A stretch of 48,273 nt of DNA from an uncultured beta proteobacterium (GTDB lineage: Bacteria > Pseudomonadota > Gammaproteobacteria > Burkholderiales > Burkholderiaceae_C), in the NCBI GenBank assembly GCA_903845935.1, contig CAIMZI010000050.1, positions 1 through 48,273 on the forward strand, given 5' to 3'. Made by a program: the position numbers and the translations under genes. The notes under the pieces are model-generated. The model had not been told where the DNA came from. It ran no database searches and saw nothing but the letters and a program-made list of their open reading frames with translations. This document shows, piece by piece, positions 1 to 48,273 of this stretch. Positions within the stretch are counted from its first letter, which is position 1; every line of letters starts with the position of its first letter.

Positions 1-477
1 CATGGCCTTGCCCGCGTGCGCATGGGTAATCGCCAGGCCCAGGGCGTCGGCGGCATCGGTGCCGGGCAGACCGCTTAAAGAGAGCAGGCGCTTCACCATT
101 TCCTGGATCTGGCTCTTCTGTGCCCGGCCGTGTCCGGCCACCGCCTGCTTCATTTGCAGCGCGGTGTATTCGGCCACCGCCAGGTTTTGTGACACCAGGG
201 CCGTAATCAGCGCTCCGCGCGCCTGGCCCAAGAGCAGGGTGGACTGCGGGTTGACATTGACGAAGACAATTTCCACCGCCGCGCAGTCCGGTTGGTAGCG
301 CTGCACCACCTCGCCAATGCCGTCAAATAGCACCTTCAGGCGAGCTGGCAGGGCATGGGTGTCCAGATGCTGGGTGCTGATGGTGCCGCTGGCCACATAG
401 CTGAGCTGGCCACCGGCCTCGTCCACCACGCCAAACCCGGTGGTGCGCAGGCCGGGGTCGATACCAAGAATTCGCAT
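1..477 (-). CDS. ruvC: Holliday junction resolvase RuvC (3' end cut off by the window)
   Basis: RuvC cuts Holliday junctions in the RuvABC branch-migration complex. The protein opens with MRILGIDPG, which carries the first catalytic aspartate (D7), followed by the TTGFGVVD strand. The acidic motif [12 protein letters not shown] lies near residue 70 and the last acidic motif [10 protein letters not shown] near residue 145. 159 codons are visible; the family is usually 165-180 residues, so only the extreme C-terminus lies outside the window. The ATG at 475-477 is chosen because the conserved N-terminal strand starts directly there. The next gene on the same strand, a hybrid kinase, ends 47 bases upstream and is functionally unrelated. 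Identification is secure; the C-terminus cannot be assessed. Confidence 0.95.
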
Positions 478-524
478 GCCGGGATGATAGCGGGAGCTGT
501 CTGCGCAATCGGGTCTTGTTTGCC

Positions 525-3500
525 TCAGGCCTCCGCGGGCATCAGGCTGAGCGCCTGTTCAAAATCGAAATCCTGAATCGCTTGTTCCAATTGCTGGGCC
601 TGGCGCAGAACGGCGTGCAGTTCGCGCGCATGGCTGTCCCACAGCGCTTGCGCTTCGGAGTCGTCCTGCTCCAGCAACTGGCGCAGCGTCTGCACCACGG
701 CCTGCAGCTCGCGTTGTTGCGCCGCTGTCAAGGCCACTTCGGTAACTGGCGCCGACTCGCCCATCACGCCAGGCGTGGCGCGCAAGTCGGCCACCAGTGC
801 CTGCAATTGGGCAGCTGCAGGTTCCAGCAAGCGGGTGATGGTGGCTGTGTCCTGGCCCTCATGCACCGCCTGCTCGATCGCCGACAGGGAATGGCGCAGC
901 GGCTCCGCTCCCATGCTGGCGGACAGGCCCTTGAGCGTGTGCGCCAGTCTTTCGGCTCTGCCTGGGTCGGCGTCAGTCAGTGCCTGGCGTATGGCCTCTA
1001 CCGCGTGCTCCTGTGACTTCACAAACTTGCCCAGCATCGCTACATACAGTGCGGCATTGTGGTTGGACAGGCCCAGTCCCCGGTTGGCGTCCAGCCCTTT
1101 TATGCTTCGCAAGGCGGCCAGCACCGGCTCCAACTGCTGCGACGGGGCAGGTGCGGCCAAGCTGCTCGGTGGCGCCAAGCCCAGCCCGGCACGGGGTTTG
1201 ATCCAGGCCAGCAGGCTGCGCCAGAGCTCGTCCGGATTGATGGGTTTGCTGACAAAGCCGTTCATGCCGGCTGCCATGCAGCGGTCCTTGTCGGCCTGCA
1301 TGGCATTGGCCGTCATGGCCACAATTGGCAGACGGTCGGCGCTATAGGTCTCACGAATCAGGCGCGCGGCGGTGACCCCGTCCATCACCGGCATTTGCAT
1401 GTCCATTAGCACGATGTCGTAGGGCTGCGCGTTGGCGTGGCGCGCACGCACCTGGTGCACGCCGATTTGCCCGTTATCCGCCACATCGACCAAAAAGCCA
1501 ACGCCTTGCAGCAGCTCGCAGGCCACCATCTGGTTGATCTCGTTGTCTTCCACCAGCAGGATGCGCGCACCCGCCAGCGGCGCCAGTGCCGCCTCAGCCG
1601 TGCTGGAGTGTGGGTCACGGTGCAGGTCAGCCATTTCGCTGGGCGCGTGACCCGCGAGTTGCATCATGGTATTGACCAGCAGGGAGGCGCTGATCGGTTT
1701 GGCTAGCACATGCTCAATGCCCAACAGTTGCGCGCCTTTGAGCAGCTCCTGGCGCCGATGGGCCGTGACCATCAGCACAAACGGAGCCGTGTCGGTGTGC
1801 ACTTCCTGGATGCGGCGCACGGTCTCCAGCCCATCCATGCCGGGCATTTGCCAGTCCATCATGACAAAGTCGAAGGCCTGGGTCTGGCCCTTGGCCTGCG
1901 CAAGCGCTTGCAGCGCAGTTGCGCCAGAATGGACGCTGTGCACCACAAAGCCGAGTTCGCGCAGCAGCTCGCTGAGCACCAGGGCGGCGGCTTCGTTGTC
2001 ATCCACCACCAGCACCCGGCGACCGTGCAGGTCCACGCTGGGGCGGGTGACCAGCTTTTCGGCCGAACCCAGCCCCAAACGGGCGGTGAACCAGAAGGTG
2101 GAACCCTTGCCATACACACTGTCCACACCGACCTCGCCACCCATGCCCTGGGCCAGGCTCTTGCTGATGGCCAGGCCTAGACCGGAGCCGCCATACTGGC
2201 GCGTGGTGGAGCTGTCGGCCTGCTCAAAGCTTTTGAAGAGCCGACTCATTTGCTCTTGCGTCAGACCAATGCCGGTGTCGCTGAATGCAAAGTGCAGCAG
2301 CACGTCGGATTCTGTTGCCTCCTGCACCCGGATGCTGATCCGCAGCTCACCCTGGTGGGTGAACTTGACGGCGTTATTGGCGTAGTTGATCAAGATCTGG
2401 CCAATGCGCGGGGGGGATCACCGATCAGGTGTTTGGGCACTGCCGTGTCAAAGCTGCACAGCAACTCCAGGTTTTTGGCCTCGGCTTTTTCGCTCACCAG
2501 GTTGACCACGTTGGCTATCACTGCCTCGAGCTCGAACGGTACGGACTCAATTTCGAGCTTGCCGGATTCGATCTTGGAGTAGTCCAGTATGTCGTTGATG
2601 ATGCGCAGCAGGTGCTCGCCGCTTTGCCGGATTTTGCTTAAGTAGTCCTGGATGCGCGGCGGCATCTCGTTCTTGAGCGCCAGGCCGGACAGGCCGATGA
2701 TGGCATTCATGGGTGTGCGGATTTCGTGGCTCATGTTGGCCAGAAAGTCACTCTTGGCCTGGTTGGCTGCGTCCGCATGCGCAATGGCTTGGCGCAAGTC
2801 GGCAGTGCGCGCAACCACCACGGACTCTAGTGAAGCATTGAGCTCCAACAGGTCGGCCTGCGACCGCTCCAGACGCCCCAGCATGTGATCCACCGCACGG
2901 TTAAGAATATCCATTTCATTTTTAGCCGTGCTAAACACACTTGCCGGCAAGGCGCTTGTTGCTTCCTGCTGTTCCTTGGCTGCGATGGCGAGAAAGCGTT
3001 GGGTCAGCAGATCGATAGGTTGGCTTATTTTGCGTGCAATCAGCCAGGCGCCCCACCAACCGAGCAGCAGGTAGGCCATGGACAGACCCACGGCTGCCAG
3101 CAAGGTACTCTGCCGCTCTTTCGCCAGAGGCTTGTCCGAGTAGGACAGCAGCAAGCCGCCAAAAAAAGATCCGTGGTAGTTGAACGGAACGAAGACCACC
3201 ACCTGCGCGTTCACCGGGAACAGCTGCAACTTGGCTTGCGTCAGTGCACTGCTGTACGGTGGGGCTAGTTTTTTACCGAGGTGGGTGCTGTCCGTGCTGC
3301 CGATAATGTCGCCTCGTTGATCGACGAATTCGAGCTGCAGAATCAGGGGGTAGTTCTTGATGAGGTCTGGAAACTCCTTGTAGCTCATCAACTCGACATA
3401 GCTTTGCAAAATGGCCGGTTGCGTTTGCGCATCAACCACCGATTCCAGACTTTTTTCCAGCGATGCATAAATCGGTGCGGTGAGGTTTTGTGCCTCGTTT

Positions 3501-3622
3501 TGAAAGCTCTGAAACAGCAGCTCTTTCACCTGAAAATACGAAATGGCGGAAGAGGACAGCTGCAGCAACAGAATCAAAACCGCAACGGCAAGCAGCAATT
3601 TTTGTCGAATCGTAACCGGCAT
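525..3622 (-). pseudogene. Hybrid sensor histidine kinase (TM-HisKA-HATPase-REC-REC-HPt), frameshifted in the ATPase domain
   Basis: This would be an inner-membrane phosphorelay kinase of the BarA/TorS layout, about 1030 residues if repaired. The first frame (3622 to 2390) has a membrane segment near residues 8-28, an extracytoplasmic sensor region, a second membrane segment near 175-197 and the H-box [13 protein letters not shown] near residue 298. It runs into GDPPRALARS and stops. The second frame (to 525) resumes with INYANNAVKFTHQ (N-box), DTGIGL and GGSGLGLAIS. It continues with receiver 1 (VVDDNE, MMDWQMPGMDG, LAKP), receiver 2 (VEDNEIN, LMDMQMPVMDG, VSKP) and an HPt domain (AHTLKG). 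The break sits at a run of seven G on the + strand (2410-2416). Removing two bases restores D-P-P-R-I-G-Q-I-L-I-N. All other motifs look functional, so the lesion is recent or a sequencing error. The binding-protein gene lies 16 bases upstream on the same strand and probably supplies the ligand-sensing partner. Confidence 0.85.
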
Positions 3623-3638
3623 GGCGCAGCGCTAACGC

Positions 3639-4616
3639 TTAGTTGCTCGTGCTTTTTTCCCGGTACTTGGCAAGCGCTTCCTTGTCAGCGCGCGACAGCA
3701 GGGTGCCGTCCACATACATGTTTTTTTGCAGCGCTTTGCCCTGAATAGCCAGGGCCGCAGCCTCCATCGCCTTGACGCCCATCGCATACGGCGACTGCCC
3801 GGTCACCGCAAGCAAGATCTCATCCGGTGCGACCAACATATCCAGCTCTTGCCGCGCAGAGTCGGTGCCGAACACTTTGACGGCTCGGGTCATGCTCTTG
3901 ACCGCCAGCTGCGCGCCCACCGTGCCGCCCTCGTTGGCCGCGTAAATAATGTCCAGATCGGGATAGGCCTTGAGCATTTCACTGGCCACCTTGATCGCCG
4001 TATTGGCCTCCCAGGCATCCTTGCGTGCCAGCAGCACCACACCCGAGCCCAGCTTGTGAATAGCGCCTAGAAAGCCCTGCACGCGGGCGTCGCTTTGCGC
4101 AGGCAACAAGGAGTCAAAGCACAGCACACCCACCCGCGCCTTGCCACCGAGCTTGCTGCTGATATGCGCACGCGCCGCTTCCCCGGTGGAGGCGCCCAAG
4201 GCCTGCTGGTTGCTGCGCACGGTGGCCAGCACAAAATCCGCATTCACCGCATCGTTGTAAGCCACAATTTTGATGCCGCTGTCATGGGCTTTTTTCAAGG
4301 CCGGTACCGACAAATTTGCATCGGCGGGAGAAATCACGATGGCGCTGGCCTTCAAGCGAATCGCGTTGTCAATCAATCTGCTCTCAGTCACCAAATCGTG
4401 GTTGGAGTTCATCTGCACCAGGGTGATGCCCTCTTTCTTGGCCTGCGCCTTCATTCCCGCGGCCACATCGCGAAAAAACAAATCATCCAGAATCGAGATC
4501 GCCACCACGCGGGTGCTGGTTTCTGTATCGGCGGCAGATGCCTGGCCCAGCATCCCCGCACAGGCCACGGACAAGAGACTTGCCCACCGAACAAGCTTAT
4601 TTATTCCGAATGTCAT
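3639..4616 (-). CDS. Periplasmic sugar-binding-type protein (RbsB/TorT-like), likely sensory partner of the adjacent kinase
   Basis: A 325-residue secreted protein. It has a signal peptide with hydrophobic core LLSVACAGMLGQASA and a probable cleavage after ASA-A near residue 28. The rest is a type I periplasmic binding protein (PBP4, ribose-binding fold), with strand-helix patterns such as VVAISILDDLFFRDVAAGM, the linker-side motif ASAIVISPADA and IIYAANEGGTVGAQLAV. No ABC permease or ATPase gene is adjacent. Instead the next gene, 16 bases downstream, is a membrane hybrid kinase. That pairing matches TorT-TorS and LuxP-LuxQ, where an RbsB-fold protein modulates a kinase, so I infer a sensing rather than transport role. 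The ligand cannot be read from the sequence. The ATG at 4614-4616 is preceded by only a weak purine-rich site (AAAGAAAGCGAG). The fold call is strong; the partnership is an inference. Confidence 0.85.
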   Translation of the reverse strand: MTFGINKLVRWASLLSVACAGMLGQASAADTETSTRVVAISILDDLFFRDVAAGMKAQAKKEGITLVQMNSNHDLVTESRLIDNAIRLKASAIVISPADANLSVPALKKAHDSGIKIVAYNDAVNADFVLATVRSNQQALGASTGEAARAHISSKLGGKARVGVLCFDSLLPAQSDARVQGFLGAIHKLGSGVVLLARKDAWEANTAIKVASEMLKAYPDLDIIYAANEGGTVGAQLAVKSMTRAVKVFGTDSARQELDMLVAPDEILLAVTGQSPYAMGVKAMEAAALAIQGKALQKNMYVDGTLLSRADKEALAKYREKSTSN

Positions 4617-4709
4617 AGAAACTCGCTTTCTTTAAGTTGCGCAAAGCTCATTTGCACTCCCTTCATCACGCCCAAAGCGTTGATGAATGTACGATACAAA
4701 GCACATACT

Positions 4710-4754
4710 AGCGAATGTGTGTAAATCGCACAAGACGATTTGTCAGCGAATGTG
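4710..4754. promoter_or_regulatory. Putative operator: decamer direct repeat flanking an inverted repeat
   Basis: The 249-base gap between the binding-protein gene and hemL holds two perfect copies of AGCGAATGTG (4710-4719 and 4745-4754), spaced 35 bases start to start. Between them is the inverted repeat AAATCG-N7-CGATTT (4723-4728 / 4736-4741). The site lies about 95-140 bases upstream of the binding-protein start and is the only ordered structure seen in this gap. Repeated decamers upstream of a TorT/TorS-like pair recall the decameric tor boxes, though the base sequence differs. The regulator is unknown. Confidence 0.4.
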
Positions 4755-4865
4755 CGCGACCTTGAAGGCCGAGCCTGCGCTCAGCTCCAGCGCAATGCAG
4801 TCAGTTCAGGCGCAGTAGGATCGGGCGCTACTTCAGGGAAAGACGGTGCCCTGGGGCGCGTTCCA

Positions 4866-6164
4866 TCAAAGAAGGTTGAAAATCTCCGCCGCAGCGGCCA
4901 CCGTCTCGGCAATATCGGCATCGGTATGCGCTGCACTCATAAAGCCGGCCTCGTAGAGCGCAGGCGCAATGTAGACACCGCGGTCCAGCAGACCGTGGAA
5001 CAGGGTGTTGAAGACCTTGTTGTCGGTGGTCATGACCTTGGCATAGTTCTGCGGCAGCTCGGGGAACAGGAAGAAGCCGAACATGCCGCCTTCGCTGTCG
5101 CCACAAAACGCAATACCGGCCTTGGTCGCAGCTTCTGTCAGGCCGCTCACCAGCGCTTGGGTCTTGCGGCTCAGCTCTTCGTGGAAACCGGGTTTGCCGA
5201 TTTCGGCCAAGGTGGCCAGCCCACAGGCGGTGGCCACCGGGTTGCCCGACAGGGTGCCGGCCTGGTACACAGGCCCCAAGGGCGCGAGCTGCTCCATCAA
5301 GTGGCGCTTGCCGCCAAAGGCCGCCAGCGGCATGCCGCCGCCAATCACCTTGCCCAGCACCGTCATGTCGGGCTCAAAGCCGGGAATGTCGCGGGCATAG
5401 ACACTTTGCGCGCTGCCAAAGGCCACGCGCAGGCCCGTCATTACCTCGTCTAACACCAGGAGCGCGCCGTATTCTGAGCAGAGTTCGCGGCAGCGTTTCA
5501 TGAAGGGCACGGAGGCGCGCACAAAGTTCATATTGCCGGCAATCGGCTCGATGATGATGCAGGCCAGCTCACGGCCATGCGTGACAAAGGCCTCTTCCAG
5601 TTGCTCGATATTGTTGTATTCCAGCACGATGGTGTGCTGCACCACTTCGGGCGGCACGCCAGCGCTGGTGGGATTGCCAAAGGTAGCCAGGCCTGAACCG
5701 GCCTTGACCAAGAGCGAGTCGGCGTGTCCGTGGTAACAGCCCTCGAACTTGATGAACTTGCTGCGGCCGGTGGCGCCGCGCGCCACGCGAATGGCGCTCA
5801 TACCGGCCTCGGTGCCGGAGCTCACCAGCCGCACCATGTCCATGCTGGGAACACGCGCCAGAATAGCCTCGGCCAGTTCCACCTCGCGCTCGGTGGGAGC
5901 GCCAAACGAGAAGCCATCGAGCAAGGCTTTTTGTACCGCTTCCACCACTGCCGGATGGCCGTGGCCCAGGATCATCGGGCCCCAGGAGCCGATGTAGTCG
6001 ATGTACTTCTTGTCGTTGGCGTCCCAGAAGTAGGCGCCTTGGGCGCGCTGCACAAAGCGCGGTGTGCCACCCACGGACTTGAAGGCGCGCACGGGGGAAT
6101 TGACGCCGCCGGGGATGACTCGGGCGGCACGGTCGAACAGGATTTGGTTACGGTCAGCGGTCAT
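4866..6164 (-). CDS. hemL: Glutamate-1-semialdehyde 2,1-aminomutase
   Basis: This PLP enzyme turns glutamate-1-semialdehyde into 5-aminolevulinate, the C5 route to heme used by betaproteobacteria. The product is 432 residues, the usual length. Recognisable family segments are [19 protein letters not shown] at the N-terminus, the [16 protein letters not shown] cofactor-binding region, [14 protein letters not shown], and [17 protein letters not shown], which carries the lysine that binds PLP. The ATG at 6162-6164 (MTADRNQ) fits the family start; an in-frame TTG at 6182 would add six residues. The end of the thiD-like gene overlaps the region just upstream on the same strand, so the two are probably cotranscribed. 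Confidence 0.97.
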
Positions 6165-6178
6165 GGCGGTGAGCTCAA

Positions 6179-7090
6179 TCAATGGCGGGTGTCGTTGGGG
6201 GAAATTTCAAAACTGGATTCCTGTGCCTCCTCCTCCTCGTCGTCCTCGGGCTGGGCCCAGAACAGACGATCTGGAATCACATTGCCCATGCCGGGTCTAA
6301 AGCCGCTGTCCAAGCAGCGGTCCAGGTAGCCCAGGGCTTCGGCCACGGCCTCGGCGAGTTCGGTGTCGCTGGCAATCAGCGCCGTCACCGCGGCCGACAG
6401 GGTTTCTCCGGCGCCGCTGAACATGGCCTCAAAGCGCTCGAACTTGTGTGAGCACAGCACGGCGCTGGGCGAGCACAGGGCGTTGTCAATGAATTGGTCG
6501 GGTAGGGGAATGCCGGTCACCAGGGTAAAGGCCACGCCAAATTCGTTGGCGGCGCGGGCAATATCGCGCGCCGTGGGGCTCTTCTCCGCGTTCCACTCGG
6601 GCAAGAGCCAGCGCGACAGCGTGCTGTGGTTGCCCACCAAGACGGTGGTCTGGGGCAGCAGCAGTTCGCTGCAGGCATCCTGGTACATGTCGATCTGGTC
6701 TTCGCGCCACCAGGACAGGTCGGGCATATAGGTCAACAAGGGCACGTCGGCATAGTCGGAGGCCAGTTCGGCGATGGCGCTCAGGTTTTCCGGGCTGCCG
6801 ACAAAGCCCACCTTAATGGCCTGGATGGGGATGTCTTCCAGGATGGCGCGGGCCTGGTCGGTCACGGCCTCGTCGTCCATGGCAAAGTGGTCAAACACCT
6901 CGGAGGTGTCGCGCACATAGGCGCCGGTCATGATCGGCAGGGCATGGGCGCCCACCGAGGCAATCGCCATCAGGTCGGCGCTGAGCCCGGCGGCACCGCT
7001 GGGGTCGTTGGCGTTGAACACCATCACGCAGGCGGCGGGGCCGTCCTCTTGCTCGTCAGCTGCTGGTTCGGGAATGGGTGATGCGGTCAT
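6179..7090 (-). CDS. thiD: Bifunctional/phosphomethylpyrimidine kinase ThiD-like
   Basis: A 303-residue ribokinase-fold enzyme that phosphorylates hydroxymethylpyrimidine (phosphate) in thiamine synthesis. The N-terminal domain starts with [19 protein letters not shown], matching the family's substrate loop, followed by the [16 protein letters not shown] strand. [14 protein letters not shown] follows, and the anion-hole/ATP region is [19 protein letters not shown]. In place of the common GTGDTFSA motif it has SGAGETLSA, as seen in some Comamonadaceae homologues from memory. The C-terminus ends in an acidic tail ([11 protein letters not shown]) that is not part of the catalytic fold. The ATG at 7088-7090 is chosen; an open extension to 7381 would run across the divergent rubredoxin gene. 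It stops 15 bases before the hemL ATG on the same strand. No TPP riboswitch is seen upstream. Confidence 0.85.
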
Positions 7091-7198
7091 GGTGAGCCTG
7101 TCCTTCTTGGTGCCATCAGGCTGCGGTGTGGCGTTGGAGTGCCGCACGCTGTGCGCCTCTATACAATCATTGCATTCTATTCGAAGGCTTCTTACGCT

Positions 7199-7372
7199 GT
7201 GACTGATACCAAAACCTGGATGTGCCTGATTTGCGGTTGGATCTATGACGAGGCACTGGGTGATCCGGAGCACGGAATCGCTCCCGGCACCGCCTGGGCC
7301 GATGTGCCCATGAACTGGGTCTGTCCCGAGTGCGCTGCCCGCAAGGAAGACTTCGAGATGGTTCAAATTTAG
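7199..7372 (+). CDS. rubA: Rubredoxin (GTG start)
   Basis: A 57-residue one-iron electron carrier of the cytoplasm. It has both iron-ligating knuckles, CLICG near residue 9 and CPECA near residue 42, plus the conserved GIAPGTAWADVP and KEDFEM segments. I place the start at the GTG at 7199-7201, giving VTDTKTWMCLICG. This matches the family length, and a GAAGG site lies 11 bases upstream at 7183-7187. An ATG at 7139 would add 20 residues unlike any rubredoxin. The gene is divergent from thiD; the 108-base region between them must hold both promoters. The box TACAAT at 7162-7167 is a possible -10, but no clear -35 accompanies it. Confidence 0.95.
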   Translation: MTDTKTWMCLICGWIYDEALGDPEHGIAPGTAWADVPMNWVCPECAARKEDFEMVQI

Positions 7373-7415
7373 CGCAGGCACCTAAGCCGGCGAGGGCCGG
7401 TTGGCGCATGTGATC

Positions 7416-7434
7416 AGGAGGAGATGCACCATTG
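7416..7434 (+). promoter_or_regulatory. Strong Shine-Dalgarno that decides a TTG start for pilG
   Basis: AGGAGGAG at 7416-7423 is the best ribosome-binding site in the window. The ATG at 7424-7426 directly after it reads Met-His-His-stop, so it cannot be the start of the receiver. TTG at 7432-7434, eight bases from the site, opens the conserved receiver frame. Confidence 0.75.
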
Positions 7435-7830
7435 AGTACACCGGACAGGGTATTGAAAGTGCTGGTGGTGGACGACAGCAACACCATCCGGTGCAGTGCG
7501 GAGCTATTTCTCACGCAGGGCGGCCATCAGGTGTTGCTGGCCGAAGATGGTTTTGAGGCCCTGTCCAAGGTCAACGACGACCGGCCCGATCTGATTTTTT
7601 GCGATATCCTGATGCCGCGTCTGGACGGCTACCAGACCTGTGCCATCATCAAGCGCAATGCCCGGTTTTCCGATATTCCTGTGGTCTTGCTGTCCAGCCA
7701 GGATGGTGGTGTCGACCGGGCCCGTGGCCGCATGGCGGGCGCCCAGGACCACCTGAGCAAACCCTTTTCCAAGGAGCAACTGCTAGGCGCGGTGCAACAG
7801 TTTGGCGCCATGGCGCCAGGAGTACGCTAA
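7432..7830 (+). CDS. pilG: Pil-Chp response regulator PilG-like (single receiver, TTG start)
   Basis: A 132-residue stand-alone CheY-like receiver. It has the paired acidic residues in VLVVDDSNTIR, the phosphoacceptor aspartate in IFCDILMPRLDGYQTC, the switch serine in VVLLSSQDG and the lysine in LSKPFSKEQLL. The MPRLDGYQTCAIIK stretch is typical of PilG of type IV pilus chemosensory systems. It heads the row pilG-pilH-pilI/J-chpA and its stop overlaps the pilH ATG (TAATG), so translation is coupled. In the family it relays phosphate from ChpA to pilus extension and cAMP control. It looks intact although the receptor side of the operon is degraded. Confidence 0.9.
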   Translation: MSTPDRVLKVLVVDDSNTIRCSAELFLTQGGHQVLLAEDGFEALSKVNDDRPDLIFCDILMPRLDGYQTCAIIKRNARFSDIPVVLLSSQDGGVDRARGRMAGAQDHLSKPFSKEQLLGAVQQFGAMAPGVR

Positions 7831-8195
7831 TGGCCATTCACAAGGTGTTGATCGTCGACGACTCCAAGACCGAGATATGGTTCTTGACCGACCTGCTGCA
7901 GCGCAACGGCTTTGCGGTGCGCTCGGCCGAAAATGCCAGCGAGGCCTTTGCCCGGTTGGCCGAGGAGCGCCCGGACCTGATCCTGGTGGACGTGGTGATG
8001 CCGGGCCAGAATGGTTTCCAGCTGACCCGCTCCATCAGCCGCAGCCCGGACTTCACCGGCATACCTATCATCCTGTGTACCAGCAAGCGACTGGAGACCG
8101 ACCGCGTCTGGGGCATGCGCCAGGGTGCCAGCGACTACATCACCAAACCGGTAAACTCCATCGAACTGTTTGCCAAAATCAAGGCGCTGGGCTGA
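7830..8195 (+). CDS. pilH: Pil-Chp response regulator PilH-like (single receiver)
   Basis: A 121-residue receiver with an intact phosphorylation site. The acidic pair is in VLIVDDSKTEIWFL, the phosphoacceptor in ILVDVVMPGQNGFQLTR, the switch threonine/serine in IILCTSKRLETDR and the lysine in DYITKPVN. The motif DVVMPGQNGFQ is characteristic of PilH, the regulator linked to pilus retraction and to acting as a phosphate sink for ChpA. Its ATG at 7830-7832 overlaps the pilG stop, and the pilI-like ATG follows 7 bases after its stop. It shows no deletion or missing key residue, unlike the two genes that follow. Confidence 0.9.
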   Translation: MAIHKVLIVDDSKTEIWFLTDLLQRNGFAVRSAENASEAFARLAEERPDLILVDVVMPGQNGFQLTRSISRSPDFTGIPIILCTSKRLETDRVWGMRQGASDYITKPVNSIELFAKIKALG

Positions 8196-8202
8196 GCAAC
8201 CG

Positions 8203-8736
8203 ATGGCCAAGCGCGACGCACTGCGTGATCTTCAATTACGACTGGCCAAACGTCTGCAAGCGGCCCTGAGCCCGGTCCAGCCTGTGCCCTATACCAAACC
8301 CTGGTTCAAGGGCGTGCTCAATATCCGCGGCAGCCTGCTGACGTTGAATGTGGCATTGGATGTGAACTGTGCCCTGCAAATCGATCTGCTGGCCGGCTTG
8401 CGAGCCAGGGATGCCTTTGTCTCCAGTCGCCCCGCCGTCGGCGCTGCGCCGGTCTGGTTTGGCCACTGCCATGTCGATGCCGGGGGCCAAGCCTGGCAGG
8501 AGCTCAATTTGCAAGCGCTGTCCCACCCACCGCTGTCCAGCCCCACCATGTCTGTCACCAAGTTCATCACCCAACGATTCGCGGCCTTGGTGAAGGCGAT
8601 TCAGACCGACACCCAAGACGCCATAGGCGCCGTGGCGCGATCGACGCAGGGCGTGGTGCTGCAGCAGCCGGTGTCGCGCGGTGTAATGCCTGTTCGCTAC
8701 CGGGATTCAAACCATGCCAAGCACCGCCCCAGCTGA
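8203..8736 (+). CDS. Chimeric remnant of pilI fused to a scrap of pilJ
   Basis: The 177-residue product begins like PilI, the CheW-type adaptor (MAKRDALRDLQLRLAKRLQ). It jumps at about residue 21 to VQPVPYTKPWFKGVLNIRG, then at about residue 45 to LTLNVALDVNCALQIDLLAG. It runs to the PilI C-terminal motif WQELNLQALS near residue 107. By comparison with the family as I know it, roughly 35 residues and then about 25 residues of the beta-barrel are missing. From residue 125 to 152 it reads RFAALVKAIQTDTQDAIGAV-type sequence, which belongs to the signalling domain of the PilJ receptor. A short tail follows before ChpA. So nearly the whole of pilJ (normally over 600 codons) has gone, yet the frame stays open throughout. 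The end overlaps the chpA start by 23 bases. It is unlikely to fold as a CheW domain. Expression of a stable protein is doubtful. Confidence 0.75.
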   Translation: MAKRDALRDLQLRLAKRLQAALSPVQPVPYTKPWFKGVLNIRGSLLTLNVALDVNCALQIDLLAGLRARDAFVSSRPAVGAAPVWFGHCHVDAGGQAWQELNLQALSHPPLSSPTMSVTKFITQRFAALVKAIQTDTQDAIGAVARSTQGVVLQQPVSRGVMPVRYRDSNHAKHRPS

Positions 8737-11700
8737 ATCAGATTTGCAAGCGCTGGAGTCCCTGGGCTGGGTGCTGGACGAATTGCGCCATTCGCTGGAC
8801 GGCGCCACCCGGGCGATACGGCGCTTTGTGCGCGATACCGAACCGAGCAAACGCGACGCCAGCCATTTGCGCCTGGCGCTTCAGCAGCTGCACCAGGCCT
8901 TGGGCGTGCTGGAAATGGTTGGCATGGCGACCCCGGCCAAGCTGCTGCACGCCATGGAGGCGTCGCTGCAGAAATTGATACAGCAGCCCGAGCTGTGCAA
9001 TGAGGACGTGGCCCTGCGCATAGAGCGCGCCAGCTTGGCCCTGAGCGACTACCTGGCGGGCCTGCTTAAGGGTGCACCAGGCTCCAGCGTGGCCCTGTTC
9101 CCGCAATACCGCGCGCTGCTGGAATTGTCGGCGGCCGAGCGCATCCACCCGGCCGACCTGTGGCCGCCCGAGTGGCACTGGTTGTCGATCGAGACGCAGG
9201 TGCGCGTCGCGCCACTGCCCTATGTGCGCGAGGTACGCGCGGTGCTGGACCAGGCGGTGTTGAAGATCGTCAAGACCGCCGACCCACAGGCCGCGTCGCG
9301 CATGGCCCAGCTGTGCGCCGGTCTGTCCGCCGGCCAAAGTCAGCTGGAGCCGCGCAGCTTCTGGGCCATTGCTGCAGGCTATTTCCAGGCCATGGGCCTG
9401 TCCTTGCTGCCGGTGGATGTGTATACCAAACGCACCGCCTCGCGCATGCTGCAGCAGTATGCGGCCCTGGCCAAGGGCGATTCCGGCCCGAGCGAGCGGC
9501 TGGCGCAGGATCTGGTGTTTTTCTGTGGCCAGGCGCAGCCCCCGGCGGGCGTCAGCGCCCCGGCCCTGACGGCGGTGCGCGCCGCCTATGGGCTGACCGA
9601 TAGCGCGTCCGTGGATTACCAGACCGAGCAGTTCGGCCGCTTGGACCCGGCGCAGCTGGCGCCCCCCAGCGTGCCCGAACCGCAGGCACCGCTCGCCATG
9701 CCGGTGGCCGCCGTAGCGCTGGACTTCCCGCCCGAACCGCTGCCCAGCTCTGGGACCCTGGCGCAGGACGAGCAGACCAAGGTGATTGGCGAGCTGAGCC
9801 TGAGCATCGCGCTCTACAACGTCTACCTCAACGAGGCCGATGAGTGGTCGCGGCACCTGATGACCGAACTCGGCGAGTGGGCGCTGGAACTGCACCGCCC
9901 GCTAGCCGAATCCACCTTGCGTCTGGCGCATTCCTTGGGCGGTGCTTCGGCCACGGTGGGCTTTGAGGCGCTGACCGAATTGGCGCGCACGCTGGAGCAG
10001 GCGCTGCAGCAAGTGCAGTTGCACGGCCAGGGCACGGCCTTACAGGCACAGGTGTTGAATCATGCCGCCGAAGACATACGCCGTCTGTTGCACCAGTTTG
10101 CCGCCGGCTTTATCAAGACCGCCGACCCGCAGGTTCTGCAGCAACTGCGGCAGCTGATTGCCACCGAGTGGGTCGAGCCGAACAGCGAACGATCCGACCC
10201 ACTGGATGCCGACCTGTTCCCCATCTTTCAGGAGGAAGCCGCGGATCTGATGCCGGCCCTGGGCGTGGCTCTGCGCCAGTGGGTGGCGCGTCCGGACAAT
10301 CCGGGGGCGCGGGCCGAGGCCTTGCGCCTGTTGCATACGCTCAAGGGCAGTGCCCGTCTGGCCGGCGCCATGCGCCTGGGCGAGCTGGCGCATGGCATGG
10401 AATCCGACATCGAGGCGCTGGGCGCCCAGGCCCTGCACAGCCGCCAACGGGAGCCACTGCTGGCACAACTCGATGGCCTGTATGCGCAGCTGGCGGCATT
10501 GAGCCTGGCCCCGGACATGCGCCCGCTGCCGTCGGAGCCGGAGCCATCGACGCCAGATGCCCAAGCTGTGGCGCACCAGGCGGCACAACGCTGGCTGGAG
10601 CAGCCTGGTCCGACCCTGCCGCGCCATTCCGGGCAGTCGGTGCGGGTGCGTTCGCAATTGCTGGACCGCTTGCTGAACCAGGCCGGCGAGGTGATGATGA
10701 GCCGCTCGCGCATGGAAGGGCACATCGCCCAGATGCGCGGCTCGCTGCTGGAGCTCAGCCGCATGATGGTCGAATCGGTCAACGATGTGGCCACCGTGCA
10801 GCGCAGCCTGCAGCGCTCCATCGAGGGCTTACAGGACGATCTGGTGGCCCAGGGCCGCCAGGCGCTTGAACTGCAGCGCGATCTGTTGCGCACCCGCATG
10901 GTGGAGTTTGAGTCTATCGCCGAGCGCCTGTACGGCGTGGTGCGCCAGGCCGCCAAGGCCGAGGCCAAACAGGTCAGGCTGGACATCGTGGGTGGCAGCA
11001 TCGAAATTGACCGCGGCGTGCTGGACCGCATGACACCGGCCTTTGAACACATGTTGCGCAACGCCGTGGCGCACGGCATTGAGCCTGCGGCGCAGCGTGT
11101 TGCAGCCGGTAAACCGGAGCAGGGCAGCATCACGGTCAGCGTGCGGCAGGAAGGCAATAACGTCAGCGTGAGCTTTGTGGACGACGGGGCCGGTCTGCAT
11201 CTGGAGCAGATCCACGCCCGTGCCGTTGCCGCCAAGCTGATTGCGCCGGATGCGGCACTCAGCGAGGTCGACTCCGCCCGCCTGCTGTTTGCGCCCGGAT
11301 TTTCTACCGCCACTGCCATCACCGAGCTTTCGGGGCGCGGCATCGGCATGGATGTGGTGCTGACCGAACTTCATGCCCTGGGCGGTACGGTGGAAACCAG
11401 CACCGTGGTCGGCAAGGGCACCAGCTTCCGGCTGATCCTGCCCTTGACTGCGGCGCTCGCCCAGGTGCTGCCGAATGCCACAGCACAGACCCCGGTGGAT
11501 GGCCGAGCGCTGGTGCTGGTGGTGGACGGCTCCATCACCGTGCGCCGCGTCACGCAACGCCTGCTGCAGCGCGAAGGCTTTCGCGTGGCCCTGGCCCACG
11601 ATGGCCTGCACGCGCTGGAACTGCTGGCGCAGGAGAAACCGGCCGTGCTGTTGACCGACATCGAGATGCCGCGCATGGACGGTTTTGGCCTGGTGCGCGC

Positions 11701-11884
11701 TATCCGCGCCGACGCCCAGCTGCGCGATCTGCCGGTGATCATGATCACCTCACGCATGGCGCACCGAGATCACGCGGCCGAGCTGGGGGTGAACCACTAC
11801 CTCGGCAAGCCCTATTCGGAAGACCAGCTGCTGGCGCTGATCCGATCTACGCAGGCGGTCAACCCAACAGAGGGGTATTCATGA
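8714..11884 (+). CDS. chpA: Reduced ChpA/PilL-like hybrid chemotaxis kinase lacking its CheW domain
   Basis: A 1056-residue CheA-type kinase; ChpA proteins are often about twice this length. The N-terminal 130 residues resemble an HPt bundle without a histidine. Two HPt domains carry H406 (LAHSLGG) and H541 (LLHTLKGSARLAG). The dimerisation segment starts at VRVRSQLLDRLLNQAGEVM. The ATPase has HMLRNAVAHGIE, DDGAGL and GRGIGMDVV. After the last ATPase strand (FRLILPL) a P5/CheW-like domain of about 150 residues should follow. Here it is reduced to some 20 residues before the receiver begins (about residue 932). The receiver has D938 followed by G939 where a second acidic residue is normal; phosphoacceptor D982 and lysine (LGKPYSE) remain. 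The kinase core looks intact but the receptor-docking module is gone. The end overlaps the convergent exporter gene by 26 bases. Confidence 0.85.
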   Translation: MPSTAPAESDLQALESLGWVLDELRHSLDGATRAIRRFVRDTEPSKRDASHLRLALQQLHQALGVLEMVGMATPAKLLHAMEASLQKLIQQPELCNEDVALRIERASLALSDYLAGLLKGAPGSSVALFPQYRALLELSAAERIHPADLWPPEWHWLSIETQVRVAPLPYVREVRAVLDQAVLKIVKTADPQAASRMAQLCAGLSAGQSQLEPRSFWAIAAGYFQAMGLSLLPVDVYTKRTASRMLQQYAALAKGDSGPSERLAQDLVFFCGQAQPPAGVSAPALTAVRAAYGLTDSASVDYQTEQFGRLDPAQLAPPSVPEPQAPLAMPVAAVALDFPPEPLPSSGTLAQDEQTKVIGELSLSIALYNVYLNEADEWSRHLMTELGEWALELHRPLAESTLRLAHSLGGASATVGFEALTELARTLEQALQQVQLHGQGTALQAQVLNHAAEDIRRLLHQFAAGFIKTADPQVLQQLRQLIATEWVEPNSERSDPLDADLFPIFQEEAADLMPALGVALRQWVARPDNPGARAEALRLLHTLKGSARLAGAMRLGELAHGMESDIEALGAQALHSRQREPLLAQLDGLYAQLAALSLAPDMRPLPSEPEPSTPDAQAVAHQAAQRWLEQPGPTLPRHSGQSVRVRSQLLDRLLNQAGEVMMSRSRMEGHIAQMRGSLLELSRMMVESVNDVATVQRSLQRSIEGLQDDLVAQGRQALELQRDLLRTRMVEFESIAERLYGVVRQAAKAEAKQVRLDIVGGSIEIDRGVLDRMTPAFEHMLRNAVAHGIEPAAQRVAAGKPEQGSITVSVRQEGNNVSVSFVDDGAGLHLEQIHARAVAAKLIAPDAALSEVDSARLLFAPGFSTATAITELSGRGIGMDVVLTELHALGGTVETSTVVGKGTSFRLILPLTAALAQVLPNATAQTPVDGRALVLVVDGSITVRRVTQRLLQREGFRVALAHDGLHALELLAQEKPAVLLTDIEMPRMDGFGLVRAIRADAQLRDLPVIMITSRMAHRDHAAELGVNHYLGKPYSEDQLLALIRSTQAVNPTEGYS

Positions 11885-12449
11885 GCGCGTTGCGCAGCGC
11901 CAGGCCGCCCAACACGGTAAAGATGAGGCAGGCCACGATGTGCACCGCCTTGGGATGCAAGCGATCGGCAAATCGGCTCCCCAAGTAAATGACGGGCACA
12001 TTGGCCAGCATCATGCCCAGCGTGGTGCCAGCCACTACGCTGAGGAAATCACGGTACTGTGCCGCCAGCGCAATGGTGACGACCTGGGTCTTGTCGCCCA
12101 TCTCCGCCAGAAAGAAGGCGAACACCGTGGTGCCAAACACGCCCATGGCCTGCTTGGGCAGGGCGATTTCGCCTGCGTCGAGTTTGTCGGGAATCAGGAT
12201 CCAGCCGGCCATCAGGGCGAACGAGGCCACCACCGCCCAATTCAGGATGGTGGGGTTTAGCCAGCCTGCCAGCAGGGTGCCTATGCCACCGGCTCCGGCG
12301 TGGTTGGCCAGGGTGGCGACCAGCACGCCAAGGGCAATGGGCAGGGGCTTGCGGTAGCGCGCGGCAAGCACCAGCGAAAGCAGTTGGGTCTTGTCGCCGA
12401 TTTCGGCCAGTGCGACGAGGCTGGTGGATACGAGGAAGGATTGCAGCAT
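11859..12449 (-). CDS. Gdt1/TMEM165 (UPF0016) family cation exporter, probably Mn2+ (MneA-like)
   Basis: A 196-residue inner-membrane protein with six predicted helices in two inverted halves. Each half carries the family signature: LAEIGDKTQ near residue 14 and LAEMGDKTQ near residue 114. The acidic residue and D/K of these motifs line the cation path. Bacterial members export manganese (MneA in Vibrio), so that is the likely role here. The family can also handle calcium. The gene converges with chpA, and the two coding ends overlap by 26 bases. Only 34 bases separate its ATG from the stop of phr upstream on the same strand, leaving no space for a yybP-ykoY riboswitch. It may be read through from phr or from a short promoter such as TATACT in that gap. 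Confidence 0.9.
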   Translation of the reverse strand: MLQSFLVSTSLVALAEIGDKTQLLSLVLAARYRKPLPIALGVLVATLANHAGAGGIGTLLAGWLNPTILNWAVVASFALMAGWILIPDKLDAGEIALPKQAMGVFGTTVFAFFLAEMGDKTQVVTIALAAQYRDFLSVVAGTTLGMMLANVPVIYLGSRFADRLHPKAVHIVACLIFTVLGGLALRNALMNTPLLG

Positions 12450-12483
12450 GGGTTTAAATTCAGTATAGCCAGGCCTATGGCGC

Positions 12484-13956
12484 TCACTTTTTTACCACCC
12501 CATAGCGCAACAGGGTGCGCGCCCTGGCCTTGGCATGGTCCACCACCGGCAGCGGGTAGTCCAGGCCCAGGGTAATGCCGGCGGCCTGCAACTCCAGCGG
12601 TTTCGCCAGCCAGGGAGCATGAATCGCCTTGTCGCTCAAGCCCTTGAGCGCGGGCAGATAGCGCTTGATGAACTTGCCCTGTGCGTCGAACTTTTCGCTT
12701 TGTGTCACCGGGTTGAAGATGCGGAAATAGGGCTGGGCGTCGCAGCCGCTGGAGCTCACCCACTGCCAGCCGCCATTGTTGGCCGACAGGTCAAAGTCAT
12801 TCAGGTGCAAGGCAAAGTAGCGCTCGCCGCGGCGCCAGTCCAGCCCCAGGTGTTTGACCAAAAAGCTGCCGGCCACCATGCGCAGGCGGTTGTGCATATA
12901 GCCGGTCTGATTCAGCTGGGCCATGGCCGCGTCCACCAGCGGGTAGCCGGTGGCACCGTTGCACCAGGCTTCAAAAAGGGCATCCGCGTCCGGGCCCTCG
13001 TCCCAGGCAATCGCATCATATTCCGGCTTGAAGGCGCCCTTGGCTACCTGCGGAAAATTGGCCAGGATCTGGAAGTAAAAATCGCGCCAGGCCAGCTCGG
13101 CCAGCCAGGTCTGCGCGCCGCTGCTGCCTTGGGCCATGCGCTGGCGGGCCAGATTCACCAACTGGCGAATCGACACCGTGCCAAAGCGCAGGTGCACGCC
13201 CAGATAGCTGGGGCCCTTGATGGCGGGGAAGTTGCGCGTGTCGTCGTAGCGGTCCATGCGTTCGACAAAATCGTCCAACAGACGGGCCGCGCCCGACATG
13301 CCGGTGGGAATGGCCAGGGTTCGCAGCATGGTGGGCGCAAAGCCGATGTCCTCTAGCGTGGGCACCGATTTGTCGTAGGCGCTTGGGCGGGCCGCCAATT
13401 GAGGGTTGGGCTGGCAGGGCGTGCTCAGGCTGTGCACAGGCGGCGGGGCGGTGTCTAGCCTTGCCAACCAGGCGCGCAGATAAGGCGTGAATACGCCATA
13501 GGGTTTTCCGGTTTGCGTCAGCACTTCGCGTTCTTCAAAAATCACATGGTCCTTCATCTGAACCAAGGCAATGCCCGCTTCGTCCAATGTGCGGCGCACG
13601 GCATGGTCCCGCGCAATCGCCTGCGGCTCGTAGTCTTTGGCACAAAACACCGCATCCACCTGCAGCGCCTTGGCCAGCGCCGGAATTTCGCTGCGGGCCA
13701 CGCCGTGCAGCACGATCAACCCGGCCTGCTCATGGCCTGCAACCGAGCGCAAACCCGCATCCAGTTCCACCAGCGATTCGCGGATAAATTCCACCCGGCG
13801 GTCGCGTTGGGGCAGGGCTTGCAGAATTTCGCTGTCAAAGACGAACACGCAGAAAACCTGAGCGCACTGCGCCAGCGCGGCCGCCAGTGCCGCGTTATCT
13901 TGTAGCCGCAGATCACGGCGCAGCCAAAGCAGGCCCTTGGGGTAAGTTGTTTGCAT
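12484..13956 (-). CDS. phrB: Deoxyribodipyrimidine photolyase (class I CPD type)
   Basis: A 490-residue light-driven DNA repair enzyme that splits cyclobutane pyrimidine dimers using FADH-. The N-terminal alpha/beta antenna domain starts at GLLWLRRDLRLQDNAALAAA. The C-terminal FAD domain has TWLAELAWRDFYFQIL, GYPLVDAAMAQLNQTGYMHN, RMVAGSFLVKHLGLDW, and DFDLSANNGGWQW, whose asparagine is the usual class I CPD residue. The KFDAQGKFIKRYLP motif follows. The start ATG at 13954-13956 fits the family; longer open frames upstream run antisense into yqgE. It is divergent from yqgE with only 21 bases between the two start codons, so the promoters must overlap the coding ends. Confidence 0.95.
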   Translation of the reverse strand: MQTTYPKGLLWLRRDLRLQDNAALAAALAQCAQVFCVFVFDSEILQALPQRDRRVEFIRESLVELDAGLRSVAGHEQAGLIVLHGVARSEIPALAKALQVDAVFCAKDYEPQAIARDHAVRRTLDEAGIALVQMKDHVIFEEREVLTQTGKPYGVFTPYLRAWLARLDTAPPPVHSLSTPCQPNPQLAARPSAYDKSVPTLEDIGFAPTMLRTLAIPTGMSGAARLLDDFVERMDRYDDTRNFPAIKGPSYLGVHLRFGTVSIRQLVNLARQRMAQGSSGAQTWLAELAWRDFYFQILANFPQVAKGAFKPEYDAIAWDEGPDADALFEAWCNGATGYPLVDAAMAQLNQTGYMHNRLRMVAGSFLVKHLGLDWRRGERYFALHLNDFDLSANNGGWQWVSSSGCDAQPYFRIFNPVTQSEKFDAQGKFIKRYLPALKGLSDKAIHAPWLAKPLELQAAGITLGLDYPLPVVDHAKARARTLLRYGVVKK

Positions 13957-13965
13957 GCGAGCCGC

Positions 13966-13980
13966 TAAAATGATTTCATG
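13966..13980 (+). promoter_or_regulatory. Possible -10 box placing yqgE on a near-leaderless transcript
   Basis: TAAAAT at 13966-13971 matches a sigma-70 -10 element at five of six bases. It lies six bases before the ATG at 13978, so a transcript starting about seven bases downstream would begin at or next to the start codon. No convincing -35 was found. A second in-frame ATG at 13999 would give a 20-base leader instead. Confidence 0.35.
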
Positions 13981-14577
13981 ACCGGCGATTCTGCACCCAT
14001 GAACCTCACCAACCACTTTCTGATCGCCATGCCCGGTCTGGAGGACAGTCTTTTTGGCAAGAGCGTGGTCTATGTCTGTGAACACACGCCGCGCGGTGCC
14101 CTGGGACTGGTCATCAACAAACCTGCCGACCTGCAGTTGCCGGCCCTGTTTGAAAAGGTCGATCTGGTGCTCAAGCGCGTCGATCTGGCAAACGACCCGG
14201 TGTTTCAGGGCGGGCCGGTTCAAACCGAGCGCGGCTTTGTGCTGCATGAGCCCATTTACATAGACGCCGATCAGCAGAGCGAGGCGCTCTACGCATCCAC
14301 CATGAGCATTCCCGGCGGTCTCGAGATGACCACCTCCAGGGATGTACTGGAAGCCCTGGCCAGCGGCAACGGACCTAAAAAAGTGTTGATCACCCTGGGT
14401 TATGCCGCCTGGGGCGAGGGCCAGTTGGAGTCCGAGCTGGGCGAAAACAGCTGGCTCACGGTCGATGCCGACCGCGTGGTGATTTTTGATACCCCGGTGG
14501 CAGAGCGCTACGAGCGCGCCCTGAGCCTGCTGGGCCTGCAGTCCTGGATGATCTCCAACCAGGTGGGCCACGCGTGA
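13978..14577 (+). CDS. yqgE: YqgE/AlgH family protein (UPF0301)
   Basis: A 199-residue cytoplasmic protein of unknown biochemical function; in Pseudomonas the homologue AlgH has been linked to regulation. Family landmarks are LTNHFLIAMPGLEDSLFGKS near the N-terminus, the ALGLVINKP loop, FQGGPVQTERGFVLH, and LGYAAWGEGQLESEL. The first ATG (13978) gives MTGDSAPMNLTNHF, which agrees with related proteins as I remember them; the internal ATG at 13999 is the alternative. It is the first gene of a tightly packed row: its stop overlaps the GTG of ruvX (GTGA), and yqgE-ruvX is a conserved pair across proteobacteria. Confidence 0.93.
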   Translation: MTGDSAPMNLTNHFLIAMPGLEDSLFGKSVVYVCEHTPRGALGLVINKPADLQLPALFEKVDLVLKRVDLANDPVFQGGPVQTERGFVLHEPIYIDADQQSEALYASTMSIPGGLEMTTSRDVLEALASGNGPKKVLITLGYAAWGEGQLESELGENSWLTVDADRVVIFDTPVAERYERALSLLGLQSWMISNQVGHA

Positions 14578-14993
14578 GCGCCGCGGCTGGCAACAGCGCA
14601 CCCGTTCCCGCCACGCTGACCACGTTTATTGCCTTTGACTATGGCGAAAAGCGCACCGGTGTGGCCGTGGGAAACCGCCTGATGGGTACGGCCCAGCCGC
14701 AAGGCTCCGTCCACGCCCAGGGCGACGCGCGCTTTGTGCAGATTGAAAAGCAGATCAAGGAGTGGCAGCCCGATGCCATCGTCATTGGCGTGCCCTACCA
14801 CCCGGACGGTGCGGCGCACGAAAACACCGCGCGCGCCAAAAAGTTTGGTCGCCAGTTGCACGGCCGATTCCATTTGCCGGTGTTTGAGGTGGACGAGCGC
14901 TACAGCACCACGGAAGCCCTGTCCAGTGGCGCCAAGGATGCGGATGCGGCATCGGCCTGCATCATTCTCGAACAGTTTTTAAGGAGTCTGTGA
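14574..14993 (+). CDS. ruvX: YqgF/RuvX family nuclease (pre-16S rRNA processing)
   Basis: A 139-residue RNase H-fold protein; in E. coli YqgF matures the 5' end of 16S rRNA. The first acidic motif is FIAFDYGEKRTGVAVGN near residue 18. The middle strand is DAIVIGVPYHPDG, and the last acidic motif is VDERYSTTEA near residue 108 with KDADAASACIIL behind it. The GTG start at 14574 overlaps the yqgE stop. An N-terminal extension of about 17 residues precedes the fold, as in many betaproteobacterial homologues. The downstream pyrR start abuts its stop codon. Confidence 0.93.
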   Translation: MSAAAGNSAPVPATLTTFIAFDYGEKRTGVAVGNRLMGTAQPQGSVHAQGDARFVQIEKQIKEWQPDAIVIGVPYHPDGAAHENTARAKKFGRQLHGRFHLPVFEVDERYSTTEALSSGAKDADAASACIILEQFLRSL

Positions 14994-15526
14994 TGGACCT
15001 GAATATGAACACGGGCGCCACGACAAGCGTGGGGGCGTTATTTTTAGATGCCGAGGCGCTGTACAAGGAGCTGCTGCGCGGCGTGCAGATGCTCTGCCAT
15101 GCCAACACCCGGCTGGTCGGAATCACCTCGGGCGGCGCCTGGCTGGTGGAGCGGCTGCAGCGGGATTTGAATCTGCCCGGCAAGCCGGGCGTGATTTCCT
15201 CTGCCATGCACCGCGACGACTTTTCCAAGCGCGGCCTGTCCAATAGCGCGCAAACCAAGTTGCCTTTTGACGTGAATGGCGCCGATATCCTGATCCTGGA
15301 CGACGTGCTGTACACCGGTCGCACCCTGCGCGCCGTCATCAATGAGCTGTTTGACTACGGTAGGCCGGCCTCGGTTCGGCTGGCGGTGTTGGTGGACCGG
15401 GGCGGACGCGAGCTGCCGGTGCAGCCCGATTTTGCCGCCGCCCGCGTGGCGCTGGGGTCCAGCCAAAGCCTGTCGCTGGCGCGCGCCGAGAGCGGCGTGT
15501 TCAGCTTTGAAGTCAAGGAATGCTGA
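14993..15526 (+). CDS. pyrR: Bifunctional pyrimidine regulator / uracil phosphoribosyltransferase PyrR-like
   Basis: A 177-residue phosphoribosyltransferase-fold protein. The PRPP loop is [20 protein letters not shown] near residue 100. The substrate hood is [14 protein letters not shown], and [17 protein letters not shown] follows. In proteobacteria PyrR genes usually sit next to pyrB and act as uracil phosphoribosyltransferase or as a regulator. An AAGGAG site at 14981-14986 lies six bases before the ATG at 14993, which I prefer over the GTG at 14990. The first 15 residues (to about GATTSVGAL) are absent from the family core. They are encoded by a copy of a dispersed repeat (15021-15036). 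The gene is in a coupled row with ruvX and pyrB. Confidence 0.9.
15021..15036 (+). repeat. Dispersed repeat fragment inside the pyrR N-terminus
   Basis: CGACAAGCGTGGGGGC at 15021-15036 differs by one base from the copy in the hisC N-terminus (16522-16537). It shares its AAGCGTGGGGGC end with the reverse complement of the element after the MCP gene. It encodes the peptide TSVGA in pyrR, in the same frame as in hisC. Confidence 0.6.
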
Positions 15527-15528
15527 AC

Positions 15529-16491
15529 ATGCTGTACAAACGCAACCCCCAACTCAATAAGAACGGCGAGCTGATTCACTTGCTGTCGGTGGAAGGACTG
15601 TCCAGGGACATCCTGACCCATGTGCTCGACACCGCCACCAACTTTGTCTCGGTGAACGACCGCGAGGTCAAAAAGGTGCCGCTGCTGCGCGGCAAAAGCG
15701 TGTTCAACCTGTTCTTCGAGAACAGCACCCGCACCCGCACCACCTTCGAGATAGCTGCCAAGCGCCTGTCGGCGGACGTCATCAACCTGGACATCGCGCG
15801 CTCCAGCGCCGCCAAGGGCGAGTCGCTCTTGGACACGATTGCCAATTTAAGCGCCATGGCTGCCGACCTGTTTGTGGTGCGCCACAGCGAGTCCGGCGCA
15901 CCGTATTTGATTGCCCAACATGTGGCGCCTCATGTGCATGTGATCAATGCCGGGGACGGCCGCCACGCGCACCCGACCCAGGGCCTGCTGGATATGTACA
16001 CCATCCGGCATTACAAGCAGGACTTTGCCAACCTCACGGTGGCCATCGTCGGCGACGTGTTGCATTCGCGGGTGGCCCGCTCCGACATCCACGCATTGAC
16101 CACGCTCGGTTGTGCCGAGGTGCGCGTGGTTGGCCCCAAGACCCTGGTGCCCAGCGACATGGCGCAGATGGGCGTGCGGGTCTGCCACACGCTCGAAGAA
16201 GGCATCAAGGGCTGCGACGTGGTGATCATGCTACGCCTGCAAAACGAGCGCATGAGCGGCGCGCTGTTGCCCAGCACGCACGAATTTTTCAAGCGTTTTG
16301 GCCTGACGCCCGAGAAGCTGCAACTGGCCAAGCCGGACGCCATCGTCATGCACCCTGGTCCCATCAACCGCGGTGTCGAGATCGACTCGGCGGTGGTGGA
16401 TGGCAAGCAGAGCGTGATCCTGCCCCAGGTCAGCTTTGGTATCGCTGTGCGCATGGCGGTGATGAGCATTGTGGCGGGGAATGAAGCATGA
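15529..16491 (+). CDS. pyrB: Aspartate carbamoyltransferase catalytic subunit
   Basis: This enzyme joins carbamoyl phosphate and aspartate, the committed step of pyrimidine synthesis. The 320-residue chain carries the carbamoyl-phosphate loop [13 protein letters not shown] near residue 65. It also has the [11 protein letters not shown] loop, the [19 protein letters not shown] hinge segment and [14 protein letters not shown] near the end. Two ATGs compete: 15520 and 15529. AAGGA at 15515-15519 is correctly spaced for the second, so I use 15529. It overlaps hisC by four bases (ATGA). The pseudo-dihydroorotase encoded two genes downstream is the expected structural partner of this class of transcarbamoylase. 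Confidence 0.96.
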
Positions 16492-17633
16492 ACAATATGA
16501 CGGGCAGTGAAGTACGCGTAGCGACGAGCGTGGGGGCAACGTCTTCGCCTTTTTGGAGCACCGGCATCGACAAGCTCAAGGCCTATGTGCCGGGCGAGCA
16601 ACCGCAAACCGATGGCTGGGTCAAGCTCAATACCAACGAATGCCCGTATCCGCCGTCGCCCTTGGCGCTGGCAGCGATACGTGAGGCCACCAGCGACAAG
16701 CTGCGCCTGTACCCGGACCCGAATGGCACGGCGCTCAAGGGCGCGATTGCCAAGCAATTTGGCCTGGGCGTGGACCATGTGTTTCTGGGCAATGGCTCGG
16801 ACGAGGTGCTGGGACACGCCTTTCTAGGCCTGCTCAAGCACGAGTTGCCCATCCTCTATCCGGATGTGAGCTACAGCTTTTATCCGGTGTATTGCGGCCT
16901 CTACGGCATAGGCTTCCAGCAGCTGCCGCTGAATGCCGACTTCTGCGTCGATGTCGCCGACTACGCCCAGCCCAATGGCGGCATTGTGTTGCCCAATCCA
17001 AATGCGCCCACCGGAGTGGCCTTGACGCTGGACCAGCTGCGCAGCCTGCTGCAGGCCAACCGCCAATCGGTGGTGCTGATCGACGAGGCCTATGTGGACT
17101 TTGGTGCCGAAAGCGCTGCCGTCCTGATCCCCGAGTTCAATAACCTGCTGGTGGTGCACACCCTGTCCAAATCGCGAGCGCTGGCCGGATTGCGCGTGGG
17201 TTTTGCGCTGGGCCATCCGACGCTGATCGAGGCCCTGGCAAGGGTCAAGGACAGCTTCAACTCCTATCCGCTGGACCGTCTGGCGTTGGCCGGTGCCCAG
17301 GCCGCCATCGAGGACCAGGCCTATTTGCAACAGATTACCGCCGCCGTCATCCGCAGCCGCGACTGGCTGGTGGCCGAGCTGGGCAAGCTGGGTTTTGCGA
17401 CCCTGCCGTCCAGCGCCAACTTCATCTTCACCCGGCACGCCAGCCGTCCTGCCGCCGAACTGATGGCAGCCTTGCGCGAGCAGAAAATTCTGGTTCGGCA
17501 TTTTGCGCAGCCGCGCATTGCCAATCATCTGCGCATCTCGATCGGCACCCAGACCGAGTGCGAGCTGCTGGTGCAAGCCTTGCAGCGCATTCTGACGGCG
17601 CAACCCGATCACACACAAAAGGTTTCAGCATGA
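16488..17633 (+). CDS. hisC: Histidinol-phosphate aminotransferase family enzyme, inserted between pyrB and pyrC'
   Basis: A 381-residue class I/II PLP aminotransferase. Family landmarks are [19 protein letters not shown] at the N-terminus, [40 protein letters not shown] and IDEAYVDFG. The PLP-binding lysine is in [19 protein letters not shown], and [10 protein letters not shown] lies at the end. It probably converts imidazole acetol phosphate to histidinol phosphate; related enzymes also act on aromatic amino acids. Its start overlaps the pyrB stop and its stop overlaps the pyrC' start, so it is embedded in a pyrimidine operon. The first 19 residues ([19 protein letters not shown]) are not part of the family fold. 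They are encoded by the dispersed repeat at 16502-16537. Confidence 0.92.
16502..16537 (+). repeat. Dispersed repeat forming the hisC N-terminal codons
   Basis: The stretch ending in TAGCGACGAGCGTGGGGGC (16519-16537) matches the reverse complement of the element at 28481-28510. I count 20 identical bases of 26 over the aligned core. It lies directly after the hisC start codon and is translated as part of an extension before the conserved fold begins at [11 protein letters not shown]. Confidence 0.6.
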
Positions 17634-18901
17634 ATATTCTGATCCAGGGCGGACGCGTCATCGACCCCGCCAGCGGCTTGGACGGCGTGGCCGATGTGGC
17701 CATTGCCGATGGAAAAATTCTGTCTATCGGCAACATGCCCGACACTTTTACTGCCGAACAAACCATGGATGCCAAGGGTTGTATCGTGGCGCCCGGGCTG
17801 GTCGACCTGTCGGTACGTTTGGGCGGCTCGCTGGCCTCCGAGCTGTCCGCAGCCGTGGCCGGTGGTGTTACCAGCGTGGTCTGCCCGCCCGACACCGAGC
17901 CGGTGCTGGATGTGCCCGGTCTGGTGGAAATGCTGCGCTACCGCTCCGAGCGCCTGCAGCAGTCGCGGGTGTTCCCGTTGGGCGCACTGACGCGCCAACT
18001 CCAGGGCGAGGTGCTGACCGAGATGGCCGCTCTGACCGATGCAGGATGTGTCGGTTTTGGCCAGGCCGATGTGCCTATGGCCAATACCCAGACCTTGCAG
18101 CGCGCACTGCAATACGCCAGCACCTTTGGCTACAGCGTCTGGTTGCGCCCGCAAGAGCTGCATCTCGGCAAAGGTGTGGCAGCCAGCGGCGCCATGGCCA
18201 CGCGCTTAGGGCTGGCCGGCGTGCCGGTGGCGGCTGAGACGATTGCCCTGCACACGATTTTTGAGCTGGTGCGCTCCACCCAGGCCCGCGTCCACCTGTG
18301 CCGCATCAGCAGCGCCGCCGGGGTCGAGCTGATGCGCCAGGCCAAGGCCGAGGGGCTGCCGGTGACTTGTGATGTGAGCATCAATTCCCTGCACCTGACC
18401 GACCTAGACATTGGCTTTTTTGACAGCCGCATGCGCGTAACGCCGGTGCTGCGCCAGCAGCGCGACCGCGACGCCCTGCGCGCTGGCCTGGCCGACGGCA
18501 CCATCGACGCTCTGGTGTCCGACCATTCGCCAGTGGACGAGGACGCCAAGGCCTTGCCCTTTGCCGAGAGTGCGCCCGGCGCCACCGGGCTGGAGCTGCT
18601 CTTGAGCCTGACGCTGAAGTGGGCGGCCGAGGATGGCGTGAACCTGTCGGACGCACTGGCCACAATCACCCGTCGCCCTGCCACCGTCATGGGTTCCGCG
18701 CTGGGTGCCTTGGCCGCCCAGTTGGGAACCCTGAGCATAGGCGCCGTGGCCGACATTTGTGTGTTTGATGCCCAGGCCCATTGGCTGGTCGACCCTTCTG
18801 TGCTGCGCAGTCGGGGCAAGCACAGCCCCTTTAGCGGCTACGAGCTGCCGGGTCGGGTGCGCGCCACCTTGGTGGGCGGTGCGATGGCCTTCGGCGCCTA
18901 A
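17630..18901 (+). CDS. pyrC: Non-catalytic dihydroorotase homologue (PyrC'/PyrX type)
   Basis: A 423-residue amidohydrolase-fold protein with the dihydroorotase opening ILIQGGRVIDPASGLDGVAD, GCIVAPGLVDLS, GGVTSVVCPPDTEPVLD, and VSDHSPVDEDAKALPFAE. The metal-binding HxH that follows the APGLVDL strand in active enzymes is absent: it reads LVDLSVRLGGSLASEL. The gene therefore probably encodes the inactive homologue that holds the transcarbamoylase complex together, as PyrC' does in Pseudomonas. This loop also looks 6-7 residues shorter than in relatives I recall. The ATG at 17630 overlaps the hisC stop. A separate active dihydroorotase gene is expected elsewhere in the genome. Confidence 0.87.
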   Translation: MNILIQGGRVIDPASGLDGVADVAIADGKILSIGNMPDTFTAEQTMDAKGCIVAPGLVDLSVRLGGSLASELSAAVAGGVTSVVCPPDTEPVLDVPGLVEMLRYRSERLQQSRVFPLGALTRQLQGEVLTEMAALTDAGCVGFGQADVPMANTQTLQRALQYASTFGYSVWLRPQELHLGKGVAASGAMATRLGLAGVPVAAETIALHTIFELVRSTQARVHLCRISSAAGVELMRQAKAEGLPVTCDVSINSLHLTDLDIGFFDSRMRVTPVLRQQRDRDALRAGLADGTIDALVSDHSPVDEDAKALPFAESAPGATGLELLLSLTLKWAAEDGVNLSDALATITRRPATVMGSALGALAAQLGTLSIGAVADICVFDAQAHWLVDPSVLRSRGKHSPFSGYELPGRVRATLVGGAMAFGA

Positions 18902-19001
18902 GTGCGAACAGCGCTAAACTACGGCCACACCGAGAAGTCAGTGCAATGACCCGGTAGCGTCGGCGTCAAGGGGGTAGGGTCACAACATTCATAACGCACT
19001 G

Positions 19002-22000
19002 GTGAAAACGACGTTCAAGCCGACACGGCTGCTGTTGGAAGTTCTACTGCTGGTGGCTTTGGCCGAGACCCTCGTGATGATGGTTTTGCCTGAGCTTGCG
19101 CACGGCCTGAGCATAGTGGCCGCAGGCCTGCTCGACGTGGCCATGCTGATGCTGCTGTCGGCGCCTGCGATCTATTGGCGCTTTTCGACGGCGCTCAAGG
19201 GCACTGTCAGCGCTCACCCGCTGGCCATGGCGGCTGGAAAATCCAGTCTGGCGGCGTGGCTGACGGCCATCGTTCAGGTGTCTGGTTTGCTTCTCACCGC
19301 CGGTGGTATCTGGTGGCAGGACAATAATCTGGAAGGCTTTAGCAAATCCCGATTTGAGCAGGGTGCCGAGCGTACCGAAACCGATGTGGTGGGGCGGCTC
19401 AACCAGTCGGTGTACGGTCTCAAGGGCGCTCGCGGTGCCATGGCGGCAAGTTCTGGCTTCAACCGGCAGGCGTTTCGTGCCTATGTGGCGTCGCGTGACC
19501 TGCAGACCGAGTTTCCGGGCATACGCGGTTTCGGTCTGATCCAGCACCTGCAGCGTACACAGCTTCAGCGCTTTGTTGCCAACGAACGCGCAGACGGCGC
19601 GCCGGACTTTGCGGTTCGCAGCAGCGGTAATGCCGCCGACCTCTACGTTGTCAAATATGTGGAGCCGATTGCCAGCAATCGGGCTGCGCTGGGCTTTGAC
19701 TTAGGCGTGGACCCGAATCGCCGAGCGGCTGTCGAATACGCGGTGGCGACCGGGCAGCCTACCTTGGTGACGGGCATTGAACTGCTGCAGGATGCCAATC
19801 GGTCGCCCGGGCTTTTGTTCCTGCTGCCGGTCTATGGCAAGGCCAGTGCGGCGACTAGCACTGAGCAGCGCCAGCATGATCTGCTCGGCATCTTGTACGC
19901 GCCGATTGTGGCCTCGGAGCTGCTCGGTTCGGTGTCTGCTGCCACCGACGGTCTGATTGATTTTGAGCTGTTTGACGGCACCGAGGCAAATCCCAAAGCG
20001 CTGATTTTTGATGCCGATGGCATGCCGGCGTCGGCTGCTGCCGTGAGGCGCAGCGGTGGCTATTCCCAGCGCAAGTTTGTGGTCGACAAGGTCATCAATG
20101 TGGGTAGCCGGGTGCTGACTCTGCGCATTGCCAGCACCCCGCGCTTTGATGCCGTGCAAGACCGCTCCAGCCTGCTCATTATCGGCTTTGGCGGCACGCT
20201 GTTGAGCTTTTTGATGGCTGTTTCGGTCTGGTTGCTGGCGGTGGGGCGGCAGCGCGCACAGGCACTGGCAAGCGCCATGACGGCCGAGCTGGACCGCATG
20301 GCCCAGGTGGTTCAGCACACCAACAACGCCGTCACCATCACCGATCGAGAGTTGAATATTGTCTGGGTAAACCAGGGCTTTAGTCGCATCACCGGTTACC
20401 GCGCGGAGGAAGCCCTGGGCCAGACGCCGGGCGCCTTGCTGGGCTCGGGCAAGAGCGACCCGCTGGCCATACAGACCCTGCTGACAGCGGCACAAAAGGG
20501 GGTGTCTTGCCGCGTGGAACTGATCAACCGGGCCAAGGACGGGCATGAATACTGGGTCGACACCGAGGTCCAGCCGACCTTTGACGCTCTGGGCCAGTTG
20601 GTGGGCTTTATGGAAATCGGCACCGATATCAGCCAGCAAAAGCAGACCCAGCTCCAGCTTGAAGCGGCCATCCGCGACGCCCGGGCCCTGCGCGAGACGG
20701 TGGACACGCACGCCATTGTTTCGGTCACCGATGCCGACGGAAATATCACCGATGTCAATGAGGCGTTTTGCCGCATCAGCGGCTATAGCCGCGAGGAATT
20801 GCTGGGCCAAAACCACCGACTGCTGCGTTCCGGTGTGCAAAGCGATGACTTCTGGGCGCATCTGTGGCGCACTATTGGCAGCGGCAAACCCTGGCAAGGC
20901 GTTATCTGCAACCAGGCCAAGGATGGCTCGCTGTATTGGGTAGACAGCATGATTGCACCCTATGTCGGCGAAGGCGGACAGATCGAGAAATATGTCTCTA
21001 TACGCAACGACGTGACCGAGCAGCACGCCTCGGCCGAACGCCTGCGCCAGAGCGAGGCCACGTTCTCGGCTTCGTTTGAGTTCGCAGCCAGCGGCATCGG
21101 CTTTCTGTCGCCCAAGGGCCAGTGGCTACGGGCCAACCCAGCGCTGTGTGAATTTCTGGGCTACATGGAGCTGGAGCTGCATGAGCTGACCTTGCGCGAG
21201 ACTAACCACCCGGATGAGTGGGACACCGATGCCCTGCAGATCAGGCGGCTGATGGCTGGCGAGATTGCGGTCTACCAGCGTGCCAAACGCTATTTGCACC
21301 GTGACGGCCGTGTGCTGTGGGGCCTGGCCAGCATCTCGGTGGTGCGCGACGGCGCTGGCGCAACGCAATTCATCATTACGCAAATTGTGGACATCACGGC
21401 GCGCAAGCGTGCCGAAGAGGCCCTGAATGTGAGCAATGCGCTGATGGAAGAATCCCAAGCCATTGCCAAGGTGGGCGGCTGGGAACTGGTGCTAGCTACC
21501 GAACAGCTGTTCTGGACAGCAGAAACCTACCGGATCCTTGAAACCAACCCGGAAGAGTTCGACCCCACGGTAGATGCCGGTGTGAGCTACTTTGTGCCAG
21601 AGTCACGTGCACGCATTGAGGCCGCCCTGCAAGCAGCCATGGAGCAGGGTACAGGCTACGACCTGGAACTTCAGTCCTTGACCACCAAGGGTCGCCAGAT
21701 CGACGTGCGCACTACTGGTTCGGCCACCATGGAAAACGGGCGGGTGGTGCGTCTGAGCGGCATCTTCCAGGACATCACCGAACGCAAGCAGTACGAGCGC
21801 TCACTCAAGGATGCACGCGAGAAGGCCGAGCTAGCGACGCAAGGCAAGGCCCAGTTTTTGGCCAATATGAGCCATGAGATCCGCACCCCCATGAACGCCA
21901 TCCTGGGCATGGTCAGGCTGCTGCAGAACACCGAGCTCAGTGGCCGACAACATGATTACGCCAGCAAGACAGAGAGTGCAGCCAGGTCGCTGCTGGGCCT

Positions 22001-24050
22001 GATCAATGACATCCTCGACTTCTCCAAGGTGGAGGCCGGCAAGATGCGGCTGGATCCGCAGCCCTTTGCGCTGGAGAAGCTGATGCGCGAGCTCTCGGTG
22101 ATCCTGTCCAGCAATGTGGCGGCCTCGCAGGCGGAGGTCTTGTACGACATAGATCCAGCGCTGCCGCAGGTCTTGCTGGGCGACTCCATGCGGCTGCAGC
22201 AGGTGCTGATCAACCTGGGCGGCAACGCCGTGAAGTTTACCGCCCAGGGTCAGGTGGTGCTGGGCTTGCGCCTGCTGAGCCAGGACGCGGGCGTGGCCGA
22301 GATTGCGTTTTCGGTGCAGGACTCGGGCATTGGCATTGCGGAGGAAAACCAGGCCCACATCTTTACCGGCTTCTCGCAGGCCGAGGCCTCTACCACGCGC
22401 AAGTTCGGCGGCACCGGGCTGGGTCTGTCGATCAGTCAACGCTTGGTGGATTTGATGGGTGGGACGTTGCAGCTCAGCAGCGCCTTGGGCGTGGGCAGTA
22501 CCTTCTCCTTCACGCTGCGCCTGGCCGTGTTGCCACCCGCGTTAGACGTGCTGCCGCAGCCGGTGGTGGCGCCGCGTCGGGTGCTGCTGGTCGATCAGCA
22601 TCCGGTGGCCCGGCGGCTGCTGGCGCAGATGTTGCAAACCTTCGGCTGGCAGGTGCAGGTGGCCGACAGCGCCGAGGCGGCCCTGACCTGGCTGGCGTCC
22701 AACCTGCAGGCCGCTGCTCTGCCGTTGGATGTGGTGTACATGGGCTGGCAGCTGCCGGGCATGGATGGTTGGGCCGCCACCGCGCGCCTGCGTCAGCTTT
22801 GCGTGCAGGCCGGTTGCAGCCAGCCGGTGGTGGTGATGCTGTCTGCCAATAACCGGGAGGCGCTGGATCAGCGTACGCAAGAAGAGCAGGCGCTATTAAA
22901 CGGTTTCCTGGTCAAGCCGGTGACTGCTGCGATGCTGCGCGATGCTGCGCTGGAATCGAATGCCGGCAGCGCTGGATTGCGGCGCTCGCCTCGCAGCGGT
23001 GCCAGCCAGCGCCGTCTCAAGGGCATGCGCATTCTGGTGGTGGAAGACAACCTGATCAACCAACAGGTGGCCGAGGAGTTACTGGCCACGGAAGGCGCCC
23101 TGGTGTCGCTGGCCGCGAACGGCCGCCTGGGCGTGGAGGCCATAGACGCTGCCCAGCGGGGTCAGCAATTTGACGTGGTGCTGATGGACATCCAGATGCC
23201 GGTGCTGGACGGCTTTGCCGCCACCCGCATCGTGCGCCAGGACTTGCATTTGGCGGATTTGCCGATTGTGGCCATGACCGCCAATGCCTCGGATTCGGAC
23301 CGCGAGGACTGTTTGAGCGCCGGCATGAACGGGCATGTGGGCAAGCCCTTTGATCTCAAGGCCCTGGTGCAGACCCTGCTGCAGCTCACCGGCTTTGCGG
23401 TGCCGCTCGAGGCCGAACTGGTCTTGCCTGCGCCCTTGGCAGCCCTGCCAGTGCCCAAAGATCTGGACATGCAGGGCGCACTGGCCCGCATGGGCGGCAT
23501 GCAGCAGCTGTATCAAAAATTGAGCCTGAAATTCATCGACAGCCTGCCGGGCGAGTTGGCGCTGATACAGCGCGCCGTGGTCAGCGACCCTGCGCATTGC
23601 GCCATGCTGGCCCACACCCTCAAGGGCACGTCCGCTACCCTGGGCGCCATGGCCTTGTCCGAGGCTGCTGCCGCGCTGGAGCGTTGTTGCCAGCAGGCAG
23701 CGCCGCAGCGTCAGGCGGCATGCGCGCAACTGCGGGCCGTGGCGGCCGTCGCCCTGCTGGCGCTGCAGCAGGCCGTGCCGAAGCCCGCGTTGGCAGCGCA
23801 AGCCGAGCGCTATCCCGCTGCGCTGCGAGTGGGCCTGCAAGAGCTGCTGCAACTGCTGCAGGACGATGATTTGACGGCGCTGGAATGTTTTGCGCAGTTG
23901 CGCGCAGCCCTTGAAGCGGTGCCGCAAACGCTGGCGCTGCCCTTGGAAGCGGCGCTGCAGGATATGGATCTGGTCGAGGCCTTGCGGTGCTGCCGCGCCC
24001 TTGACTCCTGGCTGTCACTGCCGGAGCCGACGGACCTGGCCGCGGTCTAA
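19002..24050 (+). CDS. Large hybrid sensor kinase: CHASE-PAS(x4)-HisKA-HATPase-REC-REC-HPt
   Basis: A 1682-residue membrane kinase starting at GTG 19002. The N-terminus has two or three membrane helices in the first 110 residues. An extracytoplasmic CHASE domain follows at about 135-340 (RGFGLIQHLQRTQLQRFV, LGFDLGVDPNRRAAVEYA), then another helix near 383-405. Four PAS units span about 430-925, including RITGYRAEEALGQTPGALL and RISGYSREELLGQNHRLL. The H-box has H958 ([13 protein letters not shown]). ATPase motifs are NLGGNAVKFT, DSGIGI and GGTGLGLSIS. Receiver 1 is degenerate: DQH at the acidic pocket and G1248 in place of the phosphoacceptor (YMGWQLPGMDG). Receiver 2 keeps D1396 (LMDIQMPVLDG) and the HPt domain keeps H1538 (AHTLKG). 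No cognate output regulator is adjacent. The ribosome-binding site is weak. Confidence 0.9.
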   Translation: MKTTFKPTRLLLEVLLLVALAETLVMMVLPELAHGLSIVAAGLLDVAMLMLLSAPAIYWRFSTALKGTVSAHPLAMAAGKSSLAAWLTAIVQVSGLLLTAGGIWWQDNNLEGFSKSRFEQGAERTETDVVGRLNQSVYGLKGARGAMAASSGFNRQAFRAYVASRDLQTEFPGIRGFGLIQHLQRTQLQRFVANERADGAPDFAVRSSGNAADLYVVKYVEPIASNRAALGFDLGVDPNRRAAVEYAVATGQPTLVTGIELLQDANRSPGLLFLLPVYGKASAATSTEQRQHDLLGILYAPIVASELLGSVSAATDGLIDFELFDGTEANPKALIFDADGMPASAAAVRRSGGYSQRKFVVDKVINVGSRVLTLRIASTPRFDAVQDRSSLLIIGFGGTLLSFLMAVSVWLLAVGRQRAQALASAMTAELDRMAQVVQHTNNAVTITDRELNIVWVNQGFSRITGYRAEEALGQTPGALLGSGKSDPLAIQTLLTAAQKGVSCRVELINRAKDGHEYWVDTEVQPTFDALGQLVGFMEIGTDISQQKQTQLQLEAAIRDARALRETVDTHAIVSVTDADGNITDVNEAFCRISGYSREELLGQNHRLLRSGVQSDDFWAHLWRTIGSGKPWQGVICNQAKDGSLYWVDSMIAPYVGEGGQIEKYVSIRNDVTEQHASAERLRQSEATFSASFEFAASGIGFLSPKGQWLRANPALCEFLGYMELELHELTLRETNHPDEWDTDALQIRRLMAGEIAVYQRAKRYLHRDGRVLWGLASISVVRDGAGATQFIITQIVDITARKRAEEALNVSNALMEESQAIAKVGGWELVLATEQLFWTAETYRILETNPEEFDPTVDAGVSYFVPESRARIEAALQAAMEQGTGYDLELQSLTTKGRQIDVRTTGSATMENGRVVRLSGIFQDITERKQYERSLKDAREKAELATQGKAQFLANMSHEIRTPMNAILGMVRLLQNTELSGRQHDYASKTESAARSLLGLINDILDFSKVEAGKMRLDPQPFALEKLMRELSVILSSNVAASQAEVLYDIDPALPQVLLGDSMRLQQVLINLGGNAVKFTAQGQVVLGLRLLSQDAGVAEIAFSVQDSGIGIAEENQAHIFTGFSQAEASTTRKFGGTGLGLSISQRLVDLMGGTLQLSSALGVGSTFSFTLRLAVLPPALDVLPQPVVAPRRVLLVDQHPVARRLLAQMLQTFGWQVQVADSAEAALTWLASNLQAAALPLDVVYMGWQLPGMDGWAATARLRQLCVQAGCSQPVVVMLSANNREALDQRTQEEQALLNGFLVKPVTAAMLRDAALESNAGSAGLRRSPRSGASQRRLKGMRILVVEDNLINQQVAEELLATEGALVSLAANGRLGVEAIDAAQRGQQFDVVLMDIQMPVLDGFAATRIVRQDLHLADLPIVAMTANASDSDREDCLSAGMNGHVGKPFDLKALVQTLLQLTGFAVPLEAELVLPAPLAALPVPKDLDMQGALARMGGMQQLYQKLSLKFIDSLPGELALIQRAVVSDPAHCAMLAHTLKGTSATLGAMALSEAAAALERCCQQAAPQRQAACAQLRAVAAVALLALQQAVPKPALAAQAERYPAALRVGLQELLQLLQDDDLTALECFAQLRAALEAVPQTLALPLEAALQDMDLVEALRCCRALDSWLSLPEPTDLAAV

Positions 24051-24066
24051 AGGGCTCCGCCTGGTC

Positions 24067-25902
24067 TTATTTGCGCGGCTGCAGGTCTGCCTGGATGGGT
24101 ACAGTCTCTTCGACAAAAAAGCGGTAGCGGTTGCGCCCGGCCTGCTTGGCCAGGTACATCGACTGGTCGGCGCGGCGCAACAGCAGGTCGGCATGGCTGC
24201 CGTCGCGCGGGAACACCGCAATGCCCATGCTGGCCGATACCTGCAACGAGGTATTCGCGATCTGTACCGGCTCGGCAGCGGCCTGCAACAGACGCTCCAG
24301 CACCGGTTCGGCATCTTCGGGTTGGTCCAGGTCCACCAGTACCGCAACGAATTCGTCACCGCCGATGCGCGCCAGGGTGTCGCCGTCGCGCAGCGCGCCC
24401 TTCATGCGCTGCGCCAGCACCACCAGCAATTCATCGCCTACCGCGTGGCCATAGTGGTCATTGATGGCCTTGAAGCCGTCCAGGTCCAGAAACACCACCG
24501 CCAACGCCTGCTGGCGCCGCTGGCTCTGGCTCATGGCCTGGCGCAGCCGATCGGCCAGCAGCAGGCGGTTGGGTAACTGGGTAAGGGCGTCGAAATGCGC
24601 CAGGTTCTCCAGCTCCAATTGGTAGGCCTTCATGGGAGTGATGTCGATAAACAGCACCACATAGTTTTTCGCCCGGCCCGACTCGTCCAGTACCGCACTG
24701 ATGGTGACCATTTCCGCATAGGCCTCACCATTCTTGCGCTGGCTCCAGATCTCTCCGTTCCAGTGACCGGTGTCGCGCAGACCCTGCCAAAGTGCCTCGA
24801 CATAGCTTTCCGAGTGCGGACCGGGGAGGAATATGTCGGGCTGTCTACCCAGCACCTCCTCGCGGCCGTAGCCGGTGATACTGGAAAAGCTGGTGTTGAC
24901 ATCGACAATGCGCATGTCGGCATCGGTGATCACAATGCCTTCGCGCGCATGGCGAAACACATTGGCCGCGAGTTGCAGTTTTTCGCGCGCCAGCTTGCGT
25001 TCGGTAATGTCGCGCAACACCACGTGAATGGCCTGCTGTCCCTGATACACGATGGCCGTGCCCTGCACCTCCACATCAAAGGCGCTGCCATCCAGGCGCA
25101 GGAAGCGCGATTCGGCGGTGGGATTGATAGGCGTCTGCTCTTCAATCGAGTGCATGCGCTGCGCCTGCTGTTCCCGGTAGTCGGGATGTATCAGATCGCG
25201 CGTTAGTGTGCCAATCAGTTCGCTGGCCTGGGTCGCGCCAAAGATGCTGACCGCCGAGGGATTGACGTAAAGAATGACTCCGTGTCTATGTACCAGCACC
25301 GGGTGCGGGGACCACTCCACCAGGGTGCGGTAACGCGTTTCGCTGTCGCGCAGCTTCTGCGCCTCGGCGTCTTTTTCAATCGCAATACAGGCCAGGGCGG
25401 CGCACTGATGGATCAGGTCCAGATCGGCGTCATCGGGGCTGCGCGGCGTGCGGTAGTAGACGGCAAAGGTGCCCAGCACCTTGCCGGATGCAGAAAGAAT
25501 CGGTTCGGACCAGCAGGCGGCCAGACCGGCCCGCGCGGCCAAGTCTTTATAAGGAATCCAAAAGGGATGGCTGGCAATGTCTTCCACCACCACGCGTTGG
25601 GCGGTATAGGCGGCCGTGCCACAGGAACCCGCGGTCGGACCGATTTTTAGACCGATCATGGCGGCGGTGTAGTAGTCGGGTAGGCTGGGTCCCAAGGCGC
25701 GCGCAAACCACTTGCCCTCGGCGTCCAGCAACATCAAGGTACACAGCGCACCGGGCAGCAAGGCTTCCATGCCTTGCAGCATCACCTTCAAAATGTCGCT
25801 CAGTGCAGCGCCATCCACCAGCATTTCCAACACGCGGTTGCGAAACTGCCCATCCGGCTGAATGGCCAATGCCTTGTCGGATGAATAGGTATTCGGGATC
25901 AT
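24067..25902 (-). CDS. GAF-PAS-PAS diguanylate cyclase
   Basis: A 611-residue soluble enzyme expected to make cyclic di-GMP. A GAF domain covers about residues 25-170 (LPDYYTAAMIGLKIGPTAGS, FWIPYKDLAARAGL). PAS domains cover about 185-300 and 305-425 (SSITGYGREEVLGRQPDIFL). The C-terminal GGDEF domain starts at HFDALTQLPNRLLLADRL. The active site GGDEF is intact and is preceded by RDGD five residues upstream, the RxxD inhibitory site for product feedback. No EAL domain follows. The ATG at 25900-25902 (MIPNTYSS) is preferred; the open frame upstream to 26091 has low-complexity sequence without domain similarity. It converges on the large kinase with 16 bases between them and diverges from the PAS gene. 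Confidence 0.88.
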   Translation of the reverse strand: MIPNTYSSDKALAIQPDGQFRNRVLEMLVDGAALSDILKVMLQGMEALLPGALCTLMLLDAEGKWFARALGPSLPDYYTAAMIGLKIGPTAGSCGTAAYTAQRVVVEDIASHPFWIPYKDLAARAGLAACWSEPILSASGKVLGTFAVYYRTPRSPDDADLDLIHQCAALACIAIEKDAEAQKLRDSETRYRTLVEWSPHPVLVHRHGVILYVNPSAVSIFGATQASELIGTLTRDLIHPDYREQQAQRMHSIEEQTPINPTAESRFLRLDGSAFDVEVQGTAIVYQGQQAIHVVLRDITERKLAREKLQLAANVFRHAREGIVITDADMRIVDVNTSFSSITGYGREEVLGRQPDIFLPGPHSESYVEALWQGLRDTGHWNGEIWSQRKNGEAYAEMVTISAVLDESGRAKNYVVLFIDITPMKAYQLELENLAHFDALTQLPNRLLLADRLRQAMSQSQRRQQALAVVFLDLDGFKAINDHYGHAVGDELLVVLAQRMKGALRDGDTLARIGGDEFVAVLVDLDQPEDAEPVLERLLQAAAEPVQIANTSLQVSASMGIAVFPRDGSHADLLLRRADQSMYLAKQAGRNRYRFFVEETVPIQADLQPRK

Positions 25903-25997
25903 AGGTGGTGCGCCGATGGTAACCTTTGGCTGTGTCGGTCTGGAAGGGCGTCGGGGCTTTGCCTTATGGCCGGACTTGATGTGAATCAAGCTAGACG

Positions 25998-26024
25998 AAA
26001 AGTTTCTGGCTGGAGCGCGTTGAA
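25998..26024 (+). promoter_or_regulatory. Weak FliA (sigma-28)-like promoter before the PAS/MCP pair
   Basis: AAAAGTTT at 25998-26005 resembles the TAAAGTTT -35 box of flagellar sigma-28. The correct 11-base spacer leads to GCGTTGAA at 26017-26024, which matches GCCGATAA at only four of eight positions. Chemoreceptor genes are often FliA-dependent, which is the only reason to list it. The remainder of the 209-base gap shows no other structure. Confidence 0.2.
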
Positions 26025-26111
26025 TGCCCGAAATGCTGTGATGATGCCAACACCAAAATGCCAGAAATGCGGCGCATCTCTGGACGGCCAAAACCTGGAG
26101 GCGAGGACCGA

Positions 26112-26633
26112 ATGAACCACAGTCAGACAGCTGGCAAGCAGAGGGAGCGCGTGATGCGGGAAGACGACTTCCTGGTGTCCAAGACCGACCTCAAGGGCCG
26201 CATCACCTACGGCAATCGCATCTTTATCGAATTCTCCGGCTATAGCGAGGCCGAGCTGCTGGGCGCGCAGCACAACATCGTGCGCCACCCCGACATGCCG
26301 CGTGGCGTCTTCAAGTTTCTGTGGGACACGCTGCAAGCCAAGCAGGAGTGCTTTGCCTACGTCAAGAACCGATCCAAGGACGGCGGCTTTTATTGGGTGT
26401 TTGCCAATGTCACGCCCTCTTATGCTGCCGATGGCAAGGTGGATGGATATTTTTCGGTGCGCCGCAAGCCGCGTGCCTCGGCCATAGCCGCGGTCACGGG
26501 TCTGTACCGACAAATGCTGGAAGAAGAAAACCGGGTGGGTAGCAAGGACGCCTGTGGCGCATCGCTGGCACTTTTGAACAATGCGCTGGCCCAACAGGGA
26601 GTGAGCTATGAGTCCTTCATTCTTTCAATCTGA
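26112..26633 (+). CDS. Aer-like PAS sensor protein without a signalling domain (CetB-like)
   Basis: A 173-residue soluble protein with a single PAS domain of the Aer redox type. [19 protein letters not shown] opens the fold, then the FAD-pocket-like [20 protein letters not shown] and [18 protein letters not shown]. Aer uses the same PAS with bound FAD to report electron-transport status. Here the protein ends soon after the PAS, with a helical C-terminus, and the MCP signalling protein is encoded by the next gene. The two genes overlap by 26 bases in different frames, which implies coupled translation. The layout matches the split CetA/CetB energy-taxis receptor of Campylobacter. The start ATG at 26112 follows a GGAGGCGAGG-like site (26097-26106). 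Confidence 0.85.
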
Positions 26634-28479
26634 AGCCGGGCGCTTTATCGCCGGGGCGCTGGTGCTGCTGGGCCTGGGGCTGGTGGCACAGGCACTGTGG
26701 TTGGGCGTGGCGCCACTGGCCCTGCTGTGTCTGCTGCCCGGCCTGCTGCTGCTGTTGTGGTGGGCCCGGCGCTTGCAGCAACAGAATGTGCTGCTGGAGC
26801 GGATCAGCCGGGTTGCCACCGAGGTGGCGCACGGCAAGTTTGAGCAGCGCCTGACTGGCATTGCCGAGGGCAGTGAACTCGGCGAGTTGTGCTGGAACAT
26901 GAACGACATGCTGGACCAGATTGAAGCCTGCTTTCGCGAACAGGCCACCGCACTGGGTCATGCCGCCAACGGGCATTACCGGCGCAAGGCCCAGACCACC
27001 GGGTTGCGTGGCGGCTTCCTGGAGTCGCAGCGCAGGACCAATGCCTCGCTCACCAGCATGGAAGACAAGGTCTTGCAGGAGCAAAAGACGGCCCGTGAAA
27101 AGCAGGTCGCTCAGGAGCGTGAGCAAACCGTGGCGAGCCAGAACCTGCGCATCAAGAGGGCACTCGACAGTCTGCCGGAAAGCGTCACCGTGTCCGATGC
27201 CGGTGGACTGCTGGTTCATGCCACACCGGCGGCGACCTTGCTGATGCAAAAACTGGGTGGGCCAGGCTTCCGGCTGGAAGCCTTGTTGGGCAAGCCGCTT
27301 AGCGCGCTGTTTCGCAGCCAGCAACAGGCCGCGCGTTTTGACGCAGCCATCGCTTCGACCGACGCGGTCGACCTGGACCTGGATGGACGCCATATCCGGC
27401 TGCTGGCCAAACCCATCAGTTCCGAGTCGGGCGAATCCATAGGCCGAGTCACCCACTGGCTGGACCGCACCGAAGAATTGGCCTCGGAACAGGAGCTGGC
27501 GCATATGGTCGGTGCAGCCGAGCAGGGAGACTTCAGCAAGCGCTTGTCCCTGCAGGGAAAGGCCGGCTTTTTTGCCTCGATGTCATCGGGCATGAATCAG
27601 TTGATGGACACCAGCGAGCAGGGCTTGCAGGACGTTGCCAAACTGCTGGCAGCATTCTCCGAGGGCGACCTGACGCAGCGCATCCAGCGCCAATATTCCG
27701 GTCTGTTCGGTCAGGTCGTTGGCAATGCCAATGCCACCGCCGACAGCCTGGCGCGGGTGCTGGGCGAAGTGCGCGCCGCCACCGAGGCGCTGACCGGCGC
27801 AGCCAACCAGGTCAGTGCCACCGCCACCTCGCTGTCGCAGGCTGCCAGCGAGCAGGCTGCCAGCGTCGACCAGACCTCGGAATCGGTCGATGCCATGTCT
27901 TCCTCGATCGCCCATAACAGCGACAACGCCCGCGTGACTGACGGCATGGCCACCAAGGCCAGCCGCGAGGCCACCGAGGGCGGCGAGGCCGTGGCCCAGA
28001 CCGTGGTGGCCATGAAGCAGATTGCGGCCAAGATCGGCATCGTTGACGACATTGCGTACCAGACCAACTTGCTGGCGCTCAACGCGGCCATCGAGGCCGC
28101 ACGGGCGGGTGAGCACGGCAAGGGCTTTGCCGTGGTGGCCGCCGAGGTGCGCAAGCTGGCCGAACGCAGCCAGTTGGCGGCCCGGGAGATTGGCGAACTG
28201 GCCGGCAGCAGCGTGGCCACTGCCGAGCGCGCCGGCACATTGCTCGATGAAATTGTGCCCAGCATTCGCAAGACCAGTGAGCTGGTGCAGGAGATTGCAG
28301 CGGCCAGCCAGGAGCAAAGCGGCTCGGTGGAGTCGATCAGCGGCGCCATGGGCCAGCTCAGCAAGGCCACCCAGCAGAACGCCTCCGCTTCCGAACAGTT
28401 GGCTGCTACCAGCGAGGAGCTGTCGGCCCAGGCCGAGCAGCTGCAGCAGTCGGTAGACTTTTTCCGCATTGGGGATTAG
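26608..28479 (+). CDS. Methyl-accepting chemotaxis protein, partner of the PAS protein (CetA-like)
   Basis: A 623-residue receptor. Two closely spaced hydrophobic segments (about residues 12-34 and 36-52) suggest a hairpin anchor with almost no periplasmic loop. HAMP-like helices cover about 55-110 ([17 protein letters not shown]). A degenerate PAS-like region lies near 180-300 and a second HAMP-like segment near 310-370. The signalling domain has the hairpin tip [20 protein letters not shown] followed by [20 protein letters not shown]. Lack of a periplasmic ligand domain and overlap with the Aer-type PAS gene suggest the PAS protein supplies the input. The sequence ends in [10 protein letters not shown] with no CheR-docking pentapeptide. 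A dispersed repeat begins right after the stop. Confidence 0.9.
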
Positions 28480-28480
28480 G

Positions 28481-28541
28481 CCCCCACGCTTCTCACTGCG
28501 TGTAGTGCGCTGCCCCCCAAGGGGGAGCGTTTCCCCTTGGG
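28481..28541. repeat. Dispersed Burkholderiales-type repeat with a perfect 9-bp hairpin
   Basis: The element starts one base after the MCP stop with CCCCCACGCTTCTCACTGCG. It contains CCCAAGGGG (28516-28524) and its exact reverse complement CCCCTTGGG (28533-28541), separated by eight bases. Elements of this kind lie between genes in many Comamonadaceae. The hairpin could stop transcription or protect the mRNA end, but no U-tract follows, so it is not a standard terminator. Related half-copies are embedded in pyrR and hisC. The rest of the 99-base gap up to the next gene contains no other feature. Confidence 0.75.
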
Positions 28542-28578
28542 ACGGTCCGGCGGGGAAACCTAGGCGCACAATCGGTAC

Positions 28579-29421
28579 ATGAGACCACCCCCCAGATTGC
28601 AATCCCTTGTTGACGAAGGCCTGATCGACAGCGTGGTGCGCCAGCTGATGAGCGGCAAGGAAGCCATGGTCTATGTGGTGCGCTGCGGCGATGAGACGCG
28701 CTGCGCCAAGATCTACAAGGAGGCCACGCAGCGCAGCTTTCGCCAGGCCGTGGACTACACCGAGAACCGCAAGGTCAAGAATTCCCGCTCGGCCCGCGCC
28801 ATGGCCAAGGGCAGCAAGTTCGGCCGCCAGGAGCAGGAGGCGGCCTGGCAAAGTGCCGAGGTGGATGCGCTGTACCGACTCGCCGGTGCCGGTGTGCGGG
28901 TGCCGCAACCCTTTAACTTTCATGACGGCGTGCTGCTGATGGAGCTGGTGGTGGATGCCGACGGCGACGCGGCACCGCGCCTGAACGACGTGAACTTTAG
29001 CGAGGCCCAGGCCTTGGCGCACCACGCCACGCTGATTGCCGAGGTGGTGCGCATGCTCTGTGCCGGTGTCATTCACGGCGATCTGTCCGAGTTCAACATC
29101 TTGCTGGCGGCAGACGGTCCGGTCATCATCGATCTGCCGCAAGCGGTGGACGCCGCCGGCAACAACCACGCCCAGCGCATGCTGCTGCGCGACGTCGCCA
29201 ACCTGGCCGACTTCTTTGGCAAGTTTGCCCCGGCCCTGCTGCGCACCGACTTTGGCCCGGAAATCTGGGGCCTGTATGTGGCCGGACTGCTGTCCAACGA
29301 GATGGTGCTGACGGGTCGCTTTGTCCGCAGCAAGGCAGCGGTGGATGTGGGCGGTCTGATGCGCGAGATTGACGACGCGCAGTCCGAAGAGGCGGCCCGG
29401 CGCCTGCGCATGGCGGTCTGA
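28579..29421 (+). CDS. RIO1-family serine protein kinase
   Basis: A 280-residue soluble kinase of the atypical RIO type. The nucleotide-binding loop is LMSGKEAMVYVVRCGDETRC, with the ATP lysine in CAKIYKEAT. The region between carries the RIO insert (SARAMAKGSKFGRQEQEAAW). The catalytic loop is VIHGDLSEFNILL (aspartate near residue 169) and the metal-binding loop VIIDLPQAVD. Bacterial RIO1 homologues exist in many proteobacteria; substrates are mostly unknown. ATG at 28579 is the first codon of the fold. The gene stands alone between the repeat element and the sensor-CheW gene, so its context says little about its target. Confidence 0.88.
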   Translation: MRPPPRLQSLVDEGLIDSVVRQLMSGKEAMVYVVRCGDETRCAKIYKEATQRSFRQAVDYTENRKVKNSRSARAMAKGSKFGRQEQEAAWQSAEVDALYRLAGAGVRVPQPFNFHDGVLLMELVVDADGDAAPRLNDVNFSEAQALAHHATLIAEVVRMLCAGVIHGDLSEFNILLAADGPVIIDLPQAVDAAGNNHAQRMLLRDVANLADFFGKFAPALLRTDFGPEIWGLYVAGLLSNEMVLTGRFVRSKAAVDVGGLMREIDDAQSEEAARRLRMAV

Positions 29422-29493
29422 CGCGCGTGCATGCTGCGCCAATCTGGTGCGTTTATTGCTTGTGTAGGCCATCTAACTACAACAAAGTCTAGG

Positions 29494-31935
29494 ATGAACA
29501 CCGCCACAGAAATCGTTGCGCCGCGCATGCACGCCCTGCAAAAGCTGGAAAAGTCGCTCAAGCGGCTGGACCTCAGCTGGAAAGTGATTGAGACCACGGC
29601 GCGCGTGGTCAGTCCGCCGGAGTCGGTGGGCTTTATTGCCACGCTGGAGCACACCCGCTCCGCCTTCGGTCAATTGGCCGCCGAAATGGTGGAGCAGATT
29701 GCCCAAACGCATTGGGCCAACTGCCAGCACGACCTGGCCTCGCGGGCCCAGGTGGCGATCGACATTCTGGTGCGCAATCTGTTTGAACGCACCGCCGACG
29801 TCGGTTTTATTGCCACCGATGCGCCGTTGGTGGGCTTTGTTCTGGCACCGGAACAGCGCTCGCGCGATCGCTTGCAGGCGCGTCTCACCGAGTACCGCAA
29901 CAAGTACACCGTCTACGACGACATTCTGGTGCTGGATGCTTCGGCGCAGATTCTGTTGTCGCTGAAGGCTCGCAACGACCAAGCCACCGAGGCCCCAGTC
30001 TGGTGGGGTCAGGCCCTGGCACAGAGTGGCTACGTGGAGGCATATGGCCAAAGCGGCTTATTCAAGGCTGCGGGCCCTGTGCTGCTGTATGCCCACCGCA
30101 TCGTCTCGCCCGAGGGTTCGGTGTGTGGTGCGGTGGTGCTCAAATTCGACCTGCAGTCAGAACTGCGGTCCATCTTCAAGGCCCTGCAGGCGGCGAACAC
30201 CGGTCTGCTTCTGCTCGATGGCAAGTCCCGCGTGGTGGTCTGCAGCGATGCCACGTTTTCAGACCGGGAGTGCGTGGAGCTGCCGCCTGTCGCGCAGTCC
30301 AAGGGCCTGCTGCGGCACCGCGGGGCGGACTATCTGTTTGCGCATTGCCACACGCGCGGCTACCAGGGCTATGGCGGGCCGGGTTGGACCGCATTGGCCC
30401 TGGTCCGGCTGGATCAAGCCTTTGATGCCGACCCAGATGTCAGCGTGACGGACGCTACGGGCGTAATCGAGATCGAACTGAACAACGCCGAACTGCAGCA
30501 GATCATTGCGCGGGCGAGGGCTATCGAGCAAGACCTGAACCGCGTAATCTGGAACGGCAAGCTCAACGAGTCAAGCAACACGGCGAGCGCGGCGCTGGGG
30601 CCGGTGTTTGCCGAAATCGGGCGCACCAGCCAACAAACCATAGCGGCCTTTGACGGCGCCATTCTGGAATTGAAGCATCTGCTGTTGCAGGGGCGGCGCG
30701 CCGAGCTGGCAGCGCACGCCGCGCTGGCCGTTGACATCATGGACCGCAACCTCTACGAGCGCGCCAATGACTGCCGCTGGTGGGCGCTGTCGGAAGAGTT
30801 TGCCTCCCTATTGCAGACGCTGGAGGCGGGGTCGTCGGAGCCGTCGGTGCAGCGCGCCAGCGAGATCCTGGCCCAGCTCAACAGCCTGTACACCGTGTAC
30901 CGGCGCGTCGCCCTGTTTGACCGCCAGGGCCGCATTCTTGCGGTGTCCAGGGATCCGCAAAGTCTGGCCGCCAACAGCGCGATTCCGGCGGAGCTGCTGC
31001 AGAACACCCTGGCGCTCAAGGGAACCCAGGCCTATGCCGTGTCTGCCATGCAGCCACACGCGCTGGCCGATGGCGAGGCCACCTACCTGTATTGCGCGCC
31101 GATTCGCCAACCCGTTACCGAGCGACCCCTGGGCGGCATTGCACTGGCCTTCAACTGCCGCGATGAATTGCGCGCCATGCTGCAGGACTCCCTGCCGTTG
31201 GGTGCCGCTGCGTGGGGCTTTTTTGTCGACCGCGAGGGCCGGGTGCTGGCCAGTACCCATGCCGATGTTTCCGTGGGCGAGCTGCCTGACTTTGCCAGCG
31301 CGCTGCAGACCGGGGTGGCCGACGCCGCCTGCCAGTGGCAGGGACGCAGCTATTTGTTGGGCCTGGCGCAGAGCCAGGGTTACCGCGAATTCAAGACCTC
31401 GGACGGCTACCGGGATGAGGTGCGCTCGGTGTTACTGGCGGCGGTCGATCCGGCCCCGCAGCGCCACACCAGCCCGATCCTGCCACAGGCGAGCCCAGGT
31501 GCTGGCAGTGCGCACTTCGGCGTGGTGCAATGCGGCGCGATGCTGTTTGCCTTGGCCAGCAAGCATGTGATTGAGGCGGTGTCGGCAGCCACGCTGGGCG
31601 CGCCGGTGGCTGCTTCCGACACGGTAGGCCTGCTCAAGGTGATGCTGGACGGCGAGTTGGTTGTGCTGCCGGTGTACGACGGCTGTCGGCTGAGCGGCCA
31701 GGCGCCCATGTCCGACCCGGCCGCTGCAGTCGCCATCGTGGTGCACGGTGCGGACCGCAAGCTGGTGCTGTTGGTGGACCGACTGGTGGATGTGATTGTG
31801 TGCGACAGCCTGGCGCCGCCGCCGGGTGGCATGAATCCCGATGTGCCCTGGATCAGCGGCTACCTGCACGACGGGCTGGCCCATACCCAGCCGGTGTTTG
31901 CGTTGGATCCCGGCAGTCTGCGACTGACACCTTAG
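29494..31935 (+). CDS. Soluble tandem sensor-CheW protein (two duplicated cache-like modules plus CheW)
   Basis: An 813-residue protein with no signal peptide or membrane segment, so cytoplasmic. It consists of two similar halves of about 300 residues each. They share a signature near residue 90 (DILVRNLFERTADVGFIA) and again near residue 414 (DIMDRNLYERANDCRWWALS). Each signature is followed by YTVYDDILVLD / YTVYRRVALFD strands and a PAS/cache-like sheet. The last 130 residues form a CheW-like domain (HFGVVQCGAMLFALASKHVI, LPVYDGCRLSG, KLVLLVDRLVDVIV). No MCP signalling hairpin is present. It would bind a small molecule and dock to CheA/MCP arrays through CheW. The start at ATG 29494 is chosen over 29431 because the upstream codons lack family-like sequence; AGG directly precedes it. 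Confidence 0.8.
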   Translation: MNTATEIVAPRMHALQKLEKSLKRLDLSWKVIETTARVVSPPESVGFIATLEHTRSAFGQLAAEMVEQIAQTHWANCQHDLASRAQVAIDILVRNLFERTADVGFIATDAPLVGFVLAPEQRSRDRLQARLTEYRNKYTVYDDILVLDASAQILLSLKARNDQATEAPVWWGQALAQSGYVEAYGQSGLFKAAGPVLLYAHRIVSPEGSVCGAVVLKFDLQSELRSIFKALQAANTGLLLLDGKSRVVVCSDATFSDRECVELPPVAQSKGLLRHRGADYLFAHCHTRGYQGYGGPGWTALALVRLDQAFDADPDVSVTDATGVIEIELNNAELQQIIARARAIEQDLNRVIWNGKLNESSNTASAALGPVFAEIGRTSQQTIAAFDGAILELKHLLLQGRRAELAAHAALAVDIMDRNLYERANDCRWWALSEEFASLLQTLEAGSSEPSVQRASEILAQLNSLYTVYRRVALFDRQGRILAVSRDPQSLAANSAIPAELLQNTLALKGTQAYAVSAMQPHALADGEATYLYCAPIRQPVTERPLGGIALAFNCRDELRAMLQDSLPLGAAAWGFFVDREGRVLASTHADVSVGELPDFASALQTGVADAACQWQGRSYLLGLAQSQGYREFKTSDGYRDEVRSVLLAAVDPAPQRHTSPILPQASPGAGSAHFGVVQCGAMLFALASKHVIEAVSAATLGAPVAASDTVGLLKVMLDGELVVLPVYDGCRLSGQAPMSDPAAAVAIVVHGADRKLVLLVDRLVDVIVCDSLAPPPGGMNPDVPWISGYLHDGLAHTQPVFALDPGSLRLTP

Positions 31936-31994
31936 CCTGCCTGGGCTTTGCCGCGCTGCAATAATCTACGCCCCACCACAATAAATATAAACCC

Positions 31995-33176
31995 ATGAAC
32001 CGAAATCTCTGGCTGCTGGCCCTGGCGCAAGGCCTTTACCTCACCAACAATGTCACCTTGATTGCCATCAACGGGCTGGTGGGCCTGAGCCTGGCGCCCG
32101 TGGCCTGGATGGCTACTCTGCCGGTGGTGGGTTATGTGGTGGGCAGTGCGCTGTGCACCGGCCTGGTGGCGCGCTCGCAGGCGCGCTTTGGGCGCAAGGT
32201 CTCGTTTCAGCTGGGCCTGTTGGTGGCCCTGCTGGCGGCCGCCCTGGGCGCTTGGGCGGTGCTGGACAAGTCCTTCTGGCTGCTGGTGACGGCCACCGTG
32301 GTGGCTGGTTATTACAACGCGAATGCCCAGCTCTACCGCTTTGCCGCGGTCGAACTGTGCGCCGCCAGCTTCCGCGAGAAGGCGGTGTCGCTGGTCATGG
32401 CCGGTGGCTTGATGGGTGCCGTCATAGGCCCGAACCTGGCCCTGCGCACGCGCAAGCTGCTGGACATCGACTTTGCCGGTGCCTATGTGGCGCTGGCGCT
32501 GGTGGCCTTGGTGTCGCTGGCCATCATCTCGCTGATCCGCTTTGCGCCGCTGCCGCCGCGTAATGCCGCCGCAGCCAAGGGACGGCCCCTGGGCGCGCTG
32601 TTGCGCCAGCCGGTGTTCTTTATTGCACTGCTCTCGGCCGCGCTGAGCTATGGCGTGATGAACCTGCTGATGGCGGCCACGCCCCTGGCCATGCAGACCT
32701 GCGGCCTGCCATTCAGCAGCACGGCCTGGGTGCTGGAGTGGCATGTGATTGGCATGTTTGCGCCGGGCTTTTTTACCGGCAGCCTGATCCAGCGCTTTGG
32801 CGCCCTGCCGGTGATGGGCGTGGGCGTACTGCTGAATCTGGCCTGCATTGCCGTGGCCCTCACCGGTCAGTCGCCGGACCAATTTCTGTTGGCGCTGTGC
32901 ATGCTGGGCGTGGGTTGGAACTTTCTGTTCACCGGTAGCACCACGCTGTCCATGCGGGGCTATTTGCCGGAAGAAAAAGACCGCGCCCAGGCCATCATCA
33001 ATTTCTGTGTCTTTGCCACCACGGCCGTCACCTCGTTTGCCTCCGGTGCCCTGGTCACCACCCAGGGCTGGAACTGGCTGAACATCGGCTCGCTGATACC
33101 GGTGCTGCTGCTGGGCGCCGGTCTGATCTGGCTGTATCTGCAGCAGACCGCGCTGAGCAAAACGCTGGCGCGCTGA
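31995..33176 (+). CDS. Major facilitator superfamily transporter
   Basis: A 393-residue inner-membrane protein with about 12 hydrophobic helices in two six-helix halves. The loop between helices 2 and 3 reads ARSQARFGRKVSF, the MFS motif A region (a G-x-x-x-x-R-x-G-R type turn). A second related loop, GSLIQRFGALPV, occurs in the C-terminal half, as expected for the duplicated fold. The substrate cannot be predicted. The stop overlaps the ATG of the thioredoxin-like gene (TGATG), so the two are cotranslated. The 59-base gap before it has an AT-rich stretch (AATAAATATAAA) that could hold the -10 box. Confidence 0.88.
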   Translation: MNRNLWLLALAQGLYLTNNVTLIAINGLVGLSLAPVAWMATLPVVGYVVGSALCTGLVARSQARFGRKVSFQLGLLVALLAAALGAWAVLDKSFWLLVTATVVAGYYNANAQLYRFAAVELCAASFREKAVSLVMAGGLMGAVIGPNLALRTRKLLDIDFAGAYVALALVALVSLAIISLIRFAPLPPRNAAAAKGRPLGALLRQPVFFIALLSAALSYGVMNLLMAATPLAMQTCGLPFSSTAWVLEWHVIGMFAPGFFTGSLIQRFGALPVMGVGVLLNLACIAVALTGQSPDQFLLALCMLGVGWNFLFTGSTTLSMRGYLPEEKDRAQAIINFCVFATTAVTSFASGALVTTQGWNWLNIGSLIPVLLLGAGLIWLYLQQTALSKTLAR

Positions 33177-33751
33177 TGCGTCCCCTGGTCAGCGCTGCGA
33201 ACCGCCGCCAGCTTTTTCGCTATCTGGGCGCCGCCGCGCTGGCCGCACCCGTAGCCAGTGCGGCGGCGCAGAACGCGGGAATGGTTGCATCGGTGTCATC
33301 GGTTGCCAAGGGCGCACGCTGGCTGCCCTGGCCGGCAGCTCGCGTCACACCCAGTTTGGAACTGCCCGATCTGGAGGACCAGCCCTGGAGTCTGGCCGAC
33401 GAGCGGGGCAGGCCGGTGCTGCTGAATTTTTGGGCCAGCTGGTGCGAGCCCTGCCGCGCAGAAATGAAGTCTTTCGAGTTGCTGGAAAGCGACCTGCGTG
33501 CGCTGCGGCTCAAGGTGCTGGCCATCAACTTCAAGGAGGGGCGCGAGCCGGTGCGGCGCTTTCGCGATGAGCAGGCGCTTTCGCTGGCGATGCTGCGCGA
33601 TTCCTATGGCGAAGCAGCCCGCGCCTGGGGCGTGCACAGTTTTCCGACTACATTTGTGGTCAACTCCGCGGGCCGCGCCGTACTCCGTATCGAGGGCGAG
33701 CTGGACTGGGGCAGCCCAGCCACGCAGAAAAAGCTGGAAGGCTTTCTGTAG
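33176..33751 (+). CDS. TlpA-like exported thioredoxin
   Basis: A 191-residue periplasmic thiol-disulfide protein. The N-terminus has NRRQLFRYLGAAALAAPVAS, an arginine pair before a hydrophobic core, so Tat or Sec export is likely. The thioredoxin fold starts with LELPDLEDQPWSLADERGRP. It has the redox motif WCEPC near residue 89 in LLNFWASWCEPCRAEM and the cis-proline in GVHSFPTTFVVN. The CxxC dipeptide EP is common in TlpA/ResA proteins. It lies directly after the MFS gene and 37 bases before a Tat-exported transglutaminase-like protein. The substrate is unknown. Confidence 0.88.
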   Translation: MRPLVSAANRRQLFRYLGAAALAAPVASAAAQNAGMVASVSSVAKGARWLPWPAARVTPSLELPDLEDQPWSLADERGRPVLLNFWASWCEPCRAEMKSFELLESDLRALRLKVLAINFKEGREPVRRFRDEQALSLAMLRDSYGEAARAWGVHSFPTTFVVNSAGRAVLRIEGELDWGSPATQKKLEGFL

Positions 33752-33788
33752 TCCTGTGCATTTTTATCCTTATCCATCACAAACCGAC

Positions 33789-34895
33789 ATGACCTATTCA
33801 CGCCGCCACATTCTGCAAGCCGCGGGCGCTGCCCTTGCCGCCACCGCATTGTCCAACCACGCCTTTGCCGCCGAGCGCCACTTTGAGCCCCAGGTGCAGG
33901 GCTGGCGCACGTTTGAGCTCACCACCACCGTCAAGGTGGCCGAAGCGAAGGGCATCACGCGCCTGTGGCTGCCGGTGCCAGATCTGAACACCGATTTTCA
34001 GGTCAGCTTGGGCAACAGCTGGACCGGCAATGCTACCGCTGCCCACCTGGTGTCTGACGCGGCCCAGGGTGGGCGCATGCTGTACGTTGAATTTGCCGAT
34101 TCGGTGGCAGCGCCCACGCTGGCGCTGACCAGCACGGTGCAGACCCGCAACCGCGCCGTCGACTGGTCCAAAAAACAGCCGGTGCACGAAGACCCGGCGC
34201 TGCTAAAGTTCAATCTGCAAGCCTCAGAGCTGCTGCCCCTGGACGGCATCGTGCTCGACACAGCCAAGAAGGCAACCTATGGCGCCCAAAGCGATGTGGA
34301 AAAAGTGCGCGCCATCTACCAATGGGTGGTGGACAGTGCCTATCGCGAACCGAGCACACGTGGTTGTGGTGTGGGCGATATCAAAGCCTTGCTGGAGAGC
34401 GGTAATCTGGGCGGCAAGTGCGCCGACTTGAACGCGCTGTTTGTCGGCCTGTGCCGTTCGGTCGGAGTTCCAGCGCGGGACATCTACGGCATCCGCGTCG
34501 CGCCCTCGGCCTTTGGCTACAAGGAGCTGGGCGGCAACTCGGCCAGCCTGAAGGGTGCCCAGCATTGCCGCGCCGAGGTGTTCCTCAAAGCTTACGGCTG
34601 GGTGGCGATGGATCCGGCCGATGTACTCAAGGTGATGCGCCAGGAAACGCCGGACTGGATCAAGGACAAGACCAACCCGGTGGCAGCACCTGTCAACAAG
34701 GCCTTGTTCGGCAGTTGGGAAGGCAACTGGGTGGGCTGGAATACGGCGCACGACCTGAAGCTGCCGAATTATTCACGTCCAGGCACGCTGCCCTTCCTGA
34801 TGTATCCGCAAGGCGAAAATGCCAGCGGCCGCTTTGACGAACTGGCGCCCGACAGTTTCCGCTACACCATTGCGGCCAAGGAAATTACTGCCTGA
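33789..34895 (+). CDS. Tat-exported transglutaminase-like protein
   Basis: A 368-residue protein with a twin-arginine leader, MTYSRRHILQAAGAALAATA, cleaved after AFA near residue 27. The mature part has an immunoglobulin-like N-domain (VKVAEAKGITRLWLPVPDLN) and a transglutaminase core. The catalytic cysteine is in GGKCADLNALFVGLCRSVGV, the histidine in AQHCRAEVFLKAYGW and the aspartate in VAMDPADV. Such proteins are predicted to be cysteine proteases or amidases; no substrate is known. The start at ATG 33789 gives the complete Tat motif. It probably shares a transcript with the preceding thioredoxin. Its 3' end overlaps the decayed HupE frame on the other strand. Confidence 0.88.
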   Translation: MTYSRRHILQAAGAALAATALSNHAFAAERHFEPQVQGWRTFELTTTVKVAEAKGITRLWLPVPDLNTDFQVSLGNSWTGNATAAHLVSDAAQGGRMLYVEFADSVAAPTLALTSTVQTRNRAVDWSKKQPVHEDPALLKFNLQASELLPLDGIVLDTAKKATYGAQSDVEKVRAIYQWVVDSAYREPSTRGCGVGDIKALLESGNLGGKCADLNALFVGLCRSVGVPARDIYGIRVAPSAFGYKELGGNSASLKGAQHCRAEVFLKAYGWVAMDPADVLKVMRQETPDWIKDKTNPVAAPVNKALFGSWEGNWVGWNTAHDLKLPNYSRPGTLPFLMYPQGENASGRFDELAPDSFRYTIAAKEITA

Positions 34896-35778
34896 TTGGC
34901 TGAACGGGTGCCAGTGGGGGATCTGTGTTTGGTTTCATAAAGTCTCACATTAAGAATGGAGGACTGAAGAACTTGCTGGTACTGACATCGCGTATGCCAG
35001 ATGCCGGTGCATACACTGCATGGCCCCTCGTCAGGGACTGTGCTGAAGTGAAGCCAAAGTAGGATTGCATATATTGCGCTTTGGCCCATGTGGTGGAGAC
35101 TCCCAACCAGGCTCAAGGCCCGGCCCATGCCATCCAGACCCAGGTCGGTCAAGGCGCCGGCCAGACCGAGTCCATGAATCAAGGCGCGGTCAAATACCGC
35201 CATGCCCACGATGGTGGCGGCAATGGCGGGTTCCACCAGACTGGAGGGCACGGACAGGCCGTACCCAACGCAGGCCACCAGCACCACCAGCAAAAACAGC
35301 AGGTGGTCCGCACCCGACAGCACATGGAAGGCACCGAGCCGAACCTGGGTGGCAAAGGTGGCCCAGGCCGAGGGAAAGACAGACCCCTGAGGATGCTCTG
35401 GCGTCAAGGTGATGAGCTGCGACTCCGCGCCCCGCGTGACCGCGATGTGCTCTATTTGCTCGTCAGCGCCGGTGCCTCGGTATTGAGCATGACGCCTTCG
35501 AGCCGGCTTGGCCCCTGGCTGCTGCCAAGCGTCACGCCCCGCTGGATCTGCGACTCGATGCTTGCGGCATGCGCACGCAATTCACCGACCGACAACAGGC
35601 CGTCCCGGTTGTCATCAAAGCCGGTCAATGCGGACACGGGGAGCGACAGCACCATGTAGGCCCCATCCCCCACGATGTTCAGCGTTCCGCGCTGCGACAC
35701 CACCAGGTGGGCCTGTGCGGCAGGCACCGAAGCCCATGCCAGCAGGAAGGCGAGCAGCCATTGGCGCAGGAACGTCAC
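34862..35778 (-). pseudogene. Broken HupE/UreJ-2 family gene with internal deletions and a frameshift
   Basis: Two frames together outline one membrane protein. The first (GTG 35778 to 35452) has a signal peptide, then AHLVVSQRGTLNIVGDGAYM and an EF-hand-like loop DDNRDGLLSVGEL. It stops after LEGVMLNTEAPALTSK. The second frame picks up with EQIEHIAVTRGAESQLITLT (35447 to 35388) and VFPSAWATFATQVRLGAFHV. It continues with LSGADHLLFLLVVLVA and ALIHGLGLAGAL, all HupE-like landmarks. About 80 residues between the two pieces are missing and the frame shifts. A further segment around the helix with the AHSLT motif is also absent between LVACVGYGL and VEPAIAA. Beyond about 35040 the frame reads on into unrelated sequence. 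HupE-type proteins are thought to move nickel or another metal. The GTG overlaps the YHYH stop codon, so these genes formed an operon. Confidence 0.72.
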
Positions 35779-36728
35779 AGACTGCCCTTCACGCAGCGCT
35801 GCAGGTTGGGGAAGGTGTCGGTGGCGAAGTAGTGGTAGATGCCCTTGGGGAATTCGGGCCTGACACCGGTGCGGCCATTGCACTCGTCCAGATCGCCCAG
35901 TCCCGCCACGTATTCATAGTCCTGCGTGAAGGTGCCCATGGCATAGAGGCTGGTCGCAGGCCGGTTGGCATCCGGGCTGGCCTTGGTGCGGTAGCTGCTG
36001 GTCATCACCTTCAGGGTGGAGCTGGCATCGGTGGCCACCGAGTAGCCGTAGCGTGCATAGATCGGGAAGCCATCGGCCGCCCAACCGATGAGGCTCATCG
36101 CATTGCCTTTGTTGAGCTTGGTGACAAATCCTTCCGGAATGCCGTGGTAATGGTAGGTGCCCTGGGGCTGCACATGCGCGTTGTTGCTGTCCGTTCCAAA
36201 GCGGAAAGCGCTCTGACCCAGGGCCTCAATATTCCAGGCACCCGTGCCCTTCCCCAAGTCGCAGACAGCGCCCGTGTTGTCGCAGGTACCGGCAGTGCCC
36301 GGATCAAAGACGATGCCATTCAAGGCCATCCCGGGCTTGGCCATGGGTCCGGTGCGGGATGTAGCCACCGAGGTCTTGGTCGGTGCCAAGGTCACAGAAG
36401 CCGATACGTTCTGCGCCGTGATCGTGTTGGGGTTGTTGGCGTTTGGAAAAGTGCCGATGGCGTGATCCGGCAGACCATTGGCCGTGATTGAGCGCAAGGT
36501 GCTGCTGCAGGACCAGGCCGCCGTGGCGTTGGTGCTCAAGGTGGCGCCGCTGTAGGGCACGCTGCTGCTGTAGCTGCACAGCACGCCGGCCGTGCTGGAA
36601 CTGGTGCCGGTCTCTGTCGTCGTGGTCGTCGTTGCAGTAGAACTTCCACCGCCACCGCAGGCACTCAAAGTCATGACGGCTGCGGCTGCGGCTGCGATTG
36701 CCAGAGGGTAAGGAATGAAATGGAACAT
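35775..36728 (-). CDS. YHYH-domain lipoprotein
   Basis: A 317-residue secreted protein. Its N-terminus has a lipobox (MTLSACGGGG, cysteine near residue 24), then a low-complexity Ser/Thr linker and the YHYH domain. Key segments are AWNIEALGQSAFRFGTDSNN, the name-giving QGTYHYHGIPEGF, LIGWAADGFPIYARYGY, and DLDECNGRTGVRPEFPKGIY followed by HYFATDTFPNLQRC. The conserved His and Asp residues suggest metal binding, but the family's function is unknown. It lies between a small Cys-rich gene (17 bases upstream) and the broken HupE gene (four-base overlap). This layout suggests a shared role in handling a metal or small ligand. It appears intact, unlike its neighbour. Confidence 0.85.
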   Translation of the reverse strand: MFHFIPYPLAIAAAAAAVMTLSACGGGGSSTATTTTTTETGTSSSTAGVLCSYSSSVPYSGATLSTNATAAWSCSSTLRSITANGLPDHAIGTFPNANNPNTITAQNVSASVTLAPTKTSVATSRTGPMAKPGMALNGIVFDPGTAGTCDNTGAVCDLGKGTGAWNIEALGQSAFRFGTDSNNAHVQPQGTYHYHGIPEGFVTKLNKGNAMSLIGWAADGFPIYARYGYSVATDASSTLKVMTSSYRTKASPDANRPATSLYAMGTFTQDYEYVAGLGDLDECNGRTGVRPEFPKGIYHYFATDTFPNLQRCVKGSL

Positions 36729-36745
36729 GGGTGATTTCCAGTTGC

Positions 36746-36955
36746 TTAAATCTGTGGTGCCGCGCCGCCACCGGGCGCACCTTTAGGCTTGCAGGCCAGG
36801 GGCTTGCCCTCGGGTGCCCAGCAGCTTCCTGTCACGGTTCCGTGCGGGGACGTGAAGCTGCAGTCCTTGCCGCTGATGAGCGACTTGCAGGCGGCCAAAG
36901 GGACAAGGAAAAAATGCGATGAAATTCCATGAGGTGACTCCGGGGTTGTCGGCAA
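36746..36955 (-). CDS. Small Cys-rich exported protein, N-terminus uncertain
   Basis: The 69-codon frame ends with CKSLISGKDCSFTSPHGTV and GSCWAPEGKPLACKPKGAPG. This is a four-cysteine pattern I associate with short periplasmic proteins (ACxFx..GTCxxPxGxPLxCxP). The hydrophobic stretch HFFLVPLAAC before the first cysteine looks like the end of a signal peptide or lipobox. Upstream codons do not resemble a signal peptide start. A different frame (MEFHRIFSLSL) does, so a one-base shift in the signal region is likely. Function unknown. It lies 17 bases upstream of the YHYH gene on the same strand. Confidence 0.45.
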   Translation of the reverse strand: MPTTPESPHGISSHFFLVPLAACKSLISGKDCSFTSPHGTVTGSCWAPEGKPLACKPKGAPGGGAAPQI

Positions 36956-37018
36956 GCAGCTGCATTGCCGTGGTGAGATTGTGGAAAATCAATGTGGTGA
37001 AAATATGGGGAAATCCTC

Positions 37019-38368
37019 ATGGCCAGCCGCGATGTGGAGCGTCTTGAAAGTTTCGCCGCCATGGTGTCATCGCGCGCTGAAGCGGCGGGTGGTTTGGATG
37101 CCCTGGCGGCACAGGGCGTGGATTTAGGCGTACTGCTGCGGGAGTTCGGGCAGGGGCAGGGGGCCTTGCCAAGCAGACCCCTGCTGCCGCCGATCGAGCG
37201 TCCGGAACCAGGAGGTTTCTTGGGCCCCAACCACCCGCCTCCGCCGCCGATCGACAGCATTGACGCCTTCAAGGACCGGGTCGCGCTCTATGCCCCCAAC
37301 GGTCAAGCACTCTTTGGGAAATCGCTTACAGCCGATGAGGGCCCCAACGTGGAGCGGCCGATCTTTTTTCAAGGCAAGGCGGTAGCGGTGGTGCACATGC
37401 TAAAGCTCAAACCGGTGCCTGATGATGTGGAGGCGCGGTTTCTGAGTTCGCAGTACCGAAGCATCCTGGTGGTGGCAGGCGTATTGCTGGTGGCTGCCCT
37501 GTTCAGCGCCCGCTGGGTTGCCAGCCACTGGGTGCGCCCCCTGATTGAAATACAGGCCGCCACTGAACGGATTGCGCGAGGGGCGTTTGAAACCCGACTC
37601 GGCACGCGCCGTGCGGACGAGATCGGTGACACCATGCGCAACATCAACCGCATGGCCGAAGGGCTGCAGCAACTGGAGACCTCGCGTCGCCGGTGGATCG
37701 CCGACATGTCGCACGAATTGCGCACCCCGCTGACCGTGCTGCGTGGTGAAATTGAAGCGCTGATTGACGGCATCATCGCGATGTCGCCGTCGGCTATTTT
37801 TTCCTTGCGCGAAGAAGTGCTGCAACTCAGCGCGCTGGTAGACGACTTGCACTTGCTGGCTATGGCCGACTTGCGGGCCTTGCCTTGCTACTTCGAAGAG
37901 ATGGATGCGGTGACGCTGGTTGAAGGCATCGTGCAGCGCTTTGCACTGCGGGCGAGCCAGCAAGGCTTGGCACTCTGCGTGGAGAGCAAGCCTGAGGGTC
38001 CGGTGATGGTGCGTTGAGATGCCAAGCGCATGGAGCAATTGCTGGGCAATGTGCTGGACAACAGCCTGCGCTATACCGATGCACCGGGGCAGGTGCTGGT
38101 GGAAATTCGTACTGACGATAGCCAGGTCATTCTCAGCGTGGAGGACACAGCGCCGGGCCTACCAACGGATGATCTGATGCGCATTTTTGAGCCCTTGTAC
38201 CGCGCCGACCCCGCCAGGGGGCGTGAGGCCGGTGGCAGTGGTCAGGGTCTTGCGATTTGCCAACAGATTGCCAAGGCCCATCACGGCACCGTTCGGGCCG
38301 AGGCATCCCCCAGGGGCGGGGTCAAGTTTGTCATTGAACTGCCCATGATGGGAGACAACGCGGCATGA
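37019..38368 (+). pseudogene. baeS: BaeS-like sensor kinase, N-terminally truncated and interrupted by TGA
   Basis: The frame opens with MASRDVERLESFAAMVSSRA, which corresponds to the periplasmic part of BaeS-like kinases; the usual first membrane helix and about 50 residues are absent. It continues with a membrane helix (SILVVAGVLLVAALFSARWV), HAMP, and the H-box MSHELRTPLTVLRGE. The frame stops at TGA 38015-38017, where a glycine (GGA) would fit: VMVR-stop-DAKRMEQLLGN. The same frame then runs on with QLLGNVLDNSLRYTD, VEDTAPGL and GGSGQGLAIC up to 38368. So the ATPase half is present and open. An in-frame ATG at 38030 could start it separately, but no good ribosome site precedes it. The final codons overlap the baeR-like start (ATGA). 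Confidence 0.8.
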
Positions 38369-39051
38369 ATACGCAAACCATAAGCCGCGTATTGGTTGTC
38401 GAAGACGACCGCAAAATATCGGAGCTGTTGCTCAGCTATTTGCGCGCGGATGGATATGAAGCGACACCGGTCTACGATGGACGCGATGCGGTGCAACACA
38501 TTGCGCAACATGCCCCCGATGTCGTCATCCTGGACTGGATGTTGCCGGGACTGGACGGCATTGGCGTTTGCAAAGCGGTGCGCGCGTTCAGCGATGTGCC
38601 CATCCTGATGCTGACGGCGCGCGTGGACGAGTTGGAACGCCTTCTGGGCCTGGACACCGGCGCCGATGATTACGTATGCAAGCCCTTTGCACCGCGCGAG
38701 GTGGTGGCACGTGTGCGCGCCCTGTTGCGCCGTGCCGGCGGCAGGGTAAAGACATCGCCGAGGCCCTGGGTGGTGGAAGATGCTTGCTTCCGAATCAGTT
38801 GGCTGGGCCAATGGCTGCCCTTGACGCGGATTGAATTCATGATGTTCAGAACCTTGCTGGCGCGCCCGGGTCGGGTCTTCTCGCGCGACCAACTGCTGGC
38901 CAGCGTGCACGACAGCCAACGAGACATCAGTGACCGGGCCATTGACACCCACATCAAAAACCCGCGCAAGAAGGTTCAGGCTGTTGAGCCAGGAAGAGAT
39001 TACATCGCCTCGGTATACGGGGTCGGGTACCGGTTTGAAATTTCGGAGTGA
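38365..39051 (+). CDS. baeR: BaeR-like OmpR-family response regulator
   Basis: A 228-residue two-domain regulator. The receiver has VLVVEDDRKISELL, phosphoacceptor in VVILDWMLPGLDGIGVCK, ILMLTARVDE and the lysine in DDYVCKPFAPREVVAR. The winged-helix domain starts near residue 135 and has LTRIEFMMFRTLLARPGRVF, SRDQLLASVHDSQRDISDRA and IASVYGVGYRF. The recognition helix (DRAIDTHIKNPRKKV) has a proline where leucine is common (IKNLRKK), a possible weak point. The gene is coupled to the broken kinase gene. In the Bae system it controls envelope-stress and efflux genes. With its kinase damaged it may be silent or driven by another donor. Confidence 0.88.
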   Translation: MNTQTISRVLVVEDDRKISELLLSYLRADGYEATPVYDGRDAVQHIAQHAPDVVILDWMLPGLDGIGVCKAVRAFSDVPILMLTARVDELERLLGLDTGADDYVCKPFAPREVVARVRALLRRAGGRVKTSPRPWVVEDACFRISWLGQWLPLTRIEFMMFRTLLARPGRVFSRDQLLASVHDSQRDISDRAIDTHIKNPRKKVQAVEPGRDYIASVYGVGYRFEISE

Positions 39052-39096
39052 AGAGTGGCCCCACCATCAGTAATACCGAGGAAAACTTCATCTTCA

Positions 39097-39990
39097 CTAT
39101 GCCAGCAGCGCACGTGCGGCGGTTCTGACCACATCGTTGATGACGTCCTGGTCAAGTTTGGGTTCCAGATCAGCTGGCGAACCTTTTTTGCCCGTGGCCA
39201 CCAACTCCAACTTGGTGCCGACAGCGTGCGTTTCATACTCACCGGTGCAAGTCGGGCAGTACAGATTCATTCCCGGCGCGTGTGAACGCGCAACGGCAAT
39301 GGTCGGTCCGCACATCAGGCAGACCTGCAAGGGGATCCCTGAATCGCTGTGCCCCACGATGTGGTCGCATTCGCCTTGTCGACCCAAGGCCACAAATCGC
39401 TCGCCCATTGCGCGATCAAACTGGGAGCCCAGGTTCTTCTCGATGATGTCCAGCGCCTGGGGCACGGGCATCCCCTTGCGATAGGGGCGCGTGCTGGTCA
39501 TGGCATCAAATGCATCGCAGATGCCAACAATCCTCGCGTCTATTGCGATGTCCTTGCCTGCAAGACCTAGTGGATAGCCCCGCCCATCCGGTGTTTCGTG
39601 GTGCGCGCGAATGGCTTGCTCGGCCAGTTTGGCCAACGGATGACTGGACAACATGCGCCATCCCACATCGGGATGCGTCTTGATGACGGCGTATTCCTCG
39701 TCGGTCAGCCGGTCCTTTTTGCCAAGAATGTGGTCGGGGACGCTGATTTTTCCGAGGTCGTGCAAAAAGGCACCCACTGTAATGCGCGACACATCGCCGT
39801 CGGCCAGGCCTGCACGCGTGGCGAGCAATTGTGAGAATTGAGAAACACGCCACAGGTGGCCGCCTGTGTACGGATCCCTGGCCTCGACCATCCAGGCCAT
39901 CACCAGCAAGGAAGTCAGCAGATCCTCCTGATGCCGGGCGTGTTGCTGGGTCGACCCTAAAAGGCCTTTGATGTCGCTTAGCAGGCTCAA
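39097..39990 (-). CDS. HD-GYP domain protein with a C-terminal zinc ribbon
   Basis: A 297-residue soluble protein, predicted cyclic-di-GMP phosphodiesterase. The HD-GYP core has ARDPYTGGHLWRVSQFS, FLHDLGKISVPD (the HD pair), THPDVGWRML, HHETPDGRGYP (the GYP motif) and DAFDAMTSTRPYRKGM. After residue 215 a tail carries CLMCG and YCPTC, two CxxC knuckles that should bind zinc; this is not part of the standard family. I choose TTG at 39988-39990, because GGAGA (39997-40001 on this strand) lies six bases upstream. The ATG at 40003 is in another frame. The gene converges on baeR with 45 bases between. A diguanylate cyclase in the same window offers the opposing activity. Confidence 0.82.
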   Translation of the reverse strand: MSLLSDIKGLLGSTQQHARHQEDLLTSLLVMAWMVEARDPYTGGHLWRVSQFSQLLATRAGLADGDVSRITVGAFLHDLGKISVPDHILGKKDRLTDEEYAVIKTHPDVGWRMLSSHPLAKLAEQAIRAHHETPDGRGYPLGLAGKDIAIDARIVGICDAFDAMTSTRPYRKGMPVPQALDIIEKNLGSQFDRAMGERFVALGRQGECDHIVGHSDSGIPLQVCLMCGPTIAVARSHAPGMNLYCPTCTGEYETHAVGTKLELVATGKKGSPADLEPKLDQDVINDVVRTAARALLA

Positions 39991-40132
39991 GTGAATTCTC
40001 CATTCCAAAGTTGTTCGTCTATGCCGTTTGTCGGGGTTGCCCTGCGCACATTACACCCCCGCGGCATGACATATGGTGGACCGGTCCTCTGCTCGGCGTG
40101 AACACGCCAGTTCCGTTTTGCGATGCTGCAGC

Positions 40133-40479
40133 TCAGGCGCCTGCCGTGAAGCCTATGACTTCCAAGACTTTGGTCAAATCGGATCCGACGTAGCTTGGTC
40201 GCGGTCCAATGGCTTCAAACGGTAAATCCTGCCGATTCACCCATCCAGTGTGTAACGAAGGGATGCACGCGTGAGATCCCAAAACGACTGGTAGTAGCGA
40301 CTTCCTTGCGGCCCTTGAGGATCGGACATGGTGATCAGCCGGGTTTATTCGATCTGCTTGTCCCGCCACAGAGTCGCAATCGTCGGACCATTCCCTGGGT
40401 ACAGGGACTCAGCCAGCGCTCCGATTGAATAAACGTCGAACAGCGTGCCGTAGGCATCAAAAACCACTACCTTAATCAT
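40133..40479 (-). pseudogene. Remnant of a type II haloacid dehalogenase (HAD) gene
   Basis: The N-terminal piece starts at ATG 40477-40479 with IKVVVFDAYGTLFDVYSIGA, which has the HAD nucleophile motif DAYGT. It ends at a stop in WRDKQIE-stop, where a tyrosine is expected. The same frame continues with TRLITMSDPQGPQGSRYYQS and a tryptophan-rich helix before another stop. A C-terminal piece in a different frame reads GWVNRQDLPFEAIGPRPSY, then VGSDLTKVLEVIGF, a close fit to the end of the family. More than 100 residues between, including the catalytic lysine, are gone. The gene is dead beyond doubt. The flanks (39991-40132 and 40480-40628) contain no other gene; the second must hold the promoter of the thioredoxin gene. 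Confidence 0.78.
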
Positions 40480-40628
40480 TGCGCATCCCTTTTTGTTCGG
40501 CATCGACGGGTATTGTGACGCGGGGGCGTCAGTGCAAAGGCAAAGAAATTTTCGTTCCGCTGTAAGAACTACACCCGCTGTGGGACTAACCGACACTGCG
40601 CAAGCAAGCTCAACCAAGGAAACCCATC

Positions 40629-41015
40629 ATGCACTTCGTAAAAAGCGCTGTCGTCATCACACTCGCCTCCTTCATGTCTCTGGCCATGGCCGGCGAGATC
40701 AAACCTTTCAGCCAAGTTGGATTTGATGCGCTCACCGCATCTGGCAAGCCCGTCGTGCTGGACATCAGTGCCACCTGGTGTCCAACTTGCAAGGCCCAAA
40801 GGCCCATCATTGGCAGCCTCATGCAGCAGCCTGCCTACAAGGATGTCACGCTCATGACCCTCGATTTCGACACAGACAAGCCCATCCTCAAGAAGTTCAA
40901 GGTGAGCATGCAAAGCACGCTCGTCGCTTTTAAGGGAGTGCAAGAAGTCGGCCGCTCGGTCGGCGACACCAGCCCGGAAGGCCTGGAAGGCTTGATCAAG
41001 AAAACGCTCAACTGA
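40629..41015 (+). CDS. Periplasmic thioredoxin-like protein paired with CcdA
   Basis: A 128-residue exported protein. The signal peptide is MHFVKSAVVITLASFMSLAM with cleavage near AMA-G. The mature part is a small thioredoxin fold with WCPTC in VLDISATWCPTCKAQRPII and MTLDFDTDKPILKKF after it. The usual cis-proline before the last strands is replaced: the segment reads VSMQSTLVAFKG. AAGGAA at 40615-40620 is a good ribosome site. The stop overlaps the ATG of ccdA (TGATG), so the membrane reductant carrier and its periplasmic acceptor are made together, as in other CcdA-thioredoxin pairs. Confidence 0.88.
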   Translation: MHFVKSAVVITLASFMSLAMAGEIKPFSQVGFDALTASGKPVVLDISATWCPTCKAQRPIIGSLMQQPAYKDVTLMTLDFDTDKPILKKFKVSMQSTLVAFKGVQEVGRSVGDTSPEGLEGLIKKTLN

Positions 41016-41743
41016 TGGACTTCGGGCTCGGCTCCTACGGCTTCGGATTCCTGGCGGGGCTGCTTTCGACACTGTCGCCCTGCGTGCTTCCCATCATTCC
41101 GATTCTGTTGGGTTCGGCGGTCAACGCCCATCCACGCGCGCCCTTGGCCTTGGCTGCAGGATTGGCCATCTCCTATGCCGTGATTGGAACCGCATTGGCA
41201 TGGGCCGGTTCAGCGCTGGACATTGACACATCCGTCTTTAGAACACTGGGGGCTGTCCTGCTGGGGCTGCTGGGGCTGGTGCTGATGTCCGGCAAATTGC
41301 AGCAGCGCTTTGCAACCGGCACATCCGGATTTGCCAACGCCGGTGACAAGTGGATCGCACGCATGCGAATCGACGGACTATGGGGACAGTTCTTCATTGG
41401 CCTGGTCTTGGGTGTTGTGTGGAGCCCCTGCGTTGGGCCCACTTTGGGTGCGGCGGTGGTGCTGGCCAGCCAAGGCGCGCACCTGCCGCAGCTTGCCTTG
41501 CTGATGGGGATATTCGGGGCCGGTGCGGCGCTGCCGGTGGTGGCGCTGGCTTACGTTTCCCGCGGAGCGATGTTAAAGATGCGTGGCAAGCTCATGCAGG
41601 TGGGCAAGATGGGAAAGGTCCTGCTGGGAGCCAGCATGGTTTCACTGGCGGTCCTTATTCTCTCGGGCACGGACAAATTCATTGAGGCATGGCTGGTCGA
41701 CCAATCGCCCGCCTGGCTTACCCAATTGACAACGCGCTTCTGA
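41015..41743 (+). CDS. ccdA: CcdA-family membrane thiol-disulfide transporter
   Basis: A 242-residue protein with six or seven predicted membrane helices. It passes electrons from cytoplasmic thioredoxin to periplasmic thiol proteins. The two redox cysteines lie in the helix motifs LSTLSPCVLPIIPILLG near residue 22 and VWSPCVGPTLGAAVVLA near residue 140. These are the hallmark of the CcdA/DsbD membrane domain. It has no attached N- or C-terminal thioredoxin domains, so the preceding gene supplies the periplasmic partner. Likely targets include apocytochrome c or other oxidised periplasmic proteins. The end is 32 bases from the convergent selD stop. Confidence 0.92.
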   Translation: MDFGLGSYGFGFLAGLLSTLSPCVLPIIPILLGSAVNAHPRAPLALAAGLAISYAVIGTALAWAGSALDIDTSVFRTLGAVLLGLLGLVLMSGKLQQRFATGTSGFANAGDKWIARMRIDGLWGQFFIGLVLGVVWSPCVGPTLGAAVVLASQGAHLPQLALLMGIFGAGAALPVVALAYVSRGAMLKMRGKLMQVGKMGKVLLGASMVSLAVLILSGTDKFIEAWLVDQSPAWLTQLTTRF

Positions 41744-41775
41744 CCATCAGGTGAGGTGCGGGGCAACTCCAGTTT

Positions 41776-42870
41776 CTAAAGCGGGGTTCGGACCACGACC
41801 TGCGCCGCACCGGCAGCCAAGCTGCCAATCACCGCCGCATCGCCAAAGTCTTGTGAACGCAGCAGCTCCAGCACCTGCTGTGCCACTTCCGGCGCGCAGG
41901 CAATCAACAGGCCGCCGCTGGTTTGCGGGTCGGACAGTAGGTTCTGCTTCCATTTTTCAAAGCCTTCGGGCAGCACCATGCTGCTGCCATAGCCATCCCA
42001 GTTGCGCGCCGAGGCACCGGTGGCGACTCCGGCTTGCGCAATCTCGGCGGCCAGAGGGATTAACGGCACCGTATCAAAGTTCACCTGCGCCGCCAGCGAA
42101 GAGCCACGGCAAATTTCCAGCAAATGCCCGGCCAGACCAAAGCCGGTGACGTCGGTCATGGCGTGCACCGTGTCCATGGAAGACAGCGCGATGCCGGGGG
42201 TGTTGAGCTTGGTGGTCCAGCGCACCATGTCGGCATAACCTTCCTTGGACAGAGTGCCTTTTTTCAAAGCCGCCGACAGCATGCCCACGCCCAGCGGCTT
42301 GCTCAGGATCAGCAGATCCCCGGCCTGTGCCTGGTTGTTGCGCTTCACCTTGTCGGGGTGCACCAGGCCGATGCCGACCAGCCCGTAAATGGGCTCCAGC
42401 GTGTCGATGCTGTGGCCGCCGGCAATCGGAATGCCCGCTGCCTTGCACACGTCCTGACCACCGGCCAGGATCAGGCGGATGGACTCTTCCGGAATCTTGC
42501 CCAGCGGCATGCCGACCAGGGCCAGCGCAAACAGCGGCGTGCCGCCCATGGCGTAGACGTCGGAGAGCGCGTTGGTGGCTGCAATGCGGCCAAAGTCGTA
42601 AGGGTCGTCGACTATGGGCGTGAAGAAGTCGGTGGTGGCGATGATGGCCTGCTGGTCGTTCAGCCGATAGACGGCGGCGTCGTCGCTGCTCTCGGTGCCC
42701 ACCAACAAGTCGGGCGGCAGCAACGGCATGTTCACGTTGGCCAGCAGGCGCGACAGAACGGCCGGTGCAATCTTGCAGCCGCAGCCGCCGCCATGGCTGA
42801 ACTCGGTGAGGCGAATGGGGGCCGCGTCGGCGGGATTGGATGCGGGGGAGGGGGGCGTGATGTTCGACAT
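41776..42870 (-). CDS. selD: Selenide, water dikinase (cysteine form)
   Basis: A 364-residue enzyme that makes selenophosphate from selenide and ATP. The glycine-rich active loop FSHGGGCGCKIAP near residue 30 carries cysteine (not selenocysteine) at the catalytic position and the essential lysine. ATP/metal motifs are GTESSDDAAVYRL and ATTDFFTPIVDDP. DVTGFGLAGHLLEICRGSS and LLSDPQTSGGLLIAC follow. The start at ATG 42868-42870 (MSNITPP) fits the family; an upstream in-frame ATG at 42906 would overlap the selU start. It is divergent from selU with 39 bases between. Selenophosphate here is probably used for tRNA 2-selenouridine; no selA, selB or selC is seen in the window. Confidence 0.95.
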   Translation of the reverse strand: MSNITPPSPASNPADAAPIRLTEFSHGGGCGCKIAPAVLSRLLANVNMPLLPPDLLVGTESSDDAAVYRLNDQQAIIATTDFFTPIVDDPYDFGRIAATNALSDVYAMGGTPLFALALVGMPLGKIPEESIRLILAGGQDVCKAAGIPIAGGHSIDTLEPIYGLVGIGLVHPDKVKRNNQAQAGDLLILSKPLGVGMLSAALKKGTLSKEGYADMVRWTTKLNTPGIALSSMDTVHAMTDVTGFGLAGHLLEICRGSSLAAQVNFDTVPLIPLAAEIAQAGVATGASARNWDGYGSSMVLPEGFEKWKQNLLSDPQTSGGLLIACAPEVAQQVLELLRSQDFGDAAVIGSLAAGAAQVVVRTPL

Positions 42871-42909
42871 AAAATTGCTGTTCTGATTCAACCTGCAACG
42901 GGACACCCA

Positions 42910-43968
42910 TTGACTTCAATTGATCATACCCGTGCGACTGTGGATCAGCTCGGTGCGTTCGACGCAATTCTCGATGCACGCAGCCCTTCCGAATTTGCCG
43001 AAGACCATATTCCCGGCGCCATCAACTGCCCGGTGCTGGACGACCAGCAGCGCATCACTGTGGGCACGCTGTACAAGCAGGTGTCGGCCTTTGACGCCCG
43101 CAAGCTCGGCTCCGTGCTGGTGGCACGCAATATCGCCATGCACATCGAGACCCTGTTTGCCGACAAGCCCAAGGGCTGGACACCGCTGGTGTACTGCTGG
43201 CGTGGCGGCCAGCGCAGCGGCGCCTTCACCCACATCCTGCGCGAGGTCGGCTGGCAGGCCAAGCGCCTGCAGGGCGGCTACAAGAGCTGGCGCGGCCATG
43301 TCATCGAGCAGCTCGATATAGCTCCCAAGGCGCTGCGCTTTACCGTAGTGGCCGGGCCCACCGGCAGCGCCAAGACGCGCATCCTGGAGGCCATGCAGGC
43401 CCAGGGCCAGCAGGTGCTGAACCTGGAGGCGCTTGCCGCCCACAAGGGTTCGGTTCTGGGTGATCTGCCGGGTCAGCCCCAGCCCTCGCAAAAGGGTTTT
43501 GAGACCCTGGTGCTGGATGCGCTTGCGAAGTTTGATCCGGCGCTGCCCGTCTATGTGGAGTCTGAAAGCAAGCGCATAGGCCAGCTGCGCGTGCCCGATG
43601 CCGTGTTTCAGGGCATACAGGATGGCAACTGGTTGCGCGTGCAGGCCAGCATGGAGCAGCGCGTGCAGTTTTTGCTGCGCGACTACGACTATTTTTTAAG
43701 CGGCCCGGAGCTTGAGCAGCAGCTGGAGCGGCTGAAGGAATCCTGTGGCGGCGAGACCGTGACACGCTGGAAGGGGCTGGCGCAAGCCAAGGATTTTGCT
43801 ACTCTGGTGGCTGAGTTGCTATCTCAGCACTACGACCGCTTCTACCTGCGCTCCATGAGCAAGCACGCCGAAGGCTCTACCCACGCCAGTTTTGCCACCG
43901 ACGACTTGTCGGATGCAGGCATTGCGGCGCTGGCCCGTGACATTGCTGCCAGCGGCCAGAGCGCTTAG
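42910..43968 (+). CDS. selU: tRNA 2-selenouridine synthase (TTG start)
   Basis: A 352-residue enzyme that swaps sulfur for selenium at the wobble uridine of certain tRNAs. The N-terminal rhodanese domain has AILDARSPSEFAEDHIPGA and the catalytic cysteine in LVYCWRGGQRSGAFTHIL, near residue 97. The C-terminal P-loop domain starts with VVAGPTGSAKTRILEAMQ; the loop reads GPTGSAKT, with alanine where glycine is usual before the lysine. GSVLGDLPGQPQPSQKGFE follows. No ATG fits; TTG at 42910 gives LTSIDHTRATVDQL, in line with the family start. A weak GGGA lies upstream. It is divergent from selD, its functional partner, and overlaps the convergent cheV end by four bases. Confidence 0.93.
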   Translation: MTSIDHTRATVDQLGAFDAILDARSPSEFAEDHIPGAINCPVLDDQQRITVGTLYKQVSAFDARKLGSVLVARNIAMHIETLFADKPKGWTPLVYCWRGGQRSGAFTHILREVGWQAKRLQGGYKSWRGHVIEQLDIAPKALRFTVVAGPTGSAKTRILEAMQAQGQQVLNLEALAAHKGSVLGDLPGQPQPSQKGFETLVLDALAKFDPALPVYVESESKRIGQLRVPDAVFQGIQDGNWLRVQASMEQRVQFLLRDYDYFLSGPELEQQLERLKESCGGETVTRWKGLAQAKDFATLVAELLSQHYDRFYLRSMSKHAEGSTHASFATDDLSDAGIAALARDIAASGQSA

Positions 43969-44921
43969 CGCGACCGGGCAACTACTTCCAGAATCTTGCT
44001 GCCCAGCTCCTCGGCGACAAACTTGCCAACATAGGCATCGGCACCGGCGGTTCTGGCGTGATTCTCGGTGGCGGTGCCCGACAGCGAGGAGTGGATCATC
44101 ACCGGGATGCCGGCAAAGCGCGGGTCGTCCTTGATATTGCGCGTCAGCGTAAAGCCGTCCATTTCCGGCATTTCCAGGTCGGTCAGCACCAGGGCCACAC
44201 GGTCGCGGATCGGTATGCCTTGCGAAGTCGCTTGGGCATGCATGCTGGCCAGGCGCTCCCAGGCTTCCTTGCCGCTCTTGGTCATGATCACGGGAAGGTT
44301 CATGGCCTTGAGGGCCTGCTCGATCATCATGCGCGCCACGGCCGAGTCGTCGGCGGCCAGAATCACCGAGCCCGGCGGTATCGAGCCCTTGGGCATGACC
44401 TGGTCCTCGCTAAAGCTGCGGTGCTGGTCGGGGAATACGTCGCGCAGGATTTGCTCCACATCCAGCACCTGGGCCAGGCGGCTGCCGTCGCCGTCCAGCC
44501 GCGCCAGGCTGGTGACCAGACCGCCGCCCGTGCCTTCGGCAGACAGCGCCTGCTTCCAGTCCAGGCGCACGATCTCCACGACTTCTTCCACGGCAAAGGC
44601 CTGGGTGGTGCGGGAAAACTCCGTGACCAGCAAAATGCCCAGTCCCTTGGCAGGCGTGCAACCGACGATTTGCGGCAGGTTGATCACCGGAATCAGCTGT
44701 CCGCGCACGTTGGCAATGCCCATTACATTGGGCGATGCGTTGACCACGGAGGTGATCTCGGGCATGACCATGATTTCGCGCACCTTGAACACATTGATGC
44801 CAAACAGCTCGTGTTTGCTGTTGTCGCCGGGTTGGCCCAGACGGAACAGCAGGAGTTCGAACATGCTGCTGCTGGCCGCGGTACCGCGTTTTTCCTTTTC
44901 GGATGCGAAAGATGAAGCCAT
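43965..44921 (-). CDS. cheV: CheV chemotaxis adaptor (CheW domain plus receiver)
   Basis: A 318-residue cytoplasmic protein. Residues 20-170 form a CheW-like domain (FELLLFRLGQPGDNSKHELF, FKVREIMVMPEITSV, NVRGQLIPVINLPQIVG). Residues 185-315 form a receiver with AADDSAVARMMIEQAL, phosphoacceptor in ALVLTDLEMPEMDGFTLTR, and the lysine in DAYVGKFVAEEL. CheV links receptors to CheA and is adjusted by phosphorylation of its receiver. It is an intact CheW-family adaptor, in contrast to the eroded PilI at 8203-8736. The ATG at 44919-44921 gives MASSFASEKEK. It converges with selU. The upstream region to 45050 (129 bases) shows no recognisable promoter box. Confidence 0.93.
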   Translation of the reverse strand: MASSFASEKEKRGTAASSSMFELLLFRLGQPGDNSKHELFGINVFKVREIMVMPEITSVVNASPNVMGIANVRGQLIPVINLPQIVGCTPAKGLGILLVTEFSRTTQAFAVEEVVEIVRLDWKQALSAEGTGGGLVTSLARLDGDGSRLAQVLDVEQILRDVFPDQHRSFSEDQVMPKGSIPPGSVILAADDSAVARMMIEQALKAMNLPVIMTKSGKEAWERLASMHAQATSQGIPIRDRVALVLTDLEMPEMDGFTLTRNIKDDPRFAGIPVMIHSSLSGTATENHARTAGADAYVGKFVAEELGSKILEVVARSR

Positions 44922-45050
44922 GGGCGTGGTCCCTTAGTCCTAATGTTGGTTGCGCTGCTGACCGCTTACCTCCATTGTGGACGATATTGCCACGCATTCG
45001 ACAGCAAGCTGGTACTTCGGCTGGTCACGCAGGGGTCTAATCCGGGGCAT

Positions 45051-45125
45051 TGGTCCCGCCGACAGGAATCGAACCTGTATTTCACGCTTAGGAGGCATGC
45101 GCACTATCCATTGTGCTACGGCGAG
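45051..45125 (-). tRNA. tRNA-Arg (anticodon CCU)
   Basis: Read on the minus strand, the 75-base sequence folds as a full tRNA. The 7-bp acceptor stem pairs CTCGCCG with CGGCGGG (one G-U pair). The D stem is GCAC/GTGC with loop AATGGATA. The anticodon stem is CATGC/GCGTG with loop CTCCTAA, giving anticodon CCT (CCU in RNA), which reads AGG arginine. The T arm is ACAGG-TTCGATT-CCTGT. The 3' CCA is encoded (TGG at 45051-45053 on the + strand). The type I restriction-modification genes start 120 bases beyond its 5' end; that gap shows no gene. Confidence 0.93.
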
Positions 45126-45245
45126 ATGCGCAGGGCCTGCATCAGGGCAGGGCGCGCGAAGAGGACCAATTCTATTCGCAACTGCGATGCCCCCCGCTGG
45201 CAAGGCGCCAGCTAAGATGGCCCCCACTCCCAGCGCACTACCTCC

Positions 45246-47666
45246 ATGGCCATCAAAAAATCCGAACTCTATTCCTCCCTCTGGAAATCCTGCGACGAGC
45301 TGCGCGGCGGCATGGACGCCAGCCAGTACAAGGACTATGTGCTGATCCTGCTGTTCGTCAAATACGTGTCCGACAAGTACGCCGGCAACCCCAATGCGCT
45401 GATTGACATTCCTGCCGGGGGCAGCTTTGCCGACATGGTGGCGGCCAAGGGCGACAAGGAAATTGGCGACAAGGTCAACAAGATCATCGGTCGCCTGGCC
45501 GACGCCAACGATTCGCTCAAGGGCGCCATCAACGTGGCCGACTTCAACGACGAAGAAAAGCTCGGCAAGGGCAAGGAGATGGTGGACCGCTTGAGCAAGC
45601 TGGTGTCCATCTTTGAAGGGCTGGACTTTGGCAGTAACCGCGCCGAGGGCGACGACTTGCTGGGCGACGCCTACGAATACCTGATGCGCCACTTCGCCAC
45701 CGAATCGGGCAAGAGCAAGGGCCAGTTCTACACGCCGTCCGAGGTGTCGCGCACCATGGCCCTGGTGATCGACCTGGGCCGTGCCAGCCACCCCGATCAG
45801 AGCATTTACGACCCCACCTGCGGCTCCGGCTCGCTGCTGCTCAAGGCCCACGACGAGGCCAAACACCGCACCGGCATGGACCTGGCGCTCTACGGCCAGG
45901 AAATGGACAACGCCACCAGCGCCCTGGCGCGCATGAACATGGTGCTGCACGACTGCCCCACGGCAGAAATCTGGCAAGACAACACGCTGTCAGCACCGCA
46001 CTTCAAAAGCACCGTGGGCCTCAAGACCTTTGACTTCATCGTCGCCAACCCGCCTTTTTCCACCAAGGCCTGGACCAGCGGGCTGGACCCGGCCAACGAC
46101 CTGTACGGCCGCTTTGAATACGGCATACCGCCCGAGAAGAATGGCGACTACGCCTTCCTGCTGCACATGCTCAAAAGCCTCAAGAGCACCGGCAAGGCCG
46201 CCGTCATCCTGCCGCACGGCGTGCTGTTTCGCGGTGGTGCCGAGGGCGGCATCCGCAAACGCATCCTGCAGCAGGGCTTTGTCAAAGGCATCATCGGCCT
46301 GCCTGCCAATTTGTTTTATGGCACCGGCATTCCGGCCTGCATCATCGTGCTGGACAAGGAGGGCGCGGCCGGCCGCAAGGGAATTTTCATGGTGGACGCC
46401 AGCAAGGGCTTCATCAAGGACGGCAACAAGAACCGCCTGCGCGCCCAGGACATCCACAGAATAGTGGACAGCTTCACGCGCCAGATCGAAACCCCCAAAT
46501 ACGCCCGCATGGTGCCGCTGGCCGAGGTGCAGGCCAACGATTTCAACCTGAACCTGCCGCGCTACATCGACTCTACCTCCCCCGAAGACCTGCAGGACAT
46601 CGCCGCCCACTTGATGGGCGGCATCCCGCTGGCCGACATCGACGGCCTGGCCGCCTACTGGCAGGTGTTCCCCCATGTGCGGCAAGACCTGTTTGCGCCA
46701 AGCAGCCGCCCCGGCTACTGCCTGCCCCGGGTAGACGCCGCGCAGGTCAAGGCGGCCATCTTTGCCCACCCCGAGTTCACCGCCTTCAATACCCAGGTCA
46801 GCAACTTGTTGGGCGAATGGATGGCAACTAGCACCCCGCTGCTGACCGGCATCAGAGAAGGCCAGCGCCCCAACGCGCTGATTGAAACCCTGTCCGAGAG
46901 CCTGCTGGAAACCTTCCGCAGCCACGGCGCAATCGCGTCGCTGATCGACCCCTATGGCGTCTACCAGCACCTGATGGACTACTGGGCCGAGACGCTGCAG
47001 GACGATGTGTGGATGATCGCAAGCGACGGCTGGCAGGCAGTGCAGGGCGCCACTGCCGGTGCGGTGCAGGCTGGCAAGCCCAACACCGATTTGATACCGC
47101 CCGCGCTCGTCGTGGCCCGCTATTTCGCCCCCATGCAAAGCGCCATCGAGCAACTCGAAGCCGTGCGCGATGCCTTTGGCCGCCAGATGGAAGAGATGGA
47201 CGAAGAACACGGTGGCGAAGACGGCCTGTTGGCGGAGGCCAAGAACGACAAGGGCAAGCTGACCAAGGTGAGCGCCAAGGCCCGGCTGGCAGAGATCAGG
47301 CGCGACAAGGACGCAGCCGAAGAACGCAAGCTGCTCGAAGACTATCTGGCCTTTAGCGAGCAGGAGATGAGCGCCAGCAAGTCGGTGAAAGACGCCAGCA
47401 AAGCGCTGGACGCCCAGGTGGCTGCGCAATACGGCAAGCTAAGCGCGGCAGAAATCCAGACCCTGGTGGTGCATGACAAGTGGCTGGCCGTGTTGCAGGC
47501 CCGCGTGCAAGGCGAACTCGACCGCGTCAGCCAGGCCCTGACCGGGCGCATCAAGCAACTGGCCGAGCGCTACGCCACCCCGATTCCGCAGCTCGCCGCC
47601 GAGGTGGAGACGCTGGCGGCGCGGGTGGAGGGGCATTTGAAGAAGATGGGGTTTGTATGGAACTGA
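45246..47666 (+). CDS. hsdM: Type I restriction-modification methyltransferase HsdM, long form
   Basis: An 806-residue adenine N6-methyltransferase. The N-terminal helical domain (ELYSSLWKSCDELRGGMDAS) is followed by the SAM-binding motif YDPTCGSGSLLLKAHDEA near residue 189. The catalytic NPPF is in DFIVANPPFSTKAW near residue 267, and GKAAVILPHGVLFRGGAEG follows. Standard HsdM is about 500 residues. Here residues from about 480 onward form an added, mostly helical region rich in charged residues (AEIRRDKDAAEERKLLEDYL). Such long forms are known in one type I subgroup. Start ATG 45246 lacks a good ribosome site. hsdS begins ten bases before its stop. hsdR should lie past the window end. Confidence 0.95.
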   Translation: MAIKKSELYSSLWKSCDELRGGMDASQYKDYVLILLFVKYVSDKYAGNPNALIDIPAGGSFADMVAAKGDKEIGDKVNKIIGRLADANDSLKGAINVADFNDEEKLGKGKEMVDRLSKLVSIFEGLDFGSNRAEGDDLLGDAYEYLMRHFATESGKSKGQFYTPSEVSRTMALVIDLGRASHPDQSIYDPTCGSGSLLLKAHDEAKHRTGMDLALYGQEMDNATSALARMNMVLHDCPTAEIWQDNTLSAPHFKSTVGLKTFDFIVANPPFSTKAWTSGLDPANDLYGRFEYGIPPEKNGDYAFLLHMLKSLKSTGKAAVILPHGVLFRGGAEGGIRKRILQQGFVKGIIGLPANLFYGTGIPACIIVLDKEGAAGRKGIFMVDASKGFIKDGNKNRLRAQDIHRIVDSFTRQIETPKYARMVPLAEVQANDFNLNLPRYIDSTSPEDLQDIAAHLMGGIPLADIDGLAAYWQVFPHVRQDLFAPSSRPGYCLPRVDAAQVKAAIFAHPEFTAFNTQVSNLLGEWMATSTPLLTGIREGQRPNALIETLSESLLETFRSHGAIASLIDPYGVYQHLMDYWAETLQDDVWMIASDGWQAVQGATAGAVQAGKPNTDLIPPALVVARYFAPMQSAIEQLEAVRDAFGRQMEEMDEEHGGEDGLLAEAKNDKGKLTKVSAKARLAEIRRDKDAAEERKLLEDYLAFSEQEMSASKSVKDASKALDAQVAAQYGKLSAAEIQTLVVHDKWLAVLQARVQGELDRVSQALTGRIKQLAERYATPIPQLAAEVETLAARVEGHLKKMGFVWN

Positions 47667-48273
47667 GGGCGGGCTACAAGCAGACCGAGGTGGGGGTGAT
47701 TCCGGAGGACTGGGAGGTCCAGCCGTTTGAAGACATTGCGGTGCTTGAGCGTGGCAAATTTTCGGCACGGCCACGCAATGATCCAAAGTATTACGGAGGC
47801 CACATCCCGTTTATCCAGACGGGAGACGTAACAAACTCGAAAGGTGATATTTCCAGTTTTTCGCAAACATTGAATGAAGCTGGGTTGAAGGTCAGCAAAC
47901 TGTTCCCACGTGACACACTCTTTTTCACTATCGCAGCGAATATCGGTGATGTCGGATTCGTGGCTTTCGATACTGCTTGTCCTGACAGCTTGGTAGCAAT
48001 AACGCCCACTCCGCATGTTGACAAACGGTGGCTATACCACGAGCTCACGAACAGGAAGAAATCGTTTGAGGGCTTGGCAACACAAAATGCCCAACTCAAC
48101 ATCAATCTTGAAAAGCTAAGACCCTACAAACTACCCATCCCAAATATTGCGGAGCAGCGCGCCATCGCCACAGCCCTATCGGATGTGGATGCACTGCTAT
48201 CCAAACTGGAGGCCCTGATCGCCAAGAAGCGCGACCTCAAACAGGCCACCATGCAGCAACTCCTCACCGGCCA
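47657..48273 (+). CDS. hsdS: Type I specificity subunit HsdS, first half (cut by the window end)
   Basis: The frame is open from ATG 47657 to the last base: 205 whole codons. It begins with ELRAGYKQTEVGVIPEDWEV, the usual lead into a first target-recognition domain (about residues 20-150: IPFIQTGDVTNSKGDISSFS, LFFTIAANIGDVGF). The conserved middle helix follows: LPIPNIAEQRAIATALSDVD, then LEALIAKKRDLKQATMQQLL. This central region normally spaces the two recognition domains, so a second one should follow. DNA from about 47740 to 48130 is clearly richer in A+T than hsdM, as is common for recognition domains exchanged between lineages. It overlaps hsdM by ten bases. Confidence 0.9.
   Translation, partial: MELRAGYKQTEVGVIPEDWEVQPFEDIAVLERGKFSARPRNDPKYYGGHIPFIQTGDVTNSKGDISSFSQTLNEAGLKVSKLFPRDTLFFTIAANIGDVGFVAFDTACPDSLVAITPTPHVDKRWLYHELTNRKKSFEGLATQNAQLNINLEKLRPYKLPIPNIAEQRAIATALSDVDALLSKLEALIAKKRDLKQATMQQLLTG

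Follow-up and report, generated by a model that had tools for sequence, protein, structure and literature searches.

Can a chemosensory kinase keep working once the parts that couple it to receptors are gone, or does such a locus record a pathway in decay? According to PMC10782961, CheA itself lacks a sensor domain and takes its input via receptors, and P5 is a core CheA domain present in 100% of 13,673 CheA sequences, a set that was perhaps partly selected through CheW. In the window (the whole stretch of 48,273 nucleotides that was analysed), the Pil-Chp operon of one bacterial species has lost the receptor, the adaptor and the receptor-docking domain of the kinase, with the frame kept.

Organisation of the reduced operon

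The operon comprises the following genes and remnants.

7432..7830, + strand: pilG, full length (132 amino acids), fast evolving, with changes at residues 86-96 and 107-109
7830..8195, + strand: pilH, full length, normally constrained
8203..8547, + strand: pilI remnant, without two internal blocks and with no CheW fold predicted, continuing in frame into the pilJ remnant
8548..8736, + strand: pilJ remnant, with an MSVT start, about 32 codons corresponding to PilJ 646-677 and a 7-codon tail; its ORF stops within chpA
8714..11884, + strand: shortened chpA (1056 amino acids), with the N-terminal region, HPt domains, P3, P4 and REC; P5/CheW is absent

A sequence-only reading had described complete pilG and pilH genes, a pilI lacking two internal blocks, a pilJ cut to a short stretch and an open frame across all junctions, and each of these points stood up to comparison. 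PilG and PilH are full length, and neither has lost a phosphorylation residue, namely the DD pair, the Asp that takes the phosphoryl group, and the Lys. All ten junctions examined are in frame, and the four ORFs contain neither a stop nor a frameshift.

As compared to the PilI of G006, the remnant lacks 31 amino acids after residue 21 and about 30 after residue 45. Its Pfam CheW score (16.3 bits) lies under the cut-off of 23.5, structure prediction of the remnant alone gave no CheW barrel, and the predicted fold had no PDB match at E<=0.001; the remnant thus does not qualify as the CheW-like adaptor of a Pil-Chp system. About 43 codons are left of pilJ, too little for a Pil-Chp receptor, and the piece of about 32 amino acids encoded at 8566-8661 shares 78% identity with G006 PilJ over its residues 646-677. 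The promoter and terminator scan gave no signal above chance.

Replacement pilJ or pilI genes elsewhere in the genome, bearing on the second Chp operon that the sequence-only reading had named as one observation against it, were searched for and not found. With G006 PilJ as the query there was no other PilJ, 26 places matching its C-terminal half only, at 30-38%; with G006 PilI there was no other PilI, two weak matches appearing besides the remnant pieces. A CheW-family search of the genome returned ten matches, none of them in this operon. The pilus genes are present: PilB, PilC, PilM-Q, PilT and PilU are intact and full length, so that the genome encodes a type IV pilus machine, which this operon may control.

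Could the reduced operon be an assembly or consensus artefact in the contig? Nothing positive speaks for this. A cluster of 19 sequences from 57 contigs, the longest of 900,721 bases, carries the pilI/pilJ remnant again at 99%, with small differences between copies, which makes an assembly slip unlikely. The reduced state is also found in P0121, which differs at 1 residue, and in P0001, which differs at 2 residues and represents a ChpA cluster of 27 member sequences (counted at cluster level). The operon neighbours hemL and thiD are full length, as are the pilus genes, and ten frame-keeping errors within one operon are implausible. An artefact is therefore very improbable, and the observed state, with reduced pilI, pilJ and chpA beside complete pilG and pilH, is confirmed as real.

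Losses in ChpA

The shortened ChpA has the following features.

9659..9748, + strand: site of the largest chpA loss (DPAQL-KVIG spacing); the lost block includes a canonical HPt of relatives
9929..9931, + strand: HPt His406, motif HSLGGAS
10334..10336, + strand: HPt His541, motif HTLKGSA
10634..10993, + strand: P3 dimerisation hairpin, shorter than in relatives, junction near 10748
10994..11470, + strand: P4 ATPase, motifs HMLRNAVAHGIE, DDGAGL, GRGIGMD and GKGTSF
11471..11509, + strand: linker in place of P5/CheW
11510..11851, + strand: receiver domain, with VVDGS replacing VVDDS and a 2-amino-acid deletion

The ChpA proteins encoded by long ORFs at 21 loci of the same genus have 1815-2137 amino acids, as against 1056 here. 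More than 500 amino acids including an HPt have been lost, plus 50 of P3 and the entire P5/CheW; a further 6 are missing after residue 46. The DPAQL-KVIG interval spans 40 amino acids, as compared to 552-821 in the 9 relatives counted, a tenth being without the anchor. Between PLTTA and VVDDS, 21 amino acids remain, as against 168-179 in 10 relatives, and Pfam found no CheW in ChpA up to E=1. ChpA thus passes from its ATPase to its receiver without P5/CheW, as the sequence-only reading had claimed, and has no P5/CheW domain as defined for CheA (PMC10782961).

The P3 loss amounts to exactly 50 amino acids against each of the 10 relatives compared. This junction, at least, is flanked by similar coding repeats, which favours an in-frame loss without selection. 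In the receiver, one Asp of the acidic pair has been replaced by Gly. The loss of more than 500 amino acids, the P3 loss, the 6 amino acids missing after residue 46, the receiver changes and the fast evolution of PilG had been overlooked in the sequence-only reading.

Retained kinase core

Pfam matched Hpt in ChpA with 78.7 bits over three stretches, HATPase_c with 52.2 bits, and the receiver; H-kinase_dim, representing P3, scored 22.2 bits, slightly below the cut-off of 23. All of the P4 motifs are retained. In the AlphaFold2 model of residues 621-1056 (pLDDT 83.2), the two-helix P3 is re-formed, and the top PDB match of the predicted P3-P4 is 4xiv, a CheA P3P4 structure. The shortened P3-P4 is thus predicted to retain the CheA fold. 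By the CheA definitions of PMC10782961, ChpA possesses a P1/HPt with its His, a P4 ATPase and, judging from the near-cut-off Pfam score together with the predicted hairpin and fold, a P3 domain, through which it would presumably dimerise.

Selection on ChpA, PilG and PilH

ChpA is still under purifying selection on this branch: its omega is 0.215, as against 0.111 in the background, and that of P3-P4 is 0.185, omega=1 being rejected in both cases by likelihood-ratio tests whose p-values misbehave on some control branches. The tested branch also covers the time before the deletions, so the low omega is partly inherited. Had the excess omega come entirely from a spell of neutral evolution, chpA should have gathered about 7.2 stops; none was observed. 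ChpA has changed at 46 of 436 otherwise invariant columns (controls, 0-17), and carries 25 private changes. The number is 6 in P0030, which is the nearest among the relatives seen whose ChpA is intact.

PilG is strongly relaxed on this branch. Its omega is 0.322 against a background of 0.036, and ranges from 0.001 to 0.051 when each of 8 other genomes takes the place of the test branch; 12 of 94 columns invariant across 19 other genomes are changed. The omega of PilH shows no difference from the background (p=0.14), and the protein has changed at 2 of 75 invariant columns, within the control range of 0-2.

These rates bear on the possibility of stepwise decay, in which the input was lost first and the pathway is eroding. 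The relaxed PilG, the doubled omega of ChpA, the Asp to Gly change in its receiver and the destruction of PilI and PilJ all fit such a course. A ChpA match at E<=1e-30 is moreover absent from 19 of the 103 genomes of the genus, a good number of which are small or incomplete; members of the genus thus tolerate losing the pathway. Decay sits less easily with the ten in-frame junctions, the absence of stops in chpA, the normal PilH and the 27 member sequences of the ChpA cluster, although open frames could be explained by a recent loss, or by upstream frame breaks being polar on a remaining role of chpA. Taken together, slow decay appears a serious possibility, short of even odds and nearly as likely as reduction to a working kinase.

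Alternatively, ChpA might be a non-kinase scaffold or phosphate sink, whose HPt domains bind PilH, and PilG as well, holding or draining them. The HPt domains and PilH have indeed been retained, but a scaffold needs neither the full set of P4 motifs nor the constraint on P3-P4, and this role is improbable.

A putative receptor-independent kinase

Our preferred reading, given only a little under an even chance, is that the operon has been reduced in frame to one whose shortened ChpA may well still be a receptor-independent HPt kinase. The preserved frame, the lack of stops, the omega values, the P4 and HTLKGSA motifs, the predicted P3-P4 fold, the normal PilH, the failure to find another PilJ or PilI and the intact pilus genes argue for it; the doubled omega of ChpA and its many changed columns and private changes, the lost receiver Asp, the relaxed PilG, the partly inherited low omega and the repeat-flanked P3 junction count against it, as does the requirement of PilI for twitching in P. 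aeruginosa, stated in PMC12632253.

The sequence-only reading had proposed such a kinase feeding PilG and PilH, with stepwise decay as the alternative. Its kinase part gains from the open frame, the absence of stops, the omega values and the predicted P3-P4, whereas PilG as a target is not supported, its omega being raised and invariant columns altered; the kinase would more likely serve PilH than PilG.

In the mechanism that we propose, ChpA would dimerise through the shortened P3 hairpin, and P4 would phosphorylate H541 and/or H406, steadily and without stimulation. From there the phosphoryl group would pass mainly to PilH, which remains under normal constraint, and PilG would receive less or none. 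With a shorter HPt chain and a damaged receiver, ChpA would have no internal relay. As for the pilI/pilJ remnant, it is probably kept as a translated leader that delivers ribosomes to the start of chpA, which it overlaps. Under this scheme, pilus activity would stay at a level fixed by the pathway, which would no longer report surface or chemical cues. That P5, receptor and adaptor were shed under selection, yielding a receptor-free, steady-state PilH kinase with a fixed pilus set-point, is conceivable, and we put it forward with some doubt.

Comparison with known systems

With the Tfp-class CheA/ChpA proteins of P. aeruginosa and Burkholderiales, this ChpA shares its place in the pilG-pilH-pilI-pilJ-chpA order, the HPt domains, P3, P4 and the C-terminal receiver; it differs in lacking P5/CheW and a block of more than 500 amino acids bearing an HPt, in its shorter P3 and damaged receiver, and in the absence of PilJ and PilI. 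The P3-P4 fold, predicted here, and the HPt-to-receiver logic are common to the classical CheA of E. coli and T. maritima, from which it is set apart by several HPt stretches, a C-terminal receiver and the absence of P5. Laboratory CheA truncations without P5 autophosphorylate and do not respond to receptors and CheW. Such constructs carry one HPt and lack a receiver, whereas the present ChpA is natural.

A natural P5-less ChpA with constrained HPt and ATPase would offer a clean test of an uncoupled chemosensory kinase, and of a receptor-independent role of Pil-Chp. If decay is true, the locus would show a pathway dismantled from the input side, PilG being released before PilH.

No other P5-less ChpA was recognised among the best 120 of 929 proteins and the best 120 of 7400, none from another species among the matches listed for 103 genus genomes, and none, at E<=1e-58, in 399 genomes of the family, limits that a diverged P5-less ChpA could escape. 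The titles and abstract openings listed, from a collection that lacks most subscription journals, mentioned neither a P5-less ChpA nor this operon state. P0298, in which the precomputed annotation lacked CheW, was rejected as a candidate, as a damaged CheW region (21.3 bits) is present. In P0221, the P4-P5 part is repeated.

In-frame deletions in pilI, pilJ and chpA

The source genome comprises 134 contigs and 3,885,217 bases (listed completeness 100%, contamination 2.38), and the window is its contig C50. Divergent thiD and hemL genes lie upstream of the Pil-Chp operon, in the same arrangement as in the comparison genome G006. The operon consists of the following.

7432-7830, pilG
7830-8195, pilH
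8203-8736, pilI/pilJ remnant
8714-11884, chpA

The retained blocks share 72-85% DNA identity with G006 and a second comparison genome, G014, and are interrupted by missing stretches. The sequence-only reading had described a pilI short of two internal blocks, a pilJ cut to a short stretch, a ChpA without its P5/CheW domain and an open frame across the junctions, and alignment bears out all four. What is left of PilI is residues 1-21, a 24-residue stretch around VQPVPYTKPWFKG and some 60 residues of the C-terminal half, and PilJ retains MSVT, about 32 residues matching PilJ 646-677 and a 7-residue tail. From ChpA, 6 aa are missing behind residue 46, and a large block that takes in a canonical HPt of relatives is gone behind residue 315, where 40 aa separate the anchors, versus 552-821 in nine relatives. 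P3 is shortened by 50 aa after residue 678 (exactly 50 against each of the 10 relatives compared). The CheW domain is absent beyond residue 919, where the anchors lie 21 aa apart and those of 10 relatives 168-179 aa apart, and REC is 2 aa shorter. At 10 of 10 junctions examined, the window continues the reading frame of the relatives; a length difference near ChpA residue 490 is left out of the count, as the linker there also ranges from 6 to 81 aa among relatives. With a naive 1/3 chance of keeping frame at each junction, this outcome would have a probability of 1.7e-5; the true probability is less extreme, since the P3 junction is flanked by a pair of similar coding repeats (GAGCTCAC and GAACTGAC in the comparison genome G102), which favour in-frame loss.

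Judged from sequence, the parts connecting to the receptor array are gone and those required to generate and carry a phosphoryl group are kept, with the frame preserved each time. Such a pattern would be expected under selection for a stand-alone kinase.

Recurrence and rarity

An assembly artefact is very unlikely: the remnant recurs at 99% identity as a 19-sequence cluster on 57 contigs (some possibly from the same samples), the longest of 900,721 bases; 27 sequences belong to the ChpA cluster P0001; and the two cluster representatives show 1 and 2 residue differences from the copy in the window.

The P4-REC part was matched in 84 of 103 genus genomes (own included; E<=1e-30), and among the matches listed, this genome alone gave a one-piece match. 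The 19 genomes lacking a match at this threshold are mostly small or incomplete, and loss of the whole pathway within the genus is likely. Among family genomes, 3 of 399 matched at E<=1e-58, the two besides this genome spanning only 1-180 and 1-198 of 286 residues inside frames of 2106 and 2176 aa. In protein searches scoring about 8000 candidates each, P0001 alone covered P4-REC in full among 120 listed of 7400 proteins (others 42-72%), and it alone combined ATPase and receiver without CheW among 120 listed of 929. A survey reports CheW in 100% of 13,673 CheA, its archaeal set having been gathered using the CheW domain (PMC10782961). In a metagenomic ChpA-like protein, P0221, the P4-P5 part is repeated almost exactly, probably an assembly effect.

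Predicted structure of the shortened proteins

An AlphaFold2 model of ChpA 621-1056 (40 sequences; mean pLDDT 83.2, pTM 0.56) placed P4 and REC mostly near or above 90 pLDDT and predicted P3 as two helices (fragment 27-64 and 70-108; pLDDT about 67-81). The closest PDB structure was 4xiv (E=3.3e-21), from T. maritima CheA P3P4. The pilI/pilJ remnant was modelled with three strands (mean pLDDT 62.8), with no PDB match at E<=0.001.

The second Asp of the receiver pair binds Mg2+ in CheY. It is present in 138 of 139 fetched proteins (>=500 aa, pattern found), the exception being P0001; the window reads VVDGS. Because this residue is replaced, the ChpA receiver is probably weak.

Selection on the retained genes

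Two-ratio codon models compared the window branch with the background, and columns invariant across all other genomes yet altered in the window were counted.

Omega and changed invariant columns (gene; window omega; background omega; p; columns changed; controls)
hemL; 0.045; 0.052; 0.64; 1/277; 0-7
thiD; 0.036; 0.054; 0.29; 0/139; 0-14
pilH; 0.078; 0.041; 0.14; 2/75; 0-2
chpA; 0.215; 0.111; 4e-7; 46/436; 0-17
pilG; 0.322; 0.036; 1e-7; 12/94; 0-2

Omega=1 was rejected for chpA (1.5e-30), pilH (3e-9) and, weakly, pilG (0.017). When the tested branch was instead that of another near genome, omega was 0.001-0.051 for pilG and 0.023-0.151 for chpA (8 branches each). The test was uneven on control branches, being high for hemL on G118 (p=2.5e-5) and low for hemL on G006 (1.3e-5) and G079 (0.049), thiD on G006 (0.0065), pilG on G044 (0.022) and chpA on G118 (3e-8); we therefore place weight on the branch contrast, not on p-values.

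The chpA rise extends over the N-terminal (p=0.0085), HPt (p=0.0089) and P3-P4 (p=0.0019) parts and is unclear in REC (p=0.099). Relative to P0030, the closest relative found with an intact ChpA, private ChpA changes number 25 to 6 (p=9e-4), with 4 to 3 in REC, per-domain counts being too small to tell. Retained pilI codons gave 0.268 versus 0.169 (p=0.18), below 1 (p=7e-5). In PilG, several of the changes cluster in two segments, 86-96 and 107-109. Residue 107 corresponds to CheY Tyr106 on the output side; the phosphorylation residues are retained.

Decay of the pathway, a substantial possibility though short of probable, fits the PilG relaxation, the damaged receiver and the acceleration of ChpA. 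However, a fully neutral episode long enough to account for the entire omega excess of chpA should have brought about 248 neutral changes and 7.2 stops with it, and chpA contains no stop. By the same reckoning just 0.9 stops are expected in pilG, so that pilG may be free of constraint. The best fit, at just under an even chance and only slightly ahead of decay, is that the ChpA kinase and PilH would have been retained and PilG released. Of the receptor-independent HPt kinase feeding PilG/PilH proposed earlier, the kinase and PilH part is favoured (omega below 1, frames kept) and the PilG part is not supported (0.322 versus 0.036; 12 of 94 columns). Published work on P. aeruginosa reports that twitching requires PilI and that the effect of PilH on PilB is indirect, via inhibition of PilG phosphorylation (PMC12632253, PMC10519157).

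Pilus machinery and other chemosensory proteins

Querying the genome with G006 PilJ gave 27 matches, namely the remnant and 26 restricted to the C-terminal half (residue 416 onward; 30-38% identity), and no second PilJ. G006 PilI found the remnant, in three pieces, plus two weak matches, and none of the genome's 10 CheW matches lies in this operon. A replacement pilJ or pilI, which the sequence-only reading had proposed looking for, was thus not found with these queries. The pilus genes sought alongside are present: PilB is above its NCBIfam cut-off, followed by a T2SSF-family PilC, and there are full-length copies of PilM, PilN, PilO, PilP and PilQ and of two PilT/PilU ATPases. Given these genes, and with neither a replacement PilJ/PilI nor a CheW match in the operon, the genome encodes the core pilus machine, apparently without its Chp input.

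The window also encodes the following.

26058-28479 (+), two overlapping frames, a 191-aa PAS-domain protein and, beginning within it, a 623-aa HAMP/MCP protein that is like Aer2 over its C-terminal part
29431-31935 (+), a possible sensor-CheW fusion of 834 aa, in which residues 457-609 form a dCache_1 sensor domain and the C-terminus a CheW domain (27.1 bits; cut-off 23.5), with no kinase-domain match
43965-44921 (-), a CheV-like protein with CheW and receiver domains
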